Of a stretch of DNA of 64,000 nucleotides, positions 1 through 64,000 are shown piece by piece; the stretch's first letter is position 1; each line of letters starts with the position of its first letter. Source of the DNA: Thelephora terrestris (Eukaryota > Basidiomycota > Agaricomycetes > Thelephorales > Thelephoraceae); NCBI GenBank assembly GCA_015956445.1, contig WIUZ02000001.1, positions 4,402,001 to 4,466,000 on the forward strand. Direction: 5' to 3'. The notes under the pieces were generated by a model that searched no databases, was not told where the DNA came from, and was given only the letters and a program-made list of their open reading frames with translations. A program made the translations under genes and the position numbers.

Positions 1-2745
1 AACGACGCTTCCTCGAGCAAGCGCCAACCACCTCCGTCGACAAAATCCCGTTACATCTCACTGCAAGTCTCCCCTTCTAAGCCGTCCGCGAAACGCAAGA
101 AACCATCCAGTTGTAACTCTGACGTCGAGGAGTCGGATGGTGTTGCTAATGTTCCGCGGGTGGCTTTATCCAATCCTTCCGTGATGAAGGAGAACTTCCC
201 GCCGGCGCATGGTGATCGACTATCGCTATCCCCTGCCTCTAAAAAGCTCAAAGTCGGTCCGACGTGCTCTGTTCTCGTCGCTCCAAGCAGTTTATCCGAG
301 GAACATGAACTAACGCCCCCTTCTTTCGCGAAGAGGCTTCCAGAGGTCGAGGAAAGTGTTAGGCGGTGGCGTGCCTCCAGCATTTCTTTCCCTGTCCTGT
401 CACCCCCAGATATCGAAATGAAAGATGTCTACGCTCAGGATGACATCGATGAAAAGCCCATGGAAGAAGATTTTGTTCCCTCCAGTCAGTCACAGCCAAA
501 TTTGGAATCCAATTATCGCATTCTACCTACACCTAGCCCCGAACTCCCGACCGAAAATTTTTCCAAGTTCGTGTCACCGGCATCTTCCTCTCTGACCCCG
601 TTAGAAACGACGCCTGCCCGTCAATCGCCTGCCACTCCTCCGCCGCCATCTTCACCCCTGCGTAAATCAAGTGTCAGCTACCGCCCGTTGTCTCCTCCTC
701 CGAGCGACTTTCCTGAAGAACCTATGACCGATACTATCGAGGACGATGATGGATTCATCGCGCAGTTGAAGGCCCAAGTGAAGGCCCAAGTGGCGAGTGA
801 GCTTGCTCTACCTCTATCTACCCCAGACTCGGATGGAATATCAGTGCCCGAGGATTTGAGTGATGACTCAAGCAGCGAAGAAGAACTCCGTTGGTCTTCA
901 GCACCTACGAAAGCCTCCGCGTGCGCACAGACTTCTCTGTTGAATTCTTAAAACTGACCATCCGCTTAGATCTACTTCCAGGACAACCCCGATCGCTATG
1001 TTCTCGAATAGCGGTCGGCCCACCCGCCAACATAAGGCGCCTGCGCGAGAACCTGCCACCATCACAAAGCCCCCTAAGAAGGCAGTAAACCCGATGAAGG
1101 AGCTCTTGAAGCAGCATAAGAAGGCTGAGAGGGGTGGATACAGCGCGAAAGACTTGCGGAGAGCAGAAGAACACATCAGCGCAATAAAGGATATGAAAAT
1201 CGACGATCCTTTGGAAGAGCTTTTGCAGCAGGACCCCCTGTCGATCCGCAATGGTACTTTTCTACAGGAGGGGTCGACCTCTGCTACTCTTGACAGCCAA
1301 ACGGTTGTGAATATACTTGGAGAAGATGAGGGGGCTATGGTCGGTCAAATACTGCAGAACGACAAGCGCAACAAAGCCGCGAGGCGGCGGGAAGTCATTT
1401 CTGGCATCGAGTTGTTTGATCGAGCCGAGGGGAGTGCCAAGAAGGGTAGGACCTTTACGGCAAGTGTGAAGTTGGTCACAGCAGACACGTCCGATGTGGC
1501 GTTCAAGAGGTTCAAGAGCGTGGTGGAGAGGAACGGTAAGCGCTATCTTCACATCGACCACTCTGATTGTTGCCCCTTTCTGATCAACCTGCGCTGTAGA
1601 CATGCACACGGTAAGGCTTATGCTCGACCACGGGGTCCTAAAGCGAATCAAGCCCTCGAATCGTGGATCTTGTGTGCGGTGGCTACTCGAGCAAGGTGAT
1701 TCTTACGAGTTTGACAACCGCCGTGATGTTCACACCTTCACTTTTCTAGCCTTCACCTCGAGTGATGAAGCGATGCAAGAGGCGACCTATCATGCGCTGT
1801 CGGCGTTGCGCTTTGACCACCCACTGCCCCTTTCCGCGTTTTTATCGACTCTTGTGACACTTGGAGCGAAGCCGGATCTGCTGAAGGCTGCGGGTTTTGA
1901 TGCCAGATTCCCCAACGTGCAACACACGAGGACGGAACGGGAGTTGTTGCTGGAGGAGTGGTTGATCCTCGTCGAGAGGTTGTCACAGTAAGTGCCACCC
2001 CACAATTCATCATCAATCTCGATTAATTCCTCTCGTAGCAGCATGACATTCGACGATGTCTCCGGAATGATAACCTTACTGTGCCTTATTGCGCTTGATA
2101 GGTCCCTCACCCCTTCATTGAAACGGCTTGCCACAGCAGCCGTTGACACGATTATCGAACGTAGAGTATCCCCCCAGATGGTGAGTTGACCCATGACCTC
2201 ATTGCAGTCTTGGCTAATGTTATTAGCAGGAGCGTTTCGTGTGCACGTCTCTGCTGAAACTTGCATCGGATATGCCGACACCGAATAAGGCCGCTCTCGT
2301 GGTAGCGTTAGGTAACGGATCTCCAGCGATTCGACGCATCTCGCGGTGGTTATCGACTGCCCTTATCATCGAGGGCACCCCAATTCCTGAGGTAAGCTCA
2401 TCTTTACATCAGAGATTGCGTCTGGCGCCGATGGTATCCAATCAGGATTTGAGTACGCTCGTCCCTACGTCAACAATACGGAGGTATTTGGAGTCCCCGC
2501 AAACTGGGCTGATGGACGCTCAAGGGTCCGAGGAAATTGACTATGAAAACGTTACCGACAAGGTGACACTCCTCAGTGTCGCCTTGACGGACATCACACG
2601 GCTGATCGAAGGAGAAACTGGGGGATGTTCCACCGACCCCAACATTATCAGTGCGCAATTGACCAATCTGCATGCCAAAATCTGTGAGGATTTGTTGTAT
2701 GACCCTGCGGTGTGGACTCCTCACGCTGACGTTCATTTCCTCTGA
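1..2745 (+). CDS. 3' part of an unrecognised disordered, possibly nuclear protein
   Basis: The frame is open from base 1, so the start lies outside the window. The first exon (to about 920) encodes a Ser/Pro-rich, acidic, disordered region with basic patches (KRKK) that could act as a nuclear localisation signal. A probable intron at 921-980 (GTGCGC donor, CTTCCAG acceptor) leads to a charged region starting at the GRPTRQHKAP segment, containing MKELLKQHKK, which suggests a short coiled coil. Later exons (about 1602-1991 and 2239-2745) look helical and repeat-like, e.g. FLSTLVTLGAKPDLLKAAGF. The disordered N-terminus followed by a helical C-terminus recalls SLF2/FAM178-type (CANIN) partners of the SMC5/6 complex. 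That link is from memory of the family and is weak. I do not assign a function. Intron positions after 1540 were only partly resolved. The next gene, SEY1, runs in the same direction after a 490-bp gap. Confidence 0.6.
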
Positions 2746-3236
2746 TGTGTCAACTCAGTCGACACGCGTGCGGGGCACCTCGACCGCTCCAGGGCAAAAG
2801 CCGCGTTGCAGACTCTATCGTTCCGTGTTCGTTACCAGGTCGCCGCTGCCCAGGACTCGGGTCTCCATCGTGGCAAACTGCAATCTTACTGGGCTACCTC
2901 TAACTCCCAGTAGATTCTATTTTCTTACCTTTCCCTTTTCTTTTCGCTTTCGTCGCTGATTCTTCGTTCATTCTTCTTCTGCTTGCGTTCTAGACTTGTA
3001 GATTACGGTTACAGTTATTGGTTATTTTGTCGATACGACCTTACCCTCGACACTCTTGCACTTTGAGGTGTTCGAGTAATGTGGTTGCTTAGTAATCAAG
3101 CACACCCTTTGATCGCTAATATCCACACCTTGTATTTCTATAAGACCACGTACCTTCGTTCCGCCACCCTTCCCTCAAGCACGCGCACATCTTGCCTCTT
3201 GACTACGACGATATCGAAGACGACGAACGTGCTGCT
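2746..3236. other. Intergenic spacer with SEY1 promoter
   Basis: This stretch holds the 3' end region of the upstream gene and the presumed SEY1 promoter. It contains pyrimidine-rich runs around 2925-2985 and 3150-3200, which are common just upstream of fungal genes. I see no other gene or repeat. Confidence 0.4.
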
Positions 3237-6200
3237 ATGGCTCAAGACAAATTTCTGCCAAATGGCGCCCCGAGCTACGAGCGGGTGCAGGTCGTAAATG
3301 ACCAGAAGAAGTTCACGTCAGTCTTCTCGTCTCTTTCTTCGCATTGTTCGTGCGCGCCCAACGCTGAGCCTCTGGTACTCTTGTAGACAAGACTTCACGA
3401 AGCAGATCACGAAGTGGGGTTTGGGTGATGCTGGCTTCAACTATGACCTGGTAGCCGTCTTCGGCTCGCAGTCCACCGGAAAAAGTAACCTTCGCAACGA
3501 ACCCCCTTTGACCGGTGCATGGTTGACTGACAACATACGTTGTAATAGGTACACTACTGAACCGATTATTTGGCACAGACTTCGACGTTATGGACGAAAC
3601 GAGGAGGCAGCAGACTACCAAGGGTGAGTGAGAGTTCAGCCATCATCTGCCTCCTCGTCTGCTTTGTGCTCAATTGCCAACTTAACATCTTAACCCTCAA
3701 TCCGTACTTGCCATCGGCGCCGCGATTCAGGTATTTGGATGTGCCGAGGGAAGAACATGAACGTTCTGGTCATGGATGTGGAGGGAACGGACGGTAGGGA
3801 GCGCGGTGAAGATCAGGTATGTAGCTGTAATTGTCATTCCTCGTTCCTAGTTGTTTACTCACGATCTACGTAGGACTTCGAGCGAAAGTCGGCTCTCTTC
3901 TCCCTTGCCTCCTCGGAGGTACTTATTGTCAACATGTGGGAACACCAAGTTGGCCTGTATCAGGGTGCGAATATGGGACTGCTCAAGACGGTGTTTGAGG
4001 TGAACCTGGCGTTATTCGGCAAACCTGCTGCGGATGGGTGTGTCCTTATCCTCCTCTATCCTTGTTCCCGTTTTAATGCAAAATATTAGGACACACCAGA
4101 AGACCCTTCTGCTCTTTGTCATCCGTGATCACCTTGGTACCACACCAATGGAGAACCTTGTCGCCACTCTCACGTCCGACATGGAGAAAATCTGGGACTC
4201 CATTTCAAAGCCGACGGAGCTCAGGGATCGTCAACTGAAGGATTACTTCGACCTCTCGTTTACCACTCTATCCCACAAACTTCTCAGGCCCGATGTCTTC
4301 GAGTCCGACATCAAGCGGTTGCGTGGCCGCTTTACGGACAAGGCTCGGGATGACTACGTTTTCCAACCCTCCTATCATAAACGCATCCCTGCCGACGGTG
4401 TTGCCTTCTACATGGAGGGTATCTGGGTGCGTCTTCCTAGCATGTAGTCAAGATCCTTTGTTCATATTTTGTTTCACAGGAAAAAGTGCAATCGAACAAG
4501 GACCTCGATCTGCCCACACAACAAGAGCTCTTGGCCCAGTTCCGGTGCGATGAGATCTCCGCTCAAGCTTTGGCGGAGTTCAACGAACAGTCGAAGTCGC
4601 AACGCAAACCCGTTGAGTCTGGTCGTGTCGTTGAGGACTTGGGCAAGATGATGCGCAGTTGGTGGACGACTGCCCTGGGTAATTTCTGTTCCTATCTGAT
4701 TGTTGGAAGAGGCTGACAATTATCTAGCTCGCTATGACCACAACGCTTCCCGTTACCATCAGGGTGTTTACCAGCGGAAGCGTGCTGACCTCATCAGTGT
4801 TATGGAATCGACACTCTCCCCTCTATTTGTCGGTCAACTGAAGAACCTGCACAAGTCATGTTTAGTTTCTTTCAAGCGTGAAATGCTGGAGGGCATGCGG
4901 GGCGAGAGCTATAGCTTTGCAGAAATCGTCAGCGGCGCCCGCTCGAGGTTCGAGCAGTCGTTCTTGACCGGCGCAAAGGAGTTGTTGATCAGAGGCGTGG
5001 ACTGGAGCTACGAAGAGGAATACTCCTTGTTCCAGGAGGAGATTCAATTGGTGGCTGACCAATGTAGGAAGGATGAGACGAAGAAGATGGTCAATGTTAT
5101 CGAGGTAAATTTCCTCGTGTTTGTAGGCCATGTCGATTATCTGATTCTGTCCAAGCGGAACTTCAAGCGATCCATCTCTGAGCCCGTAGAGATCGAGCTG
5201 ATGAGACCGACCCCGGACATGTGGGACAAAGTCCTCACCGCCTTCCGTAGGACGCTTGTCAAGTCGGAGGGGGCCTACCTCACAAAGGCAAAGAGTGAGC
5301 CCCCATTTTTCACTCATGTTCCAAAGGTCCTGACTCCCTCCTAGGTTTCAACTGCACGGAGGACGAAAATGTGCATGCCTTGGCAACCCTACGCCGTCGG
5401 GCGTGGCAGGTACTCCGTACAAAGATTGACGAACAGACTGCAGATGTCGGTATTCTTGGTAAGCTGAGGACGCACTTCGAAGAAAGATTCCGCTACGACG
5501 AGGCCGGTATTCCGCGGGTCTGGCGATCAGACGATGACATCGACGGAGCGTTCAAAGGCGCGAAAGACAAGGTGAGTTTTTTCTCCATGTCCATCACTGT
5601 CCCAAAACCACAACCAACCGCTTCGACAGACCCTTGCACTAATTCCGATCTACTCTAAAATCAAACCCGTCGACACATCGCTCGAGTACTCACTCCCTTC
5701 GGGAGCATCCGACCTCACTGGCGAGACGGAAGAATTCGACTTTGAGTCCACCCTCACAATCTTCTCGGAGACAAAGGCTCTGGATATCTCAAATCGATTC
5801 CGTAGGGATGCGGACGCTTACTACGTTGAGGCCAAAAGGAGTACTGTATCAGGCATCGCGCAGATTCCGTACTGGATATACGGGGTGTTGGTCGTGTTGG
5901 GTTGGAATGAGGCAATGGCAATCTTGTTCAACCCATTGTACTTCGCGATGTTTGCTATTGGGCTGGTCTCTGCGTAAGTGCCCGTCCGTACCCCGCCTCC
6001 TTCTGCGAATCTAACTTGAATCGCCTTAGCTATGTGATATATTCGCTCAATCTTGCTGGGCCGCTTATGCAAGTAGGGAAGACTGTCGGTAACGAGGTGT
6101 ATCGCCAGGGCCACGAACGCCTGAAGGAACACTTCTCCCAACCGCCGCAGCCTGTCCGTGCGCAACCTGTCCGTATCAAGAAAGAAGAACCTCTAGACCA

Positions 6201-6252
6201 GGACTTCGACTCTGTAGCCAGGAATCGCACGCGCGAGATGAGGGTCCAATAG
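3237..6252 (+). CDS. SEY1: SEY1, ER membrane-fusion dynamin-like GTPase
   Basis: Sey1 (atlastin/RHD3 class) tethers and fuses endoplasmic reticulum tubules using GTP. The GTPase domain is clear: P-loop GSQSTGKST (split by an intron after position 3484), switch region [22 protein letters not shown] (G3), and the RDH motif in [14 protein letters not shown] (G4). A long helical bundle follows. The C-terminus has two closely spaced hydrophobic segments ([14 protein letters not shown] to AIGLVSA, then [10 protein letters not shown]) and a cytoplasmic amphipathic tail, the hairpin expected for the family. I resolved exons 3237-3316, 3387-3484, 3549-3623, 3731-3816, 3874-4037, 4090-4426, 4480-4678 and from 4728; the last runs from about 6031. 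The first ATG in frame is at 3237. The frame is open a little further upstream without an ATG, so an additional 5' exon cannot be excluded. The gene is tail-to-tail with the SET methyltransferase gene. Confidence 0.95.
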
Positions 6253-6652
6253 ATTCACTACTGCCTTCGCCTTCCGCCGCATCCCAACTGGAGCCATGTA
6301 AATCTGGCCGCGCTTTGACCCATTCATCACCCGTCTGGCTTCATTCCTCACCTTACCCACTCTCCAGACGGTTGAATATATCTACAGTCTAGAGTAATTA
6401 TAGCGCTCGCTTCTTTCCATATCTTCGCGACCTCACTTTCTTACTTTCGCGATCCGTTCTTTATTCCTTGGTTCAGTATTACCTTCGTTCGTTGTAATAT
6501 ACTATTCGTCTTTAGAGGAGGGTTACTGATGTCCATGTCTTGATTTATTCACAATGAGTTGCGAGAAGATATTGTTACTTCCCTCGGTGTAAGCGATCCT
6601 ATCTCAACCATACTGTACGGTTGATTGGCCAAAAAGATGTCGAACATGCATT
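6253..6652. other. Convergent intergenic region (SEY1 / SET gene 3' ends)
   Basis: About 400 bp separate two genes that end towards each other. It is T-rich near 6420-6500 and presumably holds both 3' UTRs. No other feature is visible. Confidence 0.4.
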
Positions 6653-9600
6653 TCAAGAAGGGCGTTGTGCACCTGCCTCACCGCCGGGTGCCTCGAGTAC
6701 CAAGTCCATATCCACGTCGTCCCCACCACCAACGTCCATGCTCTTCTCTCCGGTGTGGTCACCTCCACCTCCCACTTCTTCACCCTCATTGCCCCCCTCG
6801 TCGCCACTCTCCTCGTCCCGGATAATGCGGGGGAACAACGTACCGATACACTTCGGCGCACCGCAGTAACACTTCCCATTCGTAATGTCATCACGCGTTT
6901 CAATTTTCGTAGCCTGAGGAAAGTGATTTAGTGGCCGGATCTCATTGAGGAGTGGTTGCGGTGCGAACACATACACCGTCCAAACTCCCGAAGTACGAGA
7001 AATGCAATTCCTGGTTCTCCTCGACTTGTTCGAGCGTGAAAAGAGCTAGGATGCACTTCCGCTTGGTGTGCTCGTTGATCACAACGTTCTTCATCCAGCA
7101 ATTTGCCGCACAGCTATGGTTCTGGGTGAAACGTCAGCACGCACGAGGGAGAGGGTGTTCGGGTACAAACCAAGAAGCGAGTGAACTGGAGACCGTACGT
7201 TTCGTTAGCGATGCTACGTGAACCGGGACAGATTCACTTACATTTCCGATGTGGAAGGCGTCCACCACATAGTTGTTTCCTCGCAAGTCGAAGAGATACG
7301 TGCGGCCATACTCATCATATAACCTGAGCGCCGCTCGTCGTCAGCGCGGTACACAACAGGATCCTCTGTGAATGCCAACCTTCGAGCATCCCCAGTCGCC
7401 TCCGTGATCAACTCCCCAGAATATATCCCAAGGAATGTCCCGGCCTCCATCCTCTGGCCCGCAAAAACACCTGTATCTGGGATGAGCAAGCCACTTGGAA
7501 AGGCGCGGTGGTCATTTACCCCAGCCTTTGTTTTCTGTCTTTACGATGTTAACTTTGACCTTGCGCCCGTTTTGAACGACCTGAACCTTTCACGTTAAAA
7601 CAAGAAATTCGCACAATGACATTGGATGCTCACCCGGTTCCTGCACTTGCTTGTGCACTGACACAAGTCATTGCACTCCACGACCGTTTCGTCCCAGTTC
7701 TTGAGCATCCCATCCTCGCCATAGCTGAAGCCGAATCCAGATTCTGCACCATCTGGCCAGAGATTCTTTTGTCGCCTCAGGCAAGCACAGGTGGTGGATG
7801 TAGGATTGCACTCTCCAATGCAATTGCACCCGACTAACTTGTTGTAGTCAGGAGGCGGGACATCCTCGTGGTACCACAACTTGTTGGAATATAAAAACTC
7901 CCAGGGAGGAGTTGGCTCATCATCGATTGCATTGACAACATTGATCGTTGGTGCATCTGGTTCATCCTGTGCTGTGTTTTCAGCAATGACTGCCTCAAAC
8001 ATTTGCCTGAAAACCAAGGACTTTCTGATGGAGTCAGGTATGTCATTGATGTAGTCCATGAGAGTGGTGGGGAGATCAGAAAACCGATGATACGCAGGAG
8101 AGGGGATGACGTCTTTGATGATGGTGCTGGACGATGTGGATGCCAATATTCTGGAGTCTTGTTTGGTGAGCTTGGCCAAAGTAATGTCATGGGGGTGAAC
8201 CTCAGATAAATAAATGAGCTTGTTAGACAATGAGGATGGAAGTAGAAACACACCTCAACGCCAACTGTGGATGATTCATGTGTTCTTTCTGAAGAGACAT
8301 CATCTTCCACTCTGCTCACTCCATGTTCCTGAGCCCCTGTATCCTGAGGAGGTGGCTGGCTTGCTACAGGGATTCCCCTCCTTGAACGAACCATGGCTAG
8401 GAATGGAGAGTTCTGCTGAGGAGACCTTGGGATAGACAGGGATGTTGGGATAGCCTTTGCAGGTGACCTTGTTTGGGAACGATCAACATACTCTCTGAGG
8501 ATGTTAGCCCTCATTGTTGTTGTGTGATCAATCACTGGGGGATGCACATCCACATCTGAGTCCCCAGTCAAGTCAATCGTCACAGGACTGCTGGATGCCT
8601 AAAGAAAGCGCTAGATAACAGCCAAGAAAAAAGAAAAAAGGCAACTCACTGGTGGAGTTTGTGGCCTATGGACAGGTTCAGGCACAGGAGGACCAGCATC
8701 AAATGTGGGGGGTGACTGAGCCTCTGCCTCTACCTCCAGAGGGATGTCCAAGGGTAGAGTAGGGGTGCTCAAAGAAACATCCTGATTTGATGCTGATTGG
8801 AAATGCTGAAGGACAGAGGCATTAGCATCTCTGAAGATGCCATCAGGCCCACCATAGAGGAGATATCTCACAGTCACAGTGGGAGTTGGGGGTCTAGAAA
8901 TTGGGGTTGGGTGGGAAGGTGAACTTGACGTGGGAGGAGGGGGAAAAGGTTCATCAGCTTGGGGGCTGAGAACAGTATCATTCACTGGAGATACTGAAAC
9001 ATCCTGAGGATCATCCAGATCATGAGCGTCTTCCATAGCCACCTCCTCAGGCTCAGAGTCTTCAACAGTCTCAAAAACATGTGAGGGAATGGCTGGGAGG
9101 GTTGGAGAAGATGAAGTAATCATCATATTCTCAACCTCATGAGGGGAAGATATTGCAGGAAGGTGAGGAGGGGAAGATGAAACTCGAGGGGGTGTAGAGG
9201 ATGGAATTGGGATGTCAAGGCCTTCTGGAGATTGCCTTGACCTCCCTGGTGATATCTGGGGCATACCAGATGGGGGTGAAGGCTGGAGGGGGGTAGATTG
9301 AGGAGCATCCTCAGCATCACTGGACAAGAGCTCAATGACCTCTGCTCTGGCTGCCAGTGAGGGAGCAGGGAAGCTGCCTGAGGCCTGATTCACCCTGGTA
9401 AACCCTGGTGAATCAGGTTCATCAGAGTCAGAGATCTCAATGACATCTGGGGCTGGAACATGATGACCAGCTTGAGCACTGAGTCTTGGAGCTGGATTTG
9501 ATGATCCTGTGTAATCAACGGTCATCAGTACATAATCATAAAGAACAAGCACAAACAAACCAGATGCCCTACCCAACCTACCCCGCAAGTCCCGTTTTTT

Positions 9601-10200
9601 CTTGTACCGCAACAAGGGAGAAGCGTCTTGCTGAGATGGCCTAAGAGGGGAGGTAGTGGGGTTCCTGTGGCTTGATGATGCCTTGTTCAAGATGGTAAGG
9701 TCATTGTTGTCAAAGACCAAAAAACGTCGCACTAACCTGTCCTTGTCGCCAAAAATTTTCCAAAGGCCTTGTTTGTGAGACCTTGTGGCTTATACGTCTC
9801 TTTTTCTTCTGTGGCCTCACCCTCTCTCCTCCCTCTGGCAATAAAAGAGGGATCTGGACAGATGTGCTGGGGCCATGCTCATCATCTGTCTCAGGGAGAA
9901 AGAGGGGTTGAGTTGCCACAGCTGAGGTGGTCACAGGGATAGCAAGTGGCTCCACAGGGGGAGGAATGGGACGCTTCCTATTCAGGATGTCCCTCCTTGG
10001 AGCTGAGGTGGAGGGATGGAGATGAGCAGGAGGGGTGGACAACTGATCCATCTCTTCAGAGCCCATGGGTGAGGGCTCCTTGTCACTGCTGGGTCCTGTG
10101 AAAGCAGAAAATTAGCGCCAAAGGACGACACGAAATTTGAAGCAAGCGACAGACTGTCTTGCAGAAAAGCCCAAGTGGGTGGAGGAGATGATGGTGGCAT
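6653..10200 (-). CDS. SUV39/Clr4-type histone H3K9 methyltransferase (pre-SET/SET/post-SET)
   Basis: The family methylates histone H3 Lys9 and builds heterochromatin. The pre-SET zinc cluster has nine cysteines (GCNCIGEC...TTCAC, then VECNDLCQCTSKC). The SET core is intact once spliced: KGWGVFAG, GTFLGIYSGELITEA, LYDEYGRTYLFDL, NNYVVDAFHIGN, FTRFLNHSCAANC and ELHFSYFG. The post-SET motif is GKCYCGAPKC. The C-terminus is an acidic Gly-rich tail. The long N-terminal half is disordered, Ser/Pro-rich and shows no chromodomain; it carries three SUMO-interaction-like motifs (VIEISDSDE, VIELLSSDAED, TIDLTGDSD). A 15-base exon at 7171-7185 encodes FTRFL between two good introns. The start at 10200 uses a GTCTGT donor and gives the reading RPSSDKEPSP before the ATG at 10066; if that intron is wrong, translation starts at 10066. 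The cyclotransferase gene lies upstream in the same orientation. Confidence 0.88.
7171..7185 (-). other. 15-base microexon in the SET domain
   Basis: On the minus strand this stretch reads TTCACTCGCTTCTTG (FTRFL). It is preceded by TCCAG and followed by GTTTGT. It joins in frame AAT|GTAAGT upstream (exon end 7242, intron 7186-7241) to AACCATAGC downstream (exon start 7121, intron 7122-7170). The result is the family motif HIGN-FTRFL-NHSC, so the exon is needed for a normal SET active site. Confidence 0.8.
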
Positions 10201-10490
10201 TCAGTCGACTCGATCTCCGTCGTTGACTTTGAAGCGCGCGCAGGAGCGTGTCCCCGCGATCGAGCGGCTCATTCCCACACTTGAGCTGATCAGCGCCCAA
10301 GCTGAGTCATGGGACTCTTGTTCAAAATCATTTCTCGCGACACCTGGCTCCGTTATTTTGTGTCTGTGTCGCAGATGTGGAACACTACTGTATCTACAAC
10401 CCTTGCCTTATGGGTACAAAGTACAATAAGAAATGACCCTACCTCTAACCCTAACCCTACTATCTTGATGATCAGAAATACACAATGCAA
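10201..10490. other. Short spacer with two telomere-type repeats
   Basis: This 290-bp gap holds the promoter of the SET gene and the 3' end region of the cyclotransferase gene. At about 10444-10460 it contains the C-strand telomeric sequence CTAACCCTAACCCTA, only about two units, on the plus strand. No gene is seen. Confidence 0.4.
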
Positions 10491-11976
10491 TTACAGTACA
10501 CCCCTCACAAGTTCTTGGTGTGATCGCTCCATCGGAGACGATGGTTCTGGTATCAGATTTAGATAGCCAGCCAGGAATACCCTCATGAGAAGGTTCCACT
10601 GGCGCATTGCTGAAAGGTCAAGGGCGGTGGCATCATCCTGTGAGGCCGACAGTATTAGTGAATGCTCACAAGGTTGACACATTGCCAACCTACTGATAAC
10701 TTGTGCCACACTCTTGGGAAGGGGCTGCTGATAACGTGGAGGACGCTCACGCCCCTCGTGAGGAAGGGTGTGTGGTCGTCTCCGATGTACCCGTAGACGG
10801 TCTCGTGACCGGTCCGCTTCCTGAAGAACGAGTAGTACCTGTCTACCGTCGAAGCAGGTCCGGTCAGGTGCCCCCCCTGGCTGAGCTTTGTCTCCGCGTT
10901 GATCATCTCGTCAAAGAGCCATCCCGTCTCTGGGAAATAAGATTCGACGACCGGGTGTCGTGCGCCGAGGAGGTCGAGGAGGATGAGGTGCTCGATGGTC
11001 GAGAGTTCGGTGGGAGAGGGATCGCGAAGCAAACGACGTTTTGAGTGAGGGTTGATGTAGCTTGAGGCCCATTTCTCTGCGAGGTGCCTGGGGTGGAGGT
11101 CAACGAGTCTCGCCGAAACGTCGAAACGGGTCTGTAGGAAAAGGACAGACGAACCTTGCACCGTATATCGAATCCGTGTCCGTCCAGTCTTTGAAAGCTT
11201 CTTCTCCGTCAAAGAAAACAAGCTGAAGCGTCGTCTCTGACACATCCTCGTCGTCCTCCAGGCCGTTCTCGAGGCGCTCCAAGCGGCTGCTCAAAAGCGG
11301 GTCCAAGACTTCAGCGAGATCGAGCATCATCGCGCACGGCATCGCAGAATCCGTAGCGCCCACGAACTGTCCGGTTTCCGGCGTCAGTATCTCTCGTGGA
11401 GAACACACGCACAGTGTGTGGGGGGGGGGACACGGGGCCGCTGCTCGCACCTGATTTTGGGGATACGAAGGGAAGAATTTGCTATCGAAATGCGCGGCGA
11501 CGACGACCCGCCGAGAAGCCTCCGGATCCTTCGTCGCGATCACGTTCGTGAACGTCTTGAGTCCGTACGGGGTCTGGTCCGTGAACATGTCCTCTTCCAC
11601 GTGCCAATTAAGCCTCTTCAGCGTGTTAATGATATAGCTCCGGACTTGGGTGTTGTTCGCCGTGTCCGCTGTTCGGATGAAAAGGAGGGGGAGGGAGTGA
11701 GGACGTGGTCAGAAATCATATTTGTGGCCTCATGGCTATATGCAGACGTTGAACGCACTCACGAGGTCTGGGTATTAGGATCTTGGAAAGATGGGAATTC
11801 TGGTCGTTCGCGTCAAGGTTCTTCAGAGCGTCCCTGGCATCGACCAACGACGAAACCTCGTCCGAGGACAGTTCTCTGAATGATCGAGGGAGCGGCGGAG
11901 GACGCCGAGCGTTGACCAGGATTGCAATCAACAGTAGAACCATCCATCCATGCGCGAACCGACAGACGAGAAGCAT
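10491..11976 (-). CDS. Glutaminyl-peptide cyclotransferase (M28-family, secretory)
   Basis: Glutaminyl cyclases convert N-terminal Gln or Glu to pyroglutamate in the secretory route. The start at 11976 gives a short hydrophobic leader, MLLVCRFAHGWMVLLLIAIL, a signal peptide or anchor; an in-frame upstream ATG at 12117 would bury it and is less likely. The M28-type metal and catalytic residues are present: His in VVVAAHFDSK, Asp in FVGATDSAMPCAMM, the Glu pair in LVFFDGEEAF, and His in GDDHTPFLTRGV. Other family landmarks are LILLDLLGARHP, SPFPRVWH and the C-terminal ALDLSAMRQWNLLMRVFLAG. Short introns break the gene, with acidic and Arg-rich inserts near ENGLEDDEDV. All key residues are retained, so the gene looks functional. 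Confidence 0.9.
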
Positions 11977-12637
11977 CCTTCGGTTCGTCGCTGCGGAAGA
12001 TGGATTGGGTCTGTCGCAGGCCGAAGTTACGTCGAGGTTAGTGAACTCAAACTCTTCGGCTTGGTTTCGCGCAAGCCAAGACGCTCGCGGGCGCGAAGGC
12101 CACGTGATTGATCTCACAGCTTCGGGTTGATCAGCCCTTTGAGCAGAAGGCGTGCATGTGTATAATGTACTAAGAAATACAAAATCGTGACCAGCGAAGG
12201 CAGTGTGAGTTTATTTACAGTATGGATGAAAGTCTATCCAGAACTTTCTATCTATGGCAGCGTCCGGCGGCACTGGTATTCGTATTCACTATGCCCATCT
12301 ATCAATCCAAATGGAACGGAAGACAGAAGGGGTGTGGGTGTAGGTTAATAGAAAAAACTACTACGCAGTATCAACTCGAACTCATAAGGAGCTGATAAAT
12401 GCGGGTGCGTAAAATGAGGGTCCAAATGAGAGAAATGGTCGAATTTGTGTGCAAAGTCCATGCGGCGTGAGAGAGAGTTGCTCAAGTGATTTGCAGAATT
12501 GGAGCGAGTATGAAAATGGGAGATAGATAGTGAGGATGAAAAGCGGCGGGTGTGAAGGGGACGATATGCGGGGGTGAAGAATGCCCAGGGTGGAAGCGAG
12601 CAACGTTGAATGGGTTGGAGGGGGCGAGGGTTCGTGT
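11977..12637. other. Intergenic region upstream of the cyclotransferase gene
   Basis: About 660 bp lie between the cyclotransferase start and the 3' end of the TRP-like gene, both on the minus strand. The part nearest the TRP-like gene is low-complexity with Ser/His/Pro-rich open frames that look like chance. No further feature is supported. Confidence 0.35.
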
Positions 12638-14684
12638 TCATTCTGAATGAGAGGAAGGAGAAGCGTCACCCTTCTCGAGAGCAGGGCTATCGAACGAGTC
12701 GGAGGGTGATGCGATGTGGTGTTTTCTTGAAATGAGCGGCTGCAAGATGTTCCAAACCGTGTTGAAGAACATGACGATGACGGTGATTGAAAAGATGACC
12801 GCGGTGACGATCCCGACGGCCACCCTAGGAATCGCCTTGACTCCCAGTGATGGTAGAAAGGCGATCATCAAACCCGTACATACGAGCCTGACAACAGCCA
12901 AGTATCCCGCAAGGATGTCCGCCTTCCGTGTCTGGTAGGGTTTGAGGACGATGATGCTGATGAACAGCAGTCCCTCCAGGATGACGAGGACAATAACCTG
13001 CATCTCGCCATGCGCCTGGCCGAATGCGATGAAGACGGACTTTGCAAGGAGGGCAACGAGCAGGGGGATGAAGTACCAGTGCCGCTCAGAACGATATTGG
13101 CCCCACAATGGTGCATGGTATGGCCAAGCGTCGAAGTCTGAACAGCGGAACGCCAGGAACGTGGAGTATCCGATGAAACCGATTACGGGAAGTAGGAGGA
13201 TGACAGATAGGAGGACGGAGAGCCAAGAGTCCTTGAGGGTCCATTGAAAGAAGGAAAAGGTAACGACAGGAAAAGCCACAATGAGCGTCTAGTAGAGGGA
13301 GTGAGTTCCGCACCGGAAGTTAATCAGAACGATTCACAACGCACCAAACGAAGCAACCACGTTTTGACAAACGCTGTGCGATTGAACTCTACTGAAGCGA
13401 AACGTTCAGAGCCGCCGAGACCAGCATTGCGCAGAAGCCGCAGCACCAAGTACGTGATTCCAACTATTGCAAATGCGGCGCCGAATAAAATGAGGGTGAC
13501 AAAGAACACGTTCATAAAGGCGTTTTCCTCCGGAATTCCGATGGTCGTAAGCCAGATCGGAATGCCCTGTTTGATGGTGTTGGCTGATGTCACGGTCTGG
13601 ACGTCTGTGGCAGCGAGAACTACGGTGTCATTGAGATGGGCCGTCCCGATGGCATCCTCCGAACGGTAGAACACAGCACCCTCCATGAAAGACGCAATGC
13701 GAACAGTGGGCAAGTTATTCAAAGCGTTGTACGGGCTGGCTTTACGATTTGTCAGTGCGAGGGCGTTCCCGGCATCGTTATCTAGATGGCCGCCTGTGCG
13801 GTTGCGCATGTCGTTGATCGCAGTTTGAACGGTAGGAGGGAGGAAGAACCCAAGGGCCCACCGAAAGTTGAACGTGAAGGAGCGATATACGATGGGGTAA
13901 TTGAGGTTAAGCAACCCGGACGCGGCGATCGCCTGGAAGAGGTAAACAATGTCGATGAAGCGATGTGGAGCGATGGAGTCCGGCTTTCTCGATTGCCACA
14001 GTGCAGAGATGAATGCAAGGAAGGCTACAGCTCCAGTTGCCCACTCCACGGCAGGTTCGTTTGTGGTCCACCCGTTAGATAAAGTGGCTTGGACGCAAGC
14101 TTTGACGTCACCGGTCCCGACCTCGATGAGAGTGAGTTGAACGAAAGCCTCCAAATCGGGAATCTTGTACGCAATGGCGGGGATGTAGGAGGAAACGTCC
14201 AGATAACGTGTTAGAGGGATGGAGTCCTCCCCGATGAAATTGTACATCGGCAAGGGGCAGAGGGCACCATGGGCAAGCGAGCACAGGTCGACAGTAAGAT
14301 TAAAGGGGTGCATGCCATATACGTTCACGAACAGGTTAGCAGAAACGTTCACATTCGGTTCCTAGATGAAAAAGGGCAAGGTTAGCCGCTAGGTTATTTT
14401 CCTGATATGGGCTGAACCGACCACACTGGCGGCAGATATGTTGAAACTGATTGAAGAATTGGCGGCAAAGTAGGCGATGTCGAATTGTTGGATTAGGAGA
14501 GATTCTGGAGGTTCGCAGTATGATACAGAGGTCGTAACTAGGGAAGGGTGAGTGAGTGAATGCGGAGGGTTGTGAACGCGAACGTACATAAGGATTCTTC
14601 ACGAGCATTGACGGAGATTGTGAAGGCAAGAAGGGCGAGGGCCAATAGTCGCAGCCGGGCGACAGCAAGAAGAAACAAAGTCAT
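12638..14684 (-). CDS. TRP-like membrane channel of the fungal Flc/Pkd2 family
   Basis: This family (ML-like TRP_N domain plus TRP transmembrane domain) includes Flc and Pkd2 proteins, linked to calcium, FAD transport and cell-wall integrity. The start at 14684 gives a signal peptide (MTLFLLAVARLRLLALALLA). The ML-like domain follows: SVSYCEPPESLLIQQFDIAY, ISFNISAASV, NLFVNVYGMHPFNLTVDLCS and CPLPMYNFIG. About nine hydrophobic segments come next, among them AVEWATGAVAFLAFISALW, VFFVTLILFGAAFAIVGITY, SVILLLPVIGFIGYSTFLAF and VAVGIVTAVIFSITVIVMFF. The cytoplasmic tail is short and Ser-rich (SPSDSFDSPALEKGDASP). Several N-glycosylation sites lie in the luminal parts. An intron separates the part ending near 13324 from the last exon. 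The gene shares a divergent promoter with ATP5. Subfamily (Flc or Pkd2) cannot be decided by eye. Confidence 0.85.
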
Positions 14685-15087
14685 GTCGAGGGAGAGATAG
14701 AAGGGATAAACAGGGCTCGTATGCTTGACCACTGGACCCTTTTATCTGCCGAAAACGGGGTGTAAGCGTTCCATTGTCCTCGTGGGCCCATTGTTATTGT
14801 CCGGAGCGCCGTTGCTTACCGGAGATTCCTCGTCCGAGAGAAGAGATGACTTTGGCACTCTCGCCGTAGTTTGTAAAGTACCGGCTTAGGGATTGGCGGT
14901 GGGGGTGAAAGACAAGGCGAACATTTAGGTGCGCGGCGATACTAATAGGTGGTTTTCAAGGGCGAAGAGCGCTTGATACTGTGGAGCCGCAAGAAAAATA
15001 TTTATTTTTGTTTTCTAAAATTAATCCATTTCCGGTTACGCAGGAAATCCAAAAATCGAAATAATCCTTTCTTTCCAAATCCACCCG
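14685..15087. promoter_or_regulatory. Divergent promoter between TRP-like gene and ATP5
   Basis: These 403 bp separate two genes transcribed away from each other. An A/T-rich stretch at about 14990-15065 lies just before the ATP5 start and probably marks its core promoter. I could not identify specific factor sites. Confidence 0.45.
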
Positions 15088-15825
15088 ATGCAGGCCTCTA
15101 ACTCATCCCGTCTACTGGCAAACAGCCTCGGTCGTCGCGCCGCCTCGACCATTGCTCCCAAATATTCTCAGGCCGTATTCTCCGCTGCCCTTGCAAAATC
15201 ACCTGCGACTTTGGCCAAGGTCGAGGCAGAGCTGAACGCGCTTTCTGGCGCCATTAAAGCCTCCCCCCAACTCGACAGTTTCGTTACGAACCCCACCCTC
15301 TCCGCCAAGGATCGCGCCTCCGGTCTTGCCGCTCTCTACGCAAAAGCTGAAGGTCCCAGGAAGGAGCCGGTCTCGGACATCACAAAAAACCTTTTCTCCC
15401 TCTTGTCTGAGAATGGGAGGTTAACCGAGACGCAGGGTATCATTGAGGGATTCAACGAGTTGGTTTCGAAGCATAAGGGAGAGTTGAAGGTCGTAGTTTC
15501 GTCGGCCACTCCTCTGCCCGCGGCCACTCTCTCCCGTCTTGAGACTACCTTGAAACAGTCGCAGGCCGCTCAAAAGGCCAAAACATTGAAGGTCACCAAC
15601 AAGGTATGCCGTCCAGTTTTCTCGCTAAATGTCAGGTGCTGATGCGACGGCGCAGGTTAACCCTTCCCTGCTTGGCGGTCTCGTTGTGGACTTTGGTGAC
15701 AAGACCATTGACCTGAGCGTGTCTTCCCGTGTCAGCAAGCTGAACAACCTTCTCCAAGGTATATGCGCTCTACTTCACTCGTGCTGCATCTCTCTGATGA
15801 TTTCTTGTCTTCAGAGTCTGTATAG
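15088..15825 (+). CDS. ATP5: Mitochondrial ATP synthase subunit 5 (OSCP)
   Basis: OSCP links the F1 head to the peripheral stalk of mitochondrial ATP synthase. The N-terminus is a typical matrix presequence rich in Ser, Arg and Ala (QASNSSRLLANSLGRRAAST). Family landmarks follow: KYSQAVFSAALAKS near the N-terminus, LFSLLSENGRLTETQGIIEG in the middle, and the C-terminal NPSLLGGLVVDFGDKTIDLS. Exons are 15088-15603, 15656-15758 and 15815-15825; the last exon adds only the residues after LNNLLQ and the stop. The length matches the family. The gene is transcribed away from the TRP-like gene and the amidohydrolase gene follows in the same direction. Confidence 0.95.
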
Positions 15826-16183
15826 ATACCTTTAGACCATGAGTTAAACAATGCATCGCTGGCTGTCTCCCTGCCCTAATTTGCGATCGAATTCGTGCAT
15901 TCGCTGCCCATGATGAAGCTGAGGTATCTGGTGGCTGAATTCACCTCTTCCGTCACGTTCCTGGTGCCTTTAGTTAATTCGCTCGTAAAGATTTTGAGAT
16001 TTCGAGCGGTTTTGAAAATCAAATAAGGTTTATCAACCTCTGCGTCTCGCCACTACCTAGCCTCTGGTCCGCTCTTCGTTGTGTACACATCACGGATGTC
16101 TTGGAAAGCGACAACAGAGAAGTGGGTTGATTCTACATACAACATGAGCGCCAATCCAGTTCCAGCACTTGACCACTACAGCC
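15826..16183. other. Spacer between ATP5 and the amidohydrolase gene
   Basis: This 358-bp stretch holds the ATP5 3' region and the promoter of the next gene. An AT-rich part at about 15965-16030 is the only compositional feature. No gene is seen. Confidence 0.35.
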
Positions 16184-19100
16184 ATGGCCTCCCCATTCGC
16201 TGGACGGCGACTGGCCCACTGGCTATTACTGTCTGGCATCTGCACCCTCGCACTCCTCCAATACCACCGCATCCTGTACGCCGAACAGCAGGTACCACTT
16301 CATATCACCAAGGCACTTGACCGCTGTCATTCCTTGACCGTTATTCCGGGACCCCCGGCCGACTTCCACGCCCGAAGCGCCTCCGATCGATTCCAAGCTG
16401 GCACTAGGCCCACGGTGATTACACCTGGGCATCCGTCATCGCTGGGTTACTACTGACGTTCGTGGTGCTTCCAGATTTTACTGAACGCGAGAATATGGAC
16501 CGGGGAGAAGAACGGGACCGAAATCATCGAGGCAGACATCCTGCTTGACAAGGGTATTATCAAGGGGATTGGACACATCAGTCGCTTGCTTTCTCGATCC
16601 GATGTTGCAGAACGAGATGCCGTCGTTCACGACGTAAAGGGTTCTTGGGTCATTCCAGGGTGTGACTGTCTCGGTCTTGCCTTTGAGCGTTGCTGATGGT
16701 AAATCTGCAGCATCGTAGACATGCATTCCCACCTCGGGGACGCTCCTTTACCTAGTTTAGACGGGGCAGAAGACGATAACTCCAACAAGGGTCCTATCGT
16801 ACCTTGGATGAGGTCCTTCGATGGACTCAATACCCACGACGATTCCTTTCGCCTGTCCATCTCTGGCGGTGTCACTACCTCCCTCATCCTCCCGGGTTCC
16901 GCCAATGCAATCGGTTCGTGATAAACTGTTATCGTCTGTTCTAATCCTAATCTAGCCCGGGGAACAGGTGGCCAGGGATTCCCCATCAAACTTCGGACCA
17001 CGTCTGAGAGATCGGCGTCATCAATGCTGCTCGAGCCGCCGTCAACCATTAACAGTTCGCACTACGATCACAGATCGCCCCTGCATTGGCGCCATATGAA
17101 GTAAGGTGTATCCGCTGCGTGATTAATGTATACGTTCGCTGAACGGAACTTTAGGCATGCTTGCGGTAAGTAGCCAGCAGAATGCTCAAGTGTCTACATT
17201 CATTTTGAGCTCGCTGGTACTTGCAGGCGAGAATCCAAGTAAGCAAGGTGCTCGTGGACGGCATGTTTTCTCTATGACGAGCGGTTTTACAGGTCGTGTT
17301 TATAGCAATACCCGCATGGATAGCATCTGGGCGTTCCGCGAAGCGTGAGTCTATTGGTTCCCTGCGTTCGTCCTTTCAGCGGTGGGTATCGATCCCTTCC
17401 TTCTAGATATAACACCGCGAAGAAATTGAAGGAATCCCAAGATGCCTACTGCGCCAAAGCAGCCACCGGGCAATTGGAAGATTCGGAAGAGTTCCCCGAA
17501 GACCTCGCGTGGGAACCCCTTTCTGAGGTTCTACGCGGGCGAGTGAAGGTATATCACACGGTTCCGTACGTGTATATGCTATTCAGCCACTTCAGGTTCA
17601 CATCCATTGCTACGAAACTACGGATTTGGATGGCCTCTCGAGGGTGAATGCTACTGCCGTGACTGCAAAATGTGAAAGCTTAGCATCTTTAGATCTCCAA
17701 CGAGTTCAAATTTCCTATCGCGGCCTTTCATCATGCTCACGAGTCGTATCTTGTTCCCAATGTGCTGAGAAACACTTATGGTATGATCGATCCTTGTTCA
17801 GTTTCCGCGGAGCCTTCTGAGCAATCCTGTCCCTCAGGGCCGACCCCCGGTGTTGCTATCTTTGCCAACAACGCACGGTACAAGCGAGAGGCCTACCGTG
17901 GTACACCGTTTGCCGCCAAGATCCTTGCCTCCGAAGGAATCGAGGTGGCTATGAAGGTTTGTTCGGCACCTAGTGCACTATTCCCTTAACCTTCTCTGAC
18001 AACAATCACCGTTAGAGCGACCACCCGGTGATGAATTCGAGGTATCTGCTATTCGAGGCTCAGAGTGCTTACTACAATGGATTTCCCGAAAACCTGGCAA
18101 TCGCGAGCGTGACGAGCACTCCGGCGAAATTGTTGGGACTCGGGCACAGAGTTGGCTTCGTCAAAGAGGGTAAGCATTCGCTTTATTCTGTTATGAGGAA
18201 AACCTCTTCTCATTTCCCTGCCTAGGTTGGGACGCAGGTACGGTGAAACGTAAGATACACTGGGCGAAGCTAACCAGGGGGCCCAGATCTCGTCGTGTTT
18301 GATAGCCACCCCCTTGCGTTGGGCGCCACACCAAAGCAGGTTTATATCGATGGAATCCCTCAGCTCGAGTCTCCTTTCACCGTCGAGAAACCCAAGAAGC
18401 TTCAAGAAGCTCCCAAAGTACCAAAATTCGACAGGGAAGCCGAGGACGCGGTCAAATATGAAGGTCTCCCACCGTTGCTCAACGAGAAAAACAGGCTGAC
18501 AGGGGACGTGCTTTTCACAAACGTCGAGAACGTGTATCTGCCCGATGGCTCGAGGATTAGTCATTCACAACTTTTCCATGAAAGTGTCGACGGAGAGACG
18601 TTCCCTCCATCAGTCTTGGTGCAGGAAGGACTGGTCACCTGCATCGGTTCCTGCACGCAGGAGATTTTCATGGCTCAGGCCCAGAATGTTACGATTATCG
18701 ACTTGGAAGGGGGTGCGCTCAGCCCGGGATTGGTATCGTTCGGTGCGCCGCTTGGGTTGGAGGAGATCCAAGCGGAAAAGTCAACAAACGATGGGACGCT
18801 GATCGACCCACTTACGGCAGTGACGCCGAAGATTTTGGATGATGGGGAAGGCGGTGTCGTCAGGGCCGTGGATGGTTTGTCATTCATGGGACGAGACACC
18901 TTGTAAGTGGCGATGACCTCTTATCTCAGCGTTTTCCGGCGAGTGAACTTGATGCTTATTTATAGGCTGGCGTACCGCGCCGGTGTAACTACGGCCATCT
19001 CTGCGCCCGTGTCATACAATTTCTTGGCCGGTCTGGGTGTAGCGTTCTCGACTGGCGCCAGGCACAAGCTGGAAGACGGTGCCGTCGTCCGATCGATGAC

Positions 19101-19861
19101 TGCCCTACATGTCCACGTTGGACCCGGTCAAGGAGTGAGCGTTAGCACCCAAATAGCTACGCTCAGGAGGTTATTAATGGATGGTGAGAGACATGGAGCG
19201 TTCCAGCGCGTCGCCCGGGTGAGTACCACATGGAAGCTGTCGTAAGAATAGGATTCTGACATGTCTCGAATACTGGCCATAGGGAAAAATACCACTCGTC
19301 GCGCATACGCACAGCGCAGATGTCATCGCTACCTTGATCACGCTCAAGAAGGAAATTGAACATCATACCAAGACCAAAATCAAGCTGACGATCGCGGGCG
19401 GCGGGGAAGCTCATCTACTCGCGAAAGAGCTCGGAGCGGCAAAGGTTGGCGTGATCCTGAACCCCGTCCGTCCGTTCCCACTGGCGTGGGAATCGAGACG
19501 AATCCTACCTGGACCTCCTCTCACTGAGGAAAGCCAAATCTCGCGCTTGCTCAAACACAAAGTCACGGTCGGCGTTGGGATCTTGGAGTCGTGGGAAGCT
19601 CAAAATGCTCGGTTCGATTTGGGGTGGGTGGCGGTGGAGTCTGGAGGCAAGATCTCCACGGAGCAGGCGTTCGAGTCGGGAACCGTGAACTTGGTGAAGT
19701 TGCTTGGAGTTGAAGGGGAGAGGGATTTGAAAGAGGCCGATGGTGTGGATTCGGTTTTGAAGGGTGAGTTGGTGGCGACGGTTGGAGGAGATTTGTTGGA
19801 GTTTGGGAGTAAGGTCGTTGCTGTGGTATCGTCCAGGCGCGGCTTCGTAGATGTTTTCTAA
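16184..19861 (+). CDS. Membrane-anchored double amidohydrolase (CE9-like)
   Basis: The start at 16184 gives a short N-terminus and one hydrophobic anchor (LAHWLLLSGICTLALLQYH). The first half is a complete metal-dependent amidohydrolase: ILLNARIWTGE, the metal-binding HxH in PGIVDMHSHLGD, SGGVTTSLILPGSA, a second His site in FHHAHESYLVPNVL, the Asp in SDHPVMNSRYL, and the usual end DLVVFDSHPLALGA. The second half (from about 18500) starts again with the same plan (DVLFTNVENVYLPDGS, then GGALSPGLVSFGAPLG and AGVTTAISAPVSYN), but FGA stands where HxH would be, so this copy seems to lack that metal site. It keeps VAHTHSADVIATLI. Substrate is unknown; relatives are often labelled carbohydrate esterase family 9 or imidazolonepropionase-like. 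Many short introns are present, for example between PG and IVDMHSH. It runs towards the alpha-tubulin gene. Confidence 0.82.
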
Positions 19862-20539
19862 GCATGTTTAACTCGCTCTGTGACCTCAGTTTCCCTTCTT
19901 GGAGGTTGAATGTTATTGTGGCCGATTTTCGCTCTACCCCTCCATCGATCGATCGACGAGGATGACATTTTGGGGTGTTCAGATCTTATTGCCGTTCTCA
20001 CGAAAGTTGACACGGCGGATTTTTCCGATACTTTTTTTCGATCGCTCTCATATTTTTGCGCCCAACTTGTACGACGTCCAGCACATCCAGGACACAAACA
20101 ACGCGATTTATTCCTACGGCACTGCAATCACACCAACCCGTACTTCCACCCAACATTGAGATTATCCAAAAAATCGAAGGTTGAATTTTCACAAACCGCC
20201 CGCCCCATTCGGCGTCCAGCGCCTTGACGCGCGTGTTTCCTTACTTGAGGCCATTTGAAGGGGCATCTAGTTGGTGTGTACCATAGGGCTACATTGAGTT
20301 TTGGGGCAAATCTTCACTTCTGTAATATTCCGAGGCTGTTTTCGCGGTGAGCCCCGAAGACAAATATAGAACTTGATGTTGGCGTGGTCCTCACTGGGGG
20401 TGCCCTTTGTATCACCCAATATAGCTGCTTTTGGTGGTTCCAATGGGGGGTATGAAGATTTGCCCAACGGGTTTTTTAGATACACCATCGTCTAACCTAA
20501 GAAGTACGGAAACATAAACAAGGAGATGAATTCGGTCGC
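19862..20539. other. Convergent intergenic region (amidohydrolase / alpha-tubulin)
   Basis: About 680 bp lie between the two 3' ends. Small open frames overlap on both strands and look like chance. A short GATC-rich run occurs at about 19943-19960. No gene or repeat is supported. Confidence 0.35.
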
Positions 20540-22168
20540 TCAATACTCTGCCTCTTCCTCAACATCAGCAGAATCAATCCCAACCTCCTCATAATCCTTC
20601 TCAAGCGCGGCAAGATCCTCGCGAGCCTCTGAAAACTCACCCTCCTCCATACCCTCCCCGACGTACCAATGCACGAACGCGCGCTTCGAATAGAGGAGAT
20701 CGAACTTGTGGTCGAGACGGCTCCAGGCGGCCGAGATGGCGGTGGTGTTGGATAGCATGCACATGCTGCGGGTCACTTTGGCCAGGTCGCCGCCGGGGAC
20801 GAAGGCGGGGGCTTCGTTGCAGATGCCGAGTTTGAAACCGGTTGGGCACCAGTCGACGAATTGGATGGTGCGCTTGGTTTTGATGACGCCGACTGCGGCG
20901 GTGACGTCCTTGGGAACGACATCACCACGGTAAAGCAGAGCACAGGCCACTAGTACCGGTAGTGAGCAACAGGTTGGATACGAGCAGAGGGTGAAAACGA
21001 CGCACTGTATTTTCCTTCCCTGGGGTCACATTTGACCATCTGATTCCCGGACTCGAAGCAGGAGTATGTCATGTCAGCTACGGAGTTTTGTTCGTGGTGG
21101 GCCTTCTCGGCGGAGACGATGGGGGCGAAGGTGGCGAGGGGGAAGTGGATACGGGGGAACGGCACCAGGTTGGTCTGGAACTCGTTCAAGTCGACGTTCA
21201 AAGAACCGTCGAATCGTAAGGAGGCGGTGATGGAAGAAACGACCTGGGCGATCAGGCGGTTGAGGTTGGTAAAGCTGGGGGAGGCGATTCCCAAGTTCTT
21301 CTTGCAAATGTCGTAGATAGCCTCGTTATCGACCATGAACGAGCAGTCGGAGTGCTCGAGGGTGGTGTGGGTGGTCAAGACCGCGTTGTACGGCTCGACG
21401 ACGGAGTTACCGAGCTTGGGGGCGGGATAAACGGTGAACTCGAGCTTGGACTTCTTTCCGTAATCTGCGGAGAGACGTTCGAGCAAGAGAGCGCCGAAAC
21501 CGGAGCCGGTTCCGCCACCGAAGGAGTGGAAGACGAAGAAGCCTTGGAGACCAGTGCAGTTATCGGCCAGGCGCCTGATCCAGTCCATGGTTTTTTCGAT
21601 CTGTTCTTTTCCGATGGTGTAGTGACCGCGAGCGTCTGTGGGGAAATGAGCGTTCTGAGTTGGAGTGTTTTCAAGAGGGGGGATAACGTACAGTTGCTCG
21701 CGGCGTCCTCTTTGCCGGTGAGGAGGGTCTCTGGGTGGAAAAGACTGCGGTAGGGACCGGTTCGAACCTCGTCGATTACATTGGGCTCAAGATCGATGTA
21801 GATGGAACGGGGAACGTGTTTTCCGGACGCGGTTTCTGAGAAGAAAGTGCTAAACCCGCTATTAGTGGGAGTGCCTGCGACCAGACGACCGTCGGGCTAT
21901 AGCGAAGGGATGTTGTGAGAAGGACGTGGATTCGACGCGTTCAGGTTTTTGCGAGCACTCACGCTGAGACCGTGCTCGAGTGTGTACAGTTCCCCTGGTG
22001 TGAAGCGAGAGGTCAATTTCCATCCAGATGAGAGCCTCGGTGGATGTAGAGAGAAGGTCGAAAGAAAAAGGTGCGAAGAGGAGTAGAACGGAGGAAGTTT
22101 GACTTACAGCAAGCGTTGCCGATCTGGACGCCAGCCTGGCCGACGTGAAGGGAGATAACTTCCCGCAT
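20540..22168 (-). CDS. TUB1: Alpha-tubulin
   Basis: This subunit forms the microtubule heterodimer with beta-tubulin. The start at 22168 reads [20 protein letters not shown], the conserved tubulin N-terminus. The GTP-binding signature [20 protein letters not shown] is present, and so are [30 protein letters not shown] and [20 protein letters not shown]. The C-terminus is acidic and ends in EEEAEY with the terminal Tyr typical of alpha chains. Introns interrupt after GNAC (GTAAGT), after LEHGLS, near DAASN, and inside [13 protein letters not shown], where donor GTGCGT and acceptor ACTAG restore the frame. Everything needed for function is present. Fungi often have two alpha-tubulin genes; which isotype this is cannot be told here. 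Confidence 0.96.
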
Positions 22169-22460
22169 ATTAATAGCACAGAATAACGATGGAACCTTAA
22201 GGATCTACGGAGGGATCAGAGGACGACAACGTCTTTTTTGGTGGATGGCTCACTGAGAGTTATAAGATGTGGCAGAGAGAGACGACGATGGCACGAGGAA
22301 ACAAGGGCCTGACGTTTGACTGAGACTAATAGAGGCGTCCGCATTTTCGGGTGCAAGAACGAAAGCTGATAGCTTCCCGCTGATTCGCCTAACCTAACCT
22401 AACTAAACACAACTCACATGCACGCTTGAGCAACCTCAGCTCTATCACAGCAATGTCTAC
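22169..22460. promoter_or_regulatory. Alpha-tubulin upstream region
   Basis: This is the presumed promoter of the tubulin gene. It contains a short CCTAACCTAACCTAACT run at about 22388-22404, matching repeats near the right end of the window, and ends where the first MITE-like repeat begins. Confidence 0.4.
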
Positions 22461-22606
22461 TGGGTGACTATTTGTAGGATCTACACATTGTGCACTCAAA
22501 TCCAGACAAATGTTTATGACCCTGATTGCGCTGTAAGGTCAGGGTCACTCTACCAATAATGGGTTAACATATGATATTTCTGGTCTACTTTAGTCTTACA
22601 GATAGC
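22461..22606 (+). repeat. MITE-like repeat, diverged copy 1
   Basis: It opens with TGGGTGACTATTTGTAGGAT and continues with a diverged version of the neighbouring element (CACTCAAATCCAGACAAATG against CACTTGAATCCAGACCAATA). It runs into ACAGATAG just before copy 2, so its right end seems shortened or shared. No coding capacity. Confidence 0.65.
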
Positions 22607-22786
22607 TGGGTGACTATCTGTAAGGTTTACATGCAGTGTACACTTGAATCCAGACCAATATTTATGGACTTATAAGGCAACAGCGGACCCCAGCTGCTTT
22701 GTAGGGTCAGGCACACCACAAAACATGGCAACTGGCACCCTTCCACGATGGATATGATAGTATCTAGTGCCACAGATAGTCACCCA
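22607..22786 (+). mobile_element. MITE-like element, copy 2 (most complete)
   Basis: A 180-bp element bounded by a perfect 15-bp terminal inverted repeat: TGGGTGACTATCTGT at 22607-22621 and ACAGATAGTCACCCA at 22772-22786. The left end also sits in a hairpin (CTTACAGATAG...CTATCTGTAAG). It has no open frame of note, so it would be a non-autonomous DNA element. I see no clear target-site duplication. Related copies lie next to it and, inverted, at 29027-29215. Confidence 0.75.
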
Positions 22787-23004
22787 CTTACTTGGATGCT
22801 ATCTCAAGCGGTGTTGTCAAGACATGAAGCTGATGACACTTCAGACTTCTCGGAAAATGTGATTTCTGAGTTTGTTGCACTTTGGAAAGACTTTTGTGCC
22901 ACATGGGAGAGATACGGATGCTGATTCTCAATAATTGGGGTTGCTATCTATCATGATCTAAGGTGTGGTTGACACCGGGATGTGTTGGAGAGGGCTTGTG
23001 TCAT
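22787..23004. other. Spacer between MITE-like copies
   Basis: About 220 bp of unique sequence without an open frame of note. Nothing else recognised. Confidence 0.35.
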
Positions 23005-23107
23005 TTGGTGACTATCCCCAATTCAGGCCGCACTATGTACTATGCACACCTGTGTATAAACAACCCAGTGGCACCCTAATATTCCTTGCCACTGGGACAG
23101 TCACCCT
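23005..23107 (+). repeat. MITE-like repeat, short copy 3
   Basis: A stretch of about 100 bp runs from TTGGTGACTATCC to GGGACAGTCACCCTT, an imperfect form of the same inverted ends. The inner CCAGTGGCACCCTAATATT corresponds to CAACTGGCACCCTTCCACG in copy 2. It is probably an internally deleted copy. Confidence 0.55.
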
Positions 23108-23872
23108 TTGTGGCTAGTCTTCGCTCGACTCGTTCGTGTACACCTTCGGAATCGCCCGGGTGTATACGGGGTGTTCAAATTCCTGTGCGGATCCCGATGA
23201 TCCACATTGCAATATCGATAGTAACATATTACAGTGTTCGCGGTCCACAGCGCACCAGCGCGCCCTTGGAATTTCCGCACAAGTCGAGAAGGTGGGGACA
23301 AAGGGGGAAAACAGTGATCGAATGGACTTCGTGAATGGGCATCAGGATGGGTTTACCACAAGACCCCACCGCTTCGAATTTAACGGACATTTTGTGCGCC
23401 TGGATCCTTGAGTTATGCCTGCAGGTGCTGGAATTGACTGGAGCTACTCCCACTGGGCGGAATGTTTCCTGGCTTCACAATCGGCCTGAAGGGCGGGCGC
23501 CCTCGCGCCGAGCTGAACGCCTCGCGGGCCGGAGGATAAATGAAACCGCGCGCGCTGATCGGACATACCGTCCAATGATGGGAGTATGATTGAGTCCACG
23601 GTGAGCACGGTGAGCGAGGCCGGTCAACTCAGCCATCCTCAGCCGGAACCGAGCCTACTTTTTCCTCCACTCTCCGTGCGGAATTTCATCTTCTCAGGTT
23701 TTTCCCGCGCTCCCGACCACCCACTGCTACTGGCCTTGTTCAGCGGGTCCAGAGTTTACCTTCCCCGACGCGCAGCTGCGCCAGCAGTCCCAAACGACCT
23801 TTCCCTGCCCATCCTGCCTCTCGTTCCTCGCTCGTCGTCGTGTTTCAACCTTTTCCGAGTCCCTGATGCAGC
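23108..23872. promoter_or_regulatory. Upstream region of the first array gene
   Basis: This 765-bp stretch leads to the first gene of the membrane-protein array. The part from about 23640 is pyrimidine-rich with TTTCC/CTC runs, like the other promoters of the array. No other gene is supported. Confidence 0.4.
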
Positions 23873-25801
23873 ATGGTGCAGACAGTCAACGTTACAGTGG
23901 ATAACGTGAGCCCTTTGATCACCTATTCCCCTCCGGAGGCCTGGCACGAAGGAACCGTCGAGGACCAGTTCTTGCCACAGTGAGTTGCACTATCCGTTCA
24001 ACTCCTCCCTCGTCCTTTGACCCCTTCCACCCTAGGTATTACGACCAAACGTACACTCAAGCGGTCGAATTCGGTGCTTCCGCCACATTATCCTTCAACG
24101 GGACGACGGTGTGGATATATGGCGCCAAGAGACCCAATCATGGACCATTCAACACTACCCTCGACGGTACACCGTACTACGACACCGGCTACTCAGCCAC
24201 CAACCTTTTCCAACGAGTCCTCTTCCCCGGGCAAAGTCTCTCCGACGGTACCCATACCGTGACTATCATCGATTCGCCTGCGCAATCTACGGCGCCGTAT
24301 TTAGATGTTGATTATGTGCGTTTTCCTTTCCTCGATTTCTTTCTCTCCTCACTCGTTGGTCCGTAGATCGTTTACCAGGTGCAAGTTCCAGACGGATACA
24401 ACCAACTCAAACAAGAAGACACTGACAAAGCCTTCAAATGGTTTCCCTCCCCCGAGTGGAGCAACAACCCACAGAACGTTTCCGGTTACAGTGACGGCAC
24501 CGGGCAGTGAGCATCCGCCCAGATTCAGGCCCGTGTCCCCCCCTCACCTTGGCTTTTTTCCTAGTACGACGACATCTCCAGATGCGTACATGCTTTATAC
24601 GTTTGAAGTGAGTACCCTTATCATCTGTACGCGTGTCATTCGGCCAACCAACAGTTTTCAGGGTGATTGCGCTCCGCTGGCTCACGAAGATTAGTCTCCC
24701 TGACGATCAAACAGGTGCTCACGTGGAGATCTATGGGGCCGTTGGGCCTTCCTCTGGCAACTACACAGTCCAAGTCGACAACGGGACTCCTTTCCTCTTC
24801 AATGGCACCAAGGTCAACCTTACCCCGCAAACACTCCTTTATCAAGACAATAGTCTCGCTCCTGGCACACATACAGTAAACATCTCAAACTCACCGTTTA
24901 CGGGGCAGAGTCTGAGCATCGACTTTGCGATCATCTACTCCTCACAGCCGCCAGGGTGAGCCTACATTTCCTAATTTATGACGTTTCTGTGATCTGATTT
25001 ATATCGTGTCCTGAAACTCTGGCAGGTCTCCTTCGGCGTAAGGGTGTATTCTCTGTATTCTGTGAAACTGATGACTGAATTGACCTTTTTAAGGCTCAGC
25101 GGGGGGACTATCGGGGGAATCGCGGTTGGGGCATGCGCTGGTATCCTTCTCATTCTTTTCGGCGTGTTTTTTTGGTGGCGACGTCGTCACAGACATCCAG
25201 GATTGATCTCCGCCGAAGATCCCAAGTCCACTGCCGATACCGGTCCTGTAACCTTCCACACCCCATCACTCCCCGCCACCGTCGAACGACAACACCTAAT
25301 ATCAAACGCTTCCCTCACCACCGACCCCAGTCTGATAAATCCCTCCTCGACCCTCAACCCGACACCACCACAATCCAACTCTTCAGGATCAAACGCGGAC
25401 TCAAGAGCCAGGCTTATCTTGCATAACCCAACCCCTTCGTTTGGTAATTCTGGTCATGAATTACAGGAAATGTTCTCTGGGCCCGAAATCACCGTACCAA
25501 ACCAAAATCCCGGCCACGTATGTGATTCAGACACACGCTTTTTCGGTTGCCTAACTTCCTCCCGTTCGATTGTTTACAGGCATCGAGACCGCTTCCACAA
25601 CCCGGCCGGCCTAACCCCCCTCCAACCACTCTCGTGCTAGCGCCAGTAATTGAAGGCGACCTCCGCGCCATGCGTATGCAAGTGGAGGGTCGGTCGCAGG
25701 ACTTCGGGCCAGTATCCTTCCTCCCGGATCCTGAACACGATGGGAACATCTTACCGCCAGACTACAATCAGGCCATACAACCTTTCCCATCCACACGGTA
25801 A
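23873..25801 (+). CDS. Array gene A: two-domain ectodomain, single-TM protein with PPxY tail
   Basis: Start MVQTVNVTVDNVSPLITYSP. Ectodomain unit 1 contains FGASATLSFNGTTVWIYGAK, then YLDVDY and a YQVQVPDGY strand. Unit 2 contains GAHVEIYGAVGPSSGNYTVQ and SLSIDFAIIYSS. Both read as beta-sandwich modules with many N-glycosylation sequons. One membrane span (GGIAVGACAGILLILFGVFF) is followed by WWRRRHRH and a Ser/Pro-rich tail containing DTGPVTFHTPSLPA and MRMQVEGRSQDFGPV and ending LPPDYNQAIQPFP. No N-terminal signal peptide is visible, so membrane insertion may rely on the single span. Introns fall after FLPQ, after YLDVDY and around the DAYMLYTFE exon, the same plan as genes B and D. The family is common in Agaricomycetes and has no known function. 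The tail resembles that of gene E. Confidence 0.75.
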
Positions 25802-26611
25802 CGTTGACCGTCCATCCATCCATCCCGCATACATGATGACCGCATAACTGCATACCCTCATTTGTTTGATATCTTTACTGTTTTGCCCTCTCTTTCTTCC
25901 CGGTGTTTTTCTTGTTTCGGTGACTGTTTTACCTACCGCTCATTATATTCATTCATGTCTCAATTGCTATTTTTACGTGTAGATACCTCCCCTACCACGA
26001 CCCTTGTTGCACGTCTTTCCATTCCCTCGGAGGTTACTATCATGCCCGAGGACTACGACATTGTTTTGCACTAGCAAATTAGACTACGACTCACCGTGTG
26101 CGGCCTTAATTGCGTGTTACTTGATGCAGTTCTACAGCCATCGACCATCATGTCGGGCGATTTGCTCACCACGAGCACGGTGATGCGGGCTGAAACAGAT
26201 TCGATCCGTGCACCGCTCCTCTACGTACCATCTGGCGCGGGATGACGACGAAAAATTCTCCCACCGCTGCTGGTTCGTACCACTGCAAGCGCTGGTGGGC
26301 GCCGTCCAAATTGACGGGCGATTTGATCGTAACAATTCGTTTGTTCGGGAAATGAGAAGGATATATCTATGGGTCAGGGTCGGGGTCTTATTTGCCCTTC
26401 CCTCTGGCCAACCCTCGCTTTTTCTCCCCCTCGTTCATTCAGAACTGCTTTTCACTTTTGGCTCTCGGCTGGTCGCCATCGAACACGTTCCTTACCACCT
26501 CTCACGAAAGCAGTGCCGCATCTCGGGCGCAGGTCGCTCTGGACGAGTCCTCTCTCTTCCATATCGCTGAACCGACCTTCTTTTTTTCTTACTCCCTCTG
26601 GCCCTACGTCG
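25802..26611. promoter_or_regulatory. Spacer and promoter of array gene B
   Basis: The right part (about 26380-26560) is shared, with divergence, with the regions before the pseudogene (30270-30430) and before gene D (32900-33110). Shared pieces include GGCTGGTCGCCATCGAACA against GGTTGGTCACCGCCGAACA, and CGCATCTCGGGCGCAGG against CGCATCTCTGGCGCAGG. So the promoter was copied with the gene. The left part holds the 3' end of gene A. Confidence 0.55.
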
Positions 26612-28529
26612 ATGGTCCAAATGGTGAACGTGACTTTGGACGATTACAGTCCTGTGATCGACTACTCGCCCCGTTGGGTTGATGGATCGACCGCAGATCC
26701 CTATTGGAAGTCGTGAGTGGTCTCGAAAGCGCCTCTGAACCGTTGGGCTTCTCTCACCACATATGTTGCGTGAGCGTTTAGGTACACGAACAACGGAACG
26801 TACACGTTGACCGCGACCTACGGAGCCTCCGCCTCTCTAACCTTCAACGGGACCGCGATATGGATCTACGGCGCGAGGAGAAGCACCCATGGACAGTACA
26901 ACATCTCGCTGGACGGACAGCTTTCTTATTATGACGACGGTTATTCCGGGAGTCCGTTGTTCCAACAGGTCTTGTTTGCCGCTGTGGGCTTGGATGGTAC
27001 CAAACCGCATACTGTGTCTATCATTAACGCGTACACGGACCCTGTAGCACCGTATTTGGATGTTGATTCTGTGAGTGTTTCCTTGATACGGACCCTTGGT
27101 TTGGAATCTGAACGTCGAACTGTTTTGCGCGTCGTTTGATTGTGGTAGATTGTCTATCAGATGGGGATCCCGGCTGGTTATCAAGAGGTCAAGCAACAAG
27201 ACGATGCTAGCAATTTTCGGTATTCGGCGTCTGGGTGGAGTACCAATCCAGAGAACCTGGCGAGCTACGACGGTGGTACTGGACAGTGAGCATTTTCTCG
27301 GCCGATACTTAGGTCCCCCGGATGCCAACGCTGACCCGTACAAAACCCCCGAAGTTCTACGTCGTTGGGCGACGCATACGTGGACTACACGTTTCAGGTA
27401 GGCGACGCCCTGCGACCCCCTTTTCATCCCAACGGAGGTATCGGTGCTGATTAAGGAACGTTCTAGGGTGATTGCCAACTTCTGTCGCTTGGAGTTTTTT
27501 TTTTGTTTTTCATATCGTCGTTGACGCTGAGATTCCGCGGCAGGGTCGCATGTTGAGCTTTATGGAGCCGTCGGCCCGTTCGGTGGTCTCTTTACGGTCC
27601 AGATCGATGATGGTCCGCTGGAGACCTTGAACGCTACCAGGAGCAAATTCACCCCGCAGATAGTTTTGTATCAGGGAAGTGGGCTGGGACCGAGGAATCA
27701 TACGATGAGGGTTACGAACGCTCCGTTCTCGGGGCAGACCCTCAGCATCGATTATGCTATTGTGGGACAGCCGTCGTGAGTTATTACAGCCGCGATTTAG
27801 GGTATTCCCGCGTGAGGGCTAACGCATTTGCAGCACTGGCAGCGATCCTCCATCGCTCACACCCGCGCCCACGCCTTCTCCAAAGTGAGTGGGCGGTCAT
27901 CGCCATATAGTGATTTTGCCCCCTTTTCCGTTGACCCCCCACGTGGTTTCCTCAGGTTTGGCGGCGGTGTCATCGGGGGCATAGCCGCTGGTTCCGCCGG
28001 TCTTCTCCTCGTCACGATGGCTTTGTTGCTGTTGTGGTGTCGGCGGCGGCATATAAAGTCGGCCGTTCGCCCGCGAGATGTGTTAGACGCCGAATTTGCG
28101 AACGAAGGCAATGGTTATGCAGGGGATTCCTCGACCCGCCTCACTCCTTGGCTTAACAGCACGGTTCCGGGGTATCGCGCTGCCCCTGCGCCTAAACCTC
28201 GCTTTCCCCCTTCTGCTGGATATGACTTGCGGGGGCGAGACGATGCGGCGCTTTATCGGGGTTCGTACTTGGAGGAGCCTGCCACGCCCTTTACGGCTCA
28301 ACCGCAGTTTGGTGTGCATAATGCGGATGGTGGCGGTGGTGGATCTAGGCCGTTGCCTAACGCTGCGGAGGAGAAGAGGCGGTTCGGCGCGGCGATAAGG
28401 GAGCGAGATCGTCAGGCGGAGGAGGGTCGTGCGCAGGGAATTGGGCTGGAAGCTTTGGTTCCTCTGAGGGGCACCGATGGGGTGGTTCTCCCTCCGGACT
28501 ACGATCAAGTTACTCACCCTTCTACTTGA
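26612..28529 (+). CDS. Array gene B: two-domain ectodomain, single-TM protein with PPxY tail
   Basis: Start MVQMVNVTLDDYSPVIDYSP. Ectodomain unit 1 contains YGASASLTFNGTAIWIYGAR and YDDGYSGSPLFQQVLF. Unit 2 contains GSHVELYGAVGPFGGLFTVQ and GQTLSIDYAIVGQPS. The span GGIAAGSAGLLLVTMALLLL is followed by WCRRRHIK. The cytoplasmic tail has NADGGGGGSRPLPNAAEEKR, an Arg/Glu-rich stretch, and ends LPPDYDQVTHPST. The first intron begins after TGG AAG TC (GTGAGT) and ends TTTAG before TACACG. Sequence is closest to gene D and to the decayed copy between them. It has no visible signal peptide. The tail, with the PPDY (PPxY) motif, suggests a WW-domain ligand, e.g. of Rsp5/Nedd4 ubiquitin ligases; that is inference from the motif alone. 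Confidence 0.75.
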
Positions 28530-29026
28530 GAAGAGAAAAGGCAAAAATGAAGTAACCTCGGCGGATTCGCCTCTCTCGTGGTGTTGTTGAAACGCGCTTT
28601 ATTATTATTCGCATGTTTTTGATGGTGTATATACCTCTGGGAACGCTTCGTGTTGTTGCATTGCAGTCGTTTGTAGCTTTGTGTATTCTCTACTTTGAAG
28701 ACTGAAGCTCGTCGGTCACTCTTCATCAGCTTCGGGTGAGCCCGCAGCCCTCCTGCCAGTGTCAGTGGTTCATCGCTAATGCGACCAAGACGAAGGCTGA
28801 AAGGAATTGGAGTTGTACCCTGTGAAAAGTCCTGCGCTTGGAATTTGGTCAAATTCGACTTAGTCACAAGTTCAGTTATTTTTTGGCAACTGAGGAAGGT
28901 GGGCTAAATCGCCCAAATTTTGGTTGCTACAGCTTTTACAGTGTACAGGCTATGGAGATGAGTTTATCAAAGTGCGAACACTAGGAACCCCAGGCTAGAC
29001 ATCAGCACGCTGGAGGTTATCCAACA
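28530..29026. other. 3' region of array gene B
   Basis: This holds the 3' UTR of gene B. The part GTTGTTGCATTGCAGTCGTT at about 28650 recurs after the pseudogene at about 31854, so the duplication unit includes the 3' UTR. No gene is seen. Confidence 0.5.
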
Positions 29027-29215
29027 CTGAGTGACTGTCCGCAGGAATAGGTTAGACAACAAATATACATATCTGCCGTGGAAGGGTGCCAGTTGCCGAG
29101 TTTCGCGGTGTTCCTGTGCCCTACAGAGCGGTCTGGGCCCCTTGCATTCCTTATGAGTCCACAAATGCTCATCTGGATTCGAATGTACACTGTGAATTCT
29201 ACAGATAGTCACCCA
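29027..29215 (-). mobile_element. MITE-like element, inverted copy 4
   Basis: Read on the minus strand it starts TGGGTGACTATCTGT (29215-29201), matches copy 2 through GTGTACATTCGAATCCAGAT, GTGGACTCATAAGG and GGCAACTGGCACCCTTCCAC, and ends at the imperfect inverted end GCGGACAGTCACTCA. At 189 bp it is close to copy 2 in size. With copies 1-3 it brackets the first two genes of the array. Confidence 0.7.
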
Positions 29216-30439
29216 TTGGTTCTGTTTACCAGTACAGAGTAAACCAGCCTAATCTTGAGATCTAGAACTGGTAACTCAAAGCGGCATGCTGAGAAAATGC
29301 GCAGGGCCGCTGCGCGGCTCTGAAGTCATTCAGTGCCTTGGCGTTAATTCCGATCCTCGGCATGCAGTGTTATTGTTAACGCCACAGACGGAGCCGTCGT
29401 GATTCGCCCCTGGTCACATCTAGGGCTCTAGTAGCGACGAGGGGAAGAGGACCGCTGGAAGTTGACCTCGCTGGACGGGATCATTTTTCTCAGGAGGACA
29501 ACCACCCAGAGCGAATTGTTGCCTGGAGATGGGTCATCCCACGGTAGCATGACCAACACCCTCGGCAATGATTGGGCTATGTATTGGGGTGTGTCCCTGT
29601 GGACGGGGGAAGACGCGGTCTCCCACCATCCATCCTGTTCCACGAAGAAATAGAACGAACAGTTGAAATCCGACTAGAGGGAACGGTGGAATTGTCTGCT
29701 GTTCGGGTTTGCGTGCGGTGACGGTGGGTAGCGGGGAAGGCCAGGTTGTCGTGAGTGGGGCTGGTGCCTCTTGATGCGACGATGTGCCAGGTTTAGTTCC
29801 CGCGATCAAACGCGAGGAATGATTTCGATCCGCTCTGTTGCCACGCTACTGAGAGGTGGTTGCATGGCCCCTTTTCTCTGCGATGATCCGGGGTATGTGG
29901 AACATGATTTCGACAGCCTAAAGTGACATACTCTCAACGAGGGATATGCATCTGGCAAACGTCGGCACACTCGAGGTGACCGTGGGCGACGTCTATCACA
30001 CCACCCATGCCTTCCAAATGCTTATCTACCTCCTGTAGGCTCGTATTGCCTCGAATCCCAGCAGAAATCGTCGCGACCATGGGGACGCGTGGAACAAGTC
30101 CGAAACATCGCTGTACGCTTTCCCAGATCGCGTTTATTCCGCACGCTAATCTCTTTCAACCGAACGGTTTGCTCGTCCTGCCACCGCTGATTGTGCTTTT
30201 CTGAGGTGACTCGAGGGCGGTTTCATCGTGTCAACGTACTCAAGCGGATATCCCTTCCAATCCAGTGTACCTTTCAGCTTTAGCCTCTGGTCGGTCATCA
30301 TCGCCGAACGTGCTTAGCGCTTAGCGCATTCCTCACTATCCGTCCTTCGTTCACCCCGCCCGCTTCATACGGAGGAGCTGCACCCAGAGCGCAGGAAGAT
30401 TTGAAGGAACCCCTACTCCTACCCCACAAGGCTCGAAGG
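29216..30439. other. Intergenic region before the pseudogene, unresolved small frames
   Basis: About 1.2 kb. On the minus strand at 29428-29809 there are two Pro/Ser/Thr-rich open frames that could be exons of a small gene (one contains NNSLWVVVLLRK), but I recognise no family and support no model. From about 30270 to 30430 it carries the decayed promoter copy shared with genes B and D. Confidence 0.35.
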
Positions 30440-31747
30440 ATGAACGCGACTTTTGGCGATTTTTATTCCTGCGATCGAGGACGCCCCTGCTCGGGCGTGG
30501 ATTGACGGATCTACCGCGGATCCCTTCTGACAGATGCGAGAGTTGCCGGTACCAATCTCTAATCTGAGGGGCTATTTTCCATCAATTCTTCTCCTGAACT
30601 TTTCCGTGGGACGTTCTCAACACCCTCTTCTCCTTTCCGTCGCTCCCACACTGCATCGTACTGGAGTTCAGCCAATACGCGACGACAGCGGAACGTTCAT
30701 TGTGGCGTCGACGTGTGGAGCCTGCGCTCCAGTCGCCATCAACAGGTTTGCGGCATGGACCGATGGCCCAGGGGAATCAATCATGGTCACATAATCCCGC
30801 GTCGAATGGATGTGTCTGTCGTGGTAACGGTTACCACAACTTCATTTACTCCAGAGTTCCCCCACTTCCTCTTCCTAGGCACTGGGCCATGGTGGGGTCT
30901 CGGGTCGAGCCTTAAGTGTGACTAGACCATCTGGTGGCCCCCTTTACGGTCGAACTCTACGACGGTTGATCGACGGCATTGAGCGCTTCCAGGGGCAGAC
31001 CCTCTCAGCGGGCAGATCCATTTTGGGGGCGGTCTAGGCCCAAGAATCCACACGATAAGGAGTATGAATGAGGTTAGACTTTCAGAGCCGCTGTGAGTTC
31101 TATACAATAATTTGGCTACTTTTCCATACATAACAACTGATGAACACCTATCACCTACAGCTCTAGCAGTGATTCGGCTCCCTTCGCCCTCGTGAGCGAT
31201 GGTTATGATTGTCGCTCTTGGCGCTTCGCTTCCCCATTGACTGGCGATGTTTCTCCGGCTGCGTGGACACTTTGTGGGAGGTGCAGTCTCTGGGTCTCCA
31301 GCTCCACCGGCATCATGTAAATCTTATCGCTCTCTTGGTACCGTTAACGACACAGACCGCCCGCCATTCTTCTGTACGATGCATCACAGAGAGAATTCGC
31401 CTCCAACAACGGCAACGATAGCGCGGCGGGTCTTTCGACCCACCTCACTCCTTCGGTAACAGCATAATCACACGGTATTGCGTTGCCTTCCCGCCATCCA
31501 TTGATTTCCGCTCAGTCAGACGGAACGTCCCCTCGCTTTACCGGTATTCGTGCCTATCGGAGGATTCGTCAGCTTCGAGATTCGCCGTGCGGAATGCGGA
31601 TTGGTTGTGCGTTCTTCATCTGATGCTGCGGACGTGAATAGCGCCGAGAGATTTGGGCCATCAGGCGGAGGGTCTGCTCAGGATTCCGCGCCGCCTACGA
31701 AGTATTATGAGCCAACTCAGCCTTCTGCCACTTCGGACATACGTTGA
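30440..31747 (+). pseudogene. Decayed copy of the B/D-type array gene
   Basis: The start ATGAACGCGACTTTTGGCGA followed by TTCCTGCGATCGAGGACGCC matches the start of gene B. GGATTGACGGATCTACCGCG and CGGAACGTTCATTGTGGCGT match its first exon junction and ectodomain, and ACGAAGTATTATGAGCCAAC near 31700 matches the tail that reads PPDYDQVTHP in gene B. Between these landmarks stops and frame changes are frequent and most of the ectodomain is shortened, so no functional product is expected. Promoter and 3' UTR are also still recognisable. It lies between genes B and D in the same orientation, so it arose by tandem duplication. Confidence 0.75.
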
Positions 31748-33155
31748 GATAGCCTCACATCCACCCCCATCCCATGGCGTTGCGTATGCGCTTTCCGTGC
31801 GTTATCCAATTTCAATGGCTTTTTTGCTTAGATTCCCCTTGGGACACTCCGAGTTGTTGCATTGCAGTTGTTTGTAGGGTTGCGCGTTCCATCTGCGTCT
31901 GTGGGAAGTTTAAACCTATCAAACACTTGCTACTTATGTTACCCTCACGGTTCGGCTTGGTCCAATGCTCCCCGCCCGAGTCAGGGGTCGACGATGATCC
32001 CGTCATTCACTGCCCACGTTCATTTCCGGCAACTTGAATGAACTCTCGAATCTCACGGCCACTCATGACATAGGGATGTGTCACCACGAGCCAAATCCCC
32101 GGGTTTGTGTCTGTACAACTCGCTGTCTCGATATATGCATGCGGGTGAGGTGCACGGAAACGCTCTGGGCCGATAGCTTCCGTGCTGGATCGTGGATGCG
32201 AAGGAGACCTTGCGCCCCATTTCCACCTATCGCGGGGATGTTGACTGTCCACCTCTCTTCCCCCGCCTCACCAACGCATTTGATGGCCAGAACTTACGTA
32301 TGTCATATTCCCACTTGTTCAATAGCTTCGTTTGTCTCGCGCTCGCTCCCTCTCTTGTTCCCGTGTGTTGGCGTTTTGGAGAATGTTTCATCCCTTATTT
32401 GTCACTATCGTTTAGATTCTGCTCTATGCATATGTTCCTATGTCTACTTTCTGACCACGGCCCTCTCACACGTCTGCTTGTGCTGTCCGCCAATTTGTAT
32501 TGCCATTTCCTCGGATGTTGTTGCCATATTGTAGAACTTCCAACTGTTGGTATCGATAGCGGATTTACCGCGACTCTTGGAGCAGTGCCAGGTCGCGGAC
32601 TCAATGGACTAAGGGGGAAAGGTGCACAGCCATCAGCCACTTACATGCCACGCAAAGTGATCGGCACTGGCAGCCCACGCGATCAAGCGCTTTCCGCATC
32701 CGCATCTTAACCTGGATTCCCCCCTGCGCTGTCGTAGCGGGGAGGAGTGCGTCGGCCACGATTCCTTCGCCCCACCAGCATTTGTTGTTTTGTTTTTTTC
32801 CCTGGGCTGAAACGAGCCGGGGACGGTTTGACCGTATCGGCAGACTGAAGTGTATCATGATATGGATAGCATATATCTGGAGGAGAGGTCGTGCGAGGGT
32901 CGCGTTCTTTGTCCGCCTTCTGTCTTTCCTTCCCTTCCTTCGCTCAGTCCAGGTTTTCATCCTTGAACCCTCGACCTTCGGTTGGTCACCGCCGAACATA
33001 CTGAGCCCACGGGACACACCTACGCGTTCTCTCTGTGCACTCCCCCCCCCCCCCTTCATACGAACCCACCGCATCTCTGGCGCAGGACGCTTGGAGATTC
33101 ACCCCCTTCGGCACCACAAAACGATAATTTCTCCCCAGTTGTTTGAGCCACGTCG
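31748..33155. other. Spacer and promoter of array gene D
   Basis: The left part continues the pseudogene's 3' UTR similarity. The middle (about 32030-32700) has overlapping open frames on both strands without recognisable content. The right part (about 32900-33110) is the third copy of the shared promoter and contains a C homopolymer at about 33042-33054. No gene is supported. Confidence 0.45.
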
Positions 33156-35048
33156 ATGGTTCAAGCGATAAACGTTACTTTAGACGACTTCAGTCCTGTG
33201 ATCCAATACTTGCCCGCTGGGAGATGGGGAGATGGACCGACGACGGATCCTTTTTGGCAGTCGTGAGTGTTATTATTGCTTTCTTCTCTTGCCTATTTGT
33301 GTATGGGTTCCTGACCCGCATCCCGTGGACGTCTAGGTACAGCAACAACGGAACGTCCACCTTGACGTCGACGTACGGCGCATCCGCCACTCTCACTTTC
33401 AACGGGACCGGGGTATGGATCTACGGCGCAATGAGAAGCAACCACGGACCGTACAACGTCACGTTGGACGGAGAACTTTACCAAGATAACGGTTACTACT
33501 CGGGCGACATATTCCAACAGGTCCTCTTTTCCGCAGTGGGTTTGGACGGTTCCACACCGCACACGGTGTCGATCATTAATTCTCCGACGGATCCGATACA
33601 ACAGCTTTTGGACGTTGATTATGTGAGTTTCTACCTTTATGACGTTGTATGAACCTCGGGTTGGAAGAAGCTGAACGTATGGTGGCAGATTGTGTATCAA
33701 ATGGAGATCCCGGATAACGAGCAAGAGGTGAACCTGCAGGATACCGCGAGCAATTTTCTGTATTCGACTTCTGGGTGGACCACAAGTCCGGCAAACCTTT
33801 CTAGCTACAACGGTACCACTGGGCAGTGAGTGTCGTTCCTTCCCGCGCTTGCTTCTTTGGACACCTGGCGCTGACGGTGTCGACCCTGAAGCACGACGTC
33901 ATTGGGTGGCGCCTATGTTGATTTCTCGTTCCAAGTAAGCATCCTTCACTTTCCCTAACCGAGAATTCATGTTGACGGTACACACTAGGGTGACCTGCAG
34001 TTTTGTCGTTCGGTATTCCCTTGTCGTTAACGCTGGGGTTTTGGCAGGGTCTCAAGTTGAGCTTTACGGTGTGGTTGGGCCGTCCAATGGCGCCTTTATG
34101 GTCCAACTCGACGGTGGTTTGTCGACGACCTTGAACGCTTCAAGGACCAGATCCTCTCCGCAGACGGTCTTGTACCAAGCAAACGGGCTGAATCCAGGAA
34201 ATCACACGATGAGGATTACCAACGCTCCGTTCTCGGGTCAGTCCCTCAGCCTCGATTATGCGGTTATTGGGCAGTCGAGGTGAGTTCTATGTTGCGACTC
34301 TACGATGAACCATTTATGACCGACGTGTGTCGGCTCCAGCATCAGTAACAATCAGACGTCACTCGGTCCCACGCCCACGCCCACGTCCCAACCCTCGTCT
34401 TCGTGAGCGACAATATCGCCCTCAGCGTTTCGCAGCCTTTTTAACTTTTGTTCAAGGTTAAGCGCAGGAGTTATTGGAGGCATAGCCGCCGGTGGCTTTG
34501 GTTTCGTCGTTGTCACTGTGGCCTTGTTGCTCTTGTGGTTTCGACGACGGCGACACAGAAAGCCAGTCGTTCTTCCGAATGATGTGCTGCAGGCCGAGTT
34601 CGCCCATGAAGATGAGACCGGTAGCCCGCTGAATTCTTCGACCCACCTCACACCTTTCCGGGTCTTTAACAATGTGATCTCGCGGCACCCCGACTCTGTA
34701 CCTCCGCCACTATCCTCGCCCTCCACTTTCCAAAACTCACCAGCACAGACGGATTTTTCGTTCAACCAGTCTCCTCGGCAACCGTCGCCTGCGCCTTCGT
34801 CGGGTCCGAGGTTGGTCGTGTATAATGCGGATGGCGTCGTGCTGGACTCTGCGTCCTTGACTGATCTCGCGGACGAGAAGAAACGATTGGCGATGAGGGA
34901 AAGGGAACGTCGGATGGGTGACGGTCGGACGTTTGATCCTGGACCGATTTTGAAGTTGGCTTCGAGGATACGGAACAGTGCTGGACAGTTGCCCCCAGAT
35001 TATCATTTGGCGACTCAGCCTTCCACTTCGAGAAATATGTTGAGGTAG
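33156..35048 (+). CDS. Array gene D: two-domain ectodomain, single-TM protein with PPxY tail
   Basis: Start MVQAINVTLDDFSPVIQYLP. Unit 1 contains YGASATLTFNGTGVWIYGAM, NHGPYNVTLDGELY and QQLLDVDY; unit 2 contains GSQVELYGVVGPSNGAFMVQ and GQSLSLDYAVIGQSR. The span GGIAAGGFGFVVVTVALLLL precedes WFRRRRHRK. The tail contains LVVYNADGVV, a basic/acidic helix (RLAMRERERRMGDGR) and ends LPPDYHLATQPSTSRNMLR. Exon borders match gene B, e.g. TGG CAG TC|GTGAGT joined to G TAC AGC. An intron at the span may use a GTGAGC donor near 34402. Like its relatives it lacks a clear signal peptide. Function is unknown. Confidence 0.75.
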
Positions 35049-36516
35049 TACTGGCCCCTCTCACCTTCCCCCCTCCCTTCTCCTTTCCTTCATGGCTTTA
35101 TATATATGCGCATAACGCGCATTATCCTTATCTGTTAGGTTGATCTATCCCCTTTTAGTATTTTTCCATGTCTCCTCTTTGCTGGTGTACTGCTATATTG
35201 TCGCGTAGACGGCGGTTTGTACTATTGGGCGTTCTCGTTGTGTGTATATGCGCATAAAGCTGGGTCTTTCATGTCACTCTGACCCATCCTGTGTAATTCT
35301 CAGCCCCACTTTGCCCGCGCGAGTTGAACGACTCTCTGTATCAGGCCAAGCGTGATCTGACGTGAGTGGTGGCAGGGCGACGCCGCGAGGTTACCGGACT
35401 CGGGATCCGGTCATGTCGTCCAGTGATTCGTGGGATTATCCACCCGTCAGTTTGAGAGAAACACACGAGGAATACCACCTAAGGAAGGTTATACCAATCA
35501 CGTCTGCGCCGCCCTCTGGTGGTTATATGCGTCCGTCTATTTTTGTGCTCTCTCTCTCGGTATGGGGATCGACCGGTGATCGCGGCATTCAACGTCCGAC
35601 GTTGTATAAATCTCAAATTTCTCAAATTTGCCAACGACTTATATGTACTTGTTTGTTTGGGCCGGCATACTGTAAAAAATATGACGAATGAAATTCATGT
35701 GCCAAAATCGACTGAATATCAGTCGATTTATGTCGCCTTTCAGACAAGCGCCCACGTTCAGCGGACCACGCCAACTGAAATTCACAGATCGGTTCAGACG
35801 TTCATTTTCCGACTGAAGTTATGTTTTCAGTACGAAATTTACTGGCTTTAACGCGCCGTGTTTTTACCAGTGTGCGCAGTGGCACCAGATGCGCACCCCC
35901 CGGGCTGCCCCCCGAGGTTGCTGTCAGTTGGTTATATAACCGCACGCGTCTCGGTCGCATTGCCGGAACCAGATCCTTCCGCTGACGGCGGCATTCCGCG
36001 GGCGTGTCGTCATCCGCAAATCCACAACAGAACTCTTCTCTCGAAAGGTTGACGGAGGAAGAAAGGCAGAAAAAAAAGCCTTCCACTTCGATTGCGCCCA
36101 AGGGCCTTACGAGACGTTCTAGACTTCCAGTAGTCAGTCGTCGTTTACCGGAACTGGGAGGTGGTGGTCACAGAAAGTAATGTGAGGGTATGCACCATCT
36201 CCCCCTTCCGGTTACGTTACCCCCGCAAGTCATCGCGCTCAGCGGTGACAGCCACGAGAAGCAACTTTCGCCTTCGTCTTCGATGTTCGAACTCGGCCCG
36301 CGTTACACACGGATCCGCTCTCTACACACCTTCTTCCCCCCCCTCCCTCTCCGCCCACCAGAGTTTTTGGAAATCGCTCTTCGGGGAGCGTGCGGAATAA
36401 CGACCAGTTAGGGAGAGAGCGTTCTCTCGCTTAACACCTCCTTTTTCTACGTCCAACATACGCCTGCTTCCCCCTTTCCCTCCTCCCTACCACGTACGCA
36501 CGGCTGCAAGTTTTGG
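35049..36516. other. Spacer between array genes D and E
   Basis: About 1.5 kb. It contains a perfect hairpin at 35705-35729 (AAATCGACTG, 5-base loop, CAGTCGATTT) in an AT-rich stretch, and a C-rich block near 35895-35925. A pyrimidine-rich run at about 36340-36490 lies before gene E. No decayed ectodomain is recognisable upstream of gene E. Confidence 0.4.
35705..35729. repeat. Perfect 10-bp hairpin
   Basis: AAATCGACTG and CAGTCGATTT flank the loop AATAT. It could be a transcription terminator-like structure, a foldback remnant or chance; it lies about 650 bp after gene D. No partner copies seen. Confidence 0.4.
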
Positions 36517-37673
36517 ATGACAGCTCACGACCAGGTCGATGGCACGCCCTCCGCAATGCTCGACGCCAGGAACGAGCACCTCGCTCCTCTCACGTGAGTC
36601 TCCCTTTCCCTGTCCTTCAAGGAGTTTAGAGGGACGTCTTAACATTTTTTGTCGTAGGATCCGCGACGACCAAACGCCCAGCCCGCCGTCACCCTCATCA
36701 CCGTAAGGATCGAGTTTGCTATCTCGGAGGGGGCCTTCACAGTGTCTGACTCCAAGTCTTCTTTTGCAGACTAAGCGGTGGCGCGATCGGAGGAATCATC
36801 GCCTGTGCGACCCTCAGCATCTTGCTGATCCTCCTCGGAATCTTCATCTGGCATCGTCGAGACAGGAACCAAAAAGACTCGCCATACTTGGGAGTGCAAG
36901 TCATAGCCACCGAAACCGAAACCTCGAAAGGCGAGCATACCTGTGACACTGGACCGGTCGTGCGCCACACCCCTTCGTTACCGGCATTACCACCTCTACG
37001 GATACCTTCCCCTTCGGATTCAGTCATGATCTCCGTGTCGCCGATAGAATCAGATTCTGACGGTCACGGGGAGAGGGGCTTCACGTGTTCGAGTTCGAGT
37101 TCGGATTCGAGGACGAGGTTGGTTTCGCAGAGTGGACGTACGGGTGGGGAGAGGGGCATCGCTTGTACTGAGTCCTCGGGGTCGTCGTCTGGCGCTGGGC
37201 CTCCAGAGTTTCTGGGTCGAGGTCGGGGTGATGTGAAGATTGGGTCGTCGCTGTTGTATCCGCCCGCTATGACGTTCGATGACTCAAATCCCAGGCAGGT
37301 CAGTGTGCGACTATTGCATCTCAAAAGCCACCATATACAGAACTGATGGAAACCCCGCTTGTGACAGAGTCTGAGACCCCTACCCACACCTCGAACGGCC
37401 TTGAACGACAGCCTCCAGTATCGTTCGAGCATGCCCGACTTCCGACACATGAGGATGCACGTTGACGGTCGACTACAGGACTTTGGGCCCGTACTAGATT
37501 GTCCTAAATCCTTCTTCGCGGTCTCGAACCCGGATACTGAGTCGGAACATGATGACGATCTACCGCCGGATTATGACCAAGCTACGCAGCCTTTTCCACA
37601 TTCGATCCATGGGTCTTCCCCCACTGTAACTCCGTCGTCATACAGACCTCCGTTGTCACCGTGGGGGCGCTGA
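36517..37673 (+). CDS. Array gene E: short paralogue without ectodomain, PPxY tail
   Basis: The start at 36517 gives a short hydrophilic N-terminus (MTAHDQVDGTPSAMLDARNE), joined by two introns (CTCAC|GTGAGT to CGTAG, then TCACC|GTAAGG to TGCAG) to LSGGAIGGIIACATLSILLI, the membrane span, followed by HRRDRNQK. The tail matches gene A: DTGPVVRHTPSLPA, then MRMHVDGRLQDFGPV and the end LPPDYDQATQPFP. A Ser-rich stretch lies between. The two beta-sandwich units present in A, B and D are absent. So the protein would keep the membrane span and signalling-type tail but only about 40 residues on the N-terminal side. An unseen upstream exon could add more, but no ectodomain-like sequence is found in the preceding 1.4 kb. 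Confidence 0.7.
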
Positions 37674-38929
37674 ATGCGCCCCACCGCTTTCCCTGTTACT
37701 TGTGTGTTCATTTGCAGCTCCTTTTGTCGTACCTATCCTTTCATATATTCTTTCGTTAATACACCTTCATTATTGTACACCCCCTGCCCGATATAAAGAC
37801 GACGTCTAGACCCAGAGAAGGTATATACATTTCCCTTACTTGATCACGAATATGCGTGCCGTTTCCTCCCTGCGCGTACGAATAGGGTAAGTCTATTGTT
37901 GCCCAGTGGCAGGCCCTGTTTGACGGATATCCCTCCTCATCCGATGTCTATACGAACTCACTGAGCGAGAACAAAGACATGCGCCACGGCGATGATCGAA
38001 CGCAGAAATCATCCCCAATAACGCGGAATGCGGAACCCCCTGGCGTTCGCTCAATGCGGCAACCGTGGGATTTTTTTACAATCCTCCTCAACAGTCGATG
38101 AAGTGGACAAAACCCCCGGGCGAATGAACGGTATAAATCCGTGCACGGTCCACACATATCGTTATACCCCAGGGAGGAAATGTTTACCATGTCCATACTA
38201 CCCTCTCAATGGGCTCAGAAGGCACCGTATTTGACTGGAGGGGCCAGGTCCGGTGGAATGAACAGAAGCGAGCGAATGGTGGGGGGCGAAAATACAGGGC
38301 AAGAGTGATGATTCCCCCGCGAGCATTGGTGTGGGGCCGCGTTTCACATTCTTGCTGTAAAAAAAATCATGGTTTCGGGCGACGAAGGTCGATAAGACCG
38401 GGGACGCTTCCCCAGGAATATTAAACGCAGCGTGCATACAGTATACCCAAACGGTGGGCGTGCAAACCGGAACTGTCCAAAGGCACAAAAAGGAATAGAA
38501 AAACAAAACGCAGTAAAAGAAGCTGGGGTGCTGCAATATGGCCACTCAAGGCGATAGAATAGTCAAGCGTATAAAAAACGTGAACCGTGAGAAGAAGCTT
38601 GGCCCACCAACTTAGACCGGGGGCCTTGATACAAGAGAAGGGAATGGGGAATAACGAAGGGTAAACACGACGAGACGCGAGACGTGGAACGAGACGTGGT
38701 GGACATCCAGTGCACTGCACACCGAAGGATAGGGAAGAGCGACAGAGAGCAAAGCATCGAGATAGCACACAGGTACAGATATCGTGGATCCAAGATCGTA
38801 CGAAGCAAGCGGGAGGGAGAGGTATGACGGTGGCTCGTGATAGGCTGTTAAATCGTTACCCGACGGGCCAGCGGAGGGAAGAGCCGCCGTAGAACAAGGT
38901 GAGCGGGTATGAGACCGGGTGTGGAACAT
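37674..38929. other. Spacer between array and seven-TM gene
   Basis: About 1.26 kb between the 3' ends of gene E and the seven-TM gene. Several overlapping open frames on the minus strand (38200-38930) are Ser/Leu-rich and unrecognised. I support no gene here. Confidence 0.35.
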
Positions 38930-40372
38930 TCACTGAGCGTGTCCTAGCACCAGATGCTCCACCTTATCGCTGTCCGCGGTCGCCTCGATGTCGGTCGAGT
39001 TGCCGGTCCCGATCGTGTCCAGGTTCGTGGACCGAAGGTCCGTGTTGGGCGTGAACTCGATCGTCTTCTCGGAGACGGGGGGTGGGAGGTCCCGGTCTTC
39101 CCCAACGTTTCCGAGCGCGCCTTGACCGAGCCGATGTTGGAGCCACATCAAGGTCGGAACGATGGATACGACTTGGGCCATCGAGCCAGTAAGCTGCGAA
39201 AAAAAAAGGGGGGGACTGGATTAACAACAAACTGTGAAGAATTATCCAGAAGGAATCCTTACGATGTCCTGGCCGTTATCGTTCCGACAATACAAAATCA
39301 AAGTGACTGCCAAAACGAAAGGGTAGATGGCGCAACTCTCGATCGTGTTCGTGATCAAGCGTCGGTAGAGGGCGTCGAGCTTGCGGTTCGCGACGAACTT
39401 GCTCGTGTTGTGCGCTTGTTTGATCCTCCAGATGATGAGGCCGGTGATCACGAGGTTGGTGACGAGCGGGACGGAGAAGAGGGCGGGAGCGATTGCTTTG
39501 ACTTTCAAGGCGAAGGCGGTTTGACCGGGGACGAGCATGGAGAATTCCCAGATCGTTACGGCGATTAATGCTTTTGTTTTCCGAGTTAGAACGTTGGGTG
39601 CTCTCACTTGGGAAGATGGGAAACAAACGTACTTCCGGTCGCGGTGGTTAAAAGGATGGGAAGGAGGATGACGAGCCAACTCCTCCGGTAGATGATCCAA
39701 AGACGGTAGATCTACATCAGATGTTCCCACAGTCAGTCCAACGAGAAGGGGGCTGCATGATGAGGAGGCTTCCCCCGTACCATTAAAGCATCACCGAGGA
39801 CCATATTCGTGCCATAGAGGGACTTGTTTGCAAGGTTCAAGGGTAGGGCCTTGCTGTTGAAGTATTGCTCTGGTGTCTCTGGCCGCACGGTGAAAAAACC
39901 CGCTTGAAGTGACCTGCAGATGGATCGAACCCCGTCAAAATGGTGCATTCCCGTTTGAACGGAGGCAGGAAAGTGTAGAGACCCACGCGATGGTTCCGCC
40001 CTAAGGACAAATCGGAGGTGAGTGGGGGGGGGGGATTGGAAAGCTTGTCGAGCGCGGTGCTTACGATGTGAGCCGTTGAGACTATGAACATCGCGAGCAC
40101 GGTGTACTTGACGACCTGGTTGGTCGGCCGTTTGTTATCGAACACGAACATGCATATCACGAAAAGCGTGAAATATATGCCTAAAGGCCAGACGGAGGTC
40201 AGCGCGGGTGGGGGAGGTGTGGCGATTTGAAATTTGGGATGACGGCGATCGCCAGTCGGCGCAGCGCCTCTTGGGAGAACCCTTTACATGCAACTACAGA
40301 CGAAGGACACGAACCGTAGAGAATCGCTTCGAAAATCGTCCCAAATAGATGTCCTTGAGCTACGTCTATCAT
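38930..40372 (-). CDS. Seven-TM integral membrane protein, basidiomycete orphan family
   Basis: Start MIDVAQGHLFGTIFEAILYG at 40372, with the first span continuing into TLFVICMFVF. Further hydrophobic segments are VVKYTVLAMFIVSTAHIVST, SWLVILLPILLTTATG, ALIAVTIWEFSMLVPG, FSVPLVTNLVITGLIIWRI, CAIYPFVLAVTLILY and MAQVVSIVPTLMWLQ. The loop ANKSLYGTNMVLGDALMIYR is typical of orphan 7TM proteins that are numerous in Agaricomycetes. The C-terminal tail is hydrophilic and acidic (STDIEATADSDKVEH). Several introns interrupt the spans. The ligand or transport function is unknown; resemblance to G-protein-coupled receptors is topological only. Confidence 0.75.
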
Positions 40373-43351
40373 GGCTGGGAACCGGTCAAAGCACGGCGTG
40401 CAAGGAACGAAGGGACCAGGGGGGGAGAGGGGAAAAGGTTCGAAGGTGTGCCCGAGGGTGGTGAATATATATCGATGTCACTGGGTATAAGTGCCAGCTA
40501 ATAAGACGGAAGAGAAGGGGAAGCTTCTCCCCAGATTTTCTTCTAAACCCACGTGCGTGAATTCGCCGTTCTCCCGGTACACTCAAAATTCCAGGAACCG
40601 CCGGACTCAATCGTGGGTTCCTGGATTCGTGGCTCCGCTTCGACGAACAGACGGGGTTGTTCTGTGCTGGATATTTGGCTCGACGGACCTCCCCATGATC
40701 TCTACCCCGAGCAGGTGGCTAACACACGATCGAACTGCACACGGATGAAGACCGTTTGGTGCTTAAGTGGATGGCAACAACACTTATTCTGCCCAGAACG
40801 CTTCGACCCGTGTTTAGTCGGGGTTCTAAATATAGGCTCAGAAGTCCAGCTTATACATAGCCATTCCATTTATTCATGACCGCCCAAGAATTGCCCGCAG
40901 CAAAGGAGTGGGTATGGAGCTACGTGGAACTCATTCACCCTGACGCTAGGATAGCCACAAGGGCGAATGAAAGGGATCAAGGAGTGCCACTATCGATCGA
41001 GGCCCATCCATCCATCAGCTTGGAACGTATTGGCAAATCGCAACGAGTGGAATTACGATCCATCTCCATCGACACAGCCTCGAGCACAAGCACAATACTG
41101 GAAGCAGTAAGTATGCGCCTCTCTCTTGGGTCGTCAACGGACGAACGTGCAATTCCACCATCTGCACCGGGAGTTACCGGTCTCCACTTGCAGTACTAGT
41201 GCCTTTGATGTGCAATGCACGCTAGACATAACGAGCGTGTCAACAGAGCCACTTGCCTAGCATCGGTCCGAAGGGGACTACGGTGAGTACTCCCCGCGCC
41301 TGCATTCCGGCGCTCCTGGAAACCTACCTTCGATTGTTCTAGACCCATCACCATCAAATACATGCGCAACTTGCCATTCATTAAACACATCGCTTCCCCG
41401 TCGGCGGATCCACACTGCGACGAGGGGGTCGACGAATCCTTCAGCGACGACAGTTTTCAGAACCTTGAGGGGTCATATTGATTCGTTACTGTCACCTGCA
41501 AAGCCACACTTTCCTCTCCCATGGATAACTATTACAACGGCAAGGCTGACGAAGCCTTCAGCGACGACGTTGTCAGAGCCTTGACTGGTCATCTGGACTC
41601 GTTATCGTTACTCCAAGACATCGCGAGTGACACGATATGTCGACCCCCGACCCGACGTACTGATCAACCCCGCTTCGACAGGCACCGCATGCACAAGGAA
41701 ATGGAGTGTGGGTGCCCCAAAGCCCGTTTAAGAGGGGAACCGCCAGGGAGGACCCTAACCGTCGACACCGAGTACTTTCCATGCTCGAAGATGGATCGTA
41801 TTTCCCACTGATTAGGGCCTTGGCGGAGCAATATGCTGGGCTGATGAATCGTAATATTCCAGTCGTGGAAGTCGGTGATACAGTGATGATACGGACGAAG
41901 GCGAGTAGAGCTACCCGACTTCTCTTGTGACACACTAATGTTCATCGGTTCCATAGTGGCCAAATTATCCATCACAAGGGTACCAGGTGAGCCGGCTGAA
42001 ATTTTGCTCTTGGGAGGGTGCTGAGATCCAGAGTCTCAGTTACGAACCCTCGATTGGTGCGCACCACCCAAGAAGGGCACCCTACGCAAACTCGCAACAG
42101 AGATCGCAAAAATTATCCAAAAGTTTGTGCAGGCATGTCACAATATTCAATACAGTCAGGCCACGTATTTATCGCTCACAGGAAGCGCAAGCGAAACCGA
42201 TCGACCCAACATACGCCCAGTGGAGGGTCGGGCAGAATGCTATTAGAATTTAACACCTCCGCCTACCTCAGTTGGAACAGGTGTCTCCAGGTAGCTGGCA
42301 GGCCCGACTGTTCTCCATGCCCCCCGGATAGTCGCTTCCTCTACGCACCTTTGTATCTCCTGTAATTCTCAGCTCTTATTTTCGTGCCGGTATTCCCTGC
42401 TAGTGACGAGCTGATTGTAACACCCCCTTATATGTGATCGTCTTTTGTGCCTTTAGTACCTTACCTTCCTTATGTCAACTTTCCCCACTCCCTACGAAAT
42501 AATCATGCTGGATCCTTCTTCTCTCGGCTCCAGATCCAACGCAAGGTGAAAGAGTGAATTGGCTTACCGACGCAGTGAAAACCCGCCGGTGTTCCGAGGA
42601 AATCCGTGAAGGTGGTGAAAAAGATCCGCAGGGAGGTGGTTTCAACGAGGAGGGTGCCAAGAAGAGACAGCGGCAGAGAAGTGCCCTGAGCATCTGCTCG
42701 GGTTTACGTCGGAGCTGACTCTTATCGCTGTAGGGCTCCACAATTGAAAAACGTCAGCTGAAATCAAGATGAGGGAGAGGAGGAGGAACCCCCATCGGAT
42801 GGCGTTGCAAACGGAACACGCAATGGCTATCGTAGCCCAGGGAGTTTCTTCCAAGTGGGAAATGAGCGGTGACTTAGGGGCAACGTATTGTATTCCTTCC
42901 AGGCCTTCAATCCTCCGAATAATGACAACCGCGGGCGCAATTCACCACCAAGTCGAGCGACAGATCGGCCGAGTGGACAGTTAGTCAGTATCCCGATTTT
43001 CGATCCGACCGTGTAGTTTTAGTCGGTGCCGGTGGAGGGAGAGTGTGTGCATTTCCTACCGGTGGGACTTATGAGAACACAGAGCCCTACCTTGTTCTCG
43101 AGTGAAAAAATCCCTCAGATAGAACTGTCGGACGCGTTGAGAACAACCGAGGATACGGATCCAGTGGTCCCCGAATGCCGTGGGTGAAAACTGAGTTCGG
43201 GTGGGGGGGTTGTGAGTAAATGATCATTTCTGCGTGAGATGGGTACAATCGTGTAAAAAGTTCGAAGAGTCCAAAGGGTTAAATAAAGTCCGTATTCAGG
43301 TCGTCATTTCGTAGCTCGTGAGGCTGCATCAGAGAGAGAAGTTCAAAGACA
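40373..43351. other. Long region without a supported gene
   Basis: Almost 3 kb. Candidate small frames on the plus strand at 40876-41199, 41521-41811 and 41706-41930 are well composed but unrecognised and could be exons of an orphan gene. A 65-bp direct duplication lies at 41428-41492 and 41545-41609. A minus-strand frame at 42642-42854 has one hydrophobic stretch (FLLLSLILISADVFQ). The right end (from about 43215) belongs to the segmental duplication shared with 50240 onward. Confidence 0.4.
41428..41609 (+). repeat. Direct duplication of about 65 bp, in-frame DE-FSDD motif
   Basis: GACGAATCCTTCAGCGACGA at about 41431 is repeated as GACGAAGCCTTCAGCGACGA at about 41548, and similarity continues through GGTCAT and GACTCGTTA-like sequence. 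The offset is 117 bp. Both copies read DE(S/A)FSDD in one frame, which hints at a duplicated exon of an unrecognised gene. Confidence 0.5.
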
Positions 43352-45745
43352 TCACAACCGCCTGCGCAAGAACTTGTTCGACCTCTTAGCAGCAGTCGTA
43401 GTTCCGTTCAGAGGGGGGAAGAGGTCAGAGTTGTCCACCGGGCACTGAACGCTGCGTCCCTCCGGAAGCTGCAAAAACAAAAAAGCAACGATTCAGCTGC
43501 GAGTTCATAGCCGATAACGAGGCAGCAAGTAACACCGACCGTAGAGTTCACAAAGTAATCGGCCATGATGCCGAAGGTGCAAGACGAGGACTGAGCGAGG
43601 GACGTGTGGCCGAAGCCGAGCTGCTCGATGAGGAAAGCATCGTCGCCGAACAGGTCCGCCGTCTTTTGCGCGCTAGCGAACGGGGTGATCGGGTCGGCCT
43701 GTGGATCGTAAACGGTCAGGGTACGGAACGGGTCGCTCGGAGGGTGGGATGCACGAACCATGTTTCCAATGACGAGGACTGGGACCTTGAGCTTGACAGG
43801 GGTGTATGGGGGAAGCTGCTCAACGGAGCGTACGGGCCAGTCATACGCGCTGTAGCTGAAGGGAAAACTGTCAGGACGTATCGTCGAAAAATAGTTCTTC
43901 CTGCACATACACAGGCGACCAGTCGGCTCCAACTTGATTGGTGATGGGTCAGTGAAATGTACAGACGTGATCTTAAAACGAAGAACCTACAGGTAGGAGT
44001 GACATCTCGCGTGATATCGACGATAGCGTCAAACACATCCTTGATCGTCGCACCGTCGTCGACAAAGTAGTCAGCTCCAACAATGGCCTCCGTCGAATAA
44101 ACAACCAAGGCTGGGGGTGAGCTTGCGCCGGTGTCAAGGGTGATATTTCCGGTGGGTACGTTGTACTTTTCGCATCCAGGAACGGTGATGTTGAGCGCTT
44201 GAGAAGCTTGCAGAACGAGCGCCACAAACGCGTAAATGTGTGTGTTCACTTCGCTGCTCCAAGTCTCCGGGGTGTACATGAGATTGAAGAGCAAATCTGT
44301 CGTAGCGGGGTTAGGAAAAGGCCGCGAGGGAGACGAAAATCAGAAGATCGCACCCTTCGCGAGACCGGGTGCGACCGGGACGTTGTATCCTTTGCGATAG
44401 ATCTCCAGAGCAAGCTATGGTGGAAACGCGGTCAGCGTGGTCGACGACTTCGAGTGGAAGATCGATTACATCGTGAGAGTTGTCGATGAGAGCCTTGACA
44501 TCGTCCCCAGTAGCATTGTCGCCGGTGATTTCGATGAGCTTACAACCTGCTCTACCCGCCTTGGCGCAACCATCGGTGAGGCCGGAGTACGTCTTCTCAC
44601 TGTTGGTGAGAGAGGTTTGCTGGGTCTGGTTATAGATGTTAGTAAACGTTGTGTACCACGCTGGGCGCCCGAAGTCACCTTGTATGACACCCAGATGTCA
44701 TGGTACACTACACCATCCAGAATAACACGGCCGGCACGCTACATAACATTCAGAATCGTGTCTGATATCCAAGCAAGGCCACACGTACCTCGGGGAACAC
44801 TAGAAATAGATTTCAGGGGGCGAATACGATTGAAATAACAGAGAACTCACTGTTGACGAAATTGAACCCAATCACGGTACCGTAAGAGATGCCCCAGTAG
44901 TCGATCGGCTGACCCTGTCCCACGATCGCATCTCCCAAAGAGACGAGATCGCGAACAGTGGAACTGGTACCGATGTACTTCAGGTATTTCCCAGAAGGTC
45001 CATTCAAGCAGCCGGTCGACCAGGTTTTGAGCTTCTGTTGGGTAGCGTCGGCTTGCGAGTACAGTTCGTCGTAATCTTGCTTGTCGAACTTTCCAGCGAT
45101 GCTTTCGTTGATGTACGCGACCGGCGTATTCTCGAAAAACACCGCGTTCTCCGCTGCATTGTCGAAACAGTAAACCGGTCCAGGGCTGGTGGTGAGAGCG
45201 ATCAGTGGATGTCATCGAGGAGATTTGAATGTAGACCAACGTTGTATTTCCAACTCCACGAGGATCCCAGGATACAAAGTCAAAGAGACCTTGAGAAGCT
45301 TGACTAAACGTTGGGCCAAAATCTGCTGCAACTTCGACTCCTGAACCACCCGGTCCACCTGCGGAGGTTGAGGATTAGTGGAAAGACGACGAACGATGGA
45401 TCGGTCAAGGTACCTGGATTGAAGAAGATGGTACCCAGCTTCTTGGAAGCAGTTGCCACGTACTTGGCCACCGCAAGCTGTGCATTACCAGCGGAGCTGT
45501 CGTGATAGTCCAAGGGAACCTCGAGGAATCCGCATTGCAAGTTGGGATCTGTGGAATTAACCCCGAAGCTCAGGCAGCTTCCCCAAGAAATCTTCAAGAC
45601 ACTCAGGAGGGCCGACGACGACGACGAACACGAAAAGAAAACTCACAGACGAGCTACTCCGGGATGGATGCGCAGGGGCGGCGACCACACGCTTTGTGAG
45701 ACATCCGAGAGAGAGTAAAGCTACGAGACCAGTGGAGCGGAACAT
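43352..45745 (-). CDS. Secreted TAP-like alpha/beta hydrolase, copy 1
   Basis: The family resembles tripeptidyl aminopeptidases. Start at 45745 gives a signal peptide (FRSTGLVALLSLGCLTKRVV, then AAPAHP). Landmarks: CGFLEVPLDYHDSSAG, oxyanion region NPG-GPGGSGVEVAA split by an intron, FDFVSWDPRGVG, the nucleophile in DYWGISYGTVIGFNF (GxSxG), the Asp in QADPITPFASAQKTA and the His in GFGHTSLAQSSSC. The catalytic triad is therefore complete. The C-terminus is basic and ends RRRL. The gene is broken by many short introns. The start at 45745 was chosen over 45769 because it begins directly with the hydrophobic leader. It is duplicated at 50344-52713. An in vivo substrate cannot be named. Confidence 0.85.
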
Positions 45746-48096
45746 TTCGTCGGCTGGGGTGTTGAGCAATGCCTCGACTCGTATTTATATGCGGTCCGAC
45801 TGGGCACTGAATATACCAGGGAGCGTCAGCCTCATAATCGATTTACCGGATTAAGGAGCCCGAGGTTAACGGGCGTCTGTGTGCGTGAGATACCTTTGTC
45901 CGAATTTCGGCGCGCAGGTTGATGCTGTGTGATCCGTGCGATAATTGGCTTATTGCGTGTGACCAGAGTTGGCTGTGCGTGAGTGGTTCCAGAGCGGTAC
46001 TCCTATTTTCGAGAGGCACGACGGGTGTCCATGTCTGGTTTGGATGAGCTGCAACACTACAATAGACGAAGTTCTTTGGGGAAAATGACGTCGATGAAGT
46101 TCCTTTTCCGATGATCCGTACAATGCACATCGCAATGCTGATCAATTTCGGGGGCCCTGGCATTGATCATCAAACGTGCTTCGGCATCTGGTCGGGTAAC
46201 TGGCTGTGACCGGAGGTTGAGCGAGGGCGACTGACTCTAGGTGAAAGGTAAGACCCGTACTGTATTGGTGGGGTAGAGCCATAGCCCAGGTCAGACTCGA
46301 ACGTCATCCGACCGAATACCCTGGAAAGACCTGGGAAGTTGTCGCAGGACCGGACCAGATTACATACCATGATCATGGCTGATAGGCGTTTCACGCCAGT
46401 GTCGTTGCCACTATAGACCGGGCGCCCGCGGGAAGAAGCGCTCAAGGGCACTCGCGCAGAAGTGACGAGATCACAGGCGAGACCGAGATTTTCCAATGAG
46501 TGCGCATTTCCAAAGGCACGCTACCGTGCACTGCAATCAAAGCTGATGCCACGCGTTTCTCTCGCACTATACGTTTTGCTGGCTTGAAAAGTAGACGCAT
46601 CTGCAGCATCTCGCCAACTGCACCCGCTACCAAATACACACTTGTTAAATTTGTCTGTTGATCACATTCTCAGTACGCATGTACCCTCCGGGTGTTGTTT
46701 GGAGGAGTCTCACCGTAGCTCCGTAGATTCTGACTTAACGTTTCAATAGAAAGGCTATTCGGCGTTAAGCCGGATGGACGGAAATCAAACATCAAATCTT
46801 CTAGACGAGGGTGCTGCGGGGAAGGAAGCTAACATCACCGCCACTCTTCCAGGAGGATTGTCTGTTTCGGATAATCCGTCCAAGACGGAGATTACGCTTG
46901 CTTACTGCGCAGTGCGTCCCTGTGACAATCAGAAACCGCGAATCCGTGTGAATACACGGCCAGTGGAGTTGTAGAGAAGTCTCGGGGTGCGTGAGAGATC
47001 CGAGGAATAGGGTGACCCCCGCAAATTGATCTTGGCGATTCTATAAGGGAGAAGCATTTCCTTCTCAGCCAGGGGCTGGACCTAGACGACTTAGTGACAC
47101 CGCGGGCATGTTCGAAAGGGTTACGTCGATGAGGCCGTCATGCCTCGACGCAAAAACCTACCATTTTCTGTCTTCGCGAAGGTAGGGCGCAAATACTAGT
47201 GTGAGACCCTGAGACGAGACCTACACCGCAGCAGCTCCGTGCATTGCCCAGGCGTTTGGGTCCATCACACCGCCTAGAAAATGTGTCAATCTGGCGTACT
47301 GTTTTACCTATTGAATGAGGCCAGACATCACCAGAGAATACGTCCAAATGGTCGGGACAGCCTACCGCGGTTACTCCGATTCGAGTACGGTGACATACGG
47401 AGCTCCGCATGGTGGTGGATCAGTTTACTCCCCTTCCCTGCAGTCGCACTCATAACCGCACTACGTTCATCCCGGGCGTACACCAATAGCCCAGCACTTC
47501 TGTGAAGCCAGCTGTCGAATATGATGCATGGATCAACCAAACACGACTCGCACGACAAAATCGACGAACCCAGAACACACCGAGGCAGCGATGCACGTCA
47601 TACCGTCCCCCGATTAGACGCGAAAAAGGAGCCTGACTTCCCAGCGTGCAACCTCCTATCAGGGTTATTAGACGGCGACAAACGCGGGATTTGCAAGACA
47701 AAAGACGGTCGGGTTGTCAACCCGATTGCGGTCTGGGTAAAACGAGCACCGTACGATGAAACTCCTTCCTCAAGATATGCTTAGACTTGGCCGCAGCCAT
47801 ATAAAGTAGAGGTCGATTGCAGGATGGAGAACAGTGAGTCAATAAGCATGTCCAAGTCCAAGTTGTGTTGACGCGCCAGAACGTGACGCGACGCGACCGT
47901 CACATCACGATAACGGCAGCCCCTAGTTTGACTGCAGCTGCTGGAACAGGCTGGAACTTGGCTAGAACTCCCCTCAATGTTTGGACGCTCGTTATCATTA
48001 CAACGAGAGCCCAAGGCACTCTAATATGCATTCACTGCGCAACAAAACAAGATAGTTCCCCGCATGCGATCCTGCCCACAACGGTACGATCGTAAA
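45746..48096. other. Duplicated spacer with a conserved small plus-strand frame
   Basis: This 2.35-kb region resembles 52714-54480 piecewise. The best conserved part is a plus-strand frame at 46774-46974 (GKEANITATLPGGLSVSDNP) with a counterpart near 53867 (GKEADIVTSLARGSPVSSIP), both continuing into a C-A-L/V-R-P end. It may be a small gene or a relic. Other shared pieces are GTCAACCCGATTGCGGTCTG (47717) against ATCAACCTGATTGTGGCCAG. Nothing else is recognised. Confidence 0.45.
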
Positions 48097-48870
48097 TCAG
48101 CCACCGGACCTCGTCCTCCTCTCTCGTTCCCTCCGCTTCTCCTCCGCAAACACAAACGTCAAAACGATGTAGTCCAACATGCCCATCCCCGCCAGCTGAA
48201 CTTCAATTCGAGCCTTCTTTCTCTTCGTGATGTAGTGCGCACGGTGGAATTCGGCGATCACTTCCTTCTTCTCGTCTGCGGTGACGAGCTTCATGCTCCG
48301 GTTCAGCAACAGGAGACGCCGTAAAGGATCTGAAGGAGACTCGCCTTGGGGTAATTCATACCGAGCGCGCCCATCGCCCATCTGTACTGAACGCCATCCG
48401 GCCCAGTAAACACGAAGCTCCTGAATCACGAATCGACCTTAGTCCTCAAGTCGCCACAGAGACCCGACGTACCCTTTCATCTTCCCGCACTTCGGCAAGA
48501 ACTCGCTCCGGGTGGTTATCTTGCCCTGAAAGACGATCTTATCCGACGAGAACCAATTCCAATAAATCCTCGCAACATCGTCACTGGCCTCTGGCACTTC
48601 CGTCATGGCCTCATCTTCCTCCTCCCCATCATCCATACCTTTCTTGGACTCGGATTCCCCAATAACGGTGACGTCATCGTCGGAATCCGAGTCTGCGTCG
48701 GACAGATGGATGGGATATTGCTCGGTTGAGTCTAGCTTCTTGATACGTGTCATCCTTCGAGCGATCCTCCTTGGGGTGTCTATCTGATACTTGGCATGGC
48801 CACTGGCTGCGTCGACGAGGGTCGTTCGGAGGGCAGAGTTTCGGGTCAACTGGAGCGTGCAGCCGCTCAT
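48097..48870 (-). CDS. DUF6593-family protein
   Basis: The start at 48870 reads MSGCTLQLTRNSALRTTLVD, followed by a region matching the DUF6593 plan: YQIDTPRR, an acidic linker (SDADSDSDDDVTV), ARIYWNWFSSDKIVFQGKIT, a short intron, YWAGWRSVQMGDGRARYEL, then VIAEFHRAHYITKRKKARIE and MGMLDYIVLTFVFAEEKRR. The C-terminus is Arg-rich. Family members are abundant in Agaricomycetes and their role is unknown; the fold may resemble a tubby-like/beta-barrel module, which is only a guess. The second copy in the duplicated block has decayed (see 54517-54567). Confidence 0.8.
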
Positions 48871-50343
48871 CGCAGTGTGGTGTGGGTAATCGACAAAGCT
48901 AAGGTCATCGCCCTATATATGTGGCTTTGATGGTCGACTTGATTAATTCAAATGCATGATCTGCGCTTCTGATCCACCTAATGTCACCGCTGCGGCGCAG
49001 CCACTCGCAGCCAGCACTGGCAGCTGGCGTAGAATCAAACAACTGCACGCGGTGCTGAAACTGGGGAGCCGTGCCCTCCGAGTCCAAGCATGTATGAGGA
49101 AAGCAAGGCATGTGTAACGTGGACCGCCCGGGTTTTGTTTCAAATTACGCAAATAAGTATAATTGGAGATCTGAATGCATGCACAGGATATCATGCCAAC
49201 GTTCCAGACACCGTCGCTGTGCCCTAGTTTCTCGCCCCCCGACGCTCATTAAAATTCTCCGCAAACATGAATGCCAAACCTATCTAGTCAACATGGTCAT
49301 CCATGATGATGTTTTCAGGCCGACCGCCGGAGTGGTCTTGCGCTGACAATATGGAGTACCGGCGTGTGTGCACGAAGGTGAAAAGCACCCGGACCGTAAG
49401 CATTATTGGGAGAAGGGTGAGAAACACGAAAAGAAACTTCCGTCGGTGTGGAAATAAAGGGTCGGGGAATTTATCGATATCCTCCATCTAGGATGCATCA
49501 GGGTTATGCAGATGGCATCTGGCTCGCAGAGTGAATGAGCGCTGCAAGCCGTGCAATTTATCTGATCCAGGGGAAACCGGGCCCAAGGCTTCGACCCAGG
49601 TTTTCTCTAGCAGAGGCTCGCGATGTTGATGTTGTTGATCGCAGGTGGAGAAAGATATGTGAGGAGGGCGGGGAACGGATAACACGGTGTCTAATTATAC
49701 CGGATCCCCCGTGCATCTAGTACACAACGACAACGAAACCCGCGGATGGACGTGACGCGGAAAATCCTCTCGGCTGACCTTCCCATGGCCCCAAGTCCCA
49801 GCCTAGGAAACTTCCTATTCTCAAGACCAGAGCCACGTGGGTTTCGCAGAACATTACGATGAGATTGTATAACTTTCCTGATTTTCCGGAAGGTCTTAAA
49901 CCCAGGGTGGTACTATAAAGACAGATGTTGCCCCAGTCACATTCCCCGAAGTCCAATCCCCAAGATCTCATGGATCGGCAATTTCCGCACAACTGTGACT
50001 AAGTGAATGTCGCAGTGCTCCAGGTCCCCAGCGTATGCGCACAGCATGAAAACGCAACAGACTATCGAGAGTAAATCAAACATCGGTACCACAGCAGCTG
50101 GTCGCTTTTGCTGATGAATAGACTGTGAAGTGTGCGGACGATCGAGGGCGAACCTGGCGGCCCTTGTGGTCCCTTACGCTTAAGACCGTCATAACCGAGT
50201 TCGATTATCATTGCTGCATGAGATTACAATCGTGTATATTACAGGCGAATCCCCGAAAGTTCAACAGCAAACATGAGAGAGTCCAAGGGGTAGAATAAAG
50301 TTCGTAATCCATGAGAAAGCATTAGAGGGAAGGCTTAGAGACA
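48871..50343. other. Spacer between duplicated blocks
   Basis: About 1.5 kb. A minus-strand frame at 49284-49487 has a hydrophobic stretch (FLFVFLTLLPIMLTVRVLF) but no start context or family that I recognise. From about 50240 the sequence matches the region before TAP copy 1 (43215 onward), marking the left border of the second block. Confidence 0.35.
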
Positions 50344-52713
50344 TCACAACAACCTGCGCAAGAGGTTTGACCTCTTAGCAGTGGTCGTGGTTCCATTCAA
50401 AGGAGGGAACAGGTTGGAATCGTCCACCGCGCACTGGACACTGCGCGCCTGCGGAAGCTGTGAAATCATACAAAAAATCATTCAGTACGAACGTACAGCC
50501 AGCACGAAGTAGCAGCGACACCGACCGTAGAGTTTATAAAGTAATTAGCCAAAATGCCACTGGTGCAAGTCGAGGGCTGAGCGAGGGATGTGTGACCGAA
50601 GCCAAGTTGCTCGACGAGGAACGCATTGTCACCGAGGAGGTTTGCCGTCTTTTGCGCGCTAGCGAACGGGGTGATTGGGTCGGCCTGGAAAAAGTAGAGG
50701 TCAGGTTATGAGATAGACAGATTAGAAGATGGGATCCACGGACCATGTTTCCAATGACAAGAACCGGGATCTTGAGTTTCGCAGGGGTGTATGGAGGAAG
50801 CCGCTCAACAGACCGAACGGGCCATCCATACGAATTGTAGCTGAAAGGAACGCTGTCAGAACGTAGCCCTAGAGATCAGTCCCTGCTCACATACCCAAGT
50901 GACCAAACAGTTCCGACTTGATTGATGATGGGTCAGTGCAACGAACAGACCTATAGTAGCGGAGAGAACTCACAAGTAGGGGTGACCTCTCGTGTGTTGC
51001 TCACGATGATGTCAAACACGTCCTTGATCGTCACACCACCGTCGACGAAGTCGTCAGCTCCAGCAATGGCCGCTTGCGAGTAAGAAACCAAGGCTGGGGC
51101 GGGGGAGTCTCCGCTGGTGTTGAGGGTGATATTCCCTGTGGGTATGTTGTACTTTTTGCCTCCGGGAACGGTGATGTTGAGAGCCTGAGAAGCTTGCAGT
51201 GCGAGGGCCACAAATGCATAAATGTCTGTGTTCGCTTCGCTGCTCCATGTCTCTGGGGTGTATAAAACCCCGAAGAGCAAGGCTGTTGTAGGGAGTCAAC
51301 AACAAGTTATCAGGGAGGCGAATATCGGAAAACCGTACCCTTTGCGAGACCAGGTGCGACCGGGACATTGTATCCTTTGCGATAGATCTCCAGAGTAAGC
51401 TAAGATGAACGCGTGATTAGTAAGTCCAACAACTTTGAGAAGGAAATCAACTACATCGTGAGAATTGTCTATAAGAGTCTTGACGTCGTCTCCAGTAGCA
51501 TTGTCGCCGGTGATTTTGATCAGCTTGCAACCAGCTCTCCCCGCCTTAGCACACCCATCGGTGAAGCCAGAGTACGTCTTCTCGCTGTCCGCGAGAGCGG
51601 TTTGGAAAAACTGTCGGTGTATGTGAGCAAACATCCTTCACCATGCCGGCGTCCGAACTCACCTTGTACGACACCCAGATGTTCGGATCCACTACACCGT
51701 CCAGAACGACACGCCCAGCACGCTACATAACAATCAGCGTCGTGTTAGACATTCGAGCAAGGCCAAGCATACCTCTGGGAACACTAGAGATGGACTTTAG
51801 TGGGCGAATATGATTGAAAGATCGAAAAACTCACTGTTAACGAAATTGAACCCGATCACGGTACCGTAAGAGACCCCCCAATAGTCGATCGGTTGACCCT
51901 GCCCCACAATTGAATCTCCGAGAGAGACGAGATCCCGAATGGTGGAACTGGTGCCAAGATATTTCAAGTATTTCCCGGATGGTCCGTTCTGACAGCCGGC
52001 CGTGAAGGCTTTGAACTTCTGTTCGGTCACATCGACTTGCGAGTACAGTTCATCGTAATCTTGTTGATCAAACTTTCCGGAGATGGTTTCGTTGATGTAA
52101 GCGGTCACCGTATTCTCCCAGAATACTGCATTCTCCTCTGGAGTATTGAAACAGTACACCGGTCCAGGGCTGGTGACGATGATCAGTCAATTACATCGAA
52201 GAAAATGGAATATGACCGATGTCGTATATCCAACTCCACGAGGATCCCAGGATATGAAGTCGAAGAGACCCCCGGCAAGGGGTCCAATTTCCAAGGCGGC
52301 TTCGATTCCTGAACCGCCCGGTCCGCCTGTAGAGGTTGGAGATCAGTGGAAAGATGAGGAGCGAGGGATCGATTGGGGTACCTGGATTGAAGAAGATGGT
52401 ACCCAGCTTCTTGGAAGGAGTTGCCGCGTACTTGCCCACCGCAAGTCGTGCATTACCAGCAGAGCTGTCGTGATAGTCCATAGGAACCTCGAGGAACCCG
52501 CATTGCAAATTAGGATCTGTGGAATTAACCCCGAAGCTCTGACAACTTCCCCAAGAAATCTTCAAGACGTTCAGGAGGGCTGATGATACGACGATACGAG
52601 GAGAGAGAACTCACAGATGAGCTACTCCGTGATGGATGCGCGGGTGCGGCGACCATGCGCGTTGTGAGCGATCTGAGAGCGAGTAAAGCTGCGAAGCCAG
52701 TGGAGCGAGACAT
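50344..52713 (-). CDS. Secreted TAP-like alpha/beta hydrolase, copy 2
   Basis: This is the tandem paralogue of the gene at 43352-45745, with the same exon plan. Start at 52713 gives SRSTGFAALLALRSLTTRMV, then AAPAHP. It keeps CGFLEVPMDYHDSSAG, the glycine-rich oxyanion loop before IEAALE, FDFISWDPRGVG, the nucleophile in DYWGVSYGTVIGFNF, the Asp in QADPITPFASAQKTA and the His in GFGHTSLAQPSTC, so it also looks catalytically competent. Differences cluster after the oxyanion loop, where copy 1 has a longer segment (DFGPTFSQASQGLFDF) than copy 2 (EIGPLAGGLFDF). The C-terminus ends RRLL. Many introns. Confidence 0.85.
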
Positions 52714-55243
52714 TTCCTTGGTTGGGGTGTTTGTCGATTTCTCATGTCGCGTTTATATGTAGTTCAGCTGGGTGACAAGTACGCCAAAGGAAGTCACCGT
52801 CACCATCAGCCAAACGGATCTAGGAGTGGGAATTGGGCGTTGGTGATCATGAGCAGTGCGCGTGAGATTTTTGCCCCGATTGGGACTGCGCACGGGTTGG
52901 ATTGATGCTGTGCGATCGTTAGTCTGTAACGTTTGCCTTAATTGGCTGTGCGTGAAAGGTTTCTGGACTTTCCTGAGCGGCACACTGTCTTCCAGATCCA
53001 ACGGGTGTGTTCGGAAGCCAGACCCACGCCCATGATCTGGTTTGGATGAGCTGCAACGCTACAAGACAACAGGGGCGAAACTCCATTGCGTTAGGTAGCA
53101 TTGGATCATGGAACATGACCCAGCATCTAATCGGGTGACTGCTGTGAGTGGAGGTGAATGGTTCTACTTGGGTGAAATATAAGGTGCTTACTTTACTGAT
53201 TGAGTAGAAATCTCGGTCGTAGGCCTAGGTCGGACTCAAACGTCACACAACAAAGTAACCTGAGAAAACCTGGGAAGTTGTTGCGGGACCCTGGTCATGA
53301 CTTGCGTAATGAGATTTCCTTGGAGGCACATGATGCATGACTGGTGACCAACCATAAAGTGGCATCTCACGCCTGTGTTGTCTTCGCAAAACTCGGCGTA
53401 GTGTGTCCATCGCAAGAAGAAGTGCGCAAAGCACCATTGCGCAGAAGTGATGAGATTGCCGACGGGACCAGTATATTCCATAGCATTTCCTGGGATCAGC
53501 GCGCAGTTTTAACCGTGTGTTACCAAGCAGTGCACTACAATGCATCCAAAGCTGGAGCCGGGGAAATCCACTCGTGCTCCTCCCGTGCTTTGCGTTTACA
53601 ATGTGTCAGCCCGGGACGCAGAGGCGCACTGTACCCACCACCGATTGCGTGCTATCGCATCTTTCTGTCGACTAAATTTTGGGATATTTTAGCACGCCTG
53701 CACCTTCCAAGGACTGCTTAGAGATCACCCACCGTAACCCTGTAAATCTTGACTATATTAGGGGTAGCGTTACGGTCCGGCTACTGTGTGTCGGGTGGGA
53801 TGGGCAAAAATCGGGCGCCAAGCCTTCGAAATGTGCGAATGTCAGGATAGGTGAGCCATCAGGGGGGTGGTGGGAAAGGAGGCTGATATTGTCACCTCCC
53901 TTGCACGAGGTTCACCTGTTTCAAGTATTCCGTTCAAGACGGAGCGGATACTTGTCTGCTGCGCATTGCGCCCTGTGGCAATTAAAAATCACTATGAACG
54001 CACAGCCGGTGGGAAGTCGGAAGACGAACTGACCGCCGATTTTCAATGTGATTGTGGGGATCCTCAGAGTGCCGGCGAAAATCGGGAACTTTCTGTGAGA
54101 TATCCGCACTAATAGATCTCGGAGACCTTGTCAAGGAGCAGTAAGACCCATCCAAGGCCCGTGGAATTCCCCAAGTACGTGTTCAAGAGGAAAAGAGTCA
54201 GGTCATCAACCTGATTGTGGCCAGGCCGGAGAACGAACAATACACGATGAAAGTTCTACCTCGGCGAGATGTGAGACACACCGATAGCGTTGTACACCTC
54301 GTTGATCGCAGTCATTGGAAGTGGGAACGGAGAGCATCGGACGACGAATTTGTTCAAGCTGCGCCGACGCGACGGTCACGTCACCGTAACAGCGACCGCT
54401 TCACACTGGCGGTGCAGTGGCCCCCTGTTGCTGGAATATACTTAGTTGTAGTAAGTATATATTCCATGGTGACCGGCCGTCTTCCGCAGAGGCCGTCGCT
54501 CAGGGGCACTCAATGGGACCACACGCTTGTTCTCCGCGACCATGAGAGTCAAAATAATGTTGTCCTGATGTGAGCTTGTCGGAGAGGTGTTGTTGCAGCT
54601 GTTTAGGCTATGCAATCAGCGTTGGTGCCGCGATCATGCACTGGCTCCCCAAGTTCTCCACGTCTAGCCCTCTGTGTAGCTTCTTCAAGACTGGTACGCA
54701 GGTCTCGTTCTCTCAGCATACGGTTGTCAAACGACGAAGGTATCACGTCGAGCCATGCCCTCCTTTTAGCAACGTAATGTACTCTAATGAATATGATTGG
54801 CCCAAATACATCAGCAATACAAGGCAAACAATGCTGGTAAAAATGAATGGGATGGGACAAAGAATATGTGATACGCGCCAATAACTTTGCACCAGCGGAG
54901 CAACAAAATACAGAGCAATGGACAGTTACAGGGAGTAACCAAGTAGGACAGATAGCGGGCCAGAGGCTGCCAGAGGTCGGAGAAAACAGGAGAAAGGAAA
55001 GTGCGTTCATGAACGGGATTACCGTCCAGGCGCGTGACCAGGATAATGGTGATTATCCACCAAGGTGCTGGACGATGTACCATCGGTTATAAAAGGAGTG
55101 TTAACAGCTGAGTCAAAGTCAAGTCATTCAATGGGAATTACCATGACTTCTTGATTTTGACTTGTTGATTAAGTCAACATCAATGACTCGCACAACACTG
55201 CACCAAGATGCTGGACGATATCCCATCGGCTATTAAAGGAGCG
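52714..55243. other. Duplicated spacer, DUF6593 trace and NLR 3' flank
   Basis: About 2.5 kb. The left part mirrors 45746-48096 and includes the counterpart of the small conserved frame (53867). It holds the DUF6593 trace at 54517-54567 and, at its right end, the first copy of the 50-bp direct repeat next to the NLR gene. No intact gene is supported. Confidence 0.4.
54517..54567 (-). pseudogene. Trace of a second DUF6593 gene
   Basis: On the minus strand the stretch reads QDNIILTLMVAENKRVV, aligning with LDYIVLTFVFAEEKRRE of the intact DUF6593 gene. Its position relative to TAP copy 2 is the same as that of the intact gene relative to copy 1. The rest of the gene is not recognisable, so this copy is decayed or deleted. 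Confidence 0.5.
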
Positions 55244-55250
55244 TTAACAG
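55058..55250. repeat. 50-bp direct repeat around the NLR stop codon
   Basis: CACCAAGGTGCTGGACGATG... at 55058-55107 recurs as CACCAAGATGCTGGACGATA... at 55201-55250, both ending GTTAACAG. The offset is 143 bp. The second copy contains the NLR stop codon (55244-55246). The sequence between them includes short inverted pieces (AAGTCAAGTCATT and GACTTGTTGATT). It is probably a local duplication of the gene's 3' end. Confidence 0.65.
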
Positions 55251-58200
55251 GTGAGAGGAGCACAAATTGTTTCTGGGAGCCCACCATTGGAATCAGATTT
55301 GCTAGAGGGAGAGAGACTTTCCGTGGCTTCCTCGATCTTCCGGAGGAGACCTCTAGACTCTTCAAGATACTTCGGATTCCCAAGCTTCTCGAAGATCTCT
55401 TGGGCGCGTAGAGCCTCGGACTCCGCACCTTCGAGCATGTGTTGTCGATACCAAATCTGGGCCTGCAGAAGAGCGGCGCGGCCCAAGTAGTAGGCGTTAT
55501 CGGGCGTGTACGACTTGGCTCGCTCGACGTGAACCTGTGCGTCATCAAACCCGTCTTCATCGAGGAAAAACACCGCCAACGATAGGTGGATCCCGAACAG
55601 GGAGGGTTGCCAATCGAACGTGGATGAGATTTCGAGCGCCACTTTATAATGGTGGACGGCCTTCTCCCTCTCCCGCTTGAAACGATATACCTCACTGAGG
55701 GCGTGATGAGACGCACAGACCATATACTCTTCGCCTTTCTCTGGGAGGAGACCGATCGATTGGACGATGGCTTCTTCTGCAGCGTTGAGCTGTCCGTCTG
55801 CTTGCAACAATCGAGCAAGGGCACTCAAACACCGGGCACGGTCTAGCGTTTCACCTAGCCGCTCGAAAATTCCCAATGCTTCCCTCGCCTGGTGTACCCC
55901 TTCTTCGTAGCGGCCCAACATCACATTCGCATTGGACAAGTTCCTCAACATGATAGCAACAAAAATGTCGTCCCCCCACTCTCTCCCAAGCCTCAAGGCG
56001 TGGCTAAGAAGCAATGTTTCTTCCGTGTAATTACCGGCATCAGGAAGATGGCTGTCAAATGTTTTTTGACGTGCACTTTTCGCGACTTCCCATCGCTTAT
56101 TTGACACTTTATTACTATATTTGGTTCGTCAACTTCTCAAGATCCACGACATAACTTCTAGAAGTACGTACTTTTCCCTTCTTTCTGCCTTTTCTTGCAA
56201 TAACTTACGAAAAGAATGAGAAAAGCCATAAAACACTCATTCCCAACTATCCTGATGGGTTACTCTGGATAACAACACAAGCGAGAACAAGCATCCAGGC
56301 TTGAAGCGATGAGTTTCGGGAAGTCCCTCTATCTTCGCCTTCAGCACAGTCTGCCGCAGTTTGTACCACCAGAGGTGATCCATAAAACTGATGCAAACAT
56401 TCCAGATCTCATTTGAGCCCGGATTGAGAGATATGAAGACATCGAGCAGATGCTTGATGTTCACATCCTCTGACATGATCCATCGCCCTTCTTCAAATCC
56501 AGGTAGGCTGGGATCGAGTTCGACAGACAGCCGGGCGAAGTAACGCTCCTTGGTCGCGCAGAGTAGTGCAGACGTCATCGGGTCTTTGGGACGAAGGTGG
56601 TCTCGGAGCGGGGCAAGCATCGTGATGAACCCGTTGCTTCGATATGTCAGGGAAAGAATGCAAAATTTGTCGAAGACATAACTTGCGTTGGGGAGGTTGG
56701 GGAATAACCAGTCGAAGTTGTTCTCGTCAACGCCCTGCGGGTAGAAGGCAACAACCCCGAGCAGCCCTCGAGCGTCAGGTCCGAGCTCTTTGAACATTGG
56801 AGAGGTGAGTGAAAGCTCGATCGTAGTGGCGAGGCTCGTCTTGTGCTCCGTCTGCAGCATGCCCGTTTGATGTTTCTCCCACGCCCCGACCAATTGACTG
56901 TTGTCCCACCTGTTTTGATGCGCGACGGTGGCCAGTAGGGTGACTGAGAGGGGATGGAAGTCAAGTTCCTTCAGGATATTTTTGGCCGACTCCGACTGCT
57001 CGCCGTGCTTGTAGATGTTATAGAATGTGTCGTGCGCGGCCCCAGTCGATAGCGTCGGAACATCGATAGTTTCGCAATTCGGAGGGATAGTTGTGATGCG
57101 GGACGTGATGACTAGACAGATGTTGCTAAATTGGCTCAGTTCCTCCACAAAACGATAGATCTCCTGCCCGTCGACTCCCTTTGGGTCGAGAATCAACTCG
57201 GCGTTGTCTAGCACTATGAACATTTCCTTAGAAGACAGGACTGGTCGGAGAGGGGTCAGGTCTTCGGGGTTTTCGATGCCTGCACCTATGGCCTTGGAGA
57301 GTCGAGAGAGAAAATGGGTAGACGAAGTCAGAAACTGGTCACAGCGAATGAATCTGCGGTTTTCGCCGAACCATTCCTTTATGCAGTCGTGGTGGAGAGC
57401 AATTAGGGCGACGGATGTCTTCCCGATACCACCTGCACCAATGAGAGCGATTGGAGTAAGACTTTCAGCGAAACTAACAATCTTCTCGATCAGCTCTCCG
57501 CGACCGAAACAGGCCCGCGGAGGCGGGGGAGGTGATTCTCCGGATATGCTGTCATCATCAGTAAGGCGCTGAATAAATTGACGGTCACGATCGCAGACCT
57601 TATTCGAGTCTAGGCGGTAGTCAGGGTTCATTCAGCGATGAATAGGGCACGGTGGTCACTCACAACCAGATTCATACTTTCAGCCACACTGTCCTGATGT
57701 TCCACCACAGTGCGATGGATTTCTGAAGCGATGTTCTGGGTTTTTAGCACCGCCGCATGGGTATTTATCGCAAGTTCGGTCTGGGGACAGATCTTTAGCA
57801 ATTTGAATGCAGAGGTGATTGAACGCACGTTGAAGACATGAAGGATCCTGTTAAGGTCCGACTTCCAAACAACAATCGTCTCCTTGTCCTCCTTGGCGTG
57901 GAAAGTTCGAGACATAGTGCTTCGCTCGCCCAGCCTATCGAAGTCCTCCTTGATCGCTGTCACAGTTCTTCGTTTGAAATGGTAAGCAAGTCAGGCGTAG
58001 TGTACCTCTCTGGTACCTTTACTCACGTCGTCAGTTGCTCAATCGCTTCAAATACAGACAGGCTAAATTGATCCGTTTGTCGACCGTGCATCCCCCGATC
58101 AAGAGCCCTACAGACATCAGCGCAGGCCAACCCTAGCTCGACGTAGTTAATTTTTTTGGCCGAAGAGTCCTACTCACATGAGCCAGCATTCACTAAACAC

Positions 58201-58372
58201 AGACTGAGAGGAAACCCACTCTGATCCCGGTGAGGAGGGCGCTCACGAAACCAAACGCAGCCTTGGCGGATTTGAGCGTAGAAGTCTTGTCTGCACGGTC
58301 CAGGGCTTCGATGGCCGTGTTCAACGTCGGGAGAACACTATCTCTTTTTGGTCGCTGAGATTTCGTGTCCAT
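55244..58372 (-). CDS. NLR protein: MLKL/HeLo-like N-terminus, NB-ARC-like ATPase, TPR repeats
   Basis: Fungal NLRs of this kind are thought to sense non-self or damage and trigger regulated cell death. Start MDTKSQRPKRDSVLPTLNTA at 58372. The N-terminal helical domain reads AKAAFGFVSALLTGIR, YVELGLACADVCRALDRGM, WKSDLNRILHVFN and TELAINTHAAV, the pattern of the MLKL-like four-helix domain of Agaricomycete NLRs. The ATPase has Walker A LIGAGGIGKTS, Walker B EMFIVLDNAE, a sensor-like LVITSR, the DFHPLSVTLLA motif and LGVVAFYPQGVDENNFDWL. The C-terminal part has TPR-like helices (FVAIMLRNLSNANVMLGRYE, LSALARLLQADGQLNAAEEA, ALSEVYRFKREREKAVHHYK). All parts are present and in order, so the gene looks intact. 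The introns around 57630-57780 and 56110-56240 were only approximately placed. Confidence 0.85.
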
Positions 58373-60253
58373 GGTGGTAGCTGGGTGAGGAAAACAGTAG
58401 ACCCTACTACCGAAGGGCGGCCTTTAACTGATAACCACTTCATTATCAGATCAGCACGACCCCCGTTAGGCAAACGGTCTATAGCGCTTTTGATAATTTT
58501 GGGACGTCGAAAATAGGTAATGAGTCAAGATCTCGCACAGCCGTTACGTTACGCTGTAGTACAGCATATTTGAATCCCTAAAATGAAATCAGTGGATGCG
58601 CTGCTTTCGGCACAATTTGTCAAGCCAACTCATCGTTATCAAGAGCTGCCAGGATATCCGGTACGAAAATTTTGCGAGTCGTCGCGCCCGACACGCTGCG
58701 AGGACTACCAGATCGAAGTTCAGGTTGAGTGAACGAACTCGATCAGTCGCGGAGAACGGGAGCCCCGGTGCGGATCTCCCCCGGTGATCGGACGAGACCA
58801 CGGTTCTGGTGTTGTTGGTGGTTACTTACTTCGATTCATTCAAGGCCTACCATAAGGAGATCCGCAATGCGTTGTGGATGGCTTCCGCAGTTTGCAGCCA
58901 TCCGAAAACTTTGAAGGGAATTCCTGGACAAAAATCCGGAGATTACACAACGGCATGTCAATTTAGGCGCTTCCATCGGGGATCATCGATGGTCATCGAT
59001 GGCCACTCTTCGCCACTGTTTATCACTGTGGCAGTGAAGTGGAATGGGATGAGAGAGGATGAGAGACAGTTGTTGCACATGGAATGGGGTGAAGCACTAC
59101 AGAAACCAGAGGTATGTCGACCTAGATGGTTCCAGTGAGCCGCAGTGACTGGGGATGAGGTAGAGTGGAGATTGATTGTGACTTTGCAATCAATCTCCAT
59201 TTCGTGTATCAGTCGATGTCTGACCAGTGAAATAGAATGGGGATTGATTGCCGATTGCATGTCAACCCCATCCCTAGAGCGAGGGAGAGTGGATATTGAT
59301 TGCCGACGGTATGTCAGTCCATCCCCCATCACTTCGTACCACTGGAAGTCACTCTCGACTTTATCCCAACCCTCAGGCACCCCCAATTTCCCCTTCTGAT
59401 GTCATGAGTGGTACCATATATAGGCTTATTCATTGGATAAATGGCAGATCGACAGTAGATAGCCGGTGCCTGGTAGGTACTTATCATTGCAAATAGACCA
59501 CTTATCATTGCAAATAGACACTTATCTTTTCAAATTGGCGGCTTTTGAGAGGGAAGTTCGTCCCAAAAAGCAAGTCATTGAGTCAAATTAGAAGGCTGCG
59601 GAACGGCCTTTGAGAAATTGGAGTTGACGCTGACAGATTGCCGGTTCTCATGGCCAAATATTGCACTCTATATCATAACCTTCGATGTCCCCTACCTATA
59701 GAACGTACATAGGACAGCTGTATCCACACCACCTCCCTCTATTTCTCAGCTTTTCTTGCACTTGAATCGGCAGAGGTTGAGAGATGGAAGCGGCTTTAGC
59801 TACCCACACTGACGAGGACATTCACGTAATTGTAAGACGTCGCTAAGCACATATGATTCTGAGTTTCAGGTTGACTGTGGGAGGGAGTGCGGACAACGGG
59901 ATTACTTTGACATCACACCCAGCCATCCGCTAACCAAGTAATCTAGATATGGGCCCAATGTTGCAGGGTCAGAGCGGCAGGGAGGGCGGGTTCCGACAAT
60001 GAGGGAAGCTGGTGGAATTCAAGTGGGGATGGATACCTTGAAGATGGGCGGAGTGAGGAATGAGGGAAGCGAGGAATCAGAGAAGCGAGTTTCGGATCTC
60101 TGCAAACATGGTATCTTTAGCTGGTAGTAATGTCAAATAAGTGTTTTCAAATAGTACCTAATAACTCATCATTGCCGACAGTGCTGAGAACCCAAAAGCA
60201 AAGTTTACGCCCCAATGTTCTGATGATCCCCCCTTTCCCTTCAGGTTGCTATC
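58373..60253. other. Spacer with small tandem repeats, no supported gene
   Basis: About 1.9 kb upstream of the NLR gene. A short tandem repeat lies at 59479-59537. At 59150-59310 several GATTGATTGC-type pieces alternate with AATCAATC. Small frames are unrecognised. Confidence 0.35.
59479..59537. repeat. Tandem repeat, about 20-bp unit, 2-3 copies
   Basis: ACTTATCATTGCAAATAGAC occurs twice in a row, then a partly matching ACTTATCTTTTCAAAT. Confidence 0.7.
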
Positions 60254-61219
60254 ATGGATATTGACCGGCTGGGCAATCTTCGTCGAGCATACGAAGAGCT
60301 GGAGAGGCGCGTTCAACGGGCTCTCAACACGCAAGTGGGCGACAGCGTTCGTTTGACTGAGGCTCAGAATGAGGTCTTGTCGTATAGCCAAGCTGTCGAG
60401 CGGGTCTGTAAAATACTCCTCTGGCTAAAAAAGGTGTAATAACATAAATTTGAACATATGTTGTAGCACTCCCACCTCTTCTTGCCCGAAGAACTCTCAC
60501 ATTGCCGGCAAAACACAGAATCGATGACAAATTACTTGGACCGAGCACGGCATGCCTCCAGCGACCCACTGGAAGACGCAGCTATTCCGTTCGTAAGCAT
60601 CGTTAGAACTGGTAAACGCGGACGTCCAAGGGTTGAGATAGAGCCAAATCTGCTCTCAACTGCTCTTTCGTTGCGACCGAAGACAAAGGTTGCAAAGACT
60701 GCAAGTTGTTCAGCTCGAACCATCCGTAGAAGACAGCTGGACTATGGGATTGAGATGCCCGGAGCAAGCCATCCCCATCCCCAACAGGTTGGCAGAGATA
60801 ACACCAACTCTCTCCCCCACTCAGAAGAAATCAGCGACGAGGAACTTGACCGGTGTTTGGCCATCGTCATACAAGATTTTCCCTCTTTTGGACGACGGAT
60901 GGCGACATCATGTCTTCGAGAAAACGGTGTTATGGTTTCGGAGGCACGTGTGAGGGAGTCGTTTCTCCGAACCAGTGGAGTTCCTGGCACATTTGGCGGT
61001 CGAAGGGTCCACCGCCGCAGGTATCAGGTAGCTGGCGCTAACTCGCTCTGGCATCATGACGGTCAACACGGTATTTGTCGTGCCCAGACGCCAGCATTTG
61101 AAAGACTTAACTAGCCCTAGGCTTAATTCGATGGAAGATTGTGATCCACGCATTTGTTGACGGCAAGAGTCGACTGGTGGTTGGCATCCGAGCCAATAAT
61201 AACAACCGCGCAGATCAAT
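60254..61219 (+). mobile_element. Broken integrase-core (DDE) transposon gene
   Basis: The N-terminal region has the GKRGRPRVEIEP motif and a helix-turn-helix-like stretch (AKTASCSARTIRRRQLDYGI), followed by a conserved middle (RRYQVAGANSLWHHDGQHG) and then the catalytic-core part (WKIVIHAFVDGKSRLV). This is the plan of integrase-core transposase genes common in fungi and animals. The element is broken and its 3' part is missing, so it is inactive. No terminal repeats were identified, and its age cannot be estimated beyond saying that the coding sequence is still easy to recognise. Confidence 0.7.
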
Positions 61220-61349
61220 AGCTTCAGCTCAGTTAATACAAAAGAGCAAGCTTGTTAGCTCATCAATTTATGCAATTCTGCCAGTTAAAAAGCTTTTGTA
61301 AAAGTGGGTCATGCCTGGTGTGCCAGGCTGGGTGCGCTTACCTAATAAA

Positions 61350-61860
61350 AAAGATTAAATGGCCAGAAATACCAAAAATGAAACCTCCACGGTTTAGTGA
61401 ATATACCAAAAAGGAAAGGTTGATGGCTGACATAAGCGAGTCACATGACTGAAAAAAAGTGGATGTTGCTTATGTAATCAGGTCATGTGACCAACCAAAA
61501 AAGGAAAGTTTGATGGCTTACATAAGTGTTTCAAAAAGCTTTTGGGGGGTCTTTCCCAAAAAGGAAATTCCTTTTTGGGAAATATTTGATGGATTACCAA
61601 AAAAAGGAAATTTTGATGGCTTACATAAACAACTCAGAAACAGTTTTGGAATGAAATTTCCAAAAAAGGCAATTTAATGGATTACATAAGCGACTCAGAA
61701 ATGGTTCTGGAGAAATTACCAAAAAAGGAAATTTCCTTTTTAGGAAAGACTTTCCAAAATAGGAAATTTGATGGCTTACATAAGCAACTCAGAAATGGTT
61801 TTGGCAAAATTACCAAAAAAGAAATTTTCCCAAAAAGGAAATTATATGCCAGAAACCTCG
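61350..61860 (+). repeat. A-rich tandem array, about 60-100 bp degenerate unit
   Basis: A unit of the form GATGGCTTACATAAGC-AACTCAGAAATGGTTTTGG followed by ACCAAAAAAGGAAATTT recurs at about 61423, 61511, 61614, 61677 and 61769 with variable length. Some units hold inverted AAAAGGAAATTCC/GGAAATTTCC pieces. The open frames read through it and are artefacts of the repeat. Confidence 0.7.
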
Positions 61861-62240
61861 GAAAAATGCCAGAAAAATCCCAAAAAATACTGAAAAAATT
61901 CCCACAGGTCCAGAAAGCATCAAAAATCTCAATTAAAACCCAGAAATACTCAAATAAATCCTTTTACTGGCTGGAAAATGCTGGAAAATTTCCGAAAAAA
62001 TCACCAAAAATTCCACATTAAATACAAAAAACTTATGAAATTATTTCAAATTATTTCCTCAATTAAACAACCCATAATTCAAAATAAACATATTTTTGGC
62101 TCCTAAAAATGCATAAAAATTCCAAAAATTGTCAAAAATTCCTAACATGAATAAAATCTTTAACTACCAATATCAACTATAGTCACAGTAACTAGGTAAG
62201 CCACAAATTTCCTACAATCTTCATTACAAAATTAAGCATA
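61861..62240. other. AT-rich spacer before the large inverted repeat
   Basis: About 380 bp of A-rich sequence with AAAATCC/AAAAATTCC words, without gene or clear repeat. It contrasts sharply with the GC content of the core genes. Confidence 0.4.
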
Positions 62241-63029
62241 GATCTGTTCGTGGTCATAGCCTAACCATAAACCTAACCTGCCCTAAACCTAACCTGCCCT
62301 AAACCTAACCTGCCCTAAACCTAACCTGCCCTAAACCTAACCCCAACCCTAATCTAACCTAAACCTAAACCTAACCCCAATCCTAATCTAACCTAAACCT
62401 AACCTCACCTACCCTAACCTAACCTAATCTAACCTAAACCCAACCTAACCTCACCTAACCTAAACCTAACCTGACCTAACCTAACTCAATCCAAAAAACC
62501 TACAGTGGTTCACTTAACCTATCTTATCCTTATCTTATCTGATCTTATCTGATCTAATTGACCTAACCCTGTCCAACCTAACCTCAACCTAACCCAGAAC
62601 ACCTAACCTAGTTCACTAACCTGACTTGGCCTGGCCTGGCCAAATCTGACCCAATCTTATCTAACCTGTCCTTATCTTATCTTATCTTATCTTATCTTAT
62701 CTTATCTTGTCTAATCCAGTCTAACCTTATCTGACCTTGATCTAAAATTCTTTAACCCACCCTGTTACAGCCCAACCTCACCCAACTCACCAACATGTGG
62801 GTTGGGCTACAGGAACACAATGTGAACCACAACCCCCCATGCTGTGTGCACAACCATCACTCAAGCACTCCTATCTGCTGGATCCACCTGTCAGTAGACC
62901 TACAAGCCCACAGACCCACACACATATAGACCTATAACTCAGTGGAAATGTCAATTAACCAAACCTGCCCACTGACCACCCTCACTCCATCACTGTCAAA
63001 ATACTGCAGCTTGCACACAGCTCAAGTCT
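62241..63029. repeat. Left arm of a large near-perfect inverted repeat
   Basis: It runs from GATCTGTTCGTGGTCATAGC through CCTAAACCTAACCTGCC repeats, CCTAACC variants, a (CTTAT)n microsatellite at 62671-62708 and about 270 bp of unique sequence to CTGCAGCTTGCACACAGCTC. Its reverse complement is found at 63127-64000 with only a few short indels and substitutions. Confidence 0.85.
62264..62480 (+). repeat. Telomere-like CCTAAC-variant repeats (left arm)
   Basis: Units such as CCTAAACCTAACCTGCC and CCTAACCTCACC recur. They are variants of, not identical to, the fungal telomere repeat CCCTAA. The mirror copy at about 63657-63985 is longer. Confidence 0.7.
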
Positions 63030-63126
63030 ATCCACAAGGCTGACCACAGGTTGGTTGGGGAACACTACCAAGTTATAGGACTATGAACTTGTAGGCCTGT
63101 GAGTTTATGGGCCCAACCATATGGGT
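63030..63126. other. Spacer (loop) of the large inverted repeat
   Basis: About 97 bp between the arms, where pairing fades. Short partial similarities suggest the spacer edges are themselves decayed arm sequence. Confidence 0.6.
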
Positions 63127-64000
63127 GAACTTGAGTTGTGTGCAAGCTGCAGTATTTTGACAGTGATGGAGTGAGGGTGGTCAGTGGGCAGGTTTGGTTA
63201 ATTGACATTTCCACTGAGTTATAGGTCTATATGTGTGTGGGTCTGTGGGCTTGTAGGTCTACTGACAGGTGGATCCAGCAGATAGGAGTGCTTGAGTGAT
63301 GGTTGTGCACACAGCATGGGGGGTTGTGGTTCACATTGTGTTCCTGTAGCCCAACCCACATGTTGGTGAGTTGGGTGAGGTTGGGCTGTAACAGGGTGGG
63401 TTAAAGAATTTTAGATCAAGGTCAGATAAGGTTAGACTGGATTAGACAAGATAAGATAAGATAAGATAAGATAAGATAAGATAAGGACAGGTTAGATAAG
63501 ATTGGGTCAGATTTGGCCAGGCCAGGCCAAGTCAGGTTAGTGAACTAGGTTAGGTGTTCTGGGTTAGGTTGAGGTTAGGTTGGACAGGGTTAGGTCAATT
63601 AGATCAGATAAGATAAGGATAAGATAGGTTAAGTGAACCACTGTAGGTTTTTTTGGATTGAGTTAGGTTAGGTCAGGTTAGGTTTAGGTTAGGTGAGGTT
63701 AGGTTTGGGTTTAGGTTAGATTAGGTTAGGTTAGGGTAGGTGAGGTTAGGTTTAGGTTAGATTAGGATTGGGGTTAGGTTTAGGTTTAGGTTAGATTAGG
63801 GTTGGGATTAGGTTTAGGGCAGGTTAGGTTTAGGGCAGGTTAGGTTTAGGGCAGGTTAGGTTTAGGGCAGGTTAGGTTTAGGGCAGGTTAGGTTTAGGGC
63901 AGGTTTAGGGCAGGTTTAGGTTAGGTTAGGTTAGGTTTAGAGCAGGTTTAGGTTTAGGGCAGGTTCAGGTTTATGGTTAGGCTATGACCACGAACAGATC
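63127..64000. repeat. Right arm of the large inverted repeat, reaching the window end
   Basis: Reverse complement of the left arm. It includes (GATAA)n at 63448-63485 and GGTTTAGGGCAGGTTAG repeats at about 63800-63960, which are more numerous than in the left arm. Pairing continues to the last base (GACCACGAACAGATC), so the repeat probably extends beyond the window. Confidence 0.85.

Follow-up and report, generated by a model that had tools for sequence, protein, structure and literature searches.

A near-perfect palindrome in the Thelephora terrestris genome is probably a non-autonomous foldback DNA transposon

The long palindrome at the right edge of the window is quite probably a non-autonomous foldback DNA transposon which belongs to a dispersed family, is moved by a KDZ transposase and has its arms maintained by recombination. 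The window is the whole stretch of 64,000 nucleotides that was analysed, that is, C1:4402001-4466000 of the 40.6-Mb assembly with its 60 contigs. A foldback element was among the explanations offered by an earlier sequence-only reading of this DNA, and target-site duplications, dispersed copies and defined termini now support it.

Structure of the palindrome

The following features were located. Positions past the window edge are given as equivalents.

61123..61215, plus strand: coding stretch of 31 codons in the interrupted integrase-core gene, the last before the insertion and closing with the duplication (PF24764 match)
61209..61215, plus strand: left copy of the target-site duplication, CGCAGAT, 7 bp (L013 3210-3216)
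61216..64000, no strand: in-window part of the foldback element, ends set by the duplication; runs on to the equivalent of 65032
61270..63042, plus strand: left palindrome arm (blastn match)
62260..62485, plus strand: telomere-like C-rich array of CCTAA / ACCCTAAACCTAACCT units in the left arm (tandem arrays)
62671..62716, plus strand: CTTAT array in the left arm (tandem arrays)
63043..63113, no strand: loop of 71 nt between the arms (arm comparison)
63114..64000, minus strand: in-window part of the right arm (arm comparison, blastn)
63440..63485, minus strand: GATAA array in the right arm, mirroring the CTTAT array (tandem arrays)
63662..63937, in a longer row to 63973, minus strand: telomere-like G-rich array in the right arm (tandem arrays, CCTAA/TTAGG-type)
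Equivalent of 65033-65039, past the window: right copy of the target-site duplication (L013 7034-7040)

Comparison of the window with itself gives ungapped arms at 62539-63042 and 63114-63617, which are 98% complementary over 504 nt and separated by 71 nt, and a second ungapped block (62265-62443 and 63705-63883) with 99% complementarity. The palindrome had been described as near-perfect with arms of about 0.8 kb. The palindrome is indeed present, but its arms are about 1.8-1.9 kb long, because the self-match extends over DNA past the window edge: a single gapped blastn match runs from window position 61270 to the equivalent of 64978 with 92.9% identity and 4046 bits (L013 3271-6979). The palindrome forms the central part of an element of 3,817 bp, which starts at 61216 and, as the description of a palindrome open at the window edge implied, continues to the equivalent of 65032. 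Most of this element consists of two long inverted repeats flanking a short middle, which is the architecture of a foldback element. The central loop itself is not palindromic.

Over the whole element, the left arm and the reversed right arm align with 1793 matches, 56 mismatches and 119 gap columns. The mismatches lie in the outer 100 columns (23) and in the last columns, at the central loop (25), with only 8 in between. One gap of 93 nt and one of 10 nt both fall in repeats and the remaining gaps measure 1-3 nt, in agreement with the earlier description of arms that differ mainly by repeat copy number and small indels. The telomere-like repeats noticed on the arms correspond to the CCTAA/TTAGG-type arrays at 62260-62485 and 63662-63937. 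Scans of the window with Rfam (gathering threshold) and for tRNAs gave no match.

Insertion site

GCGCAGAT is present just beyond each arm of the palindrome. With element ends CAATAGC... and ...GCTGCTG, the exact duplication is the 7-bp sequence CGCAGAT, and the window copy thus carries a target-site duplication at its insertion, as a foldback transposon should. Both flanks read as pieces of one gene. When the flanks are joined, with one copy of the duplication kept and one apparent intron removed, the product gives a PF24764 match (integrase core, rva_4; 4.1e-54) that covers residues 1-165 of 166. Elsewhere in the window, a TPR frame adjoins a weak nSTAND1 frame (below the Pfam cut-off) and there is a TRP-channel-like gene (55244-57631 and 13324-14352); these look like ordinary host genes.

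A second copy of the locus with its flanks is found on contig C59, where 7,457 aligned columns, reaching the edge of the compared stretch, are 99.65% identical. A mere overlap of contigs C1 and C59 was considered and rejected. Two places sampled farther right do not match, which makes a segmental duplication of 7.4 kb or more the likelier reading. As a separate observation, L018 (C22:120000-129900) and L019 (C8:926000-935900) are 99.93% identical over 9.8 kb in opposite orientation near contig ends; they are probably overlapping contigs or haplotypes, and contig overlap may be the explanation.

A dispersed family with several terminal types

The window palindrome has at least 165 matches in its own genome (40 of 272 candidates scored). 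Apart from those on C1 and C59, the family matches shown have 65-83% identity. Many of these dispersed relatives have defined termini of the form CA..TG. The relatives have inner arms in common, yet at least three different terminal sequences are found. Type A/B has the ends CATTAGTGG and CAGCTGTGG. Type C, the commonest subfamily, has CAGTAGTNCTTATTAAAA, for which 91 + 93 hits were obtained versus 14 + 18 with the reversed control (at most 2 mismatches); the first 100 C-type hits listed form 42 facing pairs, 28 of them spaced 3.2-4.2 kb. The third type is represented by the ends of the window copy itself, whose outer ~180 bp match only the C1 and C59 copies among 79 matches (40 of 202 candidates scored).

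Some individual copies deserve mention. L048 (C1:4223697-4224855) is a 1.16-kb derivative with arms 99.9% identical, which has neither the telomere-like part nor a duplication. The C-type copy at C16:590314-597975 (L047 1-1757 and 6134-7890; C16:590200-598100) has arms which are 100% identical, and its inverted repeat continues for at least 114 identical bases into the flanks, either as an extension of the palindrome or as a local assembly fold. The middles of L045 and L047 contain other repeat frames. The 24.8-kb candidate at C56:1262176-1287108 was discarded as an autonomous copy; judged by its reverse transcriptase- and integrase-like frames, 9.9 kb of this stretch (L046) reads as a nested LTR retrotransposon.

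Target-site duplications across the family

We compared the flanks of 20 C-type end pairs which had been picked from the hit list before the flanks were seen. An exact duplication of 7 bp was found in seven and of 8 bp in one, versus none in 380 mismatched left-right pairings. In a second set of 17 loci, nine had an exact duplication (mismatched pairings, 0/272). As one locus is common to both sets, the joined sets comprise 36 rather than 37 insertions, with an exact 7- or 8-bp duplication in 16 and in none of 652 mismatched pairings. Fifteen of the 16 exact duplications are 7 bp long and one is 8 bp; they are thus not the ~9-bp duplications expected for Mutator or FB elements. The count omits L033/L034 and L037/L038, in which both ends are of type B and so do not belong to a single element, as well as L039 and L040, which are ends without a partner. 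The 20 of 36 end pairs without an exact duplication count against a simple picture. Ectopic recombination between copies would remove duplications, and such recombination has been reported for Galileo in the accessible part of the literature on this element (PMC2775673).

The likely transposase

The element at C3:1044747-1057121 joins the palindromic copies to a transposase gene. It is 12.4 kb long, has C-type ends, is flanked by the 7-bp duplication GCCGTGA and has terminal inverted repeats which are perfect over 1,283 bp (L089 48-1330). Over the outermost 120-160 bp it agrees with the ends of the C-type palindromic copies at 81-86% identity. Its interior encodes a KDZ domain (PF18758, 1.1e-34) together with a CxC2 cysteine cluster (2.5e-24). 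A nested palindrome interrupts the KDZ domain, with the break falling between profile positions 103 and 104. A frame of 335 aa on the same strand, which has no Pfam match and ends 40 bp away from the inner boundary of the repeat, is taken for the probable end of the interrupted KDZ gene. The sole KDZ element seen with family ends hence carries an interrupted transposase gene.

Because this one element combines C-type ends, the duplication, inverted repeats and a KDZ gene, the family most likely consists of non-autonomous foldback KDZ transposons which appear Kyakuja-like in duplication length and termini. Only for the C-type subfamily did we find matching ends on an element that encodes a KDZ transposase. 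The termini of the window copy match no KDZ element (among 79 matches, 40 of 202 candidates scored). Its link to KDZ is indirect, because its outer ~180 bp occur only in the C1 and C59 copies, and would run solely through the common inner arms, the duplication length and the CA..TG ends.

The nested palindrome in L089 is a member of another palindromic family, unrelated to the first, whose ends are CACTGGGGGCA..CAGTG and of which we noted three copies (L089 3348-4187, L025 7569-8888, L047 3901-4742). By eye, two of them have 3-bp duplications, ATA in L089 and TCA in L025, which would fit a CACTA-like group. A further KDZ match at C18:306212 lies 37 bases from a C-type end, but its frame suggests that a C-type element inserted into a KDZ gene and it was therefore not counted as a partner.

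We considered whether the foldback transposon might instead be of the P/Galileo, Mutator/FB or hAT kind (the last with 7-bp duplications), the KDZ element having the same ends merely through exchange of terminal sequences. The terminal sequences of the window copy, which are not common to its relatives, speak for this. Moreover, the available text on Galileo, a member of the P superfamily, describes foldback-like copies with 7-bp and sometimes 8-bp duplications (PMC4168063), and hAT families with 7-bp duplications are known from rust fungi according to the portion of the source at hand (PMC12730594). Against this, the single coding element with family ends encodes KDZ and CxC2, and four frames searched in it gave no P or hAT match. 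The hAT domain (PF05699) is also rare in this genome, with 3 matches. The presence of further transposase families counts against the KDZ reading: besides 125 matches for KDZ there are 132 for Plavaka (PF18759) and 15 for DUF6589 (PF20231), with the overlap of Plavaka and hAT matches with the listed ends judged by eye. The KDZ, Plavaka and DUF6589 matches, together with the rva_4 gene, point to a basidiomycete and probably to an agaricomycete. The P-type profile PF21787 has no match in this genome but is likewise silent in all 14 control genomes, so that its silence here speaks against no P-type transposase. Mutator duplications are about 9 bp long. Another superfamily is thus, in our view, unlikely.

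Recombination between the arms

In all 11 elements compared, identity between the left and right arms is 94.9-100% (median 100%), measured over the part that matches L005 627-1410 and with two of the 11 being second copies of the same locus. Arms of different elements have a median identity of 88.7% (n = 212, range 79.3-97.3%, overlapping the first range; the 8 cross-comparisons between two copies of the same locus are left out). In a tree, from which L092 was omitted as its match is too short, the arms cluster by locus except for L008, L020 and L021.

The A/B subfamily allows a closer view: as its ends and its loop are asymmetric, flips and conversion tracts leave a record in its copies. Seen from the A end, the loop has one orientation in L005 and L021 and the opposite one in L006, L008, L018 and L020 (in L008 and L020, one of the ends falls just beyond the analysed stretch and was identified separately). 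The arms were then scored at 107 sites, picked because they distinguish L005 from L018. In L008, L020 and L021 the arms are alike in the outer half, and the inner half has one arm of each type, with the switch at about the same place in all three elements. L006 is a mixture of the L005 and L018 types in which both arms are alike.

Within the A/B subfamily, homogenisation of the arms is patchy and the centre occurs in both orientations with respect to the ends, from which we conclude that the arms recombine with each other. Flips of the centre together with conversion tracts explain the loop and mosaic patterns. We infer that the mixed state is older. Alternatively, it may have arisen by exchange between elements; L008 and L021 retain exact duplications nonetheless.

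We suggest that the elements are propagated as follows. A KDZ transposase of the Kyakuja-like kind, acting in trans, would cut at the CA..TG ends and the element would move by cut-and-paste. Gene conversion and crossing-over between the arms could then keep the palindrome near perfect, with arm exchange proceeding through a cruciform, a hairpin or fold-back repair synthesis. We read both kinds of array, telomere-like and CTTAT, as expanded subterminal repeats, and one may conjecture that they serve as protein-binding sites.

Chimeric long reads also yield near-perfect palindromes, and the sequence-only reading had named a long-read hairpin artefact as one possible cause. Several arm indels fall in homopolymers, and at C16:590314-597975 the 114 flank bases are inverted and identical as well. 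That the assembly was misled by hairpin or foldback reads is nevertheless highly improbable. The flanks of the window copy differ and are linked by a 7-bp duplication within a gene, the loop is not palindromic and the arms are unequal in repeat number. Furthermore, the dispersed relatives have flanks of their own and arm differences of 0-5%, and the locus is present a second time on C59.

Telomere-like repeats

Four TTAGGG units in a row, with at most one mismatch, were found 111 times in the genome versus 2 times for the control. Among 100 listed runs at least 78 lie inside elements, as judged by an arm or end positioned as expected no more than 3.5 kb away; for the other 22, the matches listed include no such arm or end. 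All 26 neighbouring array pairs within 10 kb, again among the 100 listed hits, are C-rich on the left and G-rich on the right. This is the layout of the two ends of one linear chromosome and the opposite of joined ends. The earlier description of the C-rich strand on the left, mirrored in the right arm, therefore holds for the orientation itself but not for its interpretation as two ends meeting, as the repeats face outward.

A head-to-head fusion of two chromosome ends or subtelomeres, suggested by the telomere-like units on each arm, can be dismissed: the arrays face outward, the 81 listed hits on contigs whose length is known all keep at least 53 kb away from the nearest contig end, about 106 kb separate the window locus from the end of C1, and the insertion of the element has split a gene and left a 7-bp duplication. 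No telomeric run was found at the terminus in the 12 contig-end stretches examined.

The concentration of listed runs within elements and the uniformly outward pairs favour a bolder idea, which we regard as very unlikely to be correct: the KDZ foldback family might have taken up telomeric repeats that face outward like those of a tiny linear chromosome and might use them for capping, extrachromosomal persistence or new telomeres. If so, a copy that is excised or broken could bear a telomere seed at each end, receive caps and survive as extrachromosomal DNA; alternatively, a copy could supply a new telomere where a chromosome breaks within it. Whatever their role, such telomere-like runs in chromosome interiors can lead telomere calling and scaffolding astray.

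Comparison with known systems

Foldback elements are already known in other superfamilies. The FB elements of Drosophila, which are related to Mutator, resemble the palindromes described here in having long inverted repeats made of tandem repeats with little or no middle, but differ from them by duplications of about 9 bp and a Mutator-type transposase. Galileo, a P superfamily element of Drosophila, shares with our family the 7-bp (rarely 8-bp) duplications, the long inverted repeats, the foldback-like copies and rearrangement through the repeats, as far as described in the accessible parts of two papers (PMC4168063, PMC2775673). In contrast, Galileo has a P-type transposase and an insect host, whereas the coding relative found here is KDZ.

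The KDZ1, KDZ2 and KDZ3 elements of Cryptococcus likewise have a KDZ transposase and inverted repeats, in their case of 139-241 bp. Unlike our elements they have a CxC1 domain and duplications of 8 bp or 4-8 bp, and the available part of the report describes no foldback copies (PMC12810828). The Kyakuja families of Agaricomycotina are similar in their 7-bp duplications and 5'-CA..TG-3' termini, which are found here together with a KDZ transposase in the element with C-type ends; these families, among them those of Laccaria, are described, in the text available to us, without terminal inverted repeats (PMC12730594). Here, the coding element has perfect inverted repeats of 1,283 bp and the other copies are almost wholly palindromic. 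Because of these repeats we provisionally file the family as KDZ, Kyakuja-like in two features, and not as Kyakuja.

In the literature searched, with papers accessible in part, we recognised no description of foldback KDZ elements, and as far as seen there a KDZ foldback element with telomere-like arms is new. It joins foldback palindromes with the KDZ transposons, a group which is expanded in this genome and reported to be common in mushroom-forming fungi, and it offers a palindrome whose arm-to-arm recombination can be read from its sequence.
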